A stretch of DNA of 64,000 nt from contig JANEZZ010002066.1 in NCBI GenBank assembly GCA_026122225.1, forward strand, positions 558,001 through 622,000, read 5' to 3'. Origin of the DNA: Heloderma charlesbogerti. Taxonomy: Eukaryota > Chordata > Lepidosauria > Squamata > Helodermatidae. Below are positions 1 to 64,000 of this stretch, piece after piece. The notes under the pieces were generated by a model. That model saw only the letters and a list, made by a program, of their open reading frames with translations, had not been told where the DNA came from and did not search any database. A program made the translations under genes and the position numbers. How positions within the stretch are numbered: position 1 is the first letter of the stretch; every line of letters starts with the position of its first letter.

Positions 1-197
1 AAATGGGGATTTACAAAAAAAAGCCCAGCCACCATTTTTGCCCAAAATGGCAGCCTGGCAAGGGGTCAGGAGGGTGCATACTGCTCACCAAGCACTGGTG
101 GCTTGCCACATGCAGCGAACAGGGTCAGGCAGCCAGCAAGGGTCTTCCGAGCAGTGCACAGCACGGGTGAGGATGAGTTCAGCCATCCCTGCTGATG
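1..197. mobile_element. AT-rich hAT-type MITE, right-hand part (cut by window start)
   Basis: The segment resembles other copies in the window (for example 27354-27846 and 56252-56749): it has the recurrent CCATTTTTGC..AAAATGGCAGC inverted pair and ends GCCATCCCTG, a one-base variant of the CATCCCTA terminus. The left end lies outside the window, so no target duplication can be checked. Assigned by similarity of terminus and internal motif only. Confidence 0.45.
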
Positions 198-398
198 GCT
201 GTATGCTACCACCAGTATCAAAGGCAGTATGGCTATGTACACCAGTTGCTGGAGAACATTGGTGGGGAGGTGCTGTTTCACTCATGTCCTGCTTGTGGGT
301 TCCTGGTCAACAGCTGGTTGGCCACTGTGTGAACAGAATGCAGGACTAGATGGACCCTTGGTCTGATCCAGCAGGGCTCTTCTGATGTTCTTAAATAA
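198..398 (+). mobile_element. 3' end of a CR1-like LINE (TTCTTATG-tail type)
   Basis: Contains the segments GCTGGTTGGCCACTGTGTG and CTAGATGGACCCTTGGTCTG and ends near CTGATGTTCTTAAA. The same 3' region occurs at 6925, 19160 (reverse), 22888 and 45081. At 45081 it is contiguous with a CR1-like reverse-transcriptase 3' region, which identifies this as a LINE tail, not a separate SINE. 5'-truncated and non-coding. Confidence 0.6.
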
Positions 399-483
399 AA
401 TACAATAAATTACAGCATATTAAAGTAATACACTGAAAAGTCTTGCAGGGGAATAGATTTTTTGTTGTGCTTTGGATAAATGA

Positions 484-600
484 TCATAGAATCACAGGCT
501 TGGAAGGGGCCTACAAGACCGTCGAGTCCAACCCCCTGCTCAGTGCAGGAAGCCTGATTCCCAGGCAGTCTCCCTTCCAAGTATGCTCTGAGGTCGAATC
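484..600 (-). mobile_element. CR1 LINE 3' fragment
   Basis: Begins with a degenerate ATCATAGAATCACAGGC (reverse complement of the CR1 3' tail) followed by TTGGAAGGGGCCTACAAG and GTCCAACCCCCTGCTCA, the same order as in the other minus-strand CR1 copies. Short, strongly 5'-truncated and more diverged than the copies at 3645 and 28905. Confidence 0.65.
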
Positions 601-609
601 CCGGAAATC

Positions 610-966
610 TGACCTCTCTCCTTGTCTGCACTGCCTCGGAGGCAGCACGGAGAAGCCCTGTCCTCCACACTTGTAAGAGGAGTGCGGAGCGAATGAAAAG
701 GGCTGGGGCTGGGGGACGTTCCAGGGCAGGGAGAGTGGAGCTGCATGTACAACACATCCTATGTGTTGCATGGCAACTTCCCTTACCGGTCCCCTCTGCT
801 CCCGTTGCTAGACAGCTGAAAATGGCTATCTAGCAAAAAAAAAGCAAGGCAGGAGAGGCATGGAGGGAACAATCCCCCCCCCCCCGTGCCTCTCATGCCT
901 TGCTTTGGATAGGCAGTCGCCTCCGAGTTCGGAGGCAGCCAACTATCTAGTTAGGATTGCGCCCTA
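610..966. mobile_element. MITE with GGGCGCAATCCTA-type terminal repeat
   Basis: The right end reads CTAGTTAGGATTGCGCCCTA, like the ends at 8276, 31910 and 34385. The interior shares the blocks GCACTGCCTCGGAGGCAGC, ACAACACATCCTATGTGT and the GTCTAGC palindrome with those copies. The left end is missing or overwritten near the CR1 fragment. No coding potential. DNA-transposon origin is inferred from the inverted termini. Confidence 0.5.
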
Positions 967-1096
967 AATGGCTCTTGCCAGAGGTCTACATTGGTACCAT
1001 GCAGAGGAATTTTGAAATTAGGCTAGCCAGGAGCCACATGAAATTAGTCTGAGGGCTACATGAGACCCTAGGGATGCAGGTTGTCCACCCCTGGCC
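967..1096. mobile_element. Possible Charlie-like hAT terminus
   Basis: The stretch ends GCAGGTTGTCCACCCCTGG, which resembles the well-known hAT-Charlie type end (..GCCCACCCCTG). No matching left end or target duplication was found, so this is only a suggestion. Confidence 0.25.
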
Positions 1097-1435
1097 TAAA
1101 TAAATATCTTCCATTGCTCCCCTTGGTGGATTTTTGTCCCTCTTTATCTCTGTGATTTGGGACACTGGTGCAACACAAAGCTTCTTAAGCCAGCCCAAGC
1201 CATTTTGACATGTGACGTGAAAAGGCCAGCTGCCGCAGTGCCCCCTCCAGCTGGGCATGGCATGACCAAATTACCCTGTTGAGGAGGGTCTCTCACTTCA
1301 AACAGTCTGCAAGGAGATGCTGGGGCTTGAAATAGCAACCCACAGCTCTATGCATGCTGCCTATGTGGCAAGCCTCCAGGGCTTCAGGTTGGAGGATCAC
1401 CCTAAAAAGTGATCCTCAGGTGGGCCATTGACTAC
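1097..1435. other. Unassigned sequence
   Basis: No recognisable gene, hairpin or repeat family. Short open frames on the minus strand lack protein-like composition. Confidence 0.4.
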
Positions 1436-1873
1436 CCTGAACAGGAAGGCAAAACCCGAACTCGCTGATGTTCTCTGAATTCCATCTTGAAGCACATTCC
1501 AAAGTGAGTCTGTGTCTGATGGCAAGCTTTGTTTTTTCCCATGAAAAACCATACATATTTTTGTGTGTATTTTTCCAAATGTATGCATCAATTATGTGCA
1601 TCTTTGAAATGTATGCATTCTTCTCTCAGTGAGTAAAGCATATTTGTGTGTATTTTTCAAAAGCGTATATTTTTTCATGCACATTTTTTTTCAAATGTAT
1701 GAATGATATTGAACATGTCGGGTGCAGGGGGGAGGTGACGAATCACATTGCAAGCTTGGAAATGTATGGATATCAACTACAGATGGCTTCCTAGTCTCTG
1801 TTCAGTCCAGAAGGTGCAAACTGGAAAATCCTGATAAAATTCAAACTGAAATTAATTTCCCATACATCTCTCC
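1436..1873 (+). mobile_element. AT-rich hAT-type MITE (family X)
   Basis: Shares with 30139-31396, 40967-41376 and the reverse copy at 55971 the ordered blocks CTCTGAATTCCATCTTGAA, TTTTTCCAAATGTATGCATC, GAAATGTATGCATTCTTCTC and CATACATCTCTC (degenerate CATCCCTA end). The left border is approximate. Diverged and non-coding. Confidence 0.5.
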
Positions 1874-2038
1874 TCGGGACATGTGGGAAGAGAGGAAGCT
1901 TCTCAACACTCCCTCATTTCTGCACAGCTCTCTGGGAAGTGAAAGGATCAAGGTATTGGCCTTTCCCATCCTCTCTAACTTCTGGATGTCACTTAGGACA
2001 GAGGGAGGCATGAAGGAAGTAAACCTTTCACTTACTTG

Positions 2039-2866
2039 TAGGGGTGGACAAAAGTCCCTTACCTGATCCCAATGCTTGCTTCGTGGTGGGGGGGAGGCGC
2101 TCCGTCCCTCCCCACCGAAATTCTGGCCGGGGGGGAGGCGCCCTGTCCCTCCGGCCGCGAAACCTTGTCTCCTGCTGGGACGCAAATGGTGGCAGCTGTA
2201 GCCACCGCCGTTTGTGTCCCTGCAGTCAGCCATGATAGGCTACGTAAATGTTTACCTAGCCTATCACGGCTGACTTTAAAAAAAAAAAAAGCGCGTACGC
2301 AAATGGCGGCTCCCATGGCGGCGCCATTTGCATTCCTTATTTTGGCACATGTAGTCTACGTAAACATTTACGTAGACTACAGCGAAAATAAGGGCAACGC
2401 AAATAGTGTTGCCCCTATTTTCACCGTAGTCTATGTAAATGTTTACGTAGACTACACGTGCCCAAATAAGGAACGCAAATGGCGGCGCCCATGGGCGCCG
2501 CCATTTGTGTACGCACTTTTTTTTTTTTAAGTCAGTCATGATAGGCTACGTAAACATTTACGTAGCCTATCACGGTGTTTTAAAAAATCTAGCCGTGATA
2601 GGCTACGTAAATCTTTACGTAGCCTATCACATTTGTTTGTTGTTGTTGTTGTTTTACTTGGAAATGGTGGCGGCTGCAGCCGGTCGGAAGACCGGCCGCT
2701 GCCGAGCTGCCGCCAAAGCCGCCGCCACCAGGGACATTCAAGCAAGGTAAGTCCCGTCCCGGGGGGGGGGGCGGGGGGGCAGACCGTTTCTCCACCAATT
2801 TCGGGGGCCGAATGCGCTGGCATTCGGCCTCCCTGAGATTTGCAGAGAAATTCTCTGGCATCCCTA
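2039..2866 (+). mobile_element. GC-rich palindromic hAT element, copy A (complete)
   Basis: Starts TAGGGGTGGAC and ends GGCATCCCTA. It is flanked by an exact 8-bp duplication CTTACTTG (2031-2038 and 2867-2874), which together with the terminus type points to the hAT superfamily. Order: left terminus; ACTTACCTG block (outward 5' splice-site consensus on the minus strand, 2058-2065); two to three GGGGGGAGGCGC repeats; eight small palindromes (2224-2630); an ATG-led GC arm from 2664; CAAG/GTAAGT at 2743-2752; GGAGAAATTC-like end hairpin. It encodes no transposase, so it must be mobilised in trans. Confidence 0.88.
2224..2630. repeat. Nested palindrome array of copy A
   Basis: Eight hairpins are readable: ATAGGCTACGTAA type at 2224-2275, ACGCAAATGGCGGC type at 2291-2334, GTAGTCTACGTAA type at 2350-2381, central AAGGGCAACGC type at 2383-2426, then mirror copies at 2425-2458, 2474-2509, 2539-2572 and 2595-2630. 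The last is a near-perfect 36-bp palindrome. The whole block is itself an inverted repeat around about 2404, so it can fold as one long hairpin or many short ones. Confidence 0.9.
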
Positions 2867-2874
2867 CTTACTTG

Positions 2875-3009
2875 AGGAAATAGCAAGGCCTCCAACCTTC
2901 TCAGGTGTCCTACAGATAGAACTATTCCCATACAACCCATGGCCCAGGAAGGAAAGAAGAAAGTTGGTGGAGTAACTACTCACTCCATGAGAGTATTGTT
3001 CCCCACCTT
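2875..3009. other. Flanking sequence, unassigned
   Basis: Sequence downstream of copy A up to the start of the recognisable CR1 homology. No gene or motif seen. Confidence 0.3.
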
Positions 3010-3336
3010 GGAGAAGTTTAAGGGAAGACATGATAGTTGTCTTCAAATATCTGAAGAGCTGTAATGCAGTAGGTGGAGCTGACTTGTTCTCTGTCACTCT
3101 GGAGAGCAGGAGTGCAACCAGTGGATGGAAACTGCAGGGAATCAGATTTCAGCTAAACATTAGGAGAAACTTTCTAATGATAAGAGCTGTTTGGCAGCAG
3201 AACAGAATGGCTCAAGAGGTGGTCGGCTTCCCTTCATTGCAGATATTTCAATAGAGGCTGGATGACCATATGTCAGGGATGCTATAGTTGCATCCCACAT
3301 TTCAGATCCTGCATTGAGTGGCAGGTTGGGCTACAT
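3010..3336 (+). mobile_element. CR1-like LINE 3' region, part 1 (interrupted by hAT)
   Basis: Shows the CR1 C-terminal and 3'UTR order: AAGACATGATAGTTGTCTTC, AATCAGATTTCAGCTAAACA, GGCTGGATGACCATATGTC. The element resumes after the hAT at 5347-5395 with GATGACAGCCAAGGTCCC and a tail ending GTCTATGATTTTA. The coding frame is broken. This is the host layer of a three-level nest. Confidence 0.7.
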
Positions 3337-3644
3337 CAGCGGTCCCCAACCTTTTTGGCACCAGGGCCCGGTCTCGTGGAAGAACAATTTTTCCACACAC
3401 TGGGGGGATGGGACCAGGCTGCAGTAGGGGTGTGGGAACTCCCCTTACTTTGGGTCCATGGGGGGGAGGAGATCCCCCCCCCCAGAATCCTCACTGGCCC
3501 TGGCCAGCTCCGCTTCACAGCAAGTCCGCTGGCGGACTTCCGGATGCTGGGACGCAAATGGTTTCCGCATAGCAGATGCCATTTCAATCCCTGTTCTTCA
3601 AGTAATAGGCTATGTAAATCTTTATGTAGCCTATTACTGCAAAG

Positions 3645-5166
3645 AATCATAGAATAGTAGGGTTGGAAGGGGCCTACAAGGCCATCAAGTCCAATCCCCT
3701 GCTCAATGCAGGAATCCAAGACAGAGCATCCCTGACAAATGGCTGTCCAGCCTTCTCTTGAATGCCTCCAGTGTGGGAGAGCCCACCACCTCCCTAGGGA
3801 ATTGGTTCCATTGTCGTATTGCTCTAACAGTCAGGAAGTTTTTCCTGATGTTCAGCCAGAATCTGGCTTCCTGTAACTTGAGCCCATTATTTCATGTCCT
3901 GCACTCTGGGATGATCAAGAACAGATCCTGGCCTTCCTCTCTGTGACAACCTTTCAAGTCCTTGAAGAGCACTATCATATCTCCCTTCAGTCTTCTCTTC
4001 TCAAGGCTAAACATGCCCAGTTCTTTCAGTCTCTCTTCATAGGGCTTTGTTTCCAGTCCCCTGATCATCTTTGTTGCCCTCCTCTAAACCCTCTCCAGTT
4101 TGTCTGCATCCTTCTTAAAGTGTGGTGCCCAGAACTGGACACAGTACTCCAGATGAGGCCTAACCAGTGCTGAGTAGTGGGGAACTAGTACTTCCTGGGA
4201 TTTGGAAGTTATGCTTCTATTAATGCAGCCCAAAAGAGCATTGGCCTTTTTTGCAGCCACATCACATGGTTGGCTCATATTCACCTTGTGATCGACAACA
4301 GTTCCAAGATCTTTCTCGCTTATAGTATTGTTGAACCACATATCCCCCATCTTGTAACTGTGCATTTGGTTTCTTTTTCCTAGGTGCAGAACTTGGCATT
4401 GATCCCTATTAAATGTCATTCTGTTGTTTTCTGCCCAGCACTCCAGTCTATCCAGATCACTTTGAATTTTGTTTCTGTCTTCCAAAGTATTAGCTATCCA
4501 GCCCGATTTTGTGTCATCTGCAAATCTGATCAGCATTCCCTGCACCTCCTCCTCCAAGTCATTAATAAAAATGTGGGAGAGCACTGGGCCCAGGACTGAG
4601 CCCTGTGGTACCCCACTCGTTACCTCCCCCCAGTTTGAGAAGGTCCCATTGATAAGCACTCTTTGAGTCTGATTCTGTAGCCAACTGTGGATCCATCAGA
4701 TCGTTGTTTCATCTAGCCCACTTCTAGCTAGTTTGCTCATCAGGATATCATGGGGCACTTTGTCGAAAGCTTTGCTGAAGTTGAGGTATGTGATGTCTAC
4801 AGCATTCCCATGGTCTACAAGGGAGGTTACTTGATCAAAAAATGAGATCAGATTTGTCTGGCAGGACTTGTTTTTGACAAATCCATGTTGGCTTTGAGTA
4901 ATCACGGCATTGTTTTCAAGGTGCTTCCAGATGGATTGCTTTATCATCTGCTCCAGAATTTTCCCAGGGATTGATGTCAGACTGACTGGTCTGTAGTTCC
5001 CAGGTTCCTCCTTTTTACCCTTTTTGAAGATAGGGACGTTAGCCCTCCTCCTGTCATCTTGCACTTCCCCCATCCTCCATGATTTCTCAAAGAGAATAGA
5101 CAGCGGTTCTGAGAGTTCTTCTGCCAATTCCTTTATTACTCTAGGATGCAGTTCATCTGGCAGGGA
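3645..5166 (-). mobile_element. CR1 LINE, 5'-truncated, 1.5 kb
   Basis: Reading right to left it runs from the middle of the reverse transcriptase to the 3' tail. The plus strand starts AATCATAGAATAGTAGGG, the complement of the CR1 3' end. It lies inside the hAT at 3337-5346. It is the longest CR1 of the window and its frame is nearly intact apart from one internal stop. The 5' truncation is normal for CR1 target-primed insertion. Confidence 0.88.
4084..4659 (-). pseudogene. CR1 reverse transcriptase, C-terminal part
   Basis: An open frame of 191 codons has the RT motif block GVPQGSVLGP (residues 16-25) and the catalytic FADD box (46-49), then the LINE thumb-like region with LGKRNQMHSYKMG and GCINRSITSKS. 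It is in frame with the upstream piece at 4696-5181, separated by a nonsense codon at 4696-4698. It is therefore one decayed ORF2, not a host gene. Confidence 0.85.
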
Positions 5167-5181
5167 TGAACAGGGATGCAA
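4696..5181 (-). pseudogene. CR1 reverse transcriptase, N-terminal part
   Basis: Contains the RT finger motif NYRPVSLTS, preceded by VPIFKKGKKEEPG, and the palm motif FSKAFDKVPHDIL. The first residues of the open frame are read from flanking hAT sequence, so the start codon is accidental. The frame ends at an in-frame stop, and the RT continues in the same frame at 4659. Confidence 0.85.
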
Positions 5182-5346
5182 ATGGCATCCACTATGCGGA
5201 TGCCATTTGTGTCCCAGTGGCTGGAAGTCCTCCAGCGGCTGGAGCGGCCGGTTCCTAACAGGCCACTGCCGGAAGTCTGCCAGCAGCTGGTTCCTAACAG
5301 GCCACAGACTGGTAACGGTCCACGGCCCAGGGGTTGGGGACCCCTG

Positions 5347-5395
5347 GGCTAGATGACAGCCAAGGTCCCTTACAGGTCTATAAGTCTATGATTTT
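5347..5395 (+). mobile_element. CR1-like LINE 3' tail, part 2
   Basis: Continues the element at 3010-3336 after the hAT insertion: CTAGATGACAGCCAAGGTCC followed by a tail ATAAGTCTATGATTTTA, similar to the CR1 3' terminus. The first eight bases are the hAT target duplication. Confidence 0.6.
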
Positions 5396-6312
5396 ATTCT
5401 CCTGTGGCATGCAATGGTGGGGGCAGGGACTGATCCTCTAACAGAGGAAACAGAAACTCCCTCCCTCTCTTTCCAAGAGGTAGGTGCATGAGAGGAAGTG
5501 TATGTCCACTCTCAATTTGCCACCCCTACCAACTCAAGACACCTGAAGCAGGAGGCTTTAGCCTGCCCGGTGGTAGGTCCAGACCTGATGCTCCTACTAA
5601 GTGCTTCAAAAGAAACAAATCTCTGCTTCTTTCCGCAGCTGGTGTGGTCCGCTTGATAGAATGTTGGGGGTTTCCACGAGAGTTCAAATTCCTGCTTAAT
5701 CACAAACTGACAGATGCCCTAGGAATATTAATGCCCCATCCCAAAAGGCTGTTCCTATGATGAATGAAATGAGAACTTTAAGACAGTTTTCGCCTAAACA
5801 TGACTGATAATCTGGAACTGATTAATAATAACATGGGAATGAAGATAAGATAGAAATGATTGATAATTGTAAATTGCCAAAGGGTGACGTTGTAACTGAA
5901 GGGGATGGATATACCAGGGTCAATTTAAGAGACTCACAGAGCAGGGGAAACCTTCAACACAATTACGTACAAGAAACATGTGGAATTATTTATTATACAA
6001 ACAAGGTAAAGAAACAAAGGAAAGCCTCTTACTGTCAGAGTTGTCACTGATGAGATTAGAGGCACTACGCGGAAGAGAGGAAAATTCTTCCTTCAAGTCT
6101 TGTCTAATGTCTGCACATAGAGACATGCGCTGTTGTGCATTAGGAATAGGCCACACAAACAGAAATCTTGATATAGCTTCTTCCATGTTCAGGCATTCGC
6201 CTTCATGCCTTCTCAGAAAGTGTGGAGGAAGGAGCAGGGACGCATGCAGTAGCCCAGGCCGTAATGTCTCTGTTCCCAGCAGCTCGACACCCAAACCTCT
6301 CAGTGCTGTTGC
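5396..6312. other. Unassigned sequence, 0.9 kb
   Basis: Scanned on both strands. No LINE motif, hairpin module or convincing exon. Several 60-140 codon open frames overlap each other on opposite strands and look random. Confidence 0.4.
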
Positions 6313-6916
6313 TAGGGATGGCGGAAAATTCTGCCTCGGACTCCAATGAGGCCGGATTCTAAAGAATCCAGCCCCCCAGAGGACGTGGTGGAATGGAACA
6401 CTTACCTCCACCTCCCCGCAGAATCCTCTTCAGCCAGACCCTCTGGCTCCAGATTTCCAGTGATACGGCCGCCATGCCATATCGCTGGCTGAATGGACTG
6501 ACTGCAGACACAAATGGAATCCAGGATGCTATTTGCAGCCATAAACGCCTTAGTTTAAGGTAAATGCAGCCATAAATGGCTGCATTTAGCTTAAACTAAG
6601 ACCTTTACGGCCGCAAATGGCATCCTGGATGCCGTTTGCAGCCCTGTTTTTTCACGTGATAGGCTACGCAAATATTTGCATAGCCTATCATGTGAATGAA
6701 AAGCATGGATGCAAATGGCCACAGTCAGTCAAGTCCCCTTCAGCCAGCGATATGGCATGGCAGCCCTATCACTGGTGCTTCAGAGCTGGCTGGCAGCTCC
6801 GCAGAATCGCCGTGGAGTGGAGCCAGCTGAAGAGGATTCCGGGGGAGGAATGGATTGCCTCCCCCCTGAGGGCGGATTCCCCACAGACCGGAAGGTAAGG
6901 AATCCTCCCATCCCTA
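6313..6916 (+). mobile_element. Type-2 hAT element (complete)
   Basis: Starts TAGGGATGGCGGAAAATTC and ends CCTCCCATCCCTA, flanked by a perfect duplication GCTGTTGC (6305-6312, 6917-6924). An outward donor-like CTTACCTCCACC sits at 6411-6422 (minus) and GGAAG/GTAAGG at 6890-6899 (plus). The interior has a palindrome CTTAGTTTAAG..CTTAAACTAAG (about 6550-6600), a CAAATGGCATCC module and a GTGATAGGCTACGCAAAT hairpin (6655-6695). It shares modules with the GC-rich type but has different arms. Confidence 0.85.
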
Positions 6917-6924
6917 GCTGTTGC

Positions 6925-7056
6925 ACTGACAGTTCTATTGCATTCCTGTCCTCCTTGTGGGTTCCTAGTCGACAGTTGGTTGGCCACTGTGAGAACAGAA
7001 TGCTGGACCGGATGGACCCTTGGCCTGATCTAGCATGGCTCTTAAGTTCTTATGGA
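6925..7056 (+). mobile_element. CR1-like LINE 3' end (TTCTTATG tail)
   Basis: Contains GTTGGTTGGCCACTGTGAG, GAACAGAATGCTGGACCGG and ends CTTAAGTTCTTATGG. Same family as 198-398 and 45081-45268. Truncated at the left by the target duplication of the preceding hAT. Confidence 0.6.
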
Positions 7057-7232
7057 ATCACAGAATCATAGAATCATAGAATCATAGAATCATAGAATCA
7101 CAGAATCATAGAATAGTAGGGTTGGAAGGGGCCTACAAGGCTATCAAGTCCAACCCCCTGCTCAATGCAGGAATCCAAGTCAGAGCATCCCTGACAGATA
7201 GCTGTCCAGCCTCATCTTGAACGCCTCCAGTG
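7054..7232 (-). mobile_element. CR1 LINE 3' fragment with expanded tail
   Basis: The tail complement is expanded into about six units of ATAGAATC at 7054-7112, followed by AGTAGGGTTGGAAGGGGCC and GCATCCCTGACAGATAGC. Expanded terminal octamers are a normal CR1 feature. The fragment stops abruptly after GCCTCCAGTGTGGG. Confidence 0.8.
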
Positions 7233-7615
7233 TGGGCGTATGTTCTTGTGTTGAGTGGGAAAGTCTGCAGGGAGAATCTTTGTGTGTTAAGATGAACATG
7301 CTTAGAATCCTCCATGCAAATGGGAACCTGCAATCACACTGGGTTCTTGGTTGTGTGAAGGATGCTTAGACTGAACACACTGAGATCCTCTCTTCAGATC
7401 TTCCCATTCAATCTGTGAAGGTCTGAGGCTGCAAGTGGCAGGGACGTTGGGGGTGGGGAGAGCACCCACAGCCCTGCTCCTCCTACACACTTCTGCAGCC
7501 TATGAAAGGAGCTAAAACATGGGGCAAAAAAACCCATTTGCACTTGTGCAAACCTTGCATCAGCCCACATTTGCAGTTGCCTTCCTGCTGTGTGATTGTT
7601 GCCATTTTGGCTACT
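7233..7615. other. Unassigned sequence
   Basis: No gene or repeat family recognised between the CR1 fragment and the SINE. Confidence 0.4.
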
Positions 7616-7826
7616 TAAGTGATGACAGCTGGAGAGAGGCCATCACTCAATGGTACAGAATCTGCTTTGTATGCAGAAGGTCACAAGATTGATCCCCGGC
7701 ATCTCCAGGTAGGGCTAGGTAAGAATTCTGCCTGAAACCCTGGAGAACTGCTGCCAGTCAGCATATAAAAAATACTGGGCTAGATGGACCAATGGTCATG
7801 AATCAGTATAAGGCTATGACTAAGGG
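7616..7826 (+). mobile_element. tRNA-derived SINE
   Basis: Has a degenerate Pol III-type head (ACTCAATGGTACAGAATCTG with a B-box-like AAGATTGATCC), then the body CATCTCCAGGTAGGGCT, GGAGAACTGCTGCCAGTCAG and CTAGATGGACCAATGGTC. This is a common squamate SINE layout (general knowledge). The promoter boxes are mutated, so the copy is probably inactive. Confidence 0.65.
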
Positions 7827-8276
7827 CACAATACTATGGCCACTAGACAGTGGCTACACGGCCATAGGATTTTTCACGTTCTGGGAACTCAGCTTGGAAC
7901 CAGCGCTCCGAGGTTGGTTCCCTGAAAACCAACTCCCCTCCCCTGCCCCCACCACTTCGTAGGCACCACGGTTCGTCCCCAGCTCCATGCTCAGAGGAGC
8001 AGTGTGAAGCAGCCAAAAAGGGGGCGTTCCTGGGGGCAGGGCAGGGCAGGGACAGCAGAAGTGCCATTACAATGCTTACTATGTGCTGTCTGCCCCCCCA
8101 CCCCCACCCCAAGGCACTGTGGCTAGACAGCTGAAATCAGCCATCTAGCCACAAATGCAGGGTGGGTGGAGTGCAGAGGAGAAGATCCCCTCCACACTCT
8201 ACCTGCCCTGCATTGGATAATCAGTTGCCTCTGAGTTCAGAGGCAGCCAACTATCCCCACAGGATTGTGCCCTAAA
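7827..8276. mobile_element. MITE with TAGGGCACAATCCTRTGG inverted termini
   Basis: Left end TAAGGGCACAATACTATGG and right end ACAGGATTGTGCCCTA are inverted repeats. The interior shares GCCACTAGACAGTGGCTA and the GTTGCCTCTGAGTTCAGAGG palindrome with the copies at 610, 31471 and 34385. No clear target duplication, so the copy is old. Non-coding. Confidence 0.6.
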
Positions 8277-9258
8277 TGAGTCAGAATTAGAATTTAGGAT
8301 AATATCTCTACTTTGCAATATTCAACTGGAGAATCATCACCCATTGGGACTCACAAGGGCTGCTAGTGACTTACTTATAAAGAGAGGAATATTATAGGAT
8401 TATACAGCTACCCAGAGTGTTGCAGTCACTTAGCATTACATTGTTACTTTCTTTGCTTATTCCCTGTGAGTTATTTGATTGTTAGTCACCCATTGTAGCC
8501 ATTGCGTGTTATCTCCATTTTGTTACTGATATACACATTCGGTGGCATAGCCAGTAAATTGTTATTTAGTAAATTAATTTAGCTTTTACTGTTCATCCAA
8601 AGGGAATTCTCGTAATTGTCTTCTTCTCTCTGAAACAGCAATTAAAATGGCTGTTAGGAATCTAAAAATAAAAGCAGGACTTCTAATAATCATTGTATCT
8701 CCTTAGGGCCACTTCATAAGCTATTACTGCAAAACAGTCGTCACCAAAAATAAAGTTCTGCATGGCAGATGCCACACTATACCCAAAGGGCCCAAGCTGT
8801 AGCACAACACCATTGTGTGGAAGGTCTTGATGCCAGCAACATATCACATGGGGAGAAAACTGTCTGTCACCCTAACTACATGGTTAAGCTCAATAATGGG
8901 CTTAATCGTCGGTCAGAAATCTGAGGGAGCAGAAAGATGGCAACACTATTCCCAGTCAGATGGGTAAATACTGCAGAAGAGCCTCTCCCCACATGGTTAC
9001 AGGCAGTGGTGTAGTGGTAAATTTTGAAGGATGAATCTCAGCCATCCCCCCAGTCTCCAGTTTCAAAGATTTTACAGCAGAAGGTAGGGATACCTTGACC
9101 TTGCAGAAGGGATGTTTCTTCCCTGCTGGCATGTTGGCTTACTTCATGTTCAGCTACTCTTCTGGTTGCCTGATGAAACTAAAGTCACATTGTATGGGAG
9201 ATGGTTGGGTCTACATTATGGTGCAGACTTGCCCTATTCACACACACACACAGAGAAT
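8277..9258. other. Unassigned sequence, about 1 kb
   Basis: AT-rich, with a short (CA)n run at 9239-9252. No coding region or repeat hallmark was recognised. Confidence 0.4.
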
Positions 9259-9640
9259 AATAGAATCATAGAATAGTAGGGTTGGAAGGGGCCTACAAAG
9301 CCATTGAGTCCAACCCCTGGCCCAATGCAGGAATCCAAGTCAGAGCATCCCTGACAGATGGCTGCCCAGGCTCGTCTTGAATGCCTCCAGTGTGGGAGAG
9401 CCCACTACCTCCCTAGGGAATGGGTTCCATTGCCGTATTGCTGTAACAGTCAGGAAGTTTTTCCTGATGTTCAGCCAGAATCTGGCTTCCTGTCACTTGA
9501 GCCCATTATTCTGTGTCCTGCACTCCAGGATGATAGAGAAGAGATCCTGGCCTTCTTCTCTGTGACAACCTTTCAAGTACTTGAAAAGCGCCATCCTATC
9601 TCCCCTCAGTCTTTCCCCGCTCTCTCTCTCGTCTCAGAGA
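9259..9640 (-). mobile_element. CR1 LINE 3' fragment
   Basis: Starts with ATAGAATCATAGAATAGTAG (complement of the 3' tail) and runs through GCAGGAATCCAAGTCAGAGC, CCCACTACCTCCCTAGGG and CAGTCAGGAAGTTTTTCC. The coding remnants are frame-disrupted. Confidence 0.85.
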
Positions 9641-9721
9641 TTGAGAGAGAGAACAAAACACAAATTGGAACTTGGGATGCTGGAGAAATTTGAGACAGAT
9701 TAAAATGAGCTCAGATTTCTA

Positions 9722-9939
9722 AGAATCCAACCTGCGGAATCTACTGCAGAGCACCCCCCTCAGGCCATGTGGAGTCCATGGACTTGTGGATGATTTTTTT
9801 ACTTTCCTGAAATTTATGCATATAGATCCATAGAAAAATATGTAAGTTTCTGCTGAGGCAACATTGAATGAAATGGGGGGCAATACACTAAATGTTACAT
9901 ACTGAGGTAAATTATGTAAATACTTATGTAAATATTTAC
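9722..9939. mobile_element. Old AT-rich repeat, copy 1 (host of copy C)
   Basis: Shares the ordered blocks CTGCGGAATCTACTGCAGAGC, GTTTCTGCTGAGGCAACATT and AATGTTACATACTGAGGTAA with 11195-11557. After copy C it resumes at about 10548-10605 with AACACAGACAGAGGGATTTT and ATATATCCCTA. It probably belongs to an older hAT-like family with a CATCCCTA-like end. Confidence 0.5.
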
Positions 9940-10547
9940 TAGGGATGGATGAAAGGGACTTACCTGGTCCCGCAGCTTGCTTTGCGGTGGGGGGGAGGCA
10001 CTTTGCTTCTCCCCCCGAAGTTCAGGTGAGGGGGGGAGGCGCCCCGCCTCGCCCGGCCGAAATTCAGGCTGGGGGGGAGGCGCCCCATCCCTCGCCGCTG
10101 AAATTCAGTCCGGGGAGGAGCACCCCGTCTCCCCGGCAGCGAAAAAAAAAGTAAAGTAAAAAAACACACACACACACCCGTGATAGGCTATGTAATGATT
10201 TATGTAGCCTATCATGGCTAGATTTCCAAAGTCAGCCATGATAGGCTATGTAAATCGTCATGTAGCCTATCGCAGGTGACTTTGGAGAAAGAAAAAAAAA
10301 GCGCGTACGCAACTGGCGGTGCCCATGGGGCGCCGCCATTTGCATTCCTTAGTTTGGCATGTCTAGTCTATTTGCGTTGCCCTTATTTTCACCGTAGTCT
10401 ATGTAACTCTTTATGTAGACTAGACGTGCCAAAATAAGGAACACAAATGGTGACGCCCCATGGGCGCCGCCATTTGTGTATGCGCTTTTGTTTTTTCAAA
10501 GTCACCCGTGATAGGCTACGTGACGATTTATGTAGCCTATCACAGCT
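9940..10547 (+). mobile_element. GC-rich palindromic hAT element, copy C (right arm lost)
   Basis: Left end TAGGGATGGATGAAAGGGAC, donor-like ACTTACCTGG (outward), four GGGGGGAGGCGCC repeats, two ATAGGCTAYGTAA hairpins, one CAAATGG..CCATTTGC pair, then a fusion: the first GTAGTCTA palindrome is cut at its stem and joined to the middle of the central palindrome (10364-10376). It ends after a single ATAGGCTACGTGA hairpin. The GC arm, right splice-like site and right terminus are missing. Confidence 0.82.
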
Positions 10548-10605
10548 GACAATCCATGAAACACAGACAGAGGGATTTTACACTGTCCATATATCCCTAA
10601 CTGGA

Positions 10606-10958
10606 ACACAGCTGAGACTGAAAATCAACATTTTCCTGGGACATTGTGCTCAAGTTCCTTCATTTTAAAAATGTGCACAAATATGCAAACATTTGGAGAG
10701 AAAAAATACACACAGCATCACTTTATCCTATGTGGAAACAGTGTACATTTCTGAAATGAGCACCAAAAATATGCATATTTGGAAAAATGCACACAGAAAA
10801 AAAACAGGGTTTATTTGAAGGGGGGGTGTTTGGTTTTTTTTTTTACAAAGAATAATCTGCTAAACAATGTGGAAACAGGTTAGAATGATCTCTGGTGTGC
10901 AAATCTGTCAACCTGTTCAGAAATGGACTTCACAGAATCGTCCCTCCCTACAGTGTAT
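10606..10958. other. AT-rich unassigned sequence
   Basis: Contains A/T homopolymer runs and ATGCATATTTGG-type motifs reminiscent of AT-rich hAT MITEs, but no defined ends. Confidence 0.3.
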
Positions 10959-10959
10959 T

Positions 10960-11075
10960 TGGGCAGCCAACCACAGGTGTGTAGGACTGCACCTCCCATC
11001 ATTGCCACACTGGCTGGGAATTATGAGAGTTGCAGTCCAAAATACCTGGAGGGCACCAGGTTGGGGAGGATTGGG
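10960..11075. mobile_element. Palindromic MITE fragment (ACAACATCTGGAGG type)
   Basis: Shows the inverted pair CTGCACCTCCCATCATTGCC / ATTATGAGAGTTGCAGTCC and the end CTGGAGGGCACCAGGTTGGG. The same end occurs at 15262, 18165, 43330 and 45745. Widespread squamate short DNA element (recalled). Non-coding. Confidence 0.5.
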
Positions 11076-11141
11076 TGATTTCATGCTCATCCTGTATCTC
11101 CTGGAAACAGGAGCCCATCATCACACCTTCTTCATTTAGTT

Positions 11142-11194
11142 GGGGGAGTTCTCGGCCTCACCGAGATCCGTCGCGGAATTCTCTGACATCCCTA
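11142..11194 (+). mobile_element. Right-end remnant of a GC-rich hAT
   Basis: Only about 53 bp remain: TCGGCCTCACCGAGATCCG followed by GCGGAATTCTCTGACATCCC and TA, identical in layout to the right ends of copies H, I and M. No left counterpart nearby. It is likely a deletion product. Confidence 0.65.
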
Positions 11195-11557
11195 GAATGT
11201 GACCTGCAGAATCCACTGTGGAGCAACCCTCTCAGGCTGTGAGGAGTCCATCGACTTTCAGGTTTTTATTTTTATTTTTGTTTTTACTTTCTCAGAATGT
11301 ACGCATATTTATTTGTAGGAAAATGTGCATGTTTCTGCTGAGAAACGTTGGATGGAATGGGTGACAACATGCTCAATGTTACGAACTAAGGTAAATTATA
11401 TAAATTGTTGTGACCCCTCTTACAGAATTATTTGCGTATTTTTCCACATAATTAAAAAGTTTGCATCTGCCTGTGAGTGGGTGATGGAACACAAGGCACC
11501 TGACAGTCTGCGACAAACAGACAGAGCAGATTTTGTGCAGTCCACACATCCCTACTT
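11195..11557. mobile_element. Old AT-rich repeat, copy 2
   Basis: Parallel to 9722-9939: CTGCAGAATCCACTGTGGAG, TTTCTGCTGAGAAACGTTGG, then CAGACAGAGCAGATTTTGTG and CACACATCCCTA. The presence of both halves here shows that copy C at 9940 interrupted and partly replaced the first copy. Confidence 0.5.
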
Positions 11558-11913
11558 CCACCCAGGAACCACAATTATTAGAGATGAGCACAAATGACCC
11601 CTTGAAATTCTCTACCCTATTTGTGGGCAGAAAAATGTGGGGAGGGGAGAAATTCACTTAATTTCTCCAGCAGGAGGAGAACTTTCTCACAGGTAGGGCC
11701 CACCACTGGCATGGTATTCACACAGCCTCTTCTTTTTCCCCTAAGGGCTTTGTGGGGAGGGGAGTTGCACTATCATTGAAAGTGGCAACAGCAGCAACAG
11801 TGTTGGCATTCTGACCCCCCCCCATTCTGTATTGTCTACAATACCCCATAACTAGCTCCATTCTGGGGTATTGTGCAGGGGGCGAGGGGGGGGGAAGAGA
11901 GGGAAGGCAAAAC

Positions 11914-12381
11914 TAGGAACGTCCATTGCCAGGAAATCTGGTCCTTTTGGGGTTTGGAGTTCTGCAGAATGTCCAACTTAGCTTGCATTTGTGAGCCAAG
12001 CCATGGGTTTTCCCTGAACTCTGGAGATTGGCGGTGGGCGGGGGGAGGAGTTGTGTGTCCAACTATAATTTGCACAAATAAAGATTTGCATGAATTCCAC
12101 TTGCAATTTGCATAATGTGCTCAAATTACGGCCAAAATTTGCTTTGATTTGCACATTATGGCTGCGGTTTGCATAATTTGTGCAAATTGTGGCTGTCCTT
12201 TGCCCGATTTGCACAAATCATGCAAAATTCGGCCAAAATTTGCACAAACTGAAAAACACAGAAAATCCACTCAGCTGGCCCAAGTCAGGCTACACAGTGC
12301 AAAATGGGCTGAATGCCAGGGGCTGAGCCAATTGCAGTTCATCGAGCTCCACCCCTCAGATAGATTCCTCTGACATCCCTA
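11914..12381. mobile_element. hAT-type MITE nested in family Z element
   Basis: Starts TAGGAACGTCC and ends CTGACATCCCTA, with flanks GGCAAAAC and GGAAAAAC (7 of 8). The right half is filled by an irregular array of ATTTGCA-related motifs. No coding potential. Confidence 0.7.
12060..12250. repeat. Irregular ATTTGCA-motif array
   Basis: About a dozen degenerate units related to ATTTGCACAAAT or its complement, on both strands (for example AATTTGCATAATG, GATTTGCACATTATGG, AATTTGTGCAAATTG). The spacing is irregular, so this is not a simple tandem repeat. The pieces are mutually complementary and could form several small hairpins. Confidence 0.6.
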
Positions 12382-12785
12382 GGAAAAACTCATCCCAAAA
12401 TGCAGAAGAAATGCTGTGGAAATTCTGCAAAGTGGGCTTTTGTTTCTCAGGACTTTTTGGAGAAAAATGTCTCCTTACAAATTTTGGCTCAGCTCTTTGG
12501 GGTTTAGCACCTTTCCCAGGATCTTCCAAATCTTACATTCCTGAGGCTAAGTTGTGGATAGATGTCATCTCTAACACAGGTGCAGAGAGACTATTATGCA
12601 ATGAAAGACAGGACGTTCATACACAGACCTTGGCCACCTCATATGTAAGGTAAGTGTAACCCAGCCCACGAGAATTTCCCAAAATTTCTTCTCTTTTCAA
12701 TTTCTTTTCAAAAGCACATTTTTGTATATCAAATTGAATGAGAATGGTCAAAAATAATGTGGGAGAAATTTTCAGCACAGCACTA

Positions 12786-13417
12786 ATAATTATGCCCATG
12801 CTATTATTGCTTATATCTTTGTCTTATATTTTGTATGCACACACACAGAGACACACACACACAACACAAGTTAATGGAATTCTCTCACTCTGCTAGCAGA
12901 ACTGTATGAATAATGCATCAGGGTATTCATTTCTTTCCTTACACCCCCAGTCTTTCCTCTTGTATTTCTTACATAAAGCCAACTGCCAGATTTAGCTGTC
13001 AGTTCCATGGACTTAAAGACTGAGTTGAATCATATAGTCAGGCATTTCTCATTAATAACTGGGTGAATCAATAGTAGATAAGATGCTTAGCACAGTATAC
13101 CTGGAAAATAATAGAAAGCTACTGAGTTTATAACAGCTTGGTCATTAAACACCTGTCTAATGTTTGGTGTGAACAGATCTCAAGAGCTGCTTGTTCAACC
13201 TGTCCAAAATTCCATGGATCGCAGACACAGGCTTTGCTGCAGTTGCACAGAAGTTCTTTATCACTGGCATCAACAATTATTATGCAAGTTCTGGAAAGTA
13301 TGGATGCCTATCATCAATGTATTTTCATCACTGAAAAGAGTAAAAACAACAACAACAAATACACATATAGCTGATGTAACAGGCCAAATCATGGGATCAC
13401 ATATTTTACATACATTG
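12786..13417. other. AT-rich unassigned sequence with short (CA)n
   Basis: A (CA)n tract lies at 12838-12863. The rest has no recognised repeat or exon. Confidence 0.4.
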
Positions 13418-13556
13418 ATAGATTGATTGATTTTTATTACATTTCTATACTGCCCCATAGCTGAAGCTCTCTGGGCAGTTTACAAAAGTTAAAACATTAA
13501 AATACAATATACAAAGTTTAAAAACCATTTACATAAAACATACGGACAATATATAA
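13418..13556 (-). mobile_element. L2-clade LINE 3' end, part 1
   Basis: TTGATTTTTATTACATTTCTATACTGCC is the complement of the typical L2-type 3' tail, followed by AGCTCTCTGGGCAGTTTAC. It continues after the CR1 insertion at 14343. Confidence 0.65.
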
Positions 13557-14342
13557 TGATCAGCACTGGACTGAAAGCAACAGAATGAAATTTAATTGGG
13601 ATAAATGCCACGTTCTGCACCTAGGAAAAAGAAATTGAATGCAGTTACAAGATGGGGGATACTTGGCTCAACAATACTGCAAGAAAGAAGGATCTGGGAA
13701 TTGTGGTAGATCACAAGCGGAATATGAGCCAACCATGTGATGTGGCTGCAAAAAAGGCCAATGCTCTTTTAGGCTGCATTAATAGAAGTATAGCTTCAAA
13801 ATCTTGGGAAGTACTCATTCCCCTCTACATAGCACTGGTTAGGACTAATCTTGAGAAGGCCTTTAAGAAGGATGCACACAAACTGGAAAAGGTTCAGAGG
13901 AGGGCAACAAGGATGATCAGGAGACTGGAAACAAAGCCCTATGAAGAGAGACTAAAAGACCTGGGCATGTTTAGCCTTGAGAAGAGAAGACTGAGGGGAG
14001 AGATGATAGTGCTCTTCAAGTACTTGAAATGTTGTCACAGAGAGGAAGGCCAGGATCTCTTCTCAATCATCCCAGAGTGCAGGACATGGAATCATGGGCT
14101 CAAGTGACAGGAAGCCAGATTCCGGCTGAACATCAGGAAAAACTTCCTGACTGTTAGAGCAATATGACAATGGAACCAATTACCCAGGGAGGTGGTGGGC
14201 TCTCCCACACTGGAGGCATTCAAGACAAGGCTGGACAGCCATCTGTCAGGGATGCTCTGACTTGGATTCCTGCACTGAGCAGGGGGTTGGATTTGATGGT
14301 CTTATAGCTCCCTTCCAACCCTACTATTGTATGATTCTATGA
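13557..14342 (+). mobile_element. CR1 LINE, 5'-truncated, inserted in L2
   Basis: Reads from the end of the RT domain (frame starting MGDTWLNNTARKKDLGIVVD at 13652) through to a tail ending TACTATTGTATGATTCTATG. The frame 13652-14107 is the conserved C-terminal segment with GCINRSIASKS, followed by a stop where longer copies continue. It splits an older L2 copy. Confidence 0.85.
13652..14107 (+). pseudogene. CR1 ORF2 C-terminal remnant
   Basis: 151 codons homologous to the C-terminal part of the CR1 copy at 4084-4659 (shared VDHK.NMSQPCDVAAKKANA and [15 protein letters not shown]). The catalytic RT palm is absent because of 5' truncation. Not a functional gene. Confidence 0.8.
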
Positions 14343-14730
14343 ACTAAAAACAACTTTGAACTAAAAACAATTTAACAGAAAAGAAAACTCAACAATAAAA
14401 CAACACAGCTTAAAACTACTTAAAGCTTAAAAACTCTGAAGACGTTTTTACAGAGCTTACAAGAATCACCACAAGGAACAAGAGTTCTAAGAAGGGAAGG
14501 CCTGCCTGAATAACTGTCTGTAATGTCTGCTTAAAAACCTTCAAGTAGGTCAGCAAGCGCATTTCAACTAGCAGGTCATTCCACAACTGAGGGGTGGCAA
14601 AAGAAAAGGTCCTCTTTGGTGTGGCTGCCAATTTCACATTAAGCAGTTGCAGCAGAGAGCCCTCAGAGGACCTTACATGGTGGACTGGGACGTAGAGGAG
14701 AAGGCGCTCTCTACATTTCTTTGAGAGTGG
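14343..14730 (-). mobile_element. L2-clade LINE, part 2 (ORF2 C-terminus)
   Basis: The minus-strand frame contains LAATPKRTFSFATPQLWNDL and LLTYLKVFKQTL, the characteristic L2-clade C-terminus (compare 48370-48755). With 13418-13556 it is one copy split by CR1. Confidence 0.75.
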
Positions 14731-14734
14731 TGTA

Positions 14735-14956
14735 GTGGTTAGAGTGTTGGACTGAGACTGGGACTCAGGAAACCCAGGTTCAAGTCTCCACTCAGCCATG
14801 AAACTCACTGGGTGACTTTGGGCCAGTCACTGACTTTCAGCGTGACCTACCTCACAGGGTTGTTGTGAGGATAAAATTGAGAGGAGGCAGAGCATGTAAG
14901 CTGCCTTGTGACCCTTGCAAGAGGAAAAAAAGGTGTGATATAAATGTAATAATAGA
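14735..14956 (+). mobile_element. Sauria-type tRNA-derived SINE
   Basis: Has the head GTGGTGTAGTGGTTAGAGTG, the B-box region GGTTCAAGTCTCCACTC, the body CTCACTGGGTGACTTTGGG, CCTCACAGGGTTGTTGTGAG, and a BovB-like 3' end GTGATATAAATGTAATAATA. The 3' similarity to BovB suggests trans-mobilisation by that LINE. Confidence 0.88.
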
Positions 14957-14989
14957 CAGAATTAAAAAAATAAAATATAGAACACTTAG

Positions 14990-15110
14990 AGCACAATCCT
15001 ATGCATGTTTAGACAGAGAAAAGACCTACAACTCCCAGCATTCCCCAGCCACCATGGCTGGCTTAATAATGTTATTTTTTGTCCCTGCAGATTTTTAGGA
15101 TAGGTGCAGT
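14990..15110. mobile_element. Short MITE-like fragment
   Basis: GAGCACAATCCTATGCATG and CTACAACTCCCAGCATTCCC are pieces of two widespread squamate short repeats. Boundaries are unclear. Confidence 0.35.
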
Positions 15111-15261
15111 GGTTCATGTTGAGACGGAGTTCTCAAATGGAGGGAGAATTATTAATCCCCCCCCCAATTTTGGAGCAATTTGTATAGAAATGGCATACAC
15201 ATCATAGAGTTGTCCCGCATCAAGAAATCTGCAAAATTTCAGAAGACCAATAGCCAGGTGT

Positions 15262-15320
15262 AAAGTTGTAGTCCAAAACATCTGGAGGGCACCACATTGC
15301 CTTCCTCTGGAAAAAGCCAC
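15262..15320. mobile_element. Palindromic MITE fragment (CTGGAGGGCACC type)
   Basis: GTTGTAGTCCAAAACATCTG followed by GAGGGCACCACATTGCC. Same family as 10960 and 45745, only one arm retained. Confidence 0.45.
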
Positions 15321-15539
15321 CCAGGATGCAGTCATGCTAGATCCAAGTAGAGTAATATCTTTACTATAACCTTACTGCCATATCCTTACTATGGTCTGTA
15401 ACTTTAAATGGGACATCAGCATATAAAAGACCTTGTTTTAATTTAAGTCAGTTGCTCACATAGAAACAAGAAATCAAGCCTCTGTAAATAGCAAGTGAAA
15501 TCAAATAGTTCACTGATCCAAAAGCATTTAGCATGAGAC

Positions 15540-15792
15540 TAGGCCTGTGTGAAAACACAATACACAAGTCAGTTACAAATGGGAATGTCTGAGAATTTCA
15601 TTTTTGCTCCCAAAGCATGTAAGCATGCCTTGTTTACAACTTTGAACATGAGCCCGAGCATGTGTCTGTCGAAAATGTTCATAAATGGCTGGAGGTGTGT
15701 CCTTGGTCAATTTACGCAAATGTCCTAAACTTATGCAAATTTTGTTATTTGCACAAATGTTCCCTGTAGATCGAATCAACTCTGCTTTAGTC
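15540..15792. mobile_element. AT-rich hAT MITE, left part (host of copy B)
   Basis: Starts near TAGGCCTGTGTGAAAACAC and has GAATTTCATTTTTGCTCCC, related in reverse to the copies at 33315 and 37263. It resumes after copy B at 16730-16800 with TATGGAGGAAATTAATGACA. The ends are degenerate. Confidence 0.4.
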
Positions 15793-16721
15793 TAGGGATG
15801 GACGAAAGTCCCTTACCTGATCCCGATGCTTGCTTCACGGTGGCGGGGAAGCGCTCCGTCCCTCCCCCTGAAATTCTGGCTGGGGGGGAGGTGCCCCATC
15901 CCTCCCCAAAACAATTCTGGCCGGGGGGAGGCACCCCATCCCTCCCCCCCAAAATTTTGGCTGGGGGGAAGGCGCCCCATCCCTCCAGCCGCGAAACCTC
16001 CTCTCCTGCCGGGACGCAAATGGCAGCGGCCGTAGCCGCCGCCGTTTGCATCCCTGCAGTCAGCCGTGATAGGCTAAGTAAAAGTTTACGTAGCCTATCA
16101 CGGCTGATTGTAAAAAAAAAAAAACGCGTATGCAATTGGCGGTGCCCATGGGCGCTGCCATTTGCATTCCTTATTTTGGCACGTGTAGTCTACGTAAACA
16201 TTTATGTAGACTACAGCAAAAATAAGGGGAACGCTATTTGCGTTCCCCTTATATTCGCCATAGTCTACGTAAATGTTTACGTAGACTACACGTGCCATAA
16301 TAAGGAACGCAAATGGCGGCGCCCATGGGCGCCGCCATTTGCGTACGTGCTTTTTTTTTTTACAGTCAGCTGTGATAGGCTACGTAAACTTTTACGCAGC
16401 CTATCACAGTGTTTTTTTAAAATCTAGCCATGATAGGCTACGTAAATGTTTACGTAGCCTATCACGTTTGTTTGTTTGTTTGTTTGTTTTACTTGGAAAT
16501 GGTGGTGGTGGCAGCCGGTCGGAAGACCAGCCACCACAGCCGCTGCAGCCTAACTGCCGCCGAACCACCACCGGAGCTGCCGCCGCCAGGAACATTCGAA
16601 CAAGGTAAGTCCCGTCCAGGGGGGGCGGGGGGGCAGACCGTTTCTCCACCAATTTCGGGGGGCCGAAAGCACTGGCATTCGGCCTCCCCGAGATTCGTGG
16701 AGAAATTCTCTGATATCCCTA
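15793..16721 (+). mobile_element. GC-rich palindromic hAT element, copy B (complete)
   Basis: Starts TAGGGATGGACGAAAGTCCC, ends CTGATATCCCTA, flanked by an exact duplication CTTTAGTC (15785-15792, 16722-16729). Outward splice-like blocks at 15812-15819 (minus) and CAAG/GTAAGT at 16601-16610 (plus). Four GC repeats in the left arm; palindrome array about 16055-16466; ATG-led GC arm from 16499 with GCAGCCGGTCGGAAGACC. Closely related to copy A. No transposase. Confidence 0.9.
16055..16466. repeat. Nested palindrome array of copy B
   Basis: Same order as in copy A: one ATAGGCTA hairpin on the left, CAAATGGC pair, GTAGTCTACGTAA hairpin, central AAGGGGAACGC hairpin, the mirror images, and two ATAGGCTACGTAA hairpins on the right. 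A poly(A) run (16110-16123) on the left is mirrored by a poly(T) run (16351-16361) on the right. Confidence 0.88.
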
Positions 16722-16825
16722 CTTTAGTCTATGGAGGAAATTAATGACATCTGTGTACATTTAGGAAATGTGCACATATCGAAGAGGGGAAGGTTGTGCA
16801 AATTGAACAGGGGAAAGTTGCACAG

Positions 16826-17022
16826 ACATTGTTATCTTTTTGGCACTTGGTTAAGACCTTTCTCTTCTCTCAGCCATTTGGCAGCATATGATGAGTTTTT
16901 AATCAGGTCCTGGATTTGTATACTTTGTATAATGTATCCTTAATGGTTTTTAATCTTTGTAAACTGCACAGAGAGCTTTGGCTATGGGGACCTATAGAAA
17001 TGTAAATTCTTGTCATCATCAT
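16826..17022 (+). mobile_element. L2-clade LINE 3' end
   Basis: GGCACTTGGTTAAGACCTTT, TCTCAGCCATTTGGCAGC, then TGTAAACTGCACAGAGAGC and the tail ATAGAAATGTAAAT. Matches the L2 3' ends at 63270 and 48700. Confidence 0.65.
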
Positions 17023-17092
17023 GTCATATTTGATTGCTGCTCAGTTGCACAGGTTTCCTGATCACACAAAGCGAGCAGCGATGATCACTAGG

Positions 17093-17521
17093 AATGGGCA
17101 AACGCACCCATGCCTGCATACGGAGCGAGCCACCAGATGGTCCCTGGGTGCCCACTGAGAGCTTGCAGTTCCTATTCTTCCCCTAAGCCACCATTCTGCA
17201 TAAAAATCGTGAGCATGCTACTCACATGAATCACAATTTGCATAAAATGGCAGCTATAATAGTGCCATTTGCAAAAAAGGTCACCTGTAATTTTGCATAA
17301 ATGGCACTATTTACAGCTGCTATTTTACACAAATTGCAATTTACATAAGTAGCATACCCATGATTTTTGTGCAAAATGAGGAGCCGGGAAACAAAGAGCT
17401 TCCCCGACTCAGTGCACACCTAGTCGGGCCAGCTTGGCGGTCTGCAGACTGGTACCCAGGTGGTCAAGCTGGTGAGAACTCTCCAAGTTCCATCCCCAGC
17501 CTGGAGTCCTCCGTCATCCCT
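17093..17521. mobile_element. AT-rich hAT-type MITE
   Basis: Starts TAGGAATGGGCAAACGC and ends TCCGTCATCCCTA, with flanks ATGATCAC / GCGATCAC (6 of 8). The central block around AAATGGCAGC..GCTGCTATTTT is an inverted repeat of CATAAATGGC units. Member of the same low-GC group as 27354-27846. Confidence 0.6.
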
Positions 17522-17724
17522 AGCGATCACAAATGTGAACAGGAATAGGTTAAGGGTTAGGGTGGGAAATCCTGGCAACCTCAGACATTGCTTGTTACCC
17601 ATCCCTAGGGACAAATGACATCAAGGTTCACATACGTAGCTTTCAAAACAACCTATTCATATCCAAGGGTACATCATCTATTCATCTTTTGTCTCATGAC
17701 CTTCCTCCAATCATCCTCCCCCGA

Positions 17725-17862
17725 CCCCGCATTGTATATTCATAACAACTCTGTGAGTTGGGAAAGGCTGAGGGACCATGACTGGCTGAAGGTCACCCAG
17801 TGAACTTCGTGACTGAACCAGGATTTCAACCTGGATCTCTAGTCTAACACTCTATCCAAAAG
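17725..17862 (-). mobile_element. tRNA-derived SINE fragment
   Basis: Complement of the Sauria SINE body: GAAGGTCACCCAGTGAAC, CCAGGATTTCAACCTGGATC and AACACTCTATCC. The tail region is missing. Diverged. Confidence 0.6.
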
Positions 17863-17869
17863 GTGGGGG

Positions 17870-18090
17870 ACCTATGGCCAGTGGAAGCTGGTGGCTTTGA
17901 TTTCAGTGGGGCTGTGAATCCATTCTGGGTTTCAGTCAGAAAATCATCCAGAACTCTACAGGAGCTAACCAAGGTGCTGAACCTATTGGGGGGGTAGTTT
18001 TCAGCACTTTGGATAGCTCCTTTAGAGTTTTGGATGCTTCTGACTGAAACTCAGAATGGATTCTGGGCCCCACCGGAATTGGAGCCACCA
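17870..18090. mobile_element. Foldback MITE (imperfect palindrome of about 200 bp)
   Basis: The left arm blocks GGCTTTGATTTCAGTGGGG, GAATCCATTCTGGGTTTCAG and GGAGCTAACCAAGGTGCTGA recur inverted as TTCAGCACTTTGGATAGCTCC, CTGAAACTCAGAATGGATTC and GCCCCACCGGAATTGGAGCC. The centre is near 17988. Stem-only structure with no coding content, typical of foldback MITEs. Confidence 0.75.
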
Positions 18091-18129
18091 ACCCTCTCTA
18101 CCTATGGACCTCCAGTTATTGTAGGAATG

Positions 18130-18215
18130 TAAATCCCATCAGCCCCATCCAATGATCCGGAATGATGGCAGTTTTAGTCCAACAACATCTGGAGGACCAC
18201 AGGTTCTCCAACCCA
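18130..18215. mobile_element. Palindromic MITE fragment (ACATCTGGAGG type)
   Basis: AAATCCCATCAGCCCCATCC / GGAATGATGGCAGTTTTAGTCC and CATCTGGAGGACCACAGG. Same family as 43330 and 45745. Confidence 0.5.
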
Positions 18216-19158
18216 GCTCTATCCAGTACATCATACTGGCACATGCAGCCAAATTTTCCCATCTGTTCCTGTTTCTATCCTTTACATGCTTTTTTAAGCC
18301 ATTTTGGTTACTGTGCTTCTATACAACTCGCCTTTTAAAGATGGCAATTAATTATCAAAGCCCTCCAAAGAGAAATAAAACTTTAGAGTCATTTTTCGTC
18401 TTGCAGCTTGATTGCGTCTTTGTTCTCCGGCGTTTGGTGATCTAATGTTCTGTAACAAACGTCTCTCCGATGCTCCGATTTCAAAGGCTGCCTGAACAGT
18501 TTTACAACTGTGCTCTCAAAATGAGCATAAGAGAGCTAAGTGGGCTGCTAAACTGCACTCTTCTTTGGAGATTTTGTTCCTAATTGGAGACCTGAAGTTA
18601 ATGAATTAAACAGGATTTTTACTTTATTTTCTTTTTTAAAGGAAGAGTGGGCTTTGACAAGCTAGCTGGATAGTAATTTGGTAGAAGAACTCTATGCTCA
18701 CCTAACTGAAGCTGTGTTGCTTCTGATGCTGTTTTATTGAGTGGACATTAGATTTCCCCAATGGGGGGGGGGAGATCCCCCCAGTGACAGGTCAACATAT
18801 ACAGGCTCCATATTAACAGTTAGATTTGTGGCCTGTATTTGCCAGTGGCTTGTGCTGCCAAAGAAATTGGTCATGTTTTCACCTTGGGAGTGAAGGGAGT
18901 GGAAGGCTCACTAACTTTTCGAGGTCACCTTCGAAGTCGGGCACATGCCCAAGAGAAGAATTAAAAAACCCATTCATATAAACAGTTTATCATCACAATC
19001 CCTGAGGCTGCTGTGTATTCTGTCTTGATCTTAACTGTCAGCAACCAAACTGCTTCCAGTAGCTCTTGCTGTCTCCAAAGTTTGGTTGTTGGTGCCAATC
19101 TAGGGAGGATTCCTTTAGAGCAGGGATTCTCAAATGGTGTGCCAAAACACAACATCAG
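18216..19158. other. Unassigned sequence, about 0.9 kb
   Basis: No recognised repeat over most of it. A segment GGATTCTCAAATGGTGTGCC (19124) resembles a Charlie-like hAT end but lacks a partner. No exon with plausible splice context was found. Confidence 0.4.
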
Positions 19159-19159
19159 G

Positions 19160-19245
19160 TACATAAGAACATAAGAAAAGCCATGCGGGATCAGACCAAG
19201 GGTCCATCTAGTCCAGCATTCTGTTCACACAGTGGTAGAAAGGGG
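19160..19245 (-). mobile_element. CR1-like LINE 3' end (TTCTTATG tail)
   Basis: Starts ACATAAGAACATAAGAAAAGCC and continues GGGATCAGACCAAGGGTCC and ATTCTGTTCACACAGTGG, the exact complement of the tail at 45190-45268. Confidence 0.65.
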
Positions 19246-19261
19246 GCTGGAATCTGCCTTG

Positions 19262-19790
19262 AAATATTTTAAGTAATCCTTTATTGATTGATTGATTTCT
19301 AAAACTTATAAACCTCCTTTCATCCACAAGGAATTCCAGGGAAATGTCCACAATTGCAAAACAAACATGCAAACCCCATATCATAAACATACAAACAACA
19401 ACTCTTCAGCCACTGAGCCAAACAAAAACAGAACCATTAAGCCAGTTTTAAAATAAATTAAATTTTAAATGGTTAAATGGTTAAATTCTAAAATATTAAA
19501 GCACTAAAATCTTGAAATGCTTGAGCAAACAGAAACTTTTTAATTTGGCTTTGAAAATGAAAAGGCAGCACCAATCATATCTCCTTTGGAAGGACATTCC
19601 AAAGTCACAGTGCCATTACAGAGAAAGCCCTCTCCTTTGTAAATGCATAGCGTATGTCTCCCACTGATGGTATCCGCAAAAGGCAGAAAAGGGCCTCCTC
19701 TGAAGATCTTAGTGCATGAGAAAGATAGTATGGGAGGAGGCAGTCCTTCAGGTATTTGGACCCCATTAAAAGCCATTTAGACCTATTAAA
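19262..19790 (-). mobile_element. L2-clade LINE 3' region
   Basis: Complement of an L2 tail at 19262-19330 (TTTATTGATTGATTGATTTC). The minus-strand frame at 19605-19776 resembles the L2 C-terminus (KERAFSVMAL, GSKYLKDCLLP). Frame broken. Confidence 0.55.
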
Positions 19791-19791
19791 G

Positions 19792-19865
19792 CAGAGCTCT
19801 GTGCAAAACCACCCCTCAAAATTCTTCACCCTATTTGTGGGAAGAGAAATTGGGGTTACCATTTC
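19792..19865. mobile_element. Left-end fragment of family Z hAT
   Basis: AGAGCTCTGTGCAAAACCACC followed by CCCTATTTGTGGGAAGAG, parallel to 11579 and 49778. Truncated where another hAT begins. Confidence 0.5.
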
Positions 19866-20135
19866 ACTAGGGGTGGATGAACTTACATGGGTCCACCTCA
19901 CACATCACTCAACAGACTCCTCCTGGCCACCCGATGCTATTCAGCACAGAACACAAGCCACCGGACGGTCTGTGGGTTCCCCACGAGTAGCAAACAGCCA
20001 CCTGCTCGCTCACCTAGCGACCATTTTGCAGAAATGGTGGCTCATTCTTTTACGTTACAGTGATTTTTACAGAAATGGTGGCTATAAATAAGCCCATTTA
20101 CACAACATTACAGGTGTAAATAGTCTAAATGGTTT
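19866..20135. mobile_element. AT-rich hAT MITE fragment
   Basis: Begins TAGGGGTGGATGAACTTACA, with an outward ACTTACATGG block like 43523. It contains AGAAATGGTGGCT repeats. The right end is not recognisable. Confidence 0.5.
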
Positions 20136-20697
20136 GTTTATCCTCATCAGTTTCATTTCCTCCCACTTTCTTTTTTTTATCTTAAGTTCTTCCCATCCTG
20201 CTGATGAAGAAACTTGTGAATTTTGGTAAATTCTTATCAAATGATGATCCAAACGAAATGATCAGCCATCTGCATTCAGTAGGTTCAGACATTCCCAGCA
20301 TGGAGAGGACCATGATGTACCTAACACCCATGTAGCTATTAAAGATAAGGACTCTGTCAGGAGAAGAAGAAGAAAAGTGAGAGCCCTAATGCCTCACAGC
20401 CATGCCAGAATACAAAGGGATTCAAATCCAGACTTGGTAGAGTAAAGCTTCCAAAGCCCTGGGCCTGGATGGATGAATCAGTCAATTTCACTTTCTACCA
20501 CTGTGGGGAACCATCATCAGGGGTTGTCATACAATCCCTCAGGTTTCCTGGGTTGGCCAGCAATAACAGCCAGTCATGAATAGGGTTGGATAAACAGAAG
20601 GAAAGAGAAGCAAGACAAGGGCTCTTTAAATGGCTCAAAGACACTGAGTGAGAAGGAGGAAATGGGACAGAAGCGGAGGATAAAGGAGAGGAGAAGC
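20136..20697. other. Unassigned sequence
   Basis: No gene or defined repeat. Contains short purine-rich stretches. Confidence 0.35.
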
Positions 20698-20950
20698 CCT
20701 AGAGATGTTGTGGGTGTCTGGCTGGGGCTTGAGACCCGGTAAGAAATTGCCAGCTTGCCCCCACAGATCCCCAGGCTTGCCTGACTCAGAGCGTGCCAAG
20801 TTGGGTACGTGTGGGGATCCCCGATCCCTCACCAAGCCGCAAAATGGCAGGTTGGCCTTTTTCGTGAAGGCCAATTTTATGCAAATGTTGGCTGTAAAGT
20901 GACCATTTATGCAAGGTAACAGGCGTAAATGGCCATTTACACCTTTAATC
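20698..20950. mobile_element. AT-rich hAT MITE fragment
   Basis: Begins TAGAGATGTTGTGGGTGTCTG and contains AAGGCCAATTTTATGCAAAT and TAAATGGCCATTTACACC, matching 27354-27846. The right terminus is absent or replaced at 20975. Confidence 0.5.
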
Positions 20951-20974
20951 TTGCCTAAATGGCTTCTTTGTGGC

Positions 20975-22250
20975 TAGGGATGTCAAAGAAATCCGCCACG
21001 GGCCCCAGTGAGGCCAGATTCAATAGAATCCGGCCTCCGGAGTCCATGGTGGAATGGCACAACTCACCTCCGCCTCCCTCCAAAACCGTCCGGGGCCAGA
21101 TCATCCTCACAGTGACTCTGCAGACCTGCCAGCCAGCTCCGTATCTCCAGCGATAGGGCCACCATTGCCATGCCGTATCCCTGGCTGAAGGCTCATTCCG
21201 GACTCAAATGGTGTCCGCTATGCCATTTGCGGCCGTAAAGCTCTTAGATTAAAATGGCTTTATTTTAAATGGCTGCATTTAGCTTAAACTAAGGGCTTTA
21301 GGGCTGCAAATGTAGGGGTGTACGAAACTCAACTTACCTGGCTCTGCTGGGGTCCGCAGGTGGGGGGAGGCGATCTGTTCTCCCCCCCCCCCGGAATCCT
21401 GCCTGGCCGGCTCCACTCCACAGCCAGTCCGCGGAGCTGCCAGCCAGGACAACCCACAGCGGGGCCTCTGGCCGCTGCTGGGCTGCTGTGGACACAAATG
21501 GCATCCTGTGTAGGGGACACCATTTGCGTCCCTACGCTAGCCCATGATAGGCTACATAAATATTTACATAGCCTATCACAGATAAATATTTACGTAACCT
21601 ATCACGGCTAAAGCGGAAATGCAAATGGCATAGGGGACATCATTTGCATCCCTGCTTTAGCAGTGATAGGCTACGTAAATATATAAGTAGCCTATCATGG
21701 GCTAGAGGAGGGACGCAAATAGCAGCCACTACAATGGCCGCCACTTGCAGCAGCAGCAGCCCGACAGCGGCAGGAGCCGCCACTGCCACCGGTGCCACTG
21801 CATCCGCAACCAGGTAGGTCCATCCTGGGGGGATTCCGTGGGGGCGGGGGAAGCCATTCCATTACGGATTCCGGGGGGGGCGGATTCTAAAGAATCCAGC
21901 CTCACTGGAGTCCGTGGTGGAATTCTCCGCCATCCCTACGCAAATGGTGTTCACTACACCATTTGCGTCTGTGGTTTTTCCCGCCATCATTTACGGCTGC
22001 ATTTGGCTTAATCTAAGAGCTTTATGGCCGCAAATGGCGTAGCAGACGCCGTTTGCATCTGGCGTGAGTCGTCAGCCAGCAATACGGCATGGCAATGGCG
22101 TTCGTATCGCTGGTGCTACAGAGCCAGCCGGCAGCTCCGTGGAATCGCTGTGGAGCCAGCCGAACAGGATTCCGGGGGGAGGACCAGATTGCCTCCCCCC
22201 ATGGGCGGATTCCCCCCTGGAGCAGCAGGTAGGGAATCTGCCCATCCCTA
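20975..22250 (+). mobile_element. Type-2 hAT element (complete, hosts a second hAT)
   Basis: Starts TAGGGATGTCAAAGAAATCC, ends CTGCCCATCCCTA, flanked by TTTGTGGC (20967-20974) and TTTGTGGT (22251-22258). Outward donor-like ACTCACCTCCGCC at 21063-21075 and CAG/GTAGGG at 22226-22234. Internal palindromes with CTTAGATTAAAATGG / TTAAACTAAGGGC and CAAATGGCGTAGCAG. The element at 21313-21938 is inserted in its middle. Confidence 0.82.
21313..21938 (+). mobile_element. GC-rich hAT element nested in a type-2 hAT (copy R)
   Basis: Starts TAGGGGTGTACGAAACTC, ends CTCCGCCATCCCTA, flanked by TGCAAATG and CGCAAATG (7 of 8). Outward ACTTACCTGG (21332-21341) and CAG/GTAGGTC (21811-21820). It contains several CAAATGGCAT pairs and three GATAGGCTACRTAAAT hairpins, of which the one at 21578-21604 has lost most of its left stem. 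GCAGCAGCAGCAGCC at 21746 lies in the right arm. Confidence 0.82.
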
Positions 22251-22258
22251 TTTGTGGT

Positions 22259-22551
22259 GCCATTCACATAATTGTGCCATTGGTGAGCAGCTCATGACCC
22301 AGACTGCTGTAAGTTTGCCCATCCCTAGGAAGCACAGAGGTGGAAGAAAGACAAAGCAGGAGTAAAGGGACTCAGGAGGTGTGGCTGGAAATAGCACCTG
22401 GTAAGGAAGAAAGAGCAGAAGGTACAAAAAGGGGTAGCAGGAAGAAAAAGGAATGAGAGTGCTTATTAGAAAGTCAAGGGGCCAAATCAGAGGACTGACT
22501 GCTTGAAATGGTAAAAGAGGACAAGAAATGACTTTCTTGTCTCTACAGCAA
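22259..22551. other. Sequence with partial AT-rich hAT end
   Basis: AAGTTTGCCCATCCCTA at 22312-22328 is a right terminus of the low-GC hAT group; its left part is not identifiable. The rest is purine-rich and unassigned. Confidence 0.4.
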
Positions 22552-22872
22552 ACTCAGTATGACATCATTCTGACCCCACAACTACTGGCCTACAGCCTGT
22601 ACCACTATGTAAGCCTCTATTCTGATCCTGCAGCTACTTACCTATATTGCAGTATTGGCATCCACCCTGGCACTGCAACTACTTAGCTGTTCTGTGGGCA
22701 TTCCTTCTGATTCTAAAAATACTTAGCCATATCACCTCATAAACATTCACACTGGTCCTGCAGCTACTTATCTCACTCCATGAGCCCTCATCCTGGGTTG
22801 TCATCACCTTACCAGTATCCCCCCAGGGACATTTCAACAAATCCTGCAGCTACTTACTTCACACCATAAGAA
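22552..22872. repeat. Diverged tandem repeat, roughly 45-60 bp period
   Basis: The phrase CTGATCCTGCAGCTACTTACC recurs in degenerate form about six times (near 22567, 22624, 22667, 22706, 22752 and 22838), with variable spacers. An old minisatellite-like array. No coding frame runs through it. Confidence 0.6.
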
Positions 22873-22887
22873 GGGATTCTGCTACTT

Positions 22888-23085
22888 CCAGTAATCAGAG
22901 GCAGTAAGCCTATGCACACCAGTTGCTGGGTAACATGGGTGGGAGGGTGTTGTTGCACTCATGTCCTGCTTGTGAGTCTCCCATTGGCAGCTGGTTGGCC
23001 ACTGTATGAACAGAATGCTGAACTAGATGGACCCTTGGTCTGATCCAGCATGGCTCTTCTTCTATTCTTACACTACTGCAACTAC
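22888..23085 (+). mobile_element. CR1-like LINE 3' end (TTCTTATG tail)
   Basis: CACACCAGTTGCTGGGTAAC, GTTGGCCACTGTATGAACAG, CTAGATGGACCCTTGGTCTG and a tail TTCTTCTATTCTTA. Same family as 198-398. Confidence 0.65.
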
Positions 23086-24045
23086 TAACTTGAATGATCC
23101 TGTGCTGTAACAAGGATTAATAAAGTCTAGAGTTGTATATACACTGTAGCATATTCCTTCTGCTGGAAAACAAGGGAAGTAATATTCCCCTGCCCCGATG
23201 GAAGGGGTACCCCCTTGTGACACCCAAATTTGATTTAAAAAAAATCTCAATTTATCTCCTTCCTGTTCATAAAGAAATTTGGAAAGTTTGGTAAATTCTT
23301 ATCAGAAAATGAACTGAATGAAATCCTCATCCATCCCTACCCAATCCTATCTATCCCAGAATTCAAAAACTGGTTCAGAACTTACACAGCATCCCTTAAA
23401 TTAGAAAGGTGAGATAGAGTTTGGTGTTGTATCTGCAACCCTTGAATCAGGGTGCACCTCAAAACAAGGGAGACCCATGCAACATCAATTCCCACCTCTC
23501 ACACCCCATGTATATCATCCCAAAAGAAGAAGTAAGGATACATCAGAATTCTCAGAAGCAGCCTTGAGAAAGTGATCGAGCAAACGAAAAGATCGAATGA
23601 TGGAAGCCTATCTTAAATGGGCTGTGTTTGCAATTGCAAGGTAGATGCCTTCCCATTGTTCTGGAATTTTCAGTGTAGTGAGCTAAGTGTGCCTCCAAAT
23701 TTAACCCAGAAAAATAAACTATGCCCCAAGGCAGGAACGTTTTTGGGAGATACCATGTTAGACTCATATTCCAACTCTCAGCAGTCAGGCAAAGAGCGGA
23801 AATGAGGCACAGATGCCAAAGCTCTCACCTGAGCAACCTCATTGGCCATCTGCTATGGTTTAAAAGCCACCTGTAAGAGTGGAAGAGATTCACATTACCA
23901 GCTGCTCAGTCTTCTAAAATAATGGAGCTTAGTGGCCTCAGGAGTCATAGTTCATGTCCCTGGAAAGAGAAACAATTCATTAAACTAGTCTTGGCTAACC
24001 TGTCTGGAAATGATGGGACTCCAGATTCCATCGTTCCCATCCAGC
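23086..24045. other. Unassigned sequence, about 1 kb
   Basis: No recognised element or gene. Frames are short and non-conserved in composition. Confidence 0.4.
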
Positions 24046-24265
24046 ATGTTGTTGTTGTTCAGTCGTTCAGTCATGTCCGACTCTTCGTGACCGCATGGAC
24101 CATATCACGCCAGGCCTTCCTGTCCTGAGCTCTCTCCCGGAGCGTGGTCAAGTTCATATTCATTGCATCGGTGATGCTATCTAGCCATCTCATCCTCTGC
24201 CGTCCCCTTCTCCTTTTGCCTTCAGTCTTTCCCAGCATCAGGGTCTTTTCCAGAGAGTTTTCTCT

Positions 24266-25177
24266 TCACATTAGGTGGCCAAAATATTTCAGCTTCAGCT
24301 TCAGTATCTGTCCTTCCAATGAGCACTCAGGGTTGATTTCCTTCAGGATTGACTGATTGGACCTCCTTGAAGTCCAGGGGACTCCTAAGAGTCTTCTCCA
24401 GCTCCACAGTTCGAAAGCATCAATTCTTCGGCGCTCAGCCTTCCTTATAGTCCAGCTCTCACAGCCATACATTACTACTGGGAAAACCATAGCTTTGATT
24501 AGACGGACCTTTGTTGGCAAGGTGATGTCTCTGCTTCTTACTATGCTGTCTAGGTTTGCCATAGCTTTCCTCCCAAGGAGCAAGCGTCTTTGAATTTCAT
24601 GGCTACAGTCACCATCTGTGGTGATCTTGGAGCCCAAGAAAGTAAAATCTGTCACTGCTTCCATTTCTTCCCCTTCGATATGCCAGGAAGTGATGGGGCC
24701 AGATGCCATGATCTTCGTTTTTTTAATGTTGAGTTTCAAACCAGCTTTTGCACTCTCCTCTTTCACCCTCAACAAGAGGCTCTTGAGATCCTCTTCGCTT
24801 TCTGCCATTAGGGTGGTATTGTCTGCATATCGGAGGTTGTTGATAATTCTCCCAGCAATCTTAATTCTGACCTCTGATTCATCCAACCCGGCGTTTCTCA
24901 TGATGTACTCTGCATATAAGTTAAATAAGCAGGGTGACAATATGCAGCCTTGTCGTACTCCTTTCCCAATTTTGAACCACTCGGTTGTTCCATGTCTGGT
25001 TCTTACTGTTGCTTCTTGACCCTCGTACAGGTTTCTCAGGAGACAGGTAAGGTGGTCTGGTACTCCCATCACTTTCAGAATTTGCCACAGTTTGTTGTGA
25101 TCCACACAATCAAAGGCTTTAGCATAGTCAATGAAGCAGAAATAGACGTTTTTCTGGAATTCTCTTGCTTTCTCCAT
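24266..25177 (-). pseudogene. BovB reverse transcriptase domain (decayed)
   Basis: An open frame of 303 codons with palm motif FIDYAKAFDCVDH (residues 15-27), GVRQGCILSPCLFN (73-86) and YADN at 117-120, where active RTE enzymes have YADD, so the second catalytic aspartate is replaced by asparagine. The C-terminal part has MYGCESWTIRKAE and LLGVPWTSRRSN, typical of BovB. The RT N-terminus lies in other frames at 25075-25495, indicating frameshifts. Confidence 0.9.
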
Positions 25178-25252
25178 GATGCAGCGAATGTTGGCGATTT
25201 GATCTCTAGTTCCTCTGCCTCTTCGAAACCCAGCTTGTACTTCCGGTAGTTC

Positions 25253-25495
25253 TCAGTTTGCATACTGCTGAAGCCTAGCTTGTAGGATTTTGAGCATCAC
25301 CTTGGTGGCATGTGAAATGAGTGCAATTGTGTGGTAGTTTGAACATTCTTTGGCATTGCCCTTCTTTGGAATTGGAATGTAAACTGACCTTTTCCAGTCT
25401 TGCGGCCATTGTTGAGTGTTCCAAATTTCTTGGCATATTGAATGCAGCACTTTAACAGCATCATCTTTTAGGATTTTAAATAGCTCAGCTGGCAT
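25253..25495 (-). pseudogene. BovB RT N-terminal segment
   Basis: Contains PQDWKRSVYIPIPKKGNAKE and ISHATKVMLKILQARLQ, the finger region of RTE reverse transcriptase. It is separated from the palm by a frameshift near 25250. Confidence 0.82.
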
Positions 25496-25551
25496 ACTGT
25501 CATCTCCGCTAGCTTTGTTGTTAGTAATGCTTCATAAAGGCCGACTTGACT

Positions 25552-26133
25552 TCACTCTCTAGGATCCGGCTCAAGTTCAGTGAGAGCACTGTATAGTTCT
25601 TTCCTGTATAGTTCTTCTGTGTATTCTTTCCATCTCTTCTTAATCTCATCTGCTTCTGTTAGATCCCTGCCTTCTTTGTCCTTTATCATGCCCGTCTTTG
25701 CACAAAACGTTCCCTTGAGATCTCCGATTTTCTTGAAGAGATCTCTAGTCTTTCCCATTCTGTTGTTTTCCTCAATTTCCTTGCATTGTTCATTTAAGAA
25801 GGCCTTCTTGTCTCTCCTTGCTATTCTCTGGAACTCTGCATTCAGTTGGATATATCTTCCCCTTTCTCCCTTGCTTTTCGCTTCCCTTCTTTCCTCAGCT
25901 ACTTGTAAAGCCTCATCAGACAGCCACTTTGCTTTCTTGCATTGCTTTTTCTTTGGGATGGATTGAGTTGCTGCCTCCTGAACAATGTTACGGACCTCCG
26001 TCCATAGTTCCTCAGGCACTCTGTCTATCAGGTCTAATCCCTGAAATCTATTCCTCACCTCCACTGTATATTCATAAGGGATATGATTTAGGTCATACCT
26101 GAATGGTTTAGTGGTTTTCCCTACGTTCTTCAA
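25552..26133 (-). pseudogene. BovB endonuclease-RT linker region
   Basis: 193 codons including KTTKPFRYDLNHIPYEYTVE and KKAKWLSDEALQVAEERREA, the conserved linker between the APE endonuclease and RT of BovB. Upstream (26134-26465) the endonuclease C-terminus is still readable (QIDYVLCSQRWRSSIQSVKA, GADCGSDHELL) in another frame, and is cut at the hAT junction at about 26470. Confidence 0.82.
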
Positions 26134-26469
26134 TTTAAGCCGAAAGTTTGTAACAAGAAGCTCATGATCTGAGCCACAGTCAGCTCCAGGTCTTGCTTTG
26201 ACTGACTGTATAGAGCTTCTCCATCTTTGGCTGCAAAGGACATAATCAATCTGATTTCGATATTGACCATCTGGTGATGTCCATGTGTAGAGTCGTCTCT
26301 TGTGCTGTTGAAAAAGAGTGTTTGCTATGATCAGCGTGTTCTTTTGGCAAAACTCTATTAGCTTTTGTCCTGCTTCATTTTGTACACCAAGGCCATGCCT
26401 GCCTGTTATCCCGGTGATTTCTTGACTTCCTACTTTAGCATTCCAATCTCCTATGATGAAGAAGGGGAT

Positions 26470-26891
26470 TAGCGTTGGCCTTATTTTCGCCGTAGTCTAC
26501 ATAAATCTTTACGTAGACTACAGGGACCAAATAAGGAACGCGAATGGCGGCTCCCTATGGGGGCTGCCGTTTGCGTACGCGCTTTTTTTTTTTTTAAGTC
26601 ACCCGTGATAGGCTACATGATGATTAACATAGCCTATCATGGCTGACTTTGCAGATCTAGCCATGATAGGCTACGTTAATCGTCACGTAGCCTATCACGG
26701 GGCTTTTTTTTTTTACTTTTCTTTTGAAGTTCGCGGCCGGGGAGACGGGGCGCGTCTCCCTGGCCTGAATTTCAGCCAGGCGAGGCGGGAAGCCTCCCCC
26801 CCCGGCCTGAACTTCGGGGGGAGAAGCGAAGCGCCTCCCCCCCACCGCGAAGCAAGCTGCGACACCAGGTAAGTGACTTTCGTACATCCCT
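26470..26891 (-). mobile_element. GC-rich palindromic hAT, copy D (half element inside BovB)
   Basis: On the plus strand it begins in the exact middle of the central palindrome (AGCGTTGGCCTTATTTTCGCC) and runs through GTAGTCTACATAAAT, CGAATGGCGGC, two ATAGGCTAC hairpins and the GC repeat arm to CAG/GTAAGTGACTTTCGTACATCCCTA in pieces at 26864-26891. The other half, and BovB sequence between the 5' region and the endonuclease C-terminus, are deleted. Confidence 0.85.
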
Positions 26892-27128
26892 AGTTCCATG
26901 GGGTTTTCCTGGCAAGAATACTGGAGTGGGTTGCCATTTCCTTCTCCAGTGGACCACATTTTGTCAGAACTCACTGCCATGACCTGTCCGTCTTGGGTGG
27001 CCCTGCACAGCATAGCTTATGGCTTCACTGAGTTATGCAAGCCCCTTCGCCACAACAAGGCAGTGATCCATGAAGGGGCATCCAGCATGACCACTGAGTA
27101 AATTATTATTAATGGTGATGGTCATTTT

Positions 27129-27129
<1 letters not shown>

Positions 27130-27169
<40 letters not shown>
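27130..27169. repeat. (GT)n microsatellite
   Basis: About 18 GT units with one interruption at the end. Simple repeat. Confidence 0.95.
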
Positions 27170-27353
27170 TTTGGGACACTCCACAGAAAGGTGTCCAATA
27201 ATTATTTTCAATAAAGGAAAATTAGTTTTTTGATATAATTTGGCCATGCCAGTTATGTGTTGTTATTGTTCGTTTGAAGAAGAAAAAATGGCTACCAAAT
27301 TAGAATTTGAGATTCTCATCTGGTGCAGACAGATTTTCAGATTCTGTTACAGA

Positions 27354-27846
27354 TAGGGATGCTGCGGGTGTCTGGTTGGGGCTCAAGGCCTGGAAAGATA
27401 TTGCTGGCTCGGCCCTCCAGGCACCAGTCTCTGGATCCACACACTTGCCCAACTCAGCACACCCCAAGCCGGGCAAGCACAGGGATCCCCTATGCTGTCC
27501 CAAGCTAGAAAATGGGGGCTCAGCATTTTTCATAGAGGCCAATTTTACACAAATGCAGGCCATAAAGTTATTATTTACAGAAGATTACAGGCGTAAATGG
27601 CCATTTACAGCTGTTAAACATGCATAAAAGGCCATTTTCTGGCTGCAATTTGCCTAAAATAGGCCTTTACAAAAGGCCTTCACATTTTTATGCAAAATGG
27701 CAGCTCGGCGAGGGATTGGGAGGCCAGCACCCCTCACCAGGCACTCATGGACTGCCTGGCCACTTATCACATGTGGCAAGCATTTGGCCTGTGGGAGTCT
27801 GGCGGGCGGCGCGCAACCCAGTCCAAGTTAAGTTTGCCCATCCCTA
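27354..27846. mobile_element. AT-rich hAT MITE (complete, diverged)
   Basis: Starts TAGGGATGCTGCGGGTG and ends TTTGCCCATCCCTA, flanked by GTTACAGA and GTTCCGGA (6 of 8). The central half consists of alternating GGCCATTTAC / GTAAATGGCC type inverted motifs. Non-coding. Confidence 0.65.
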
Positions 27847-27854
27847 GTTCCGGA

Positions 27855-28138
27855 AATCTTCCTTGGAAGCTCATCAGGGGTTCCTCAATGAGAAGATGCA
27901 TATTGGTGAACAGCCATCCCTGAAAGACTTCCTGTGACATGTAACCACATGGGATGACCAGATGGTTCTAGAGTGCACTCCCAGATCATGTGAAGGAAGA
28001 GGCCTCACCAGCATCCCATGTGAACTGATGCAGGGGTATCTCAGGTCTTTTCAAAGTTTGAAAAGCACTGACCTAGCATTCAGTGACCGTTCATGCTCCA
28101 AAAGGCAAGCCACTGGGGGCTTGTATGTATGTATATAT
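27855..28138. other. Unassigned sequence
   Basis: No recognised element. The fragment TTTTCAAAGTTTGAAAAGC at 28049 is a small accidental palindrome. Confidence 0.35.
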
Positions 28139-28340
28139 TTAAAGCAATTATACCTTACGCTTTAGCTGGGAAGGCTTCCAGAGTGGCTTCCAGATCTAGA
28201 AGAACAGGAGTGCACCTGATCTCAAGCTTAGAATCTAAAAGGACACGATGCAAAAAGAAAAGGGGATGGGGACAAAAAAGGAAAACAAGAAACTCATGCA
28301 CCAATTCATAGTGTTTTAAAGTTCTTACACTGACCAGCTA
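28139..28340 (-). mobile_element. LINE-tail-like fragment
   Basis: TTTAAAGCAATTATACCTTACG and CTCAAGCTTAGAATCTAAAAGG resemble complements of L2-type 3' UTRs seen elsewhere. Low certainty. Confidence 0.25.
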
Positions 28341-28384
28341 TAACACAGCTTTCAATCAACTGGATGTTGCTGTTCTTCTTACAA

Positions 28385-28441
28385 TCATAGAATCATCGAA
28401 TAGTAGGGTTGGAAGGGGCCTACAAGGCCATCGAGTCCAAC
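28385..28441 (-). mobile_element. CR1 LINE 3' fragment cut by hAT copy N
   Basis: ATCATAGAATCATCGAATAG then GGGTTGGAAGGGGCCTACAA and CCATCGAGTCCAAC. It stops exactly where the next element begins. Confidence 0.75.
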
Positions 28442-28727
28442 TAAGGATGGACGAAAGTCCCTTACCTGGTCCTGCAGCTGTTTTTGGTGGTGGGGGGGCG
28501 CTCCGGTTTTCCACCCAAAATTCTTGGTGGGGGGAGGCGCCCCGCCCCTCCCAGATGAAATTCAGGCCAGGGGGAGGCGCCCCATCCCTCCCCGCCAAAA
28601 TTCTAGCCGGGGGGGAGCGCCCCTTCTCCCCAGCCGCAAAATAAAAAAGTAAATTGTAAAAAAAAAAAAAAAACGTAATAGGCTTCGTAACGATTTACAT
28701 AGCCTATCAAGGCTAGATCTGCAAAGT
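28442..28727 (+). mobile_element. GC-rich palindromic hAT, copy N (left arm only)
   Basis: Starts TAAGGATGGACGAAAGTCCC with outward CTTACCTGG, four GGGGGGAGGCGC-type repeats, an A-run and one ATAGGCTTCGTAACG hairpin (28677-28710). It ends just after this first hairpin. The palindrome core and right arm are lost. Confidence 0.8.
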
Positions 28728-28904
28728 TTACAAAATTTACAAAATTTATTTGTATTTGCTAGCTTTAAAATTATTATTGCAGTGTACACTGCTTGAATTA
28801 TCTAAGAAGTGCTAATCATATGTGTCACAATGTGACTGTGATGCCCCCAGCTCTGTATTGTCTGAAAGTATAAGAAATGCATATGTTTATACTGTGGGTG
28901 GAGA

Positions 28905-29395
28905 GATCATAGAATAGTAGGATTGAAAGGGGCCTACAAGGCCATCAAGTCCAACCCCCGGCTCAATGCAGGAATCCAAGTCAGAGCATCCCTGACAAGT
29001 GGCTGTCCAGCTTCATCTTGAATGCCTCCAGTGTGGGAGAGCCCACCACCTCCCTAGGGAATTGGTTCCATTGCCATATTGCTCTAACAGTCAGGATGTT
29101 TTTCCTGATGTTTAGCTGGAATCTGGCTTCCTGTAACTTGAGCCCATTATTCCATGTCCTGCACTCTGGGATGACTGAGAAGAGATGCTGGCCTTCCTCT
29201 CTGTGACAACCTTTCAAGTACTCGAAGAGCGCTATCATATCTCCCCTCAGTCTTCTCAAGGATCAACATGCCTAGTTCTTTCAGACTCTCCTCATAGGGC
29301 TTTGTTTCCAGTCCCCTGATCATCTTTGTTGCCCTCCTCAGTCTGAACCCTCTCCAGCTTGTCTGCATCCTCCTTGTCTGCATCTTCTCAGGGCC
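28905..29395 (-). mobile_element. CR1 LINE 3' fragment
   Basis: Runs from ATCATAGAATAGTAGGATTG to GTCTGCATCCTCC, covering tail and ORF2 C-terminus (the minus frame has ETKPYEESLKELGML and [15 protein letters not shown]). Frame broken. Confidence 0.85.
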
Positions 29396-29812
29396 ATTTG
29401 GAAAGGGAAGAGTTTAAAGTGAGAAGGAGCCCCAAATGGCTGGCTTCTCAGCTGAGCTGAGGGAGTGGCCCTGCTTCCAACCTCTCCCTCCACTACAGCT
29501 TGATGGAATGGTTGCTGCATGACAGTTGGTGGAGAGGCAGAACCCAATGAGGCTGGCTTCTCGGTGGAGCTGATGGCAAGCCCCTGCTGCTCAATAGAAG
29601 ATGAGCATGACTGTGCCTGAGATCTTCTCTGGCTCAGAATTTGACCTGAACCAGAGAAGAACTGCACTCTTCCCCACTCCACCCACCCAGCCTCCAAACC
29701 CACTCCCTTACACCCATCTACCAAGCCCCATCCACCATTCCCCCCCCACATCTTTGACTACTGCTGCTCCAGAAATGGCAAGTGGGAGGGAGGGAGGGAG
29801 AGAGAGTACAGA
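29396..29812. other. Unassigned sequence
   Basis: Proline-rich frames arise from C-rich low-complexity DNA at 29660-29750. No splice-flanked exon or repeat identified. Confidence 0.35.
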
Positions 29813-30128
29813 TGGCAAACTCACCCGGGTCCACCTCTCATGTAGCTTGATGGACCCCTCTGGCCGCCCGACTCACTGGATGGTCCACGGGTGCCCAGCA
29901 AGTGGTGCCCGGCCACCCACTCCCTTGCCAAGTCACCATTTTGCACAAAATGGCAGCTTGTTCTATTTATATAAAGGGGCTTTCTATGCACATGCCTGCT
30001 GTAAAGGAGATGTTTGTGCAAAATTACAGGTGTAAATGTCAAGTGCAGAGATCATGAAGTACCTGGGAGGCCTAGCAGGGGGCAGTCTGCCAGACCCTAC
30101 CCCCTCTCAGACTCCTGCAAAATCCCTA
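29813..30128. mobile_element. AT-rich hAT MITE fragment
   Basis: Contains GATGGCAAACTCACCCGGGTCC (compare 43523), CACCATTTTGCACAAAATGG and a right end TCCTGCAAAATCCCTA. No target duplication recognised. Confidence 0.5.
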
Positions 30129-30138
30129 AGGGAGATAG

Positions 30139-31396
30139 TAGGGATGTGCACTTCAGCCAAATTCAAGTTCACCAGACTTCTCCAAACTGTCTCCTGAAAC
30201 TTGTTCTGAGTCAAGTCTGTATCAGATTGCAAGTTTTGTGTTTGGGGTTTGTTTGTTCGGTGGTAGCAAAATTGGTTGGTATGTTCGGGTGAATTTACCA
30301 AATGTATCCATCAACTGTGTGCATCTTTGAAATATATGCATTCTTCTCCCATTGATTAAATGTATTTGTGTGCATTTTTCAAATCTACGCATTTTTTCAT
30401 GTGCATTTTTCATAGGGATGTATGAAAGTCACTGACCTTTTCGCGGATTCTGTTCATGGTGGGGGAGGCGTTCCGTCCCTCCTCCCGGAATCCTTGACGG
30501 GGGGGGAGGTGATCCGGTCCTCCCCCCCCGGAATCCTCGACGGCCGGCTGTGCTCCGTGGTGGCTCCACAGAGCAGCCGGCCAGGCCTAGGCCAGGGCCA
30601 TGAGCAGCTGGATTTCCGGCCGCAGAGGGCTCTGGGTGTAAAAAAAAACAAAATGTGTATGCAAATGGCGGTGGCTACGGCCGCTGCCATTTGTGTTCCT
30701 TATTTTTCTTCGTCTTAGTCTATGTCAATATTTACATAGACTAAGATGAAGAAAAGAAAGGGGAACGCAAATAGCGTACTGGGCGCTATTTGCGTTTCCC
30801 TCTCTTGTCTTCATCTTAGTCTACGTAAATATTTATGTAGTCTAAGACGGCAAAAAATAAGGAATGCAAATGGCAGCAGCCGTAGCCGCTGCCATATGCA
30901 TACGTGTGTTTTTTTTTTTCCCCAGACATGATAGGCTACGTAAGTCTTTATGTAGCCTATCATGTCTATGGGGGGGGAGAAAAAAACACCGACTGCAAAT
31001 GGCGGCGGCGGCAGCCAGTTGGAAGACCAGCTGCCACCGCCGCAGCCTCCGCTGGAGCCGCCGCCATTCAAAACATCCACCCCAGGTAAGTCTTGTCCCG
31101 GGGGGGATCCATGGGGGGCGGGGGGGGCAGGCCATTCCATGATGGATTCCGGGGGGCCGAATGCACTGGCATTCGGCCTCACCAAGATCCATCGCAGAAT
31201 TCTCTGACATCCCTAATATTTCAACGGTATGAATGCTGTCAAACACTTTTTTTTTTCAGTCTGCAAATCACATTCCAAGTTCTGAAATGTACAACCTTGA
31301 CCTCAGATTGCTTCTTAGTCCATGCTCAGTTGGAAAGGTACATACTGGGTAAAATCCTGATCAAAACTGAACTGAAAAATGTCTCATACATTCCTA
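30139..31396 (+). mobile_element. AT-rich hAT MITE family X (hosts copy M)
   Basis: Starts TAGGGATGTGCACTTCAGCC and ends CTCATACATTCCTA. Flanks GGAGATAG / CGAGGGAG match weakly (5 of 8). Shares CCAAACTGTCTCCTGAAAC, ATTTACCAAATGTATCCATC and TGAAATATATGCATTCTTC with 1436 and 40967. The GC-rich element at 30413-31215 is inserted in it. Confidence 0.6.
30413..31215 (+). mobile_element. GC-rich palindromic hAT, copy M (complete)
   Basis: Starts TAGGGATGTATGAAAGTCAC, ends CTCTGACATCCCTA, flanks ATTTTTCA and ATATTTCA (7 of 8). The palindrome core uses the variant CTTAGTCTATGTCAATATT hairpin and GGGAACGCAAATAGCG centre. The right GC arm has GGCGGCGGCGGCAGCC and CCCAG/GTAAGTC at 31081-31091. The left splice-like block has decayed to CACTGACCTT. 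Confidence 0.85.
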
Positions 31397-31470
31397 CGAG
31401 GGAGCAGGGTATCTGCCCTACAAACACACATTTAGACTCAGAACACCAGGCACAAGTGGGAACTAGTTTT

Positions 31471-31910
31471 CTTAGGGAGCAATCCTATGGCTGCTAGTCA
31501 GTGGCTAGACAGCCATAGGATACATCAGTTTCCAGGGACCTACCTCAGAACCTGCGCTCAGAGGTCAGTTCCCTGAGAACCAGCCTCCCCCCCCACTCCT
31601 GCGCTGCCTCGCAGGCAGCTTGGAATGGCCCCATGCTCTGCACTCAGAAGAGGAGCATGGAGCAGTGAAAATGGGGCATTCCTGGGGGCATGCTGGGGTG
31701 GGGAAAGCGGAAATACCAGTACAACACATCCTATGTGTCATCTGGCAGCTGCTTCCCCCAGTCCACCTTCCCACGGGTAGACAGTCGAAATCGGCTGTCT
31801 AGCCACAAATGCAGGGTGGCTGAAGTACAGAGGGGATGATTCCCTCCACATTTTTCCTGCCCTGCATTGGATAGGCTATTGGATAGGCCCCATTGTATTA
31901 GGGTGCAACC
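31471..31910. mobile_element. MITE with AGGGAGCAATCCTATGG termini
   Basis: Left end TTAGGGAGCAATCCTATGG; right end near GTATTAGGGTGCAA. Interior blocks ACAACACATCCTATGTGTCA and GGCTGTCTAGCCACAAATGC match 7827 and, in reverse, 34385. Non-coding. Confidence 0.55.
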
Positions 31911-32195
31911 TGGTCTAAATTTAGATTGACTCAGATTAAGTAGAGTTATTCCCTCTCTTTGGGGAGGGGGGAGACCATAATGTAACCCAATCCAATGCAA
32001 GTCTGGTGAAACTCACCCATCACTTCTGCTGGTTCTGAGAAAGGCTGCGTGTTCCAGTGCTAAAATATTAAAACCACCATTATCCAACACATTTTTAAAA
32101 TAATTAAAATGACACTTTTCATAAGTTTCTGTTAGTCTGTGGGCTTTTGAAGGAAAAATGACCTCCTTATTTGGGATAGGGGGGCCACTTATGCA

Positions 32196-32366
32196 TAGGG
32201 ATGAATGGATTCACCTCTGTCCGGGTCTGTCGGTTGCTTTCCAAACCGTCACCACCTCCCCAGACAAGCACGGGGTCCGGACAAGCACAGGACCTGGGCA
32301 AGCACAGGGATCTGCTGACTGGCATCTGGGGGGCCGAGTTGGTAGGAACCCACCAAAGTCAAGGGG
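32196..32366. mobile_element. AT-rich hAT MITE left fragment
   Basis: TAGGGATGAATGGATTCACC with an outward donor-like CACCTCTGTCCGGG, as in 56252. Truncated by a CR1 tail. Confidence 0.5.
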
Positions 32367-32421
32367 GTTGGACTCGATTGTCTTATAGGCCCTTCCAACC
32401 CTACTATTCTATAATTCTATG
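32367..32421 (+). mobile_element. CR1 LINE 3' tail
   Basis: GGGTTGGACTCGATTGTCTT, CCTTCCAACCCTACTATTC and TATAATTCTATGA. Shortest CR1 remnant of the window. Confidence 0.75.
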
Positions 32422-33314
32422 AAGCCCCCAGCTCGACACTTGTGACATTCCTTTGCTCCTGTTCCTCTAATATTTTGTGGAAAAGTATTTCAGTCACATT
32501 GATGTGAGTGACTATACATGGAATAGTTCTTTCCACATTGGGCTTTTTACATGAGCTGAGGAAAGGTCTTATTAGTCCCTAGCTTTTATCACAGTGTAGT
32601 TTATGATTTAATCCATATGTTCTGTCTACTTGTTTACCTTGAATAACAAGTTTGAAAATGACTAACACATTTGGATTATTGTCCTTTGGTACCATTTTTG
32701 CTGAAGTCAAAATGATCTTTTATGCTTCATTAATGTCTTTATGTGTTTTTAGATATTCTTGCATATTGGTTATTACACATATGCTAAATTAAATTTTATT
32801 TGTACATCTCTGACAGTGATCTTCTTTCATCTGCTATTATGGAACCAATTAAAATATACTTAGAAATAAACAAATTTTATGCCACCCTCTATTTGTAAAG
32901 TCCGAAGCACTTCTACGGTCACTGAAACAGGGAACATTTTCTTATCATTTTTTCAGAGCTCATGTCATTCAATTTTATTCTTGCCTGATTTTATGTCTGA
33001 GTTTGCTAACTATTATAGAAATAGGAAGACAAGATGTAAGAGGGAGGATTGGCTTCCATACAGCACAGAGTTATACACACCTAATTCTTTGTTGCGTAGT
33101 GGCCTTTTATCCTCAGCCATCTTTTGGGGAAATTGAGCTGAGGGGTTTTCCACTTATTTTCATAAAACCACATAAGTATGAGAAAGATTGTCCCTTTGCA
33201 AGAAATTGTATACATAAATGTATGTCTTAGGAGAACTGTGTACCAAATTGCTTATGAATTTTCATGTGAACTTTAAAAAATGATCTCAGAGTTTGGAATG
33301 AACTGAACTTAAGG
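32422..33314. other. AT-rich unassigned sequence, 0.9 kb
   Basis: No gene, hairpin module or LINE motif found. Possibly unique sequence or a very old LINE. Confidence 0.4.
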
Positions 33315-33721
33315 TAAGGATGTATGGGAATTTCATTTCCAAGTTTTACTAAAATGTCCCATTTGCAATCCAGAACATGAGCAGGAGCATTTTTTTTTCT
33401 AGAAATGTTCGCATATTCTCCAATTTGTGTTGACTTTTGAAAAAAAGGTGTTTGTTACTTTGAAAAGAACATTTTGAAATGCACATTTTTAAAAAAATGC
33501 ATTTTCACACTTTACTTTAGCCAATGGGGAGGAAGTGCACACTTTTGAAAACTACACACACAAAAAGTGTGTCATTCAAACAAAGTGAAAAACAGGTTGT
33601 ATGCCAAAATGAGTGTGCCAAAATGAGCCATTTTGTGATTCCAAAACGTTCCAAAATGAGCTTCAAAGTGGTTTTCAGAGAAATTAGGGAAGCTCAACAA
33701 TGGCTGGTTCTCCCATCCCTA
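33315..33721. mobile_element. AT-rich hAT MITE (complete)
   Basis: Starts TAAGGATGTATGGGAATTTC and ends TCTCCCATCCCTA, flanked by ACTTAAGG and ATTTAAGA (6 of 8). The interior has GAACATGAGCAGGAGCATT and AAATGAGCCATTTTGTG, related to 15540 and 37263. Confidence 0.65.
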
Positions 33722-33834
33722 ATTTAAGATTGGAAACATTACCAAAGTTCAGGACAAACTGAATATGAGATAGGACAAGTGAGAAACGGAGGGAAACAAA
33801 AATAGACAGATTCATCCATCCTCAATCATTACCC

Positions 33835-34384
33835 ATCATGATTTAAAGCTGCCTCTGAAGAGTGTTCAGAAACTTCAGCTGGTTCAAAGAGCTGCTGCCA
33901 GACTGTTGACTGGGGCTGGCTACAGGAAGCATACAACTCCCCTGCTAAAACAGCTTCACTGGCTCCCGGTCTGTTTCCAGGCTCAATTCTAAGTGCTGGA
34001 CATGACCTATAAAGCCCTATAGAGCTTGGGTCCAGATTATCTGAAAGACCATATTCCTCCTATGAGCCTGCTCGTGCCCTGAGATCTTCAGGACAGGCCC
34101 TTCTCGCAGTCCCGCCACCATCACAGGCTTGCCTAGTGGGAACGCGGGAGAGGGCCTTCTCGATGGCTGCCCCAAGGCTCTGGAATTCCCTTTCCAGGGA
34201 GGTGAGAGTGGCACCCTCCTTGGTATGTTTCTGCAGGCAGGCAAAATCTTTTTTGTTCCGGCAGGCCTTTGGGGATAGATAGTCTGGACCTGTGAGAATA
34301 TGATGGATTGATGCTATTGTTTACATTGTTGTTGTCATTTTTAATTCTGATATTTTATACAATTTTAATATTATTGATGATGGA
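33835..34384 (+). mobile_element. L2-clade LINE, ORF2 C-terminus and 3' region
   Basis: Plus-strand sequence reads as the L2 C-terminus: GAGCTGCTGCCAGACTG, CAGCTTCACTGGCTCCCGG, TATAAAGCCCTATAGAGC, GAGAGGGCCTTCTCGATGG and TCCGGCAGGCCTTTGGGG. The frame is disrupted. The 3' UTR resumes after the MITE at 34785-34890. Confidence 0.75.
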
Positions 34385-34782
34385 GGGAGCAATTCTACTG
34401 AGATAGGCAGCTGCCTCTGAACTCAGAGGTGACTGCCTATCCAATGCAGGGCAGAAGAAGCGCAGAGGGGATCATCCCCTCCACTCTTCAGCTGCCCTGC
34501 ATTTGCGGCTAGACAGCCAATTTTGGCTGTCTAGCCACAGGAGGTCAGAGTGGGGGAAGTGGTGGTCAGATGACACATAGGATGTGTCGTACTGGATTTC
34601 TGACTTCCCTGCCCTTCCAGGAACCCCGTTGTTGCCTCTCCATGCTCTTCTTCTGAGCATGGGGCCATTCTGCCCTACTGCCTACGAGGCAGCATGGGAA
34701 GGGGTGACGGTTGGTTCCCGAAAAATGACCTATCCTATGGCCACCTAGCAGCTGACTAGCGGCCATAGGATTGCACCCTTAA
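34385..34782. mobile_element. MITE with GGGAGCAATTCTAC termini, inserted in L2
   Basis: Left GGAGGGAGCAATTCTACTG; right GCCATAGGATTGCACCC. It contains the CTGCCTCTGAACTCAGAGG palindrome and TGACACATAGGATGTGTCG. Reverse orientation relative to 31471. Confidence 0.6.
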
Positions 34783-34784
34783 TT

Positions 34785-34889
34785 ATATTTTTAACTTTTG
34801 TATATTTCTATTTATATGTTTTAACTGTGTAAGTTTTTATGTTGTAAAGCCACCTTGAGTCCCAGTATTGGGAAAAAGGCAGGAAATAA

Positions 34890-34921
<32 letters not shown>

Positions 34922-34922
34922 T
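34785..34922 (+). mobile_element. L2 LINE 3' tail and (AAT)n microsatellite
   Basis: TGTAAGTTTTTATGTTGTAAAG, CACCTTGAGTCCCAGTATTG and GCAGGAAATAAATATAATAA, running into about ten AAT/ATA units at 34889-34922. Confidence 0.75.
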
Positions 34923-35004
34923 CAATTTCTCCCATTTTCCAAATATACAAAGTGCTTTATAAGCTGTGACACAATGTCCCACACTACAGACCTCTCCCCA
35001 TTCA

Positions 35005-35160
35005 GCATTTTATTTTTATTGTATTTATTTAATACATTCATACTCTGTCTTTCAATGCAAGAACCCCTCTCAAAGTGGGTTTATTAATTTGAAAATGAAA
35101 ACAATTTAAATACAATTAAAAAGAATCGCAACTAAACAAATAACAACAGCAGCAGCTACA
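35005..35160 (-). mobile_element. LINE 3' tail fragment
   Basis: TTATTTTTATTGTATTTATTT followed by CATACTCTGTCTTTCAATGC and a run of A-rich sequence, the usual complement of L2-like 3' ends. Confidence 0.45.
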
Positions 35161-35481
35161 TTATTACCTGCTTAAAAATGCAATTGAAAGGAAAAAACCT
35201 CGATTATGTTAGCCTTATCAGTAACTTTGGTGGTGGTGATAGGGGTGGACGAAAGTCCCTTACCTGTCGTCAAAGGATGTTCGCGGTGGGGGGGAGGCGC
35301 TTCGCCGCTCCCCCCCGCGAAGTTCAGGCTGGGGGGGGAGGCTTCCCGCCTCGCCCCGGCCGAAATTCAGGCCGGGGGGGAGGCTTCCCGCCTCACCCCG
35401 GCCGAAATTCAGGCCGGGGAGGAGGCTTCCCACCTCGCCCGGCCGCGAACGCGAAAGTTTAAAAGAAAAAAAACACGCCCC

Positions 35482-35941
35482 CTGATAGGCTACGTGACGA
35501 TTCACGTAGCCTATCATGGCTAGATCTGCAAAGTCAGCCGTGATAGGCTATGTCAATCGTCATGTAGCCTATCACGGGTGACTTAAAAAAAAAAAAAAGC
35601 GCATACGCTAATGGCGGCCCCCATAGGGAGCCGCCATTCGCATTCCTTATTTAGTCGCTGTAGTCTACGTAAATGTTTACGTAGACTACGGCGAAAATAA
35701 GGGCAACGCAAATAGCGTTGCCCTTATTTTCGCCATAGTCTACGTAAATCTTTATGTAGACTACAGCGACCAAATAAGGAATGGGAATGGCAGCTCCCTA
35801 TGGGGGCCGCCATTATCCATACGCGCTTTTTTTTTTTTAAAGTCACCCGTGATAGGCTACGTGACGATTGATGTAGCCTGTCATGGCTGACTTTGCAAAT
35901 CTAGCCGTGATAGGCTACGTGAATCGTCACGTAGCCTATCA
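35482..35941. repeat. 460-bp palindrome made of nine palindromes (copy E)
   Basis: Order: two ATAGGCTACGTGACG hairpins, a CTAATGGCGGC pair, a GTAGTCTACGTAA hairpin, the central GGCGAAAATAAGGGCAACGC hairpin (35690-35734), then the mirror order. The outer limits are equidistant from the centre at about 35712. A 14-nt A-run (35585-35598) is mirrored by a 12-nt T-run (35827-35838). The structure can fold either as a single cruciform or as nine separate hairpins. Confidence 0.93.
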
Positions 35942-35971
35942 GGGGGCGTTTTTTTTTCTTTCTTTCATTGG

Positions 35972-36083
35972 AATGGCGGCGGCGGCAGCCGGTCGAAAGA
36001 CCGGCTGCCGCTCCCGCCCCGCTCGAACACCCGCCGAACCGCCGGCCGGACCTGCTGCCGGGAGGGACATTCGGCGAAGGTAA
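35972..36083 (+). other. ATG-led exon-like GC arm ending at a splice-donor consensus
   Basis: A short frame begins MAAAAAGRKTG and runs 36 codons to a stop formed inside the G/GTAAGT motif. Equivalent frames occur at 2664 (MVAAAAGRKTG) and 38688 (MAGAAAGRKTG), so the arm has a common ancestor. A stem GCGGCAGCCGGTC / GACCGGCTGCCGC with GAAA loop lies in it. Whether it is ever transcribed or translated is unknown; alanine and arginine codons here follow from GC richness. Confidence 0.5.
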
Positions 36084-36281
36084 GTCCCGTCCCGGGGGGG
36101 GGTGCGGGGGGCGGGGGGGCAGAGGATTTCTTCCCGAAACTTGTTCACGTTGGCACTCGGCCCCCCAAAGTTTCGGGGAGAAATTCTCCGCCATCCCTAG
36201 GTGGTGATCACAACCTAAAATTGCCCTGTTCATGCAAGGTCCTCTGTCTTCTCCTTCCTTTAGATATAAGGGCCACACACG

Positions 36282-36739
36282 CAGGGATGGTCTGGATGCC
36301 CGACAGGGTCCAGGAACCCACCAAATCCCACCCTGTCCATGTCCCCAGATTCAGTTTGGTGAACCCACTCCCCCCACCTCCATATGTGAGGCCAGGACTT
36401 ACAGCAGCCTCCTGGTCTCCATGCGAGCCCCATTTTAGCATAAGATGGGATCTCTGAATTTTTTGTAGATCTAGTGTTGTGCACAATAGTGGCCATGAAG
36501 CATCATTGCAGCCATATTAGAAGCCATGGTTGTTCACTGCAGTAGATGTACAAAAAATGCAGAGCCCCATCTTGCACTAAAATGGGGCTCACATGGAGAC
36601 CGGGTTGGCAGCCAAACAGGCAGATGCCCCATGCTGCTGCTGAGGCCCCCTCCCCATGCTCTGCTCACTGGGTCTGCTAAAAAGCAGGAGTTTGATGGGC
36701 AAAGCACAGGGCGGGTGAAGGGGGCTTCTGCCATCCCTA
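36282..36739. mobile_element. AT-rich hAT-type MITE
   Basis: Begins CAGGGATGGTCTGGATGCC and ends TTCTGCCATCCCTA. Inverted blocks AGCCCCATTTTAGCATAAG and GCACTAAAATGGGGCTC flank the centre. Target duplication not evident. Confidence 0.5.
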
Positions 36740-36818
36740 GCCATGGCTAAATATTTAACCCATGCCAGGAACAATTCATTCCCCATCATTTTGAGTTAGA
36801 GGATCTCAGGTACAGCAT

Positions 36819-36856
36819 ATGTATGTATGTAAGTATGTATGTATGTATGTATGTAC
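36819..36856. repeat. (GTAT)n microsatellite
   Basis: About nine GTAT units with one GTAA variant. Confidence 0.95.
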
Positions 36857-36869
36857 TGAATGATTTATC

Positions 36870-37262
36870 AGCCAACTTTCAATGAATAATTGTGGCATAC
36901 AAAATGGCATTAAAGACATACCCATTAAATATATCCAACCAACTAAAGCCACAACACAAAAACTGAGAAAAAACGAATTAATCCCAGCAATTAGTAAAAG
37001 ACTAAGATAAAATACATGCTTTCATCTTTTTCTTTAAAATTTCCAAGGATAGGGCTACACACAATTACTGAGAGAGAATTCTACAGGTGTGAGACCACAC
37101 CTGTAGGAAGGCCTTGTCCCTGGTACTCCTATCAACCTAATCTTTCTTAGTAATGTGCCAGAAAGCAGGTCCTTTGTAGCTGATTGTAAAGCCTGGACAG
37201 GTGCATATGGGTGTAGATGGTCCTTCAGAGAATTTGGTCCCAAGTTCTTTAGGGCGTTAAAG
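36870..37262 (-). mobile_element. L2-like LINE 3' region
   Basis: TTTATCAGCCAACTTTC complement of a tail, AAAATTTCCAAGGATAGG, CTACAGGTGTGAGACCACACC and CTTTAGGGCGTTAAAG; comparable to 57420-57770. The coding frame is unreadable. Confidence 0.5.
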
Positions 37263-37673
37263 TAGGGATGGGTGAATCAACAATGTTTGAGAACATGAGG
37301 ATTCTCCAAACGTCAGCTCACCGTTCATCTTGCGCCTATGTCCCATTCACATTTGCAATTGCTGCTCGCTTTGCACAAATGCAAAAATTGCACAAACTTC
37401 CTAAATTTATAGCAATTTCCTAAATGCGTGTGAATTTCCTAAATGTATGCAGATTTTCTACATTTCCTCTATAGACTAAAGTGGGGGCAATTCAGTCTAG
37501 GGGTGAAATGTGCTCAAATTACAAAATGTGTTTAATTTAGGAAATTTGTGCAAATCGAACGAGAGCACATGCTCAGCGATTTACAGACATTTTCAACAGA
37601 TGTGTGCTTGCAGTTGTGAACAGGGCACGCTCACATGTTTTGCAAGCAAAAATGAAATTTTCATGCATCTGTA
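37263..37673. mobile_element. AT-rich hAT MITE (complete)
   Basis: Starts TAGGGATGGGTGAATCAAC and ends TTTTCATGCATCTGTA (degenerate end), flanked by CGTTAAAG and CTTTAAAG (7 of 8). The interior has TTGCACAAATGCAAAAATTGC, CCTAAATGTATGCAG and GTTGTGAACAGGGCACGC. Inserted in an L2-like copy. Confidence 0.68.
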
Positions 37674-37958
37674 CTTTAAAGACTAAGACCATCACAGAAA
37701 GATGGTCTTTGAGTACTTGAAAGGGTGTCACCGAGACAAAGACCAAGATCTCTTCTCGATCATCCCAGAGTGCAGGACATGAAATAATGAGCCAGATTCC
37801 AGCTAAACATCAGGAGAAACTTCCTGACTGTTAGAGCAATATGACAATGGAACCAATTACCTAGGGAGATAGTGGGCTCTCCTACACTGGAGGCATTCGT
37901 GATGAAGCTGGACAGCCATCTGTCAGGGATGTTTTGACTTAGATTCCTGCATTGAGCA
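37674..37958 (+). mobile_element. CR1 LINE 3' region, part 1 (host of copies F and G)
   Basis: GGTCTTTGAGTACTTGAAAG, CATCCCAGAGTGCAGGACAT, CTGTCAGGGATGTTTTGAC. It continues after copy F at 38924-38996 with GGGGGTTGGACTTGATGG and the tail TGTTCTATGATTCTATGAG. Confidence 0.82.
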
Positions 37959-38923
37959 TAGGGGTGGACGAAAGTCACTTACCTTTTCTCGCAGCTTGTT
38001 CGCGGTAGGGGGGAGCGCTTCGCTGCTCCCCCCGTGAAGTTCAGGCCGGGGGGGGAGGCTTCCTGCCTCGCCCGGCCAAAATTCAGGCCGGGGAGGAGGC
38101 TTCCCGCCTCGCCCGGCCGAAATTCAGGCCGGGGAGGAGGCGCCTCGCCTCGCCCGGGCGCAAACGCGGAAGTAAAGAAAAAAAAAAACGCCCCCTGATA
38201 GGCTACGTGACGATTCATGTAGCCTATCACGGCTAGATCTGCAAAGTCAGCCGTGATAGGCTACGTGAATCGTCACGTAGCCTATCACGGGTGACTTTAA
38301 AAAAAAAAAAAAAAGCGCGTATGCGAATGGCAGCCCCCATAAGGAGCCGCCATTCGCGTTCCTTATTTAGTTGCTGTAGTCTACGTAAATGTTTACGTAG
38401 ACTACGGCGAAGATAAGGGCAACGCAAATAGCGTTGCCCTTATTTTCGCCGTAGTCTACGTAAACATTTACGTAGACTACAGCGACCAAATAAGGAACGG
38501 GAATGGCGGCTCCCTATGGGGGCCGCCATTATCCGTACACACTTTTTTTTTAAAGTCACCCATGATAGGCTACGTGACGATTGACGTAGCCTATCAGGGC
38601 TGACTTTGCAAATCTAGCTGTGACAGGCTACGTGAATCGTCACGTAGCCTATCAGGGGACTTTTTTTTGGTTTTTCTTTTATTGCAATGGCGGGGGCGGC
38701 AGCCGGTCGAAAGACCGGCTGCCGCTCCCGCCCCGCTCGAACACCCGACGAACCGCCAGCCGGACCCGCCGCCGGGAGGGACATTCAGGGAAGGTAAGTC
38801 CCGTCCTGGGGGGTGCAGGGGCCGGGGGGTGCGGAGGATTTCTCCCCGAAACTTGTTCGGGGGGCCGAACACGTTGGCGCTCGGCCCCCTGAAGTTTCAG
38901 GGAGAAATTCTCCGCCATCCCTA
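37959..38923 (+). mobile_element. GC-rich palindromic hAT element, copy F (complete)
   Basis: Starts TAGGGGTGGACGAAAGTCAC, ends CTCCGCCATCCCTA, exact duplication ATTGAGCA (37951-37958, 38924-38931). Outward ACTTACCTTTT (37977-37986, minus) and GGAAG/GTAAGT (38789-38799, plus). Four GC repeats in the left arm. Palindrome core 38195-38655 with the full nine hairpins. Right arm ATG at 38688 and GGCAGCCGGTCGAAAGACC. Nearly identical in plan to copy E. Confidence 0.92.
38195..38655. repeat. 461-bp palindrome made of nine palindromes (copy F)
   Basis: Symmetric around about 38426. Two CTGATAGGCTACGTGACG-type hairpins on each side, GCGAATGGCAGC / GCCGCCATTCGC pairs, GTAGTCTACGTAA hairpins and central GGGCAACGCAAATAGCG. 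The A-run (38298-38313) mirrors a shorter T-run (38543-38550). Confidence 0.92.
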
Positions 38924-38996
38924 ATTGAGCAGGGGGTTGGACTTGATGGTCTTATAGGCACCTTCCAACCCTACTGTTCTATGATTCTATGAGAAT
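38924..38996 (+). mobile_element. CR1 LINE 3' tail, part 2
   Basis: Remainder of the copy at 37674-37958, only 73 bp long between two hAT elements. It contains CCTTCCAACCCTACTG and the terminal TTCTATGATTCTATGAGAAT, whose last eight bases are the target duplication of copy G. Confidence 0.82.
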
Positions 38997-39706
38997 TAGG
39001 GATGTCAGAGAATTCCGCCATGGATCTCAGTGAGACCGAATGCCAGTGCATTCGGCTCCCCGAAATTCGTGGTGGAACGAAGCCCAAATGCCCCCCCCCC
39101 CGCAAAATGGGCCCAGAACGGAGCACCTACCTGCTGCCATCCGCGCTGACTTGTGAATGGCAGCCGCGTCTGCGGCTGCCATTCGCTTCTTCCATATAGC
39201 TGTGATAGGCTACATAAATACTTTCGTAGCCTATCACAGCAAAACTGAGGGAACGCAAACAGCTGTGGCTATGGCAGCCGCCATTTGTATTCCCTTTTTT
39301 TTGCCGTTTTAGCCTACGTAAATATTTTTTACTGGGGCTGGGTTTAAAGATTATACTTGGGGCTGGGTTTTATTACAGCAAAAAAAAAGGGGAATGCAAA
39401 TGGCAGCCCCTACGCCATTTGCATTCTCTTCTCTCTTTTTTTGCCATAATAGCCTACGTAAATATTTACATAGCCTATCACGGCAAAATGCAGGGACACA
39501 AATGGTGGCTACGGCAGCCGCCATTTGCGTCCCTGCAGGCTGCCCAGTGGCTGGATGTCCGGCTACAGGCGGCCCTGGCTGGTGGCTCTGTGGAATGTCC
39601 ACGGAGCAGAGCCGGATGGAGAGAATTTTGGGGGGAGGGATGAAGCGCCTCCCCCCCACTGCAAATGTCACCCTTTGAAAAGGTAAGTGACTTTCGTACA
39701 TCCCTA
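38997..39706 (-). mobile_element. GC-rich hAT element, copy G (complete, reverse, with templated insert)
   Basis: Plus strand begins TAGGGATGTCAGAGAATTCC and ends TTTCGTACATCCCTA, exact duplication ATGAGAAT (38989-38996, 39707-39714). Outward blocks: GCACCTACCTGCTG at 39123-39136 and AAAAG/GTAAGTG at 39678-39688. Its second hairpin is broken at 39326 and followed by a 50-bp insert copied inversely from 39779-39805. The palindromes here use GTGATAGGCTACATAAATAC and CAAATGGCAGCC modules. Confidence 0.87.
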
Positions 39707-39714
39707 ATGAGAAT

Positions 39715-39900
39715 GTAGCTGGTATATAAGTAGTACAAAGTGTTTGCAGCCCCCTTCTAGCATTCTTCCTGTCACATTGTATAATCTTTAAACCCAGCCC
39801 CAGGTACAGTGTATTGCAGCAATCCAGCCTGGATGTAACCAGAGCATGTGTCACCATGACAAGGGGCAGTATCCAATGGAGTGCTGCACCCTCACTGATC
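39715..39900 (-). mobile_element. L2-clade LINE fragment
   Basis: The minus-strand frame contains HALVTSRLDCCNTLYLGL, the conserved L2 segment after the RT palm. Flanks copy G on the right. The source of its templated insert lies at 39779-39805. Confidence 0.65.
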
Positions 39901-40080
39901 CCATTGCATGCATGCTGATTGCATTCCACAAGCAAGAGCTACTGCTTGCACAATAAAGATTCAGCTCTTCCAGGAGCAAGCAGAAATGAGTGGAAACACT
40001 CATTTCTGGAACAGGCAGGTCAATGGAGCTCACATAAGAGAATTCAGACAAGGCAAAACAAGTTTCAAGGAAGAATCTGG

Positions 40081-40240
40081 ATAACTTTAATGAATGCAAA
40101 TACTGCATGTTTGCCTATCCTACAGACAGGGCCTTTCCAGGGGTGGCATCAAATCTTTGGAATTCACTCCCCAGAGAAGTTTATAAGACCACTTTAGGAA
40201 TAACTGTTAAGCAGATTTAAAAAAAAAAAACACTTGAGGT
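40081..40240 (+). mobile_element. L2-like LINE C-terminal fragment
   Basis: CTACAGACAGGGCCTTTCC, GGAATTCACTCCCCAGAG and AAGACCACTTTAGGAATAAC are in L2 C-terminal order (arginine-alanine-phenylalanine, then leucine-tryptophan-asparagine-serine region). Ends in an A-run. Confidence 0.45.
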
Positions 40241-40966
40241 TTTTGTTTGCTCATTTACTTCAGTTTCTCTGTTGAGCAGTTCACGTTTAAAATCTGTATT
40301 TCATCTAATGTTTTGAGGAACTTCTCTGGAATTTCATATTGACAGGAAATTCAATATTGAAGAGAGAATCAAGCAAGAGGTCTTCCAGACAAACCTCTGA
40401 GACCCAATAAACAGGAATTTCCCCACCCTCTTTTTCCCCTAAAATGAAAGATATATCAGAATGAACACTTGTTAATGGGAGGTTTGAGATTAATCTTTTT
40501 CACTTCAGGGGGAAAGCAGAGAGAAGACAAGTTCTCCTGCATTATTCCCTAGCAGAAAGTGATGCTGTGTTTTATTTTGGGTTTTTTTGTTTCAATAGCA
40601 GCTAGAGTGTCTAACAAATGGCAGCACTTTAACGTCTCTATAAAAGCCAACCGCCAATCGGTATAACAGGATCTATTACAAAGGGAGGAATGTCACTGTA
40701 AAACTGGTGCATCTGTCTATTATCCAAGGACCTGAAAAACAGTTTCATGCTGCTTCCCCTTTGTTTTGAATGGTGTTGAACTCTGCAGTGATAACAAAGC
40801 CATTTTTTCCCAGAATGGATGAGGGCTGTTCTGACTGGGGCTTGATGAATGTATACCTTCATTGGCATGGAAATTTATTGAAGGTTAGAGAACACAGACC
40901 AAATAATTTCTGAGGAGGAGGAGGAGAACTCAGCTTGATGTACTCCATTTCATCTCTAAGCAGAAG
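40241..40966. other. Unassigned sequence, 0.7 kb
   Basis: No recognisable repeat or gene. Of average base composition, it may be single-copy. Confidence 0.4.
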
Positions 40967-41376
40967 TAGAAATATGTGAATGAGCAAAACTCAAGCTCGC
41001 TGAAGGTCTCCAAATTCCATCTCAAAACTTGTTCCAACTCAAATCCATATCAGATTGTGACCTTGATTATTTTTCTTTCTTTTTGCATGAAAATCTGTGT
41101 CCATTTTTGGGTGTATTTTTCCAAATGTATGCATCAATTGTGCACACCTTTGAAATGTACACATTCTTCTCCCATTGGTTAAAGTGTATTTATGCACATT
41201 TTCCAAATGTATGCCTGGTGTTGAACACATTTTTGGTGTCTGCAAATCACATTGCAAGCTCAGAAATTTACAGACTTTGACTACAGATTGCATGCACATC
41301 TGTGTTCAATCTAGAAGGCGCCAACTGAGTAAATTCTGATCAAAAACAAACTGAAATGACTTTCTCATACATCCCT
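40967..41376 (+). mobile_element. AT-rich hAT MITE family X
   Basis: Begins near TAGAAATATGTGAATGAGC and ends CTCATACATCCCTA. CCAAATTCCATCTCAAAAC, CAAATGTATGCATCAATTG and ACTCATGCACA-like blocks match 1436 and 30139. Target duplication not recognised. Confidence 0.6.
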
Positions 41377-41499
41377 AAAGATACCTTCCGTCGAGGCAGA
41401 CTAACTAGGGCTAGGTCAAAATGCAGATCTACTTAGATAAAATTATGGACATCTATGTTTTTTATGGATGGATGACAAATCCACTCCACTGATGTTGTG

Positions 41500-41839
41500 T
41501 GCTCCGTGTAACTATGCTCACGTAACACCTGTGTTAAAAGAACTGCACTGGCTACCTTTTAGCTACTGAGCTACATACAAGGTTATTTTTTTTATCATAT
41601 AAAGCCCTAAATAACTTGGGCCCAGGATACCAAGCAGACCACCTTTCCTTATACATACCCAGGCAATATTTAAGATAATCAGAGGAGGCATTGCTGGTCA
41701 TTCCATGGTGAATGGAATATCTCCATGAAGTACCCCAAGGGCAGACCTTCTCTGTAGCAGCACTCACCCTCTGGAAAACCCTCAATCATGCAGTTCAGGA
41801 GACAGCAAATGTGACATCTCTTAAACGCCTCCTGAAAAC
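41500..41839 (+). mobile_element. L2-clade LINE C-terminus, part 1 (host of copy H)
   Basis: AAAGAACTGCACTGGCTACC, ATATAAAGCCCTAAATAAC, CAGACCTTCTCTGTAGCAG and GCCTCCTGAAAAC in L2 order. It resumes after copy H at 42679 with CTGAAAACACACCTTTTCAC. Confidence 0.7.
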
Positions 41840-42678
41840 TAGGGATGTACGAAAGGCACTTACCTTTCATGGATTATGTTTATGGTTGGGGGGGAGGCGT
41901 TCCGTCCCTTCCCCCGGAATCCTTGCTGGGGGGGAGGCACGCCATTCCTCCCCCCCGGAATCCTGGCCAGCCGGCTGTGCTCCGCAGGGATTCTGCGGAG
42001 CCGCCGGCCAGCTCCGCCAGCAGCCGGACATCTGACCGCTGGCTAGCAGGGACGCAAATGGCGGCGGCCACAGCCGCTGCCATTTGCGTCCCTTATTTTG
42101 GCACGTCTTAGTCTACGTCAACATTTATGTAGACTAAGACGGCGAAAATAAGGGGAACACAAATAGCATAGACGCTACGCTATTTGCGTTCCCCTTATTT
42201 TCGCCGTCTTAGTCTATGTTAATGTTGTCGTAGACTAAGACGTGCCAAAATAAGGAATGCAAATGGTGGCGGCCACGGCCGCCGCCATTTGCTTATGTGC
42301 ATTGTTGTTGTTGTTTTTAAAAAAGTCAGACAGGATAGGCTACGTAAACATTTACGTAGCCTATCACAGTTTTTTAAAAAAACCTAGCCGTGATAGGCTA
42401 TGTAAATCTTTACGTAGCCTATCACTTTTTTTTTTTTTAACTGGAAATGGCGGCGGCCGGTCAGAAGTCCGGCCGCCGCAGCTGCCACCACCGAACTGCC
42501 GCCACCGAACCGTCGCCGGAGCCGCCGCTGGAGCCGCCACCGCCAGGAAGATCCGCCCAAGGTAAGTCTCGTCCCGGGGTGGCAGGGGGGCAGGCCATTC
42601 CACCACCGATTTCGGGGGGCCGAATGCACTGGCATTCAGCCTCCCCGAGATCCGTGGTGGAATGTTCGTACATCCCTA
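41840..42678 (+). mobile_element. GC-rich palindromic hAT element, copy H (complete)
   Basis: Starts TAGGGATGTACGAAAGGCAC, ends TTCGTACATCCCTA, exact duplication CTGAAAAC (41832-41839, 42679-42686). Outward ACTTACCTTTC (41859-41868) and CCAAG/GTAAGTC (42558-42568). The core uses CTTAGTCTACGTCAACATT hairpins; right arm stem GGCGGCCGG / CCGGCCGCC at 42450-42477. Two ATAGGCTACGTAA hairpins on the right, none on the left. Confidence 0.92.
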
Positions 42679-42875
42679 CTGAAAACACACCTTTTCACCC
42701 AGCCTTTCTCTGGGTTGTAAGTAAACTTATCATGCTGCTCCATTTTGCTGCCCCTTGATTTAATTTTTTTTTTTTACTGTAGTTGTTTCAGTTTTGTGCT
42801 TTTCATGTTGTGTTTTTCATGCTGTGTGTTATAATATTCTTTTAAACGTATTTTAATATTTATTGTGAACCGCTG
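42679..42875 (+). mobile_element. L2 LINE 3' region, part 2
   Basis: Continuation of 41500-41839 after copy H: CTTTTCACCCAGCCTTTCTC and the 3' UTR TTTAATATTTATTGTGAACC. Confidence 0.65.
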
Positions 42876-42946
42876 AGGGAGCAATCCTATGGCCACTAGA
42901 TGCTGTCTAGAGGGCCATAGGATATGCTGCGCCCTGAGGGATTTTA
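42876..42946. mobile_element. Minimal MITE (CAATCCTATGGCC palindrome) in L2 tail
   Basis: GCAATCCTATGGCCACTAG and GAGGGCCATAGGATATGC form one hairpin; CTGAGGGA occurs on both sides (42873 and 42934), consistent with an 8-bp duplication. It is a core-only version of the family at 7827 and 31471. Confidence 0.55.
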
Positions 42947-42997
42947 TTGTATTCAGTGGTATGCAAGTGTCATAAATAAATAAAATAAATATATTGT

Positions 42998-43036
42998 CTC
43001 CCTCTCTCCCTCCCTTTCTCTCTCTCCCTCTCCCTC
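42998..43036. repeat. (CT)n-rich simple repeat
   Basis: Pyrimidine tract of CTC/CTCC units. Confidence 0.85.
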
Positions 43037-43278
43037 TCTGGCTAGATCTACGCTAGTGCTTTTTATCGCTGTTGAAGTGCATTGTTAAATATTGGGGTAC
43101 ATTACATATTCTGTATACCATGTTTCTAGCATGATTTCCCACTTTTTATTCTGTTTTACCCCAAATCTCACAGCAGATGTCACTGTGTGTGCGATGAGGT
43201 ATAACTGCGCAAGAGGGATATAGCGTCACCATGATGGGATTGTATCCATATTCATGAGGTGTAGATCTGGCCCTAGTC
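43037..43278. mobile_element. MITE with GCTAGATCTACGC / GTGTAGATCTGGCC termini
   Basis: Terminal segments TGGCTAGATCTACGCTAG and GGTGTAGATCTGGCCCTAG are inverted repeats about 240 bp apart. No coding sequence. No target duplication verified. Confidence 0.5.
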
Positions 43279-43329
43279 TCTCAATGTACAAACACCATCT
43301 GATTATGGATTCCCTTAGAGTCTATATCA

Positions 43330-43465
43330 ACCTTCCCCAACCTAGTGCCTTCCAGCTGTATTCAATAAGAACTCCAGACATTCTTGGCCATTAGCTATGT
43401 TGGCTGGGGCTGAAGGTACATTCAAACTATCTGGGGAGCACCAGGTTGGGGAAGGCTAACGTAAG
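43330..43465. mobile_element. Palindromic MITE (CTGGGGAGCACCAGG type)
   Basis: CAACCTTCCCCAACCTAGTG and CTGGGGAGCACCAGGTTGGGG are inverted ends. Same family as 45745 and 10960. Confidence 0.55.
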
Positions 43466-43522
43466 AGCGTGGGCTGAGGCTTAAATCCCATGCATGCATG
43501 TTTGTGTGAGATTCATTTATTA

Positions 43523-43670
43523 GGGGTGGGTGAACTTACAAAGGTTCACCTTACACGGCCCTTGATAGAGCCCCACCAGCCACCTGACCCTGTTCATCAC
43601 GGGGTGCAAGCTGCCAGCTGGTTCACCTGGCTGCCCACACCCTCACTGAGTCACCATTTTGTAGCCACCT
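43523..43670. mobile_element. AT-rich hAT MITE left fragment
   Basis: TAGGGGTGGGTGAACTTACA with an outward ACTTACAAAGG block and CACCATTTTGTAGCC. Truncated on the right at a LINE. Confidence 0.5.
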
Positions 43671-43671
43671 A

Positions 43672-43823
43672 CCAAAAAAAGATATTTTAGAGCTGGAAAA
43701 AGAGCAGAAAATGGCAACTAAAAAGATCAAGGGGCCGGAGCATCTCCCCTATGACAGAAGGTTACCAACAGCTGGGATTGTTCAGCTTGGAAAAAAGGAG
43801 GGTAAGAGGAGACATGATAGAGG
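43672..43823 (+). mobile_element. CR1-like LINE, part 1 (host of copy I)
   Basis: AGAGCTGGAAAAAGAGCAGA, GGGGCCGGAGCATCTCCCC, TTGTTCAGCTTGGAAAAAAG, GAGGAGACATGATAGAGG. This is the C-terminal ORF2 region of the LINE whose tail is TTCTTATG. It continues at 44737. Confidence 0.7.
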
Positions 43824-44736
43824 TAGGAATGTACGAAAGTCACTTACCTTTTTGAGGGTGACATTCATGGTGGGGTGGAGGCCCTCCATCCCTCCCCCCT
43901 GAATCCTGGCCAGCCGGCTCTGCTCCGCTCCGCAGGGATTCTGCGGAGCCACTGGCCGGCTCCGCCAGCGGCCAGACATCCAGCCGCTGGCTAGCAGGGA
44001 CACAAATGGCGGCCGCCATAGCCGCCGCCATTTGCATCCCTGCAGTCAGCAGTGATAGGCTACGTAAATGTTTACGTAGCCTATTACGGCTGATTTAAAA
44101 GAAAAAAACGCGCATATGCAAATGGGCACCACCATTTGCGTTCCTTCTTTTGGCACGTCTTAGTCTACGTAAACATTTATGTAGATTAAGGCGGCGAAAA
44201 TAAGGGGAACACAAATAGCATAGCGTCTACACTATTTGCGTTCCCCTTATTTTCGCCGTCTTAGTCTACGTAAACGTTTACGTAGACTAAGACATGCCAA
44301 AATAAGGAACGCAAATGGCGGTGCCCATGGGCGCCGCCATTTGCATACGCACGTGTTTTTTTTTTCTTTTAAATCAGCCATGATAGGCTACATAAATATT
44401 TACGTAGCGTATCACGGTGTTTTTTAAAAATCTAGCCCTGATAGGCTACGTAAATCTTTACATAGCCTATCACATTTTTTTGTTTTGTTTTGTTTTTAAC
44501 TGCAAATGGTGGCGGCGGCAGCCGGTTGGAATACCGGCCGCCGCTGCCACTGAACCACAGCCGCCGCCGCCAAACCGCTGCCACAGACGCCGCCGCTGCC
44601 AGGAAGATCTGCCCAAGGTAAGTCCCGTCCCGGGGGGGGCGGGGAGGGGAGACCGTTCCACCACCGATTTGGGGGGGCCGAATGTGCTGGCATTCGGCCT
44701 CCCTGAGATCCTTGGTGGAATTCTCTGACATCACTA
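43824..44736 (+). mobile_element. GC-rich palindromic hAT element, copy I (complete)
   Basis: Starts TAGGAATGTACGAAAGTCAC, ends CTCTGACATCACTA, exact duplication GATAGAGG (43816-43823, 44737-44744). Outward ACTTACCTTTT (43843-43852) and CCAAG/GTAAGTC (44614-44624). Core 44044-44473 with CTTAGTCTACGTAAAC hairpins and one ATAGGCTA hairpin left, two right. Both termini carry a single substitution. Confidence 0.9.
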
Positions 44737-45026
44737 GATAGAGGGCCACAAAACTATGCATCGTGAGGAGAATTTGGATAGGGAGACATTTTTCTCCCTC
44801 TCTCAAAATACTAGAATCTGGGGTCATCCCATGAAGCTGATTGGTGGGAGATGCAGCACAGATAAAGGTAAATACTTCTTCACACAGCTCAAACTATGGA
44901 ATTCACTCCCACAAGGTGTAGTGATGGCCACCAATTTGGATGGATTTAAAATGGGGCTGGACAAATTCCTAGAGGAAAAGGCTATCAATGGCTATGAATC
45001 TTGATGGCTATGTGCTACCTCCAGTA
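44737..45026 (+). mobile_element. CR1-like LINE, part 2
   Basis: GAATTTGGATAGGGAGACAT, CTCTCAAAATACTAGAATC, TGATGGCCACCAATTTGGATG, AATGGCTATGAATC. Same copy as 43672. A 54-bp element interrupts it at 45027. Confidence 0.75.
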
Positions 45027-45080
45027 CTCTTAGAAATCCAAGCTCATTTGAATCCATCTCAAATTTCTCAAGCATCCCTA
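45027..45080. mobile_element. 54-bp hAT remnant with perfect 8-bp duplication
   Basis: Flanked by CTCCAGTA on both sides (45019-45026, 45081-45088) and ending AAGCATCCCTA. The LINE is continuous across it, so this is a real insertion reduced to little more than one end, with TTGAATCCATCTCAAATTTC in common with family X. Confidence 0.7.
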
Positions 45081-45268
45081 CTCCAGTACCAGAAGCAGTG
45101 AGCCTATGTGCACCAGGTGCTGGGGAACATAGGTGGGAGGGTGCTGTTGCACTCATGCCCTGCTTGTGGGTTCCTGGTAGACAGCTGGTTGGCCACTGTG
45201 TAAACAGAATGTTGGACTAGATGGACCCTTGGTCTGATCCAGCAGGGCTCTTCTTATGTTCTTATGTT
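45081..45268 (+). mobile_element. CR1-like LINE 3' end, part 3
   Basis: ACCAGAAGCAGTGAGCCTATG, GTGGGTTCCTGGTAGACAGC, GATCCAGCAGGGCTCTTC and the tail TTATGTTCTTATGTTC. This copy links the tail family at 198, 6925, 19160 and 22888 to a LINE body. Confidence 0.75.
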
Positions 45269-45269
45269 C

Positions 45270-45573
45270 ATTTTGCAGAAAATGGTGGCTCATTCTTTTA
45301 TGTAAAGGGGCTTTTTATGCAAATGGTGGCCATAAATAAGTCCATTTACACAACATTACAGGCATCAGTGATCTAAAAAGGCCATTTACGCAAATGGTGG
45401 CTTGGTGAGGGCACAGGAGGCTGTACGCCATTTGCCAGTGCCTGCATGTACCCTGCATCAAACAGGATCAGGCAGGCCGCGAGGTCTATAGACTCCAGTC
45501 CAGGGGGCTGAGTGAGTGGATGTCCGTCAGACTCCACATACAGACACACACAAGGATACCTGTGACATCCCTA
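45270..45573. mobile_element. AT-rich hAT MITE, right part
   Basis: TTTTGCAGAAAATGGTGGCTC, GCAAATGGTGGCC repeats and right end CTGTGACATCCCTA. The left end is missing at the LINE tail. Confidence 0.5.
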
Positions 45574-45574
45574 T

Positions 45575-45742
45575 TATTTATTCAGAATATTTATCTGCCA
45601 CTTTTCCACAGCTCAGAGCAGTATACTGAAATAAAACAGATATAACACTCAGCTGAAATCCCCTGAAAAAGACCATAAAAATGAATTACAAAAACAAAAC
45701 TAACATGACAGCAATTAATCACCTATTGAATTATCTATGACA
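45575..45742 (-). mobile_element. L2-like LINE 3' tail
   Basis: TTTATTCAGAATATTTATCTGCC, CACAGCTCAGAGCAGTATAC, the complement of an L2 tail (usual order). Followed by A-rich sequence. Confidence 0.5.
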
Positions 45743-45744
45743 GC

Positions 45745-45885
45745 CTTCTCCAAACCGGTGGCTTCCACATGTGCTTTCCTGGAGGGACTTCAACACCCTT
45801 CAGCCAAGCTAGCATGGCCAATGGTAAAGAATGCTGGAACTTGTAGTTCAAAACATCTGGAGGGTACCAGGTTGTGGCAGGTTAA
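45745..45885. mobile_element. Palindromic MITE (CATCTGGAGGGTACC type)
   Basis: CCTTCTCCAAACCGGTGGC..GGAATGC and GAACTTGTAGTTCAAAACATC, CTGGAGGGTACCAGGTTG. Same as 43330. Confidence 0.5.
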
Positions 45886-45897
45886 TCAATGAGAACT

Positions 45898-46110
45898 AGG
45901 TATGTGCAGAACCACCCCTACCAGTGTTCTCCAGGTGCCCACTGAAGCACTGGCACACACCTCAGACCTGCACCCGAGCCCCAAGACCTTAGCAAGTCGC
46001 CCACTTTAACCCAGGGCCAATCTGGCAAGTGCCCGCCATTTTGCCATCTTTTTTTTCCTTGGGAAAAAAGGAAGCTTAAAAAATGTGCACATTTAAATAT
46101 GCGTAGTTTC
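45898..46110. mobile_element. AT-rich hAT MITE left fragment
   Basis: TAGGTATGTGCAGAACCACC, GCCCGCCATTTTGCCATC and AAGGAAGCTTAAAAAATGTG, parallel to 49268-49560. The right end is not found. Confidence 0.45.
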
Positions 46111-46116
46111 TTTTAG

Positions 46117-46290
46117 AATCATAGAATCATAGAATAGTAGGGTTGGAAGGGGCCTAGAAGACCACTGAGTCCAGCCCCTTGCTCAATGCAGGAATCCAAG
46201 TCAGAGCATCCCTGACAAGTGGCTGTCCAGCCTCATCCTGAATGCCTCCAGTGTGGGAGAGCCCATCACCCCCCTAAGGAATTGGTTCCA
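46117..46290 (-). mobile_element. CR1 LINE, part 1 (host of an LTR)
   Basis: AATCATAGAATCATAGAATAG, GCATCCCTGACAAGTGGC, GGAATTGGTTCCAT. It resumes after the LTR at 47713 with ATTGTCGTATTGCTCCAACAG. Confidence 0.85.
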
Positions 46291-47712
46291 TCATATCAGG
46301 AGCACCCTTGCTGCCTTCTGAAATCCTCAGGTAGCCAGAATCAACACACAGACAATAGGGCTCTTTTCCAAGGCTTTATTTCCATTCAACTTAATGACGC
46401 TTACAGATGCTAATTGCAGGAGCCTAATGAGAGAAACTTAAGAGAGCTGCCTACTTGGGGTTTCTAGCCTTGGTGAATCAGTTGATCTCCATTTGGAAGT
46501 AAAGGTGGGAAGCCTCTGAACTTAGGGATGGGGGAGAATTTCTCCACAAATCTCTGGGAGGCCGAATGCCAATGCATTCGGACCCCCGAAATTGGTGGTG
46601 AAATTCTCCGCCACCCCCCCGCCACCCCCCGGGATGGGACTAACTCCTTCGAATGTCCCTCTCGGCGGCAGGTCTGGGCAGCATTTCAGCGGCGTTTCGG
46701 CGGGGGCGGCAGCCAGTCTTCCGACCGGCTGCCGCCGCCGCCATTACAAAGTAAAGTAAAAAACAAAAAACAAACACGTGATAGGCTACGTAACGATTTA
46801 TGTAGCCTATCACGGCTAGATTTTCAAAGTCAGCCATGATAGGTTACGTAAATCTTTATGTAGCCTATCACGGGGGACTTTGGGGGGAAAAAAAGCGCGT
46901 ACGCAAATGGCGGCGCCATTTGAGTTCCTTATTTGGGCAGGGGTAGTCTACATAAATCTTTACTTAGACTACCCCTGCCCAAACAAGGAACACAAATGGC
47001 AGCGCCCATGGGCACCGCCATTTGCATACGCGTGTTTTGTTTTTTTTCAAAGTCACCCGTGATAGGCTACGTAAAGATTTACGTAGCCTATCACAGCTGA
47101 CTTTGAAAATCTAGCCATGATAGGCTACGTAAATCGTTACGTAGCCTATCACATGTGTTTTGTTTTGTTTTTACTTTACTTTTTTTATTTCGCGGCCAGG
47201 GAGACGGGGCGCTCCGCCCTGGCCTGAATTTCGGCGGTGAGGGATGGGGTGCCTCCCCCCCAGCCTGAATTTCGGCTGGGAGGGGCGGGGCGCCTCCCCC
47301 CCACCAAGAACTTCGGGGGGAGAACCGAAGTGCCTTCCCCCAACTGCGAAGCAAGCTGCGGGACCAGGTAAGGGACTTTCGTCCATCCTTATCTGAACTT
47401 AAGGGCTAGGAGGTGAAAGTCCACCCCTTTCCCGTGGGGCATCAGGGCACAGCTGTTGATGCCGTGCCAAGCAGGCTGAGTGCCACCATCTCCCGTTTGT
47501 CCTTACGCCAGCACCTAGCATCCTGAAACTCCAGTTGTCCCTCCCCCTGCCCGCCAGGGTCGCTACCACTCACAGGAATGTGGTCAGGGAGGGGCTGTCC
47601 CTCCGGCGGCACCTCTGAACAGCGCGCAGGTTCCTCTCCCACGGTTTCTATCTCTTCCTCAGAGTCAGGACTGCTTTGGGGCTCTATGGGCTCTGATCTA
47701 ACCCTGACGCAT
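46291..47712 (-). mobile_element. LTR remnant (reverse), split by hAT copy J
   Basis: In reverse it parallels the solo LTR at 51591-52120: GTCTGTGTGTTGATTC, an AATAAA signal (complement at 46374-46379), CTTAAGTTCAGA, CTGACTCTGAGGAAGAG and GAGCCCATAGAG. It replaces nothing in the CR1, which is continuous apart from a few bases at CAT. No internal gag-pol region, so it is a solo LTR. Copy J lies at 46523-47391. Confidence 0.75.
46523..47391 (-). mobile_element. GC-rich palindromic hAT element, copy J (complete, reverse)
   Basis: Plus strand starts TAGGGATGGGGGAGAATTTC, ends TTTCGTCCATCCTTA, exact duplication TCTGAACT (46515-46522, 47392-47399). Outward CCAG/GTAAGGG on the right (47364-47373); the left block has decayed to GGGACTAACTCC. 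GC arm stem GGCAGCCAGTC / GACCGGCTGCC. Core about 46777-47156 with two ATAGGCTACGTAA hairpins each side; the central palindrome is missing, leaving fused GTAGTCTAC hairpins (46946-46976). Confidence 0.9.
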
Positions 47713-47928
47713 TGTCGTATTGCTCCAACAGTCAGGAAGGCGTTCCTGATGTTCAACTGGAATCTGGCATCCTGTAACTTGAGCCCATTATTCCATCATG
47801 TCTCCCCTCAGTCTTCTCTTCTCAAGGCTAAACATGCCCAGTTCTTTCAGTCTCTCCTCACAGGGCTTTGTTTCCAGTCCCCTGATCGTCTTCGTTGCCC
47901 TACTCTGAACCCTATCCAGTTTGTCCCT
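47713..47928 (-). mobile_element. CR1 LINE, part 2
   Basis: TTGTCGTATTGCTCCAACAGTC, TTCCTGATGTTCAACTGGAATC, CCTCAGTCTTCTCTTCTCAAG and CCTATCCAGTTTGTCC. Same copy as 46117-46290. Confidence 0.82.
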
Positions 47929-47929
47929 T

Positions 47930-48301
47930 ATTTTCGGGTTTGTTTCTTTTTTTAAGTGGCAAAGTGGTTTGTTTTTTTAAGTAGACAGAAGGGGCTGTCA
48001 AAGACAGCAGCAGCAGCAGGATGCACGGGGCACACAGGCCACCAGCCATCTCTTGCTTGTGAGCAGGAGACTGCCAGTGGAAGGGATGCCCTGCATCTCT
48101 TCCTGCTGCTGCCCAGGCCACTGTCAAGGACAGCTGACCAGGCAGCCAAGTCCGAGCTGTTCCTGGCTGTTCACCGAGTTCCAGGGCACTGGTCAGCTGG
48201 GCCCATCAGTGCCCTGGCATTAGGTGAGCGGAGGCCAGGGGGCCAGGCATGAGGGATTTCGCCGGCCTCCCAGACTAAGTCGGGAGCTTGCAACATCCCT
48301 A
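47930..48301. mobile_element. hAT MITE right fragment
   Basis: Ends GCTTGCAACATCCCTA, as in 56749. The body is GC-rich and otherwise unlike the other members; left end not found. Confidence 0.4.
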
Positions 48302-48369
48302 ATGAGAACCTATCCTGCCAATCCAAAAGCTAGACAAGAAAAACATAACCATGTTTTCATGTAGGCAGT

Positions 48370-48757
48370 GCTGTGGCTGCCTAATCTGAAACTGGCAGCC
48401 ACAAGCAAGAGGGCCTTCTCCTTTGCCACCCCTCAGTTGTGGACCAACCTGCTGGCTGAAATGTGCCTGCTGACCTCGCTGAAGGTTTGGAAGCAGGCAT
48501 TAAAGACGCTGTTATTCCAGCAGGCCTGTAGAACTTTTTTTCCTTTTGCTGACTTCATTATATTATTTTTAAGCAGTGTTATTTTAAAATGAGTTTTATT
48601 GTTGGATTTTTAAAATAAATTGTTTTTCATTCAAAGTTGTTTTTAGTTATATGTTGTTTGTCTGTATGTCAATGATCTTTAAACTTTGTATACTGGAATT
48701 TTTAGTTTTAACTTTTGTAAACAACCCCAAGAGCTTCAGCTATAGGGCGGTATAGAA
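48370..48757 (+). mobile_element. L2-clade LINE C-terminus and 3' end
   Basis: The plus frame has LAATSKRAFSFATPQLWTNL and LLTSLKVWKQALKTLLFQQA, then the UTR ending GGGCGGTATAGAAATATATT. It runs into a (TTA)n tract. Confidence 0.8.
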
Positions 48758-48760
48758 ATA

Positions 48761-48811
<51 letters not shown>
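48758..48811. repeat. (TTA)n microsatellite
   Basis: About 17 TTA units at the 3' end of the L2 copy. Confidence 0.95.
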
Positions 48812-48813
<2 letters not shown>

Positions 48814-49060
48814 AGAGCTAGTGTGGTGTAGAGGCAAAAGTGCTGGACTGGGAGCTGGGAGATCCAGGTTCTAGTCCCCACTCGGCCATGGAAGCTCACT
48901 GGGTGACTCTGGGTCAGTCACAGATTCTCAGCCCAACCTACCTCACAGGGTTGTTGGTGTGAGGATAAAATGGAGAGGAGGAGGATCATGTAAACCACCT
49001 TGGGTTCCTTGCAAGAGGTAAAAAGGTGGGATATAAATGCAATAAATAAATAAATAAATG
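48812..49060 (+). mobile_element. Sauria-type SINE
   Basis: GAGAGCTAGTGTGGTGTAG, B-box region GGTTCTAGTCCCCACTCG, CTCACTGGGTGACTCTGGG, and tail GTGGGATATAAATGCAATAA followed by AATA repeats. Intact length, with a mutated A box. Confidence 0.9.
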
Positions 49061-49140
49061 TCATCATATTTCTGTCATGGCTTGGACCTCCATACTGCAG
49101 TGCAGTGGGCGGGAGGGCAGTGTGTTATTAGTAACTAAGG

Positions 49141-49236
49141 CTGGAATCCTATACATGCAGGTGAAAATAAGCCCCTTTGAATAGAGTGGGACTTATTTCT
49201 GAGCAAACAGGGATAAGGTTGTGCAGTAATATGTCA
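49141..49236. mobile_element. Short squamate MITE (GGAATCCTATACATGCAGG)
   Basis: GGCTGGAATCCTATACATG, ATAGAGTGGGACTTATTTCTG and GGATAAGGTTGTGCAG, a widespread short element recalled from reptile genomes. Diverged. Confidence 0.4.
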
Positions 49237-49267
49237 GTTCTAAGTTACATTCAGAACTACCTTTTGA

Positions 49268-49777
49268 TAGGGATGGATGGACAACCCCCTGTCCAGTATC
49301 GAGCCTCTGCTCGAGCCCCCCCCCCCCCGCCCAGACCCATGCTCAAGCCTCCATGAGCTCGTCAAGCCACCGGCACTCACCCTGGATCCAGTCTGTGAGT
49401 CCCCACCATTTTGCTGAGCTTATTTTTATGGGGAAAAGAAGGTCACTAAAAATGTGCATATTTAAATATGCAGAAATTCGGGCCGGGAAAGCTTGATATA
49501 TGGAATATTAGAGGTGTAAATGGGCCATTTATGCCTCCAATATTGCATCAATCAGTTTTCCCCAGCCTGAATTTGAGCATATTTAAATGTGTGCAGGTTA
49601 ATGGCCTCCTTTTCCCGTAAAAATAGGCTTGGCAAAATGGTGGGCACTCACGGGCAGGTCCGAGTGAGTACGGGGAATATCCGGGATGGTGCAAGTGAGG
49701 GTGAGTGAGGCCAGAGGCTTGGTGGGCACAGTTGGGGGGAGCCCAACCGACTCCTGAACCCAGTCGGGCATCTGCAC
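49268..49777. mobile_element. AT-rich hAT MITE
   Basis: Starts TAGGGATGGATGGACAACC and has large inverted blocks ATGCATTTAAATATGCAG-like (49455 and 49565). It abuts the next element at CATCTGCAC. The end is degenerate. Confidence 0.5.
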
Positions 49778-50816
49778 TAGAGCTGTGTGCAAGTGGCCTC
49801 TTGAAATCCTCCATCTTACTTGTGAAGAGACAAATTTGGAGACAATTTCACCAAATTTCTCCTGGCGGAGCAGAAGTTCTCAACAGTTTCTCCAAGCTAG
49901 GGCTCCCCAATGGCAAGGCTTGTAGCACAGCTTCTTTCTTTTTGGGTAAAGGTTTGCATGGGGGGGGGTCATACTGCAACTACATCAACTGTCTTGGCAG
50001 GCTGGCCCCCAGTTTGCATCCACTGCAGTGCAGCTGGGGGCAGAGTTGTGCCCAGCTCCAGAGATGAGGTGGAGTTAGTGCTCTGCCAAAATCTGTCCTC
50101 CAATTCCCTGGAAGTTTTCTCCCCCCATGAAAGAGGCTTCCATTGTTCTGTTTCATTCAGGATGTTTTATCATTTATTTTTGTGGTGTTTTTGAGCTTAC
50201 CTCATCACAGCTAGCCTCCCAGTCTGCCTGCGTGTCCTGATGTGAAAAAGCCCTATGGGAGGAATTACCTCATGATGTCTTCCCCTGGGCTTTAATTGAA
50301 GTGTAGGAAGCTGAGGACGCTACAGGCTGCCAGAGAGATGATTGTACAATGAAAAACAGGACCCTTGTGCTCACTCCTTGGCCAACTCTTAAGTAAGGTA
50401 AGCTGGAGAAACCCATACCCAACCCATGAGAATTTCTCTGATGTTTTATCATTTATTTTTGTGGTGTTTTTGAGCTTACCTCATCATAGCTAGCCTCCCA
50501 GGCCACCTGCACGTCCTGATGTGAAAAAGCCCTATGGGAGGAATTACCTCATGATGTCTTCCCCTGGGCTTTAACTGAAGTGTAGGAAGCTGAGGAGGCT
50601 AAAGGCTTCCAGAGAGTTGATTGTACAATGAAAAACCCTTGCGTTCACTCCTCAGCCACCACTTAAGTAAGGTAAGCCCACAAAACCCAAACCCAACCCA
50701 TGAGAATTTCTCTGAAATTTCTTCACCATTGAATTTCTTTTCGAAAGCAATTTCTTTTATCAAATTGAATGAGAATGGTAAAAAAAAATGTGGAAGAAAT
50801 TTTCAGTGAAGCACTA
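49778..50816. mobile_element. AT-rich hAT element, family Z, second copy
   Basis: Starts TAGAGCTGTGTGCAAGTGG and ends CAGTGAAGCACTA, parallel to 11579-12785 (shared CTTGAAATCCTCCATC, AAATTGAATGAGAATGGT). Flanks ATCTGCAC / GTCCACAC match 5 of 8. It contains a 279-bp tandem duplication and two TAAG/GTAAGC blocks pointing to the right end (50395 and 50668). Confidence 0.65.
50161..50718. repeat. 279-bp direct tandem duplication
   Basis: GATGTTTTATCATTTATTTT occurs at 50161 and again at 50440, with the whole intervening unit (GAGCTTACCTCATCAYAGC, GCCCTATGGGAGGAATTACC, GGGCTTTAAYTGAAGTGTAGG) repeated with few differences. Confidence 0.9.
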
Positions 50817-51089
50817 GTCCACACCATCTGTACTTTTTGATACTTTTCTTTTTTCCTTTATATCTGTAAGCAATTACAAGCACACTTATCTCAATGAGAC
50901 GCTTAACTGAGGAATAAAAGAGACTGCTGGAAAGGAAATTGCTTCACAGTCTAAAGTTCTTCTGTGCAAGAAGAGATAATGGAAAAAATTGCAACATGTT
51001 TTGATGCTCACTAAACAGCCAAGGGACTTGCAGATTGTGAGAACGTCAACTTTTGAGCCACTTTGACACATCTGTGAATTGGGCAGTCA
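50817..51089. other. Unassigned sequence
   Basis: No gene or repeat recognised; flanks copy K. Confidence 0.35.
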
Positions 51090-52427
51090 TAGGGATGTGA
51101 GAGAATTCTGCCACAGATCTTGGTGAGGCCGAATGCCAATGCATTCGGCCCCTCAAAATCCATGGCAGAACGAAGCCCCCCACCCCCCCACCCCACAAAA
51201 GGTGCACAAAACGGAGCACTTACCTGCTGCCATTCGCACTGTTTTGTGAACATTCGCTTCTTCATTATAGCTGTGATAGGCTACATAAATACTTACGCAG
51301 GGATGCCATTTGCATCCCTATGGAGGCCGTGATAGGCTATGTACATATTTACGTAGGCTATCACGGCAAAAAAAAAAAAAAAGGAACGCAAATGGCAGCG
51401 GCTACGGCGGCCGCCATTTGCCTTCCCTGTCTTTTGCCGTGATAGGCTATGTAAATATATACGTAGCCTATTACGGCAAAAGACAGGGGTGCAAATGGCA
51501 TTTACGCCCCTGTCTTTTGCTGTAATAGGCTAGATAAATATTTATGTAGCCTATCACAGCAAAAAAAAGGGAACACAAATGGTGGCCACCTGTCAGGGTG
51601 GACACTGAGCCCATAGAATCCCAGAGTAGTTCTGATTCTGAGGAAGAGGAGTTGCTCCTGGGAGAGGAGCACGCTCCTCTTTCCCAGGGCTAACAGCTGA
51701 TGGAGATTCCTCCCACCAGCATTCCTAGCTTAAATAGCAGTCCTGGGAGTGACAGAGCGCGGGAACCAGACTTGATGGACGCGCGACGCCAACGCAGAGA
51801 GCGGCACCAAATGGAGGGCGCAGAAAGGAGGCGTAGTGCCCGGTTGGCGGGCAAACAATGGCTGCGCCCAGAGGATCCAAGGGAAAAGGGGAGGGACTCT
51901 CCCTAGTCCTTAAGTTCAGGCGTCTGCCAGTAATTCCCTTTCAAACGGGGACCAACTGTTCCAACGTAGGGCATAGGTACTCTGCTGCTCATATCTAGTT
52001 GCTAACAGTAGAGTTGTTAAGTTGTAAAAGAGGAATAAAGCTTTGAAAAGAATCCATTTGTCTGTGTCTGGACTTGGCTACTGGATTAGACTGAGAGAGG
52101 CCTCCAAGGAGCCCTTGACACCACCGTAGCTGCTGCCATTTGCGTTCCCTTTTTTTTTTTTGCCTTGATAGGCTACGTAAATATTTACGTAGCCTATCAT
52201 GGAAAAATACAGGGATGCAAATGGTGGCGGCTACAGCAGCCGCCATTTGCATCCCTGCAGGCTGCCCAGCGGCCAGATGTCCAGCTGCGGGCGGCCCCAG
52301 CTGGCGGCTCCACAGAATCTCTGCAGAGTGGAGCCAGCTGGAGAGAATTTCGGGGGGAGAGATGGAGCACCTCCCCCCACCGCAAATGTCACCCTTCGAA
52401 AAGGTAAGTGACTTTCGTACATCCCTA
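51090..52427 (-). mobile_element. GC-rich hAT element, copy K (complete, reverse, carries solo LTR)
   Basis: Plus strand starts TAGGGATGTGAGAGAATTC and ends TTTCGTACATCCCTA. Flanks GGCAGTCA (51082-51089) and GTCAGTCA (52428-52435). Outward blocks GCACTTACCTGCTG (51217-51230) and AAAAG/GTAAGTG (52400-52409). Several GTGATAGGCTAYGTAAAT hairpins; the first, at 51271-51302, is cut in half. The LTR at 51591-52120 sits between two CAAATGGTGGC modules. Closest relative: copy G. Confidence 0.85.
51591..52120 (+). mobile_element. Solo LTR inside hAT copy K
   Basis: Starts TGTCAGGGTGGACA and ends GAGCCCTTGACA (TG..CA ends), flanked by an exact 5-bp duplication CCACC (51586-51590, 52121-52125). A TATA-like TTAAATAG at 51730 and an AATAAA at 52034 place U3-R-U5 in the usual order. 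Length 530 bp. No internal region, so it arose by LTR-LTR recombination. Ends and size fit a Gypsy-type LTR; the class cannot be proven from an LTR alone. Confidence 0.85.
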
Positions 52428-54061
52428 GTCAGTCAACAAAGTAAAGAAGTCAATGAGATAACCCAGAAAAGGAGCATATGTGACACTGACAGCCTTCAAC
52501 CATCACTTCTAATTAATTATTTCTGGATTGTTGTTGGCTTTTTATCTAGTCTCCGAGAAAAACTCTCTCACTTGTTCTCTCCGTTTCTAAGCATGCCACA
52601 TCATTTAAGAAGAACACGAGCTGGAATACATAGGACTGAAAGGCAGAATCCAATTTTTAAAATCTGATGAAATTCATACTGATCACATAGGAAAATACCC
52701 CCCCCCCCAAAATCCATATTTGAAAGTTGATGAAGAAGACTGTATGACCAAGCATGATAAAGAAGACTGGAGATGAACCAGTTGTCTCTTTTGAAGGTGG
52801 AAGAAAAAAGGTAGGGAGAACAGACTACCTCAACTACTATACCTTGGACATGCAGTAGACAGGACATAATACAACACAATAATAGAACAATAGCACAATT
52901 TTACAATCTGCTTATACCAACTGGAAATGTGGAAGATACCAACCAAACAGGAAATCCTATTGCCAATTGAATGCTGGTGCAAAGCTTCCAGGATGGTGTA
53001 CATCCCCCTCCACCAGTAGAGAGGGAGACCTGGTGGTGCAGCAACAATCTCACCACCAGAGGTCCCCTAGCAAGCCTCTGGAAAACTTCACTAGTGAAAA
53101 TGTTCTACCAGCAGCAGTACTGAGAGAACATCTACACTAACTGACTTTTCCACAGGTGTAGGAGGAAATCTGGGTGTTTTGAGGGTACTCTAGGAATGTG
53201 TCAGGCTGGTCATGGAAGGAGATGCACTAGTTAGCCAGGGCTTGCAGGAGCAGCCATTGAAAGCCCTGAGTCCCTTCCACAGGACACAAGCAGCACACAA
53301 AGGAGGCACCTGACTCAGCTGATTCCTGCCAAAGAAACTGGCTGAGTCTCTTTCTCTGTGCAGAAAGAAGCACAGAGCTCTGTAGCTCTCTTTGCATGGA
53401 GTGAGGGAAAGTGGGTGGGCCAGGGCTGGATGATGTCATGAGATGGGGATTGGGCTTTGGGGTGCCACCCCCTTGACATCATGTGGTCTCCTAGCTTGGT
53501 TGGCGGGGGGGAGCAATTCAGCCCCTGGACCAAATGTGGTTGCCCACCACTACTTTAAATGGCCAGCATTTGGAGCAACCGAACTACTCATTCTGTCTAG
53601 AGCCAATAAGGAGTTGCTTTAAAACCCACTCTGGAGAAACTTCATCTGGAGGCTACAGGTCCTCAATACCCAGCTCTGATAGTATTATATTACATGCTGA
53701 TATTAAACATGCATAGGACCATACCTTGGATTGGGCTCAGGATTCAAACTATGACTAACTTCCAGACTGGATACACACTGGAAGAGCTCGGTTTTTCACC
53801 TTTTTATGGGCAGAGGGTCTATGCTTTTAACTGCCACATAACAGGCAAACACTAATAGGTGAAGCTTTAAAGTAATGGGGAAAGCTCCATCTGTCCACTT
53901 CTGCCTGTCAAGCAGCTGTCAGAGGTATAGAGCTCCTGTGCATTAAAAAGCTGATAGCCCAACACAAAAGACTTTTCAAATTTGCACTGCAAACCTACAC
54001 TCACTTAGCTGGGAGGAAGTAGGGCTTCTTTCTGATTCGGGATGGGTGTCAACTTTGTTTC
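52428..54061. other. Unassigned sequence, 1.6 kb
   Basis: The longest stretch without recognisable repeats. I looked for exons with splice signals and saw none convincing. Possible single-copy intergenic or intronic DNA. Confidence 0.4.
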
Positions 54062-54408
54062 ATCCCTATTTGGATGAGAACTTACCAACATTTGCAAACC
54101 TTAGAAAAAATAAAAAAAGATTGTGAAAAATGCACATTTTTTAAAGTGCACATTTTTTCCAATAAAAAACGTGCATTTTCACCCATAAGTGAAAACATGA
54201 AAATGCAGATGGGGAATATGCATTTGCACAGACAAACATTTTTAGAAGTGCGCACTTGTACAAGTGCACATTTTCGAAGGTCAATGTAAGTTCAGGAAAT
54301 TGTGAAAACGTCCAGAGAACTGCTGTCCTTATTGCGTTCGTGGTTGGGTTTGCAAATGGGACATGTTCACATGATTTGCAAACAGGAATGAAATTCTCAT
54401 ACATCCCT
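54062..54408. mobile_element. AT-rich hAT MITE
   Basis: Begins near CATCCCTATTTGGATGAG and ends TCTCATACATCCCTA. Internal AATGCACATTTTTTAAAGTGC and AAATGGGACATGTTCACATG resemble 33315 and 37263. Left end uncertain. Confidence 0.5.
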
Positions 54409-54689
54409 ACAAGAAACCAAAACTGACTTATTCAGCCATCCTTAGCAGAGTACTTATCTCTTCAAAGCCTGGGTTTGCATCCTTGCAGATTCATCCATGT
54501 TTGTGGTGCTGAATGAGGGCTGCCACCTTTTTTTTCTGACAGCCTCCTCATCTTTAACCGCTATATGGCAAGCAGGTACAAAGTGGTCATTCCCTGGGAA
54601 TAGTACCTATTGAACTTGGCTTCTACAGATGCATGAGAATTTTGTTCAGTCTGTTTTTATAGGAGCTGACCAAAATGCATGCATGTCTT

Positions 54690-55015
54690 CATAAATTATG
54701 GAATGATATCCCCACTGAGACCTGCCTGGCACCGACCCTGTCAGCATTTTGATGCCAGGATAAGATTGCCCTCTACTCCCAGGCATTTAATGGCATGTGA
54801 CAGGGGACTTCTGTCAGCTGTCTTGAACAGGTCTATTATTGAAATTGTTTCTAGCTGTTTAAACTTTAAAAAAAATTCGTACGTAATTTTTTTTACTATG
54901 CTTTATTATCATATTGTATTATATAATGTTGTATAATGTCATGGTTTGTATTTTTTGTGAATTGTGGTGAACCAGGCAGTATAGAAATGATGATGATGAC
55001 CGTAAAGATGATGGT
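54690..55015 (+). mobile_element. L2-clade LINE 3' end
   Basis: CATAAATTATGGAATGATATCC, CCAGGATAAGATTGCCCTC and GGTGAACCAGGCAGTATAGA in the order of the L2 C-terminus and tail. Confidence 0.65.
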
Positions 55016-55049
55016 GATGGAAAGAACTTAAAATTTAAAAACTGCAAAT

Positions 55050-55300
55050 ATGAGAGCCAGTGTGGTGTAGTGGTCAGAGTGCTGGACTGGGAGCTGGGAG
55101 ATCCGGGTTCTAGTCCCCACTTGGCCATGGAAGCTCACTGGGTGACTTTGGGCCTGTCACAGACTCTCAGCCCAGCCTACCTCACAGGGTTGTTGTTGTG
55201 AGGATAAAATGGAGAGGAGAAGGAAAATGTAAGTTGCCTTGGGTTCCTTGCAAGAGGAAAAAACGCAGGATATAAATGCAATAAATAAAATAAATAAATG
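55050..55300 (+). mobile_element. Sauria-type SINE
   Basis: GAGAGCCAGTGTGGTGTAG, GGTTCTAGTCCCCACTTGG, CCTCACAGGGTTGTTGTTG and CAGGATATAAATGCAATAAA with AATA tail. Well preserved and about 90 percent like 48812 by eye. Confidence 0.92.
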
Positions 55301-55929
55301 TGAGAGAACATGAAACTAACCCATTTCTCCATCCCTATTTCTGAATACAAGACACATAAAGGATCGCACTGTTGCAGTAAGTGACATGATCAGTAATCAG
55401 GTGCTATGCAGCACTGAATAAAGATAAATGACTTCCGGATATTCTGGGAAGAGTATGAAGGCCTCTTACCCGTTCCTTCCTGCTAGAAAAGTAGCTGGTT
55501 TTCTGAACATGCTATCCAAGAACTCTTCATTCTGGTAGACTTTAATGCAGTCTGACTTACTGATCTTGTAGTGACTTATCCTGCCTCACTACATCTCACC
55601 CGCTGTGGCATAGCTAACAAGGAGCGGCTGTGATGAGGAAGCCGATAATCTGAGATGCACATTATCTCATTCTTGCTATTCCAGTGGTAAAAGAGCAGAG
55701 ATGAGACCATGCTGCATCAACAGGATTCAGAAGGAAAGGATTTCAGGAAACCATTTTTTCCGCTTCAAATGCTTGTTCTTAACAAGATACTTTACAATGG
55801 ATGTCTCCCCAATGACTCATTTCAGCTCCATTAAAAGGGGAAAAGTACAACAATACAAAGTAGAATATCCACATTACTCAAATGGCAAAGAACAGACATT
55901 GAATTTGTTCTTCTCTCTCAGTCTCTCAT

Positions 55930-55937
<8 letters not shown>
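55301..55937. other. Unassigned sequence
   Basis: No gene or repeat recognised before the (CA)n tract. Confidence 0.4.

Positions 55938-55968
<31 letters not shown>
55938..55968. repeat. (CA)n microsatellite
   Basis: About 14 CA units preceded by a CT-rich tract at 55912. Confidence 0.92.
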
Positions 55969-55970
<2 letters not shown>

Positions 55971-55971
<1 letters not shown>

Positions 55972-56880
55972 GGATGTAGGAGAAATTAGTTTCAGTTCAT
56001 TTTTTATCAGGATTTACCCAGTTGACACCTTCTGGACTGAACACAGACTCTGAAGCAATCTGCAATCTAAATCTGTAGATTTCTGAACTTGCAATGTGAT
56101 TCGCAGACCAGCAAAATGCATTTCAAAGCACATGCACCTTCAAAAAATGCTGATGAAAAATTTTTCATATTTATACACTTTATCAATGGGGAAAGCATGC
56201 ATAGATATCAAATATGTGCACAGTTGATGTGTACGTTTGGGAAAATATGCACAGGGATGGATGACTCACCTCTGTCTGGTTTCACCGGGTGCTTGCCAAG
56301 CCACTGCCCACCCTAGCTTGCCATGCCAGCCACCAGGGTGCCCGGCAAGTGCCTGGCGAGCTCTGTGGGGCTGCACATCCTCTTAGAAAGCTGCCATTTT
56401 GTGCAAAAATGGTGGCTTGCAAGTTTCCAGATATGTAATGTTACCTACATAGTGGCCATAAAGGGGCGATTTATGCAACATTAAGGTATAAATGGACCAT
56501 TTAAACCTGTAATGTTGCATAAATAGTCCCTTCACAGACACCATCTACATAACATTACATATCTGGGAACCCCCAAGCCACCATTTTTATGCCAAATTGT
56601 GGCTCCCTAAAAGGATGGGCGGTCGCCGGATACTCATGGAACACGCAGGCATTCAGCGAGTGGGTCCAGTGAGTGGCAGGGCCTGGGAGGCCAGGCTGGG
56701 GGGAGCCCATCAGACTCTACCCCCTTCGCAGAGTCCTGCAACATCCCTAAATATGCATGAAAATATACATGATACACATGCAAAAAGGAAAAAAAAACAA
56801 AGCTTGCAATCTGATATGGACTCGAGTAGGAATGAGCTTTGAGATGGATTTCAGAGAACTTCTGCAAGGCCGGGTTTTGC
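55971..56880 (-). mobile_element. AT-rich hAT MITE family X, reverse (hosts another hAT)
   Basis: Plus strand begins TAGGGATGTAGGAGAAATTAG; ACCTTCTGGACTGAACACAG, CAATCTAAATCTGTAGATTTC and, after the nested element, AGCTTGCAATCTGATATGG and GAGATGGATTTCAGAGAAC read as the reverse of 30139 and 40967. The right border is approximate. Confidence 0.6.
56252..56749. mobile_element. AT-rich hAT MITE nested in family X (complete)
   Basis: Starts CAGGGATGGATGACTCACC and ends CTGCAACATCCCTA, with a perfect duplication AATATGCA (56244-56251, 56750-56757). An outward donor-like block ACTCACCTCTG lies at 56264-56274. The centre is made of GTAATGTTRCATAAAT inverted repeats. Confidence 0.85.
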
Positions 56881-57419
56881 TGATTCATGCATCCTGGTCC
56901 CTTACACACATGGACACACTTTTCTTTCACAGAATTCAGGCAGATTACCATGACATTACTCTTTGGGCACACTTTCTATGCTGTCTGATCCCCAGAATTT
57001 TGTTTTATGATCATGTTGTTTTTAAGATGTTGCTTGTGTCTTTAAACTGATTTTACTGTTGCTGTTTTATCAAGTTTGGGAGCCCTATATCAGACCAAGA
57101 AACAGTGTGTATGTGTTTTGGGGGAGGTGTTCTGTCTTTATTTGTATTGTGTTTTATAGGGTTGTGGACCCTAAGATAAGTTCACACAAGGAGGATCAGG
57201 GATACCTCATGATGTACATGGAACGGGGTACAGTGTGCTACTGGGAGATGGAAAAAAATTCATTTCATGAACTTCAATCCTATACACAGTTTGCATCACT
57301 TTTGCATTCCTAAACTTCATTTGCATCTTCCCCTCTGCCCATGTTACCAGTGTCCATGCAGGCATTGAGAAAAGACTGCAAAAAAAAAAAAAGCCAGATT
57401 TTCACAGCTCATTATCACA
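56881..57419. other. Unassigned sequence
   Basis: Includes a possible L2 UTR piece (TTTTTAAGATGTTGCTTGTG). No gene was identified. Confidence 0.35.
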
Positions 57420-57770
57420 CTAGAAAGGTGAGAGCCCAAGGTTTATTTGATCCATGAATCTGTTTAAAAGCACTGGGTGAATAAAAAGGTCTTCACATGG
57501 TGCCAAGAAGAAGGCGCAAGATGAGCCTCCTTGGGGAGGCTATTCCATGGCTTGGATGCCATTACCAGAAAGGCCCTCTCCTTACCAGCTGCCCGTCTCA
57601 CTTCACTTGGCCAGAGCACATGGAACAAGAGATCCAAAGAAGAACTTAATGTTCAGGCAGATCTACATGCACATATTTCAGGGACTTTGGTGCAAAGCCA
57701 TTAAGGGCTTTATAGGTTAGAAGCCATCCTGATGCAATTGTACAATTGCATCTAGATTCTTTGATCAAGG
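57420..57770 (-). mobile_element. L2-like LINE 3' region
   Basis: AAGGTCTTCACATGGTGCC, GAGGCTATTCCATGGCTTGG, AGAAAGGCCCTCTCCTTACC, GCCATTAAGGGCTTTATAGG are the complement of a common LINE C-terminal and UTR region (compare 36870). Decayed. Confidence 0.6.
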
Positions 57771-58299
57771 TGAGATACTATTTGGATATTAATATGCACA
57801 TGAGGTTTTTTTCCTGTGATGTAAATACTCTTGATGGGATGTTTTATATTTTTGTAGGTTTATCATCATAAAAGAAAAGAAAATATTTTCCCCCCCTGCT
57901 ATCCGGGAGTGATGCACACATTGGGAAAACAGCACAAAAAACAAAGGTTGATACAACCATTGTATTCAATCACATATCTGCACCCTTCATCTCGTGTTTT
58001 ATCTATGTGGAGTAGCACACACACATATCGGTAAACCTTTGCATGAAGAGAATCTTCCCCACCCACCCAGAGCCTTCAAAAGTTGCAACAGTCTTTTAAA
58101 ATAATTTTATTGTGCATTACATGTGGGAGTTGAAACAAAACGTTGCAATGTGGCATGCTGAAGTTCAGGATTCCAGTTCACTGGATTTGCATTTTTCCCC
58201 ATCCACCAGTCATAATTCCATGGCCACTGAGCATGCACAATACTCATTGGGCTGTTTCTGGAGTCTTACACCCTCCAAGCATTTTTGCCCTAAAATTTA
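57771..58299. other. Unassigned sequence
   Basis: No recognised element. Confidence 0.35.
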
Positions 58300-58426
58300 T
58301 GCTATTTATTACATTGATATCCTGCCTTTTTTCCTCTTTTAAGGAATTCAGGACAGCTTATATGATCCTCCTCTCCATTTATCCTCACAACAACCCTAAC
58401 CTGAGGTGGGTTAGGTTGACAGTTAG
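58300..58426 (-). mobile_element. Sauria-type SINE, part 1 (3' end)
   Basis: TTATTACATTGATATCCTGCC, GATCCTCCTCTCCATTTATC and CCTGAGGTGGGTTAGGTTGA are the complement of the SINE 3' half. It continues at 59217-59232 and 59476-59572, interrupted by copy L and a MITE. Confidence 0.78.
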
Positions 58427-59216
58427 TAGGGATGTCAGGGAATTCCACGACAGATCTCGGTGAGGCCGAATGCCAGTGCATTCGGCCCCCCGAAATCCAT
58501 TGTGGAATGGCCTGCCACCCCCCCCACCCCCCACGGATCCCCCCCGGGATGAGACGTCCTTGGGGCGCATGTTCCAGATGGCGGTGGCTCCAGAGGTGGC
58601 TTCAGCGGTGGCAGCGCCGCCATTTGCAGTCTGTGTCTTTTTCTTTTTTTTCCCCCATAGATGTGATAGGCTACATAAAGACTTACGTAGCCTATCATGT
58701 CTGGGTTTAAAAAAAAAAAAAACGTGTATGCAAATGGCAGCGGCTAAGGCCACCGCCATTTGCGTTCCTTATTTTTTGCTGTCTTAGTCTATGTCAATAT
58801 TTACGTAGGCTAAAACGGTGAATCAAAAGGGAACGCAAATAGCGTCCAGAATGCTATTTGCGTTCCCCTTTCTTCTATTCGTCTTAGTCTACGTAAATAT
58901 TGACATAGACTAAGACGGCGAAAAATAAGGAACACAAGTGGCGGCGGCCGTAGCCACTGCCATTTGTGTACATGTTTTTGTTTTGTTTTTTACCCAGAGC
59001 CCTCCGCGGCCAGAAATCCGGCTGCGGATGGCCCTGGCCTGGGCGTGGCCAGCTGCTCCGCAGAGCCGCCACGGAGCACAGCCGGCCATCGAGGATTCCG
59101 GGGGGGAGGATCAGATCGCCTCCCCCCCGTCGAGGATTCCGGGGGTAGGGATGGAATGCCTCCTCCCCACCATGAACAGAATCCACGAAAAGGTAAGTCA
59201 CTTGTGTACATCCCTA
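58427..59216 (-). mobile_element. GC-rich palindromic hAT element, copy L (complete, reverse)
   Basis: Plus strand starts TAGGGATGTCAGGGAATTCC and ends TTGTGTACATCCCTA; flanks ACAGTTAG (58419-58426) and AGAGTTAG (59217-59224). Right outward AAAAG/GTAAGTC (59188-59198); the left block is decayed. The core uses CTTAGTCTAYGTAAATATT hairpins; only one ATAGGCTA hairpin (58664-58698). Nearly the mirror orientation of copy M. Confidence 0.87.
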
Positions 59217-59232
59217 AGAGTTAGTGACTGTC

Positions 59233-59475
59233 CCAGAGAGAGCAATCCTATGTCCCCTAAACAGCATCTGGGGGAGATAGGATGTTTCAGTGTCACAGCT
59301 CTGAGTTCATAGACAGCACTACAAGCTCGTAACTGGGAAACCGTGCTCCCCACCCCCTCGCCTTCATAGCTGGTGCAGAGAGAACCACAGCAGCTGCCTC
59401 TACGTACCTGTCCGTGCTCATAACATTCAGAGGAAGTCGGAGGCAACCATCTATCTCAGTAGGATTACTCCCTAA
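59233..59475. mobile_element. MITE with GAGAGCAATCCTATG termini
   Basis: Left GAGAGAGCAATCCTATG, right CAGTAGGATTACTCCCTAA, inverted. The SINE reads on across it. Same family as 31471, internally divergent. Confidence 0.6.
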
Positions 59476-59572
59476 GTCACCCAGTGAGGTTCATGGCAGA
59501 ATGGGGACCAGAACCTGGATCCCTCAAGTCCCAGTCCAACACTCTAACCACCACACCATGCCAGTATAGGAA
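59476..59572 (-). mobile_element. Sauria-type SINE, part 2 (5' half)
   Basis: GTCACCCAGTGAGGTTCATG, GGGGACCAGAACCTGGATCC and CCAACACTCTAACCACCACAC: complement of the tRNA-like head with the B box. Confidence 0.8.
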
Positions 59573-59711
59573 TGGATACTGTAAATATCCAGTATTCAGT
59601 TCTATACATGTAGAAAATATATTCAGTATATATTATTGAAAGTATGAAGTAAAATACAGTCTGAGTTACTATTTTTGTTTTAAGGCTGAATATTTATCCT
59701 GCAGCTACATT

Positions 59712-60268
59712 TGATAACCCCTTCATGGATCACTGCCTTGTTGTGGCGAAGGGGCTTGCGTAACTCAGTGAAACCATAAGCTATGCCGTGCAGGGCCACC
59801 CAAGACAGACAGGTCATGGCAGAGAGTTCTGACAAAATGTGGTCCACTGGAGAAGGAAATGGCAACCCACTCCAGTATTCTTGCCAAGAAAACCCCATGG
59901 AACATATCACAAGGCTAAAAGAGATGACGCTGGAAGATGAGCCCCTCAGGTCGGAAGGTGTCCAATATACTACTGGGGAAGAGCAGAGGGTATTTCCAAG
60001 TAGTGCCAGAAAGAGTGAAGCGGCTGGGCCAAAGCCGAAAGGACACTCCGCTGTGGATGTGTCTGGTGGTGAAAAGAAAATCCGATGCTATAAAGAACAA
60101 TATTGTTTAGGAACCTGGAATGTCAGATCAATGAATCAAGCTAAGCTGGAGGTGGTCAAACATGAGCCGGGAGAGAGCGCAGGACAGGAAGGCCTGGCGT
60201 GCTATGGTCCATGGGGTCACGAAGAGTCGGACACAACTGAACGACTGAACAACAACAACAACATTTGA
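59712..60268 (+). mobile_element. BovB/RTE LINE with internal deletion
   Basis: The left part is the BovB 5' region (CACTGCCTTGTTGTGGCG, CACTGGAGAAGGAAATGGC), matching 27105-26892 in reverse. An open frame (59783-60268) reaches the endonuclease start YCLGTWNVRSMNQ at about residues 107-119, then jumps after KHE to the 3' end (GGTCACGAAGAGTCGGACAC, (AAC)n tail). About 2.5 kb, including most of the endonuclease and all of RT, is missing. Confidence 0.85.
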
Positions 60269-60486
60269 TAAACAGTATACCACAGCAGAAGGGCTGTACT
60301 ATCTGAAATCTTCTGGGAGTGCTGAGCATTTATTGAATCATATTTTTGTGGTTTAATAAATCTGTGTATATTGAAGATTTTTCAGGGCAAACTCTCATGC
60401 ACGTAACGCATTCATGAAATTTGTTTGACAGGTCACATCACATTCTTATTATACTTCTGAAAATTTTGGGACTCCCCCAAGCCTCC

Positions 60487-60735
60487 TGTTACCTCCTTCT
60501 TTTGCATCGTTCCCTCAGTTGATTCCGACTCCTCGTGACTTCATGGACCAGCCCACGCCAGAGCTTCCTGTGGGCCATCGCCACCCCTAGCTCCCCCAAG
60601 TTCAAGCCGGTCACCTCCAGAATATCATCCATCCATCTTGCCCTTGGTCGGCCCCTCTTCCTTTTGCCTTCCACTTTCCCTAGCATCAGCATCTTCTCCA
60701 GGGTATCCTGTCTTCTTGTTTACATGAGCATCGAC
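60487..60735 (-). mobile_element. RTE LINE 3' fragment
   Basis: The minus frame at 60489-60692 contains GKVEGKRKRGRPRARWMDD and GVAMAHRKLWRGLVHEVTRS, the conserved C-terminus of RTE-clade ORF2. It differs from the BovB at 24046, so it is another subfamily. Confidence 0.78.
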
Positions 60736-61345
60736 CCTCACAGTCTGAACATCAGAAATAGAGAAACTGATTAAGAATTCCTTTTCATTTATTGTCAGCC
60801 CACGTGAAGGTTTGTTGTCAGATAGAAAGACAGGATAGAAATAGTGTAAATAATTAAATAAAGATTGGTTGGCTGGTTGGTTTTTGGCAGGATTTTACCA
60901 ATGTTCACAAGCATGTTGCTAATAAAGACGAGTGAACAAAAGGAACGAAAAGCTGCGGCAACGGGTGCGTCCACAGTGTTCTTTACAAAATTTGGAAATT
61001 AAAAGAAAACTGGAACAATGGAGCATTCCGAATTTAATGACTCCACTTAAGACACAAGACCTGACCAGGTAATTCAGAAGTGCAAAATCTGGGAAGAAAT
61101 TCAGGTGAGGAGAACTGCAGAAGACTGCTGTAATCCATCCTGCATACAATGGGGGACGCACATGTTTGGATTCCTTCATGCTCAGGGCCACAATGCACAG
61201 GTTTTTCTCATGGCCATAGATTAATACATTTTATTGTCTCACATCTTTCTGTTAGAGGGCCAGCTCTACATGATAGTCACAGTAGGTTAGCTTCTTCTGG
61301 TGTCAGAATTCAGTAACTGCCTGTCACACTGGAAGAGGCAAGCAA
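60736..61345. other. Unassigned sequence
   Basis: No recognised element beyond possible LINE UTR pieces near 60780-60870. Confidence 0.35.
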
Positions 61346-61510
61346 GTCTGTGTTTATTTATTATTTATTACATTTATATACCACCTTTCCTCCAAAGAGC
61401 CCAAGGTGGCATACATGATCCTCCTCCTCTCCATTTTATCCTCACAACAGCCCTGTGAGGTAGGTTAGGCTGAGAGTCAGTGGCTGACCCAAAGTCACCC
61501 AGTGTGCTTC
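61346..61510 (-). mobile_element. Sauria-type SINE, part 1
   Basis: TTTATTATTTATTACATTTATATACCACC, CTCCATTTTATCCTCACAAC, GGCTGACCCAAAGTCACCC (pieces of the complement). It continues at 61862 with GCAGCCAAGTGGGGACTAG. Confidence 0.85.
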
Positions 61511-61861
61511 ACAGCTTCAGTGAGCATGCCCCTGGTAGTTCCACATGGACCTATGGCCTGACTGGAGTCCACCTGGAGAAGAGCCTTCAGTGTGGTGGCT
61601 CCCTTCCTGTGGAACTCCTTGACTCTGGAGGTCAGGCTGGCACCAGGACTGGGTTGTTTTTTGAGCACCTTCTGAAAACAGCTCTTTTTCAGGAAGCCTT
61701 CCTTGGTTGACCAGCCTTGGCTTTATTGGCACTCTGTTTTTTGTTTTTGTTTTTAAAGAATAATTTTAATATCATGTTTCATTCTTCTTTTTAACTTTTG
61801 TTCACCACTCCAGATTCTGTTTAGATGTGGAGTGGTATACAAATGTTGTAAATAAATAAAT
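61511..61861 (+). mobile_element. L2-like LINE 3' end inserted in SINE
   Basis: CTTCCTGTGGAACTCCTTG, TTCTGAAAACAGCTCTTTTTC, GAAGCCTTCCTTGGTTGACC and the tail GAGTGGTATACAAATGTTGT with AATA repeats. Confidence 0.7.
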
Positions 61862-61938
61862 AATAAGCAGCCAAGTGGGGACTAGAACCTGGATATCCCA
61901 AATCCCAGTCCAACACTCTAACCACTACCCCACCATAG
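61862..61938 (-). mobile_element. Sauria-type SINE, part 2
   Basis: GGGGACTAGAACCTGGATATCC and CCAACACTCTAACCACTACC. Remainder of the copy at 61346. Confidence 0.8.
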
Positions 61939-62239
61939 GTTCTCATGCTATTTCTGGTATGATCGACTTCCTGCATGAATTGAGAGCATATCCTCAACAT
62001 ACGAACATAGGAACAACCCTTCTTGATCAGATCAAAGGCCTATCTGTGGAGGAGAAGTTGTCAGCTAGCCCCACACTTCCCAAATGCTTACATATCCCTG
62101 GTAAAGCAGACTGGCCCATACCAGTCAAACAAATAGTGCAGCATTGAGGGCTGAAATTCTATATACACTTACCTGTATACCCCTTATGACCTGGACCTCC
62201 TGACCAACTCTTTAGGGAACTCTTGCTCCTTAAGAGCTT
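61939..62239. other. Unassigned sequence
   Basis: GATCAGATCAAAGGCCTATCTG at 62030 resembles the start of a LINE tail or SINE. No clear element. Confidence 0.3.
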
Positions 62240-62516
62240 GCCATGATAGGCTATGTAAATACTTACATAGCCTATCATGGCAAACAGCAGACGCAAATGA
62301 AGGCCACGGCAGCCAGTCCAAAGACCAGCCGCTACTGCCGCTGCTGTTGGAGCCACCACTGGAGCCACCATCACCAGAACATCCACCCCAGGTAAGCTTC
62401 GTCCCGGGCGGGAATCCGCGGGGTGTGGGAGGCCGTTCTGCCACAGGTTTCGGGGGGGCGAATGCCAGTGCATTTGACCACACTGAAATCCGTGGTGGAA
62501 TTCTCCGCCATCCCTA
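62240..62516 (+). mobile_element. GC-rich hAT element, copy P (right part only)
   Basis: One intact hairpin CCATGATAGGCTATGTAAAT / CATAGCCTATCATGG (62240-62281), GC arm with GGCAGCCAGTCC, CCCAG/GTAAGCTTC (62388-62400), and right end CTCCGCCATCCCTA. Everything left of the hairpin is missing. Confidence 0.82.
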
Positions 62517-62544
62517 TTCACACTACTAGGGATGTATGGATTTT

Positions 62545-63392
62545 GATTAATCATTCCTTGTGTGTTTTGCGGATTATCAAGCATCTTTTCTTCCATCATC
62601 GGTCCAAAATAAAATCTCCCTCATCCATGATTTGATGGAGGATGAGGAGGCTAACCTGGTATGTATTACTGGGACCTGGGTGGGGGAACGTGGAAGGGTT
62701 ACTCTCTCCCAACTGTGCCCTCCTGGGTACTCAGTGCAGCACCAACACCAACTCGAGGGTCGGGGAGGGAGTGTTGCCATGGTCTATAGGAATTTGATCT
62801 CTCTTTCTAGACTTCCTGTTCATTCGAGTGCAGATCTTGAGTGTCTGTACCTTGTATTGGGTGCCCTGGACAGATTAGGGATTCTGATGGTGTACCGCCC
62901 ACCCCGCTGCCTATCAGACTCCCTGCCTGAGCTGATAGAGGTGGTCTCAGACTTGGTGTTGAGGACCCCTAGGATGATTATCTTGGGGGATCTTAACTTC
63001 TATGCTGAGGCCTCTGTATCTGGGTGGCTCAGGACTTCATGGCCTCCATGACAACCATGGGGCTCTCCCAACATCTCATCAGCCCTACATGACTTGGGAC
63101 CGCCTGACGGCACGCCTCTCCCAAAATGAACCTACCCATACACTACATTCAGCATCTACGGTCCTCCCCCAAGTGCCTCTTCCAAGGGAAGCTCGGAAGG
63201 CAGAAACAGGGGAGAGGGCCTACTCAGTAGAACAAGCTCCCCAATGAGGTCTGCCTGGCCCCAGCATTATTATCTTTTCAGCACCAGGTTAAGACCTATC
63301 TCTTTTCCCAGGCATTTGGCAGCACATGATGAGTTTTAATCGGTCCTGGATGTGTCTCTAGTTATGTCTGATAGTTCAGTGTTGTTTTGAGT
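62545..63392 (+). mobile_element. L2-clade LINE with internal deletions
   Basis: Starts inside ORF2 endonuclease and then jumps near 63050-63170 to the C-terminal region (GAGAGGGCCTACTCAGTAG, CAGGTTAAGACCTATCTC, CCAGGCATTTGGCAGCAC). Followed by a hAT fragment and another L2 piece. Confidence 0.8.
62560..63051 (+). pseudogene. L2 APE-type endonuclease fragment (catalytic residues lost)
   Basis: 163 codons. In the expected order: LVCITGTW at residues 33-40, where active enzymes carry ETW (glutamate replaced by glycine); MVYRPPR; ILGDLNFY, where the family has GDFN-x-H (histidine replaced by tyrosine). The start codon is accidental. A dead domain. Confidence 0.8.
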
Positions 63393-63540
63393 AGGGATGG
63401 GCAGATTCTCTACCTGCTGTTGCAGGGGGGAATCTGCCTGCGGGGGGGGGGGAAATCTGCCCATGGGGGGAGACAATCTGTCCCTCCCCCCTGGAATCCT
63501 CTTCAGCCGGCTCTGCTCCACTGAGATTCCGCACTGTTAG
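63393..63540 (+). mobile_element. Type-2 hAT left fragment
   Basis: TAGGGATGGGCAGATTCTC with outward CTACCTGCTG (63410), G-rich tract CGGGGGGGGGGG and CCTCTTCAGCCGGCTCTGC, matching in reverse the right half of 20975-22250. Truncated at 63540. Confidence 0.65.
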
Positions 63541-63784
63541 TGGGTGGTTCATCTGCCCGGCTAGGTGATATTCAACCTGTTCTGGAGGGGTTGCACTCCC
63601 CCTAAAGGATCAGGTTCATCATTTGGGGGTGCTCTTGGACCCAGAACTATCACTTGAGGCACAGGTGAACTCAGTGGCACAGAGCACTTTTTATCAGCTT
63701 AGGCTGGTATACCAACTATGCCCTTACCTGGACAGAGACAGCCTAGCTACAGTTATCCATGCTCTGTTAACTTCTCATCTGGAT
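63541..63784 (+). mobile_element. L2-clade LINE RT C-terminal segment (host of copy O)
   Basis: The plus strand reads like L2 after the RT palm: GGGGTGCTCTTGGACCCAG, CAGCTTAGGCTGGTATACC, TCTGTTAACTTCTCATCTGG. It breaks where copy O starts. Confidence 0.72.
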
Positions 63785-64000
63785 TAGGGATGGCGGAGAA
63801 TTTCTCCACGAATCTTCGGGAGGCTGGGTGCCGACGCATTCAGCCCCCCGAAAGTGTTGGGGAAATTCTCCGCCGGCCCCCCGCCCCCCCCCCGGGATTG
63901 GACTTACCTTTGGCAAATGTCCCTTTCGTCGGCGGGTCCCGGCGGTGGTTCGGCGGGGGTGGGGGCGGCGGCCGGTCTCCCGACCGGCTGCCGCCGCCAT
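63785..64000 (-). mobile_element. GC-rich hAT element, copy O (cut by window end)
   Basis: Plus strand starts TAGGGATGGCGGAGAATTTC; GGACTTACCTTTGGC (63900-63914) is the outward splice-like block; the GC arm has CGGCCGGTCTCCCGACCGG, a stem with a GGGA loop on the minus strand. The palindrome core must lie beyond 64000. Confidence 0.82.

Follow-up and report, generated by a model that had tools for sequence, protein, structure and literature searches.

A hAT MITE of Heloderma charlesbogerti with a core formed by mirror duplication of a subterminal palindrome array

Members of the E family are hAT MITEs, and what makes them unusual is a core in which a subterminal palindrome array is duplicated in mirror image. 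Alignments to a 10-kb hAT element of the same genome show, at the level of sequence, that the 460-bp palindrome of copy E consists of the left array of that element plus an inverted copy of it, with the turn at the central module P5. The best joint explanation, to which we assign a probability of a little under 0.6, is that the module X is a dyad binding site, that the left array was mirror-duplicated by snap-back, and that the arms were later re-matched.

Results

Copy E and its palindromic core

E is a non-autonomous hAT element (MITE) in the window, i.e., the whole stretch of 64,000 nucleotides of H. charlesbogerti DNA that was analysed. The copy letters are our own naming and may differ from those of the first-pass annotation. 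That annotation had assigned E to the hAT elements, in agreement with the 8-bp TSDs and the ends TAGGG..CCCTA; the full TIRs of the family are TAGGGRTGG / CCAYCCCTA, which we take to be short hAT-type TIRs. hAT MITEs are short and non-coding, with short TIRs, a high copy number, and ends in common with autonomous hAT elements. The same is seen here, as E comprises 960 bp, has no recognisable long frame in the ORF listing, occurs in many copies, and has its left 543 bp in common with an autonomous-type element. Its two ends do not both match the same autonomous element, since the MITE right flank is unlike that of the one autonomous copy read whole. In foldback elements, the inverted repeats are terminal; E has no long inverted repeats at its very ends, and its arms are internal.

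The 460-bp core had been described as symmetric around about 35712. We find the axis at ~35712, with outer arms of 131 nt (35467-35597/35827-35957) and inner arms of 101 nt (35609-35709/35715-35815), both 93% complementary, which together occupy element positions 228 to 718 of 960. The predicted fold has −245.6 kcal/mol compared with −56.1 (sd 4.1) in 100 dinucleotide shuffles and is thus 46 SD lower. The sub-blocks are also present as palindromes (local hairpins cover 282 of the 960 bases, against a mean of 2.4 and a largest value of 33 in 100 shuffles), but not all of them are as clean as first described: some in the cores of E and F are imperfect, and a strict hairpin finder (score ≥9) returns four core hairpins in E, with P4-P5-P4' taken as one, and six in F.

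The core is built from four related palindromes, namely X (TGATAGGCTACGTRA..TYACGTAGCCTATCA), Y (AATGGCGGC..GCCGCCATT), X' (TAGTCTACGTAAA..TTTACGTAGACTA), and the central Y'. In E and F, the order is X X Y X' Y' X' Y X X (Table 1). With up to three mismatches, the X pattern occurs 40 times in the 64-kb window and not once in 100 shuffles; among viral contigs, it has no exact match. As the earlier annotation stated, this layout exceeds what hAT terminal repeats need. Among the matches listed from the openly licensed literature, none describes a named family with this palindrome-of-palindromes plan, and the four literal module strings do not occur in the literature searched. Splice-donor-like sequences of the AGGTAAGT type are located at 35258-35265 and 36078-36085, facing outward near both ends of E, and are also present in other copies.

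Table 1 Features of copy E and of further family copies, in window coordinates
Feature	Position	Strand	Basis
Copy E, complete non-autonomous hAT element, 960 bp, TIRs TAGGGGTGG / CCATCCCTA	35240..36199	+	ends, TSD
TSD GGTGGTGA of copy E	left 35232..35239, right 36200-36207	.	sequence
P1, X module, outermost left, centre ~260 bp from left end	35483..35516	.	hairpin finder, X positions
P2, X module	35538..35577	.	arm comparison, X pattern scan
P3, Y module	35610..35638	.	hairpin finder
P4, X' module, half-sites TAGTCTACGT	35645..35702	.	sequence, module order
P5, Y' module, midpoint of long palindrome, proposed turning point	35701..35723	.	arms, fold
P4', mirror of P4	35722..35779	.	sequence, module order
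P3', mirror of P3	35786..35814	.	sequence, module order
P2', mirror of P2, imperfect in E	35847..35886	.	arm comparison, X pattern scan
P1', X module, outermost right, centre ~275 bp from right end	35908..35941	.	hairpin finder, X positions
Right flank of E, including GC-rich hairpin 35975-36018	35955..36199	+	arm comparison, hairpin finder, partner comparison
Part of E in common with left 543 bp of 10-kb hAT element	35240..35780	+	88.7% identity
Second arm of E, inverted match to 10-kb element positions 543-230	35644..35954	-	87.1% identity
Copy F, same subfamily as E, TSD ATTGAGCA	37959..38923	+	ends, module order
Copy A, eight modules, TSD CTTACTTG	2039..2866	+	ends, module order
Copy C, eight modules, TSD CTTTAGTC	15793..16721	+	ends, module order
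Copy K, eight modules, one Y damaged, TSD GATAGAGG	43824..44736	+	ends, module order
Copy J, seven modules, TSD CTGAAAAC	41840..42678	+	ends, module order
Copy L, 7/9 modules (P4, P5 deleted; P3' damaged), TSD TCTGAACT	46523..47391	-	ends, module order
Copy H, six modules, TSD with 1 mismatch	30413..31215	+	ends, module order
Copy N, six modules, TSD with 1 mismatch	58427..59216	-	ends, module order
Copy I, related subfamily, X 243 and 223 bp from its ends, TSD ATGAGAAT	38997..39706	-	ends, X positions
Copy M, related subfamily, TSD with 1 mismatch	51090..52427	-	ends, X positions
Copy D, related subfamily, TSD with 1 mismatch	21313..21938	+	ends, X positions

Other copies in the window

A module order common to the copies had been proposed. 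It applies in full to E and F, which carry all nine modules; the others keep the order but with modules missing (A, C, and K are without the first X), and B is truncated. The nine-part plan is a feature of the E-type subfamily and is not universal among the copies. X itself is also present in other subfamilies (copies D, I, M, and O), and a different hAT element at 6313-6916 (TSD GCTGTTGC) carries X only once, at a distance of 243 bp from its right end; the stem of this X shows one two-sided change. The 8-bp TSDs are perfect in E, F, A, C, I, J, K, and L.

Three further observations concern the surroundings. At 26468-26892, a family copy stops abruptly beside a BovB-like LINE frame, with half of the core remaining. 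At 20975-22250, copy D is apparently inserted in another hAT-like element whose outer TSD has one mismatch. At 56252-56749 lies a MITE-like element with the TSD AATATGCA and the ends CAGGGATGG/ACATCCCTA, in which X is absent at ≤6 mismatches. The reverse-transcriptase frames of the window are presumably CR1- and BovB-like, and in this the window resembles squamate DNA.

Genome-wide copies and consensus

The genome searched comprises 2.30 Gb in 3246 contigs. With E as the query, the best 40 of 9219 first-look candidates were scored, E included; 39 span positions 1-960 and one spans 1-950. As all 40 also match the core on the reverse strand, the long palindrome is kept in these copies. With A as the query, all of the best 40 of 14044 candidates likewise match the core on the reverse strand, and several forward matches begin near position 50; both lists are ranked by similarity to a palindromic query, which biases them toward palindromic copies.

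The E-type consensus was built from 38 rows, i.e., E, F, and 36 fetched copies. L030, a duplicate of L029, was left out of it as well as of the singleton-rate and quartet-state analyses. In its 468-bp core, the long stem has 224 pairs (95.7%) and the local hairpins have 164 pairs (70%), with the long register taken from the consensus fold, which favours the long level. Nine hairpins are visible in a short-span fold of the consensus. The proposal that both levels are kept is thereby borne out for the consensus. Among the 37 fetched E-type copies with both ends found, the TSD is perfect in 33, has one mismatch in two, and is absent in two; both members of the duplicate pair L029/L030 are counted here, and L027, whose ends were not found, was dropped.

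Family sequence covers 6.5% of the bases in 20 samples of 10 kb, placed at round-number positions on five large contigs that were each named by an E match, compared with 19.5% of the window. The window is thus unusually dense in family copies. X was found in 12 of the 20 samples.

L029 and L030 (C2306:15232-16271 and 18569-19607) lie in opposite orientation with the same TSD and the same divergence, and a match on C562 scores the same as one of them. The pair is either an inverted duplication or an assembly artefact.

The autonomous-type partner

A search of the genome for PF05699 gave 150 scored matches of 871 candidates. Among these, 17 are in stop-free frames of 870-910 residues, eight of which have exactly 879. 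One of the 879-aa frames, which combines zf-BED (PF02892) with hAT dimerisation (PF05699), belongs to an element of 10,069 bp (C3039:705682-715750) that has a perfect 8-bp TSD (ACTGAAAT) and shares its ends with the MITE. This element is likely the autonomous partner of the E-type MITE. The best three of 62 transposase relatives (7995 candidates scored) are squamate proteins with 43-46% identity, one of them named ZBED4-like. The transposase regions L068 and L069 fall short of the element ends.

In MITE orientation, the first 543 bp of the 10-kb element are 90.7% identical to the first 540 bp of the E-type consensus, and consensus positions 404-715 match element positions 543-230 in inverted orientation with 89.9% identity. 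The direct and the inverted match overlap at the symmetric centre. The left array of the element reads X X Y X' Y', followed by an X'-like hairpin in direct orientation and then by unique sequence; its short palindromes are perfect or near-perfect, and neither the alignment nor a reading of the sequence revealed a long palindrome in this left end. Five further left ends beside 879-aa frames all begin with the same terminus, and all five carry P1 and P2. Since its left 543 bp correspond to the left half of the consensus, the small palindromes represent the native subterminal array, and since autonomous left ends carry X without the long palindrome, the short ones are independent of the long one.

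This bears on the earlier proposal that both levels are kept so that the nucleic acid can switch between one cruciform and several hairpins. The short palindromes are those of the autonomous left end and the long one is an inverted duplication; therefore, the levels differ in history and the switch is unsupported, the more so as changes follow mainly the long level (see below). A switch is not needed to explain the history of the core, and it may be physically possible.

The right end differs. Against the last 2000 bp of the autonomous copy, the MITE right flank has no match beyond 26 bp, and the last ~28 bp of both look alike by eye. Judged from this comparison of sequences, the right end of this autonomous copy is not the source of the MITE right flank. 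The half-site AGGCTACGTG has a single occurrence in the 10-kb element beyond its left 640 bp, at a distance of 303 bp from the right end; when the last 600 bp were mononucleotide-shuffled 300 times, 1.3% of the shuffles contained a match at ≤1 mismatch. The autonomous right end thus has one half-site and no X palindrome.

The 10-kb element also contains a Myb_DNA-bind_4 exon (PF13837, E 1.9e-12), which in MITE orientation spans positions 1191-1535, runs in the opposite direction to the transposase, and is followed by the splice-donor-like GTAAGT. This Myb/SANT-like exon is intact in three of the four copies read.

Which palindrome level changes together

Four equivalent positions, i.e., the two arms of a hairpin and their mirror images, form a quartet, in which the state x x y y follows the short level and x y y x the long level. 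Quartets were counted in the E-type consensus and 16 other elements, one of which (L050) has a single usable quartet. Outside CpG, 588 quartets were obtained: 466 are all alike, 56 have a single difference, 16 are of another kind, and 50 are divided two against two. Of these 50, 43 follow the long level, four the short level, and three neither (direct), with the register again taken from the consensus fold, which favours the long level; quartets are not independent events because related elements share history. At CpG, the respective numbers are 17, two, and four. Of the 62 quartets in the consensus itself, eight break pairing in the short hairpin and none in the long stem. Most two-sided changes outside CpG follow the long palindrome, several of them breaking short hairpins; on the ratio of 43 to 4, we reject the view that recent co-change takes place mainly at the level of the short hairpins.

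Other counts were made in smaller sets. A first count in ten window copies, CpG included, gave 11 long, seven short, and four direct same-letter doubles. Among the 38 E-type rows, double changes outside CpG affect 11 long pairs (4.1 expected under independence) and three short pairs (1.2 expected). In the 10-copy alignment, 41 of 231 long-stem pairs have two-sided changes (shuffled mean 24.8, 0/500 as high), as do 22 of 188 pairs of the short structure (shuffled mean 14.9, 3/500 as high). One site of P2/P2' illustrates the pattern: its state is C G G C in most E-type copies, A G G A in B, L055, and L056, T G G T in L047, and G G G G in L044 and L045, so mirror co-change recurs here with different letters. 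F, L041, and L043 show single-step states, and asymmetric or irregular quartets exist, e.g., at P1 in L014, L022, and L023.

The two arms of one element are 85-93% alike, and in 10 of 11 elements, they resemble each other more than either resembles its counterpart in the E-type consensus; only F, which is of the same subfamily as the consensus, differs in this. In an arm tree of 12 elements with both arms, the arms are sisters only in K, L055, and L056; the left arms of A and C, H and N, and L and L047 group by side. As most arms are not paired by element, re-matching is infrequent at best. Within subfamilies, the arms would thus diverge separately, with symmetry restored only now and then, either by templating between the arms or by a new inverted duplication.

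In inserted copies, the core decays like the flanks: singleton rates outside CpG are 0.57, 0.61, and 0.64% for left flank, core, and right flank. With equal rates, we reject extra correction of, or selection on, the core after insertion. An apparently halved core rate outside CpG (1.64 vs. 3.30%) disappeared for singletons outside homopolymers.

Position and conservation of X

Measured to the centre of the module, the distance between the outermost right X and the right end is 223-286 bp in all 14 copies (mean 262, SD 17); for the outermost left X and the left end, the distance is 211-291 bp (mean 248, SD 21) in 12 of 16 copies. An X near 250 bp from the left end is missing in H, J, and N, which have only X' there, and in the 6313-6916 element, which has none. 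The mean pairwise identity of X is 87.5%, compared with 60-63% for the flanks and about 48% for globally aligned random sequence, and in each of the 91 pairs, the identity of X is higher than that of the right flank. In D, I, K, and M, X is located ~250 bp from the left end, though their left flanks match E only over the first 76-93 bp.

Dyads that are conserved and keep a steady distance to the ends resemble cis-acting transposition sites, and X may well be a dyad site bound by the transposition machinery. The conserved spacing may also reflect shared ancestry. On that reading, the palindromes arose by template switching and persist by self-correction and common descent, and X has no cis function. 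The right flanks are homologous among subfamilies, so that spacing can be inherited; the decay of inserted cores is like that of flanks; and mirror co-changes at the long level, some of which break short hairpins, resemble templated correction rather than selection. Yet X keeps its high identity where the flanks diverge, stays in place in D, I, K, and M beside unmatched left flanks, and occurs in the autonomous element as short palindromes without the long one. We therefore consider a mere by-product of folding back unlikely, while ranking it first among the alternatives.

In Hermes, a hAT element, cooperative binding by two BED domains takes place at subterminal repeats that form a palindromic pair, each end is required over about 220 bp, and another palindromic pair begins at bp 276; mutation of the interior left-end repeats leaves about 70% of the activity (PMC10368747, from the available part of the text). 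Because the same text considers auxiliary transposase binding within the ends unlikely, we only infer a binding role for X.

Discussion

Under the preferred reading, binding site plus snap-back duplication, two steps suffice to turn an ordinary transposon end into a palindrome of palindromes. A hAT element would have carried a left array of dyads that is read during transposition. During replication or gap repair, a strand would have folded back at P5, and hairpin-primed synthesis, the presumed mechanism, would have copied from P5 outward through P4, P3, P2, and P1 to give the second arm, in keeping with the junction seen in the alignment. The inverted copy, to which a right end of different origin was then attached, would have given the MITE a matching array on that side. 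This product, with X about 260-275 bp from both ends, would then have been amplified; in the source lineage, the arms would have been re-matched by templating or renewed duplication, and X would have stayed conserved about 250 bp from the ends as a bound transposition site.

A more elaborate proposal is that two proteins recognise the ends: the BED transposase and the Myb/SANT-like protein would both read the dyad array, and the self-correcting inverted array would have aided the spread of the MITE. If so, the palindrome of palindromes would have helped the family to fill several per cent of a reptile genome. We regard this as speculative and rather improbable.

Less probable again is that X is read by another protein, either the Myb/SANT-like protein of the autonomous element or a host factor. 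PIF/Harbinger elements, which are two-protein elements, provide the model for Myb/SANT reading. The Myb_DNA-bind_4 exon adjoins the array and is undisrupted in three of four copies, and the Hermes work, in the part available, disfavours interior transposase binding (PMC10368747); against this, a single exon was read, its membership in transposition is suggested by position, and it may be a captured host exon. A function in RNA, with the long stem processed as dsRNA or the hairpins acting as structured RNA, is very improbable: the core fold is very stable and one family of human microRNAs is described as having originated from a MITE (PMC1784062, consulted in part), but an Rfam search gave nothing at gathering thresholds and the autonomous element is without the long stem.

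The family can be placed among known systems. Tol2/Angel-type elements are hAT elements with large internal inverted repeats and resemble the E family in this respect; nested palindromes are not known from them. Compared with hAT MITEs such as mar of Drosophila (PMC3517528), the core here stands out as a mirror duplication of a subterminal palindrome array. The likeness to Hermes lies in the BED-bearing transposase, the palindromic pair of subterminal repeats, and the roughly 220 bp needed per end; its sites, however, are 4-bp repeats near the tips, whereas 34-bp palindromes form an array about 250 bp from the ends here (PMC10368747, available part). Foldback elements (Tm1 of nematodes; PMC3169594, seen in part) have long inverted repeats as in E, but unlike theirs, the inverted repeats of E are internal and accompanied by short hAT TIRs.

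The same genome contains an autonomous-type partner whose transposase frames are open, which makes it possible to test directly what subterminal dyads do in hAT transposition. In addition, the subfamilies together form a natural record of mirror-image change. In Arabidopsis, a Ds-associated inverted repeat was formed with excision, which ties hAT activity to new mobile inverted repeats (PMC1978519, in the part consulted). The Ds case is an adjacent inverted repeat in one experimental line, whereas E is an amplified family.
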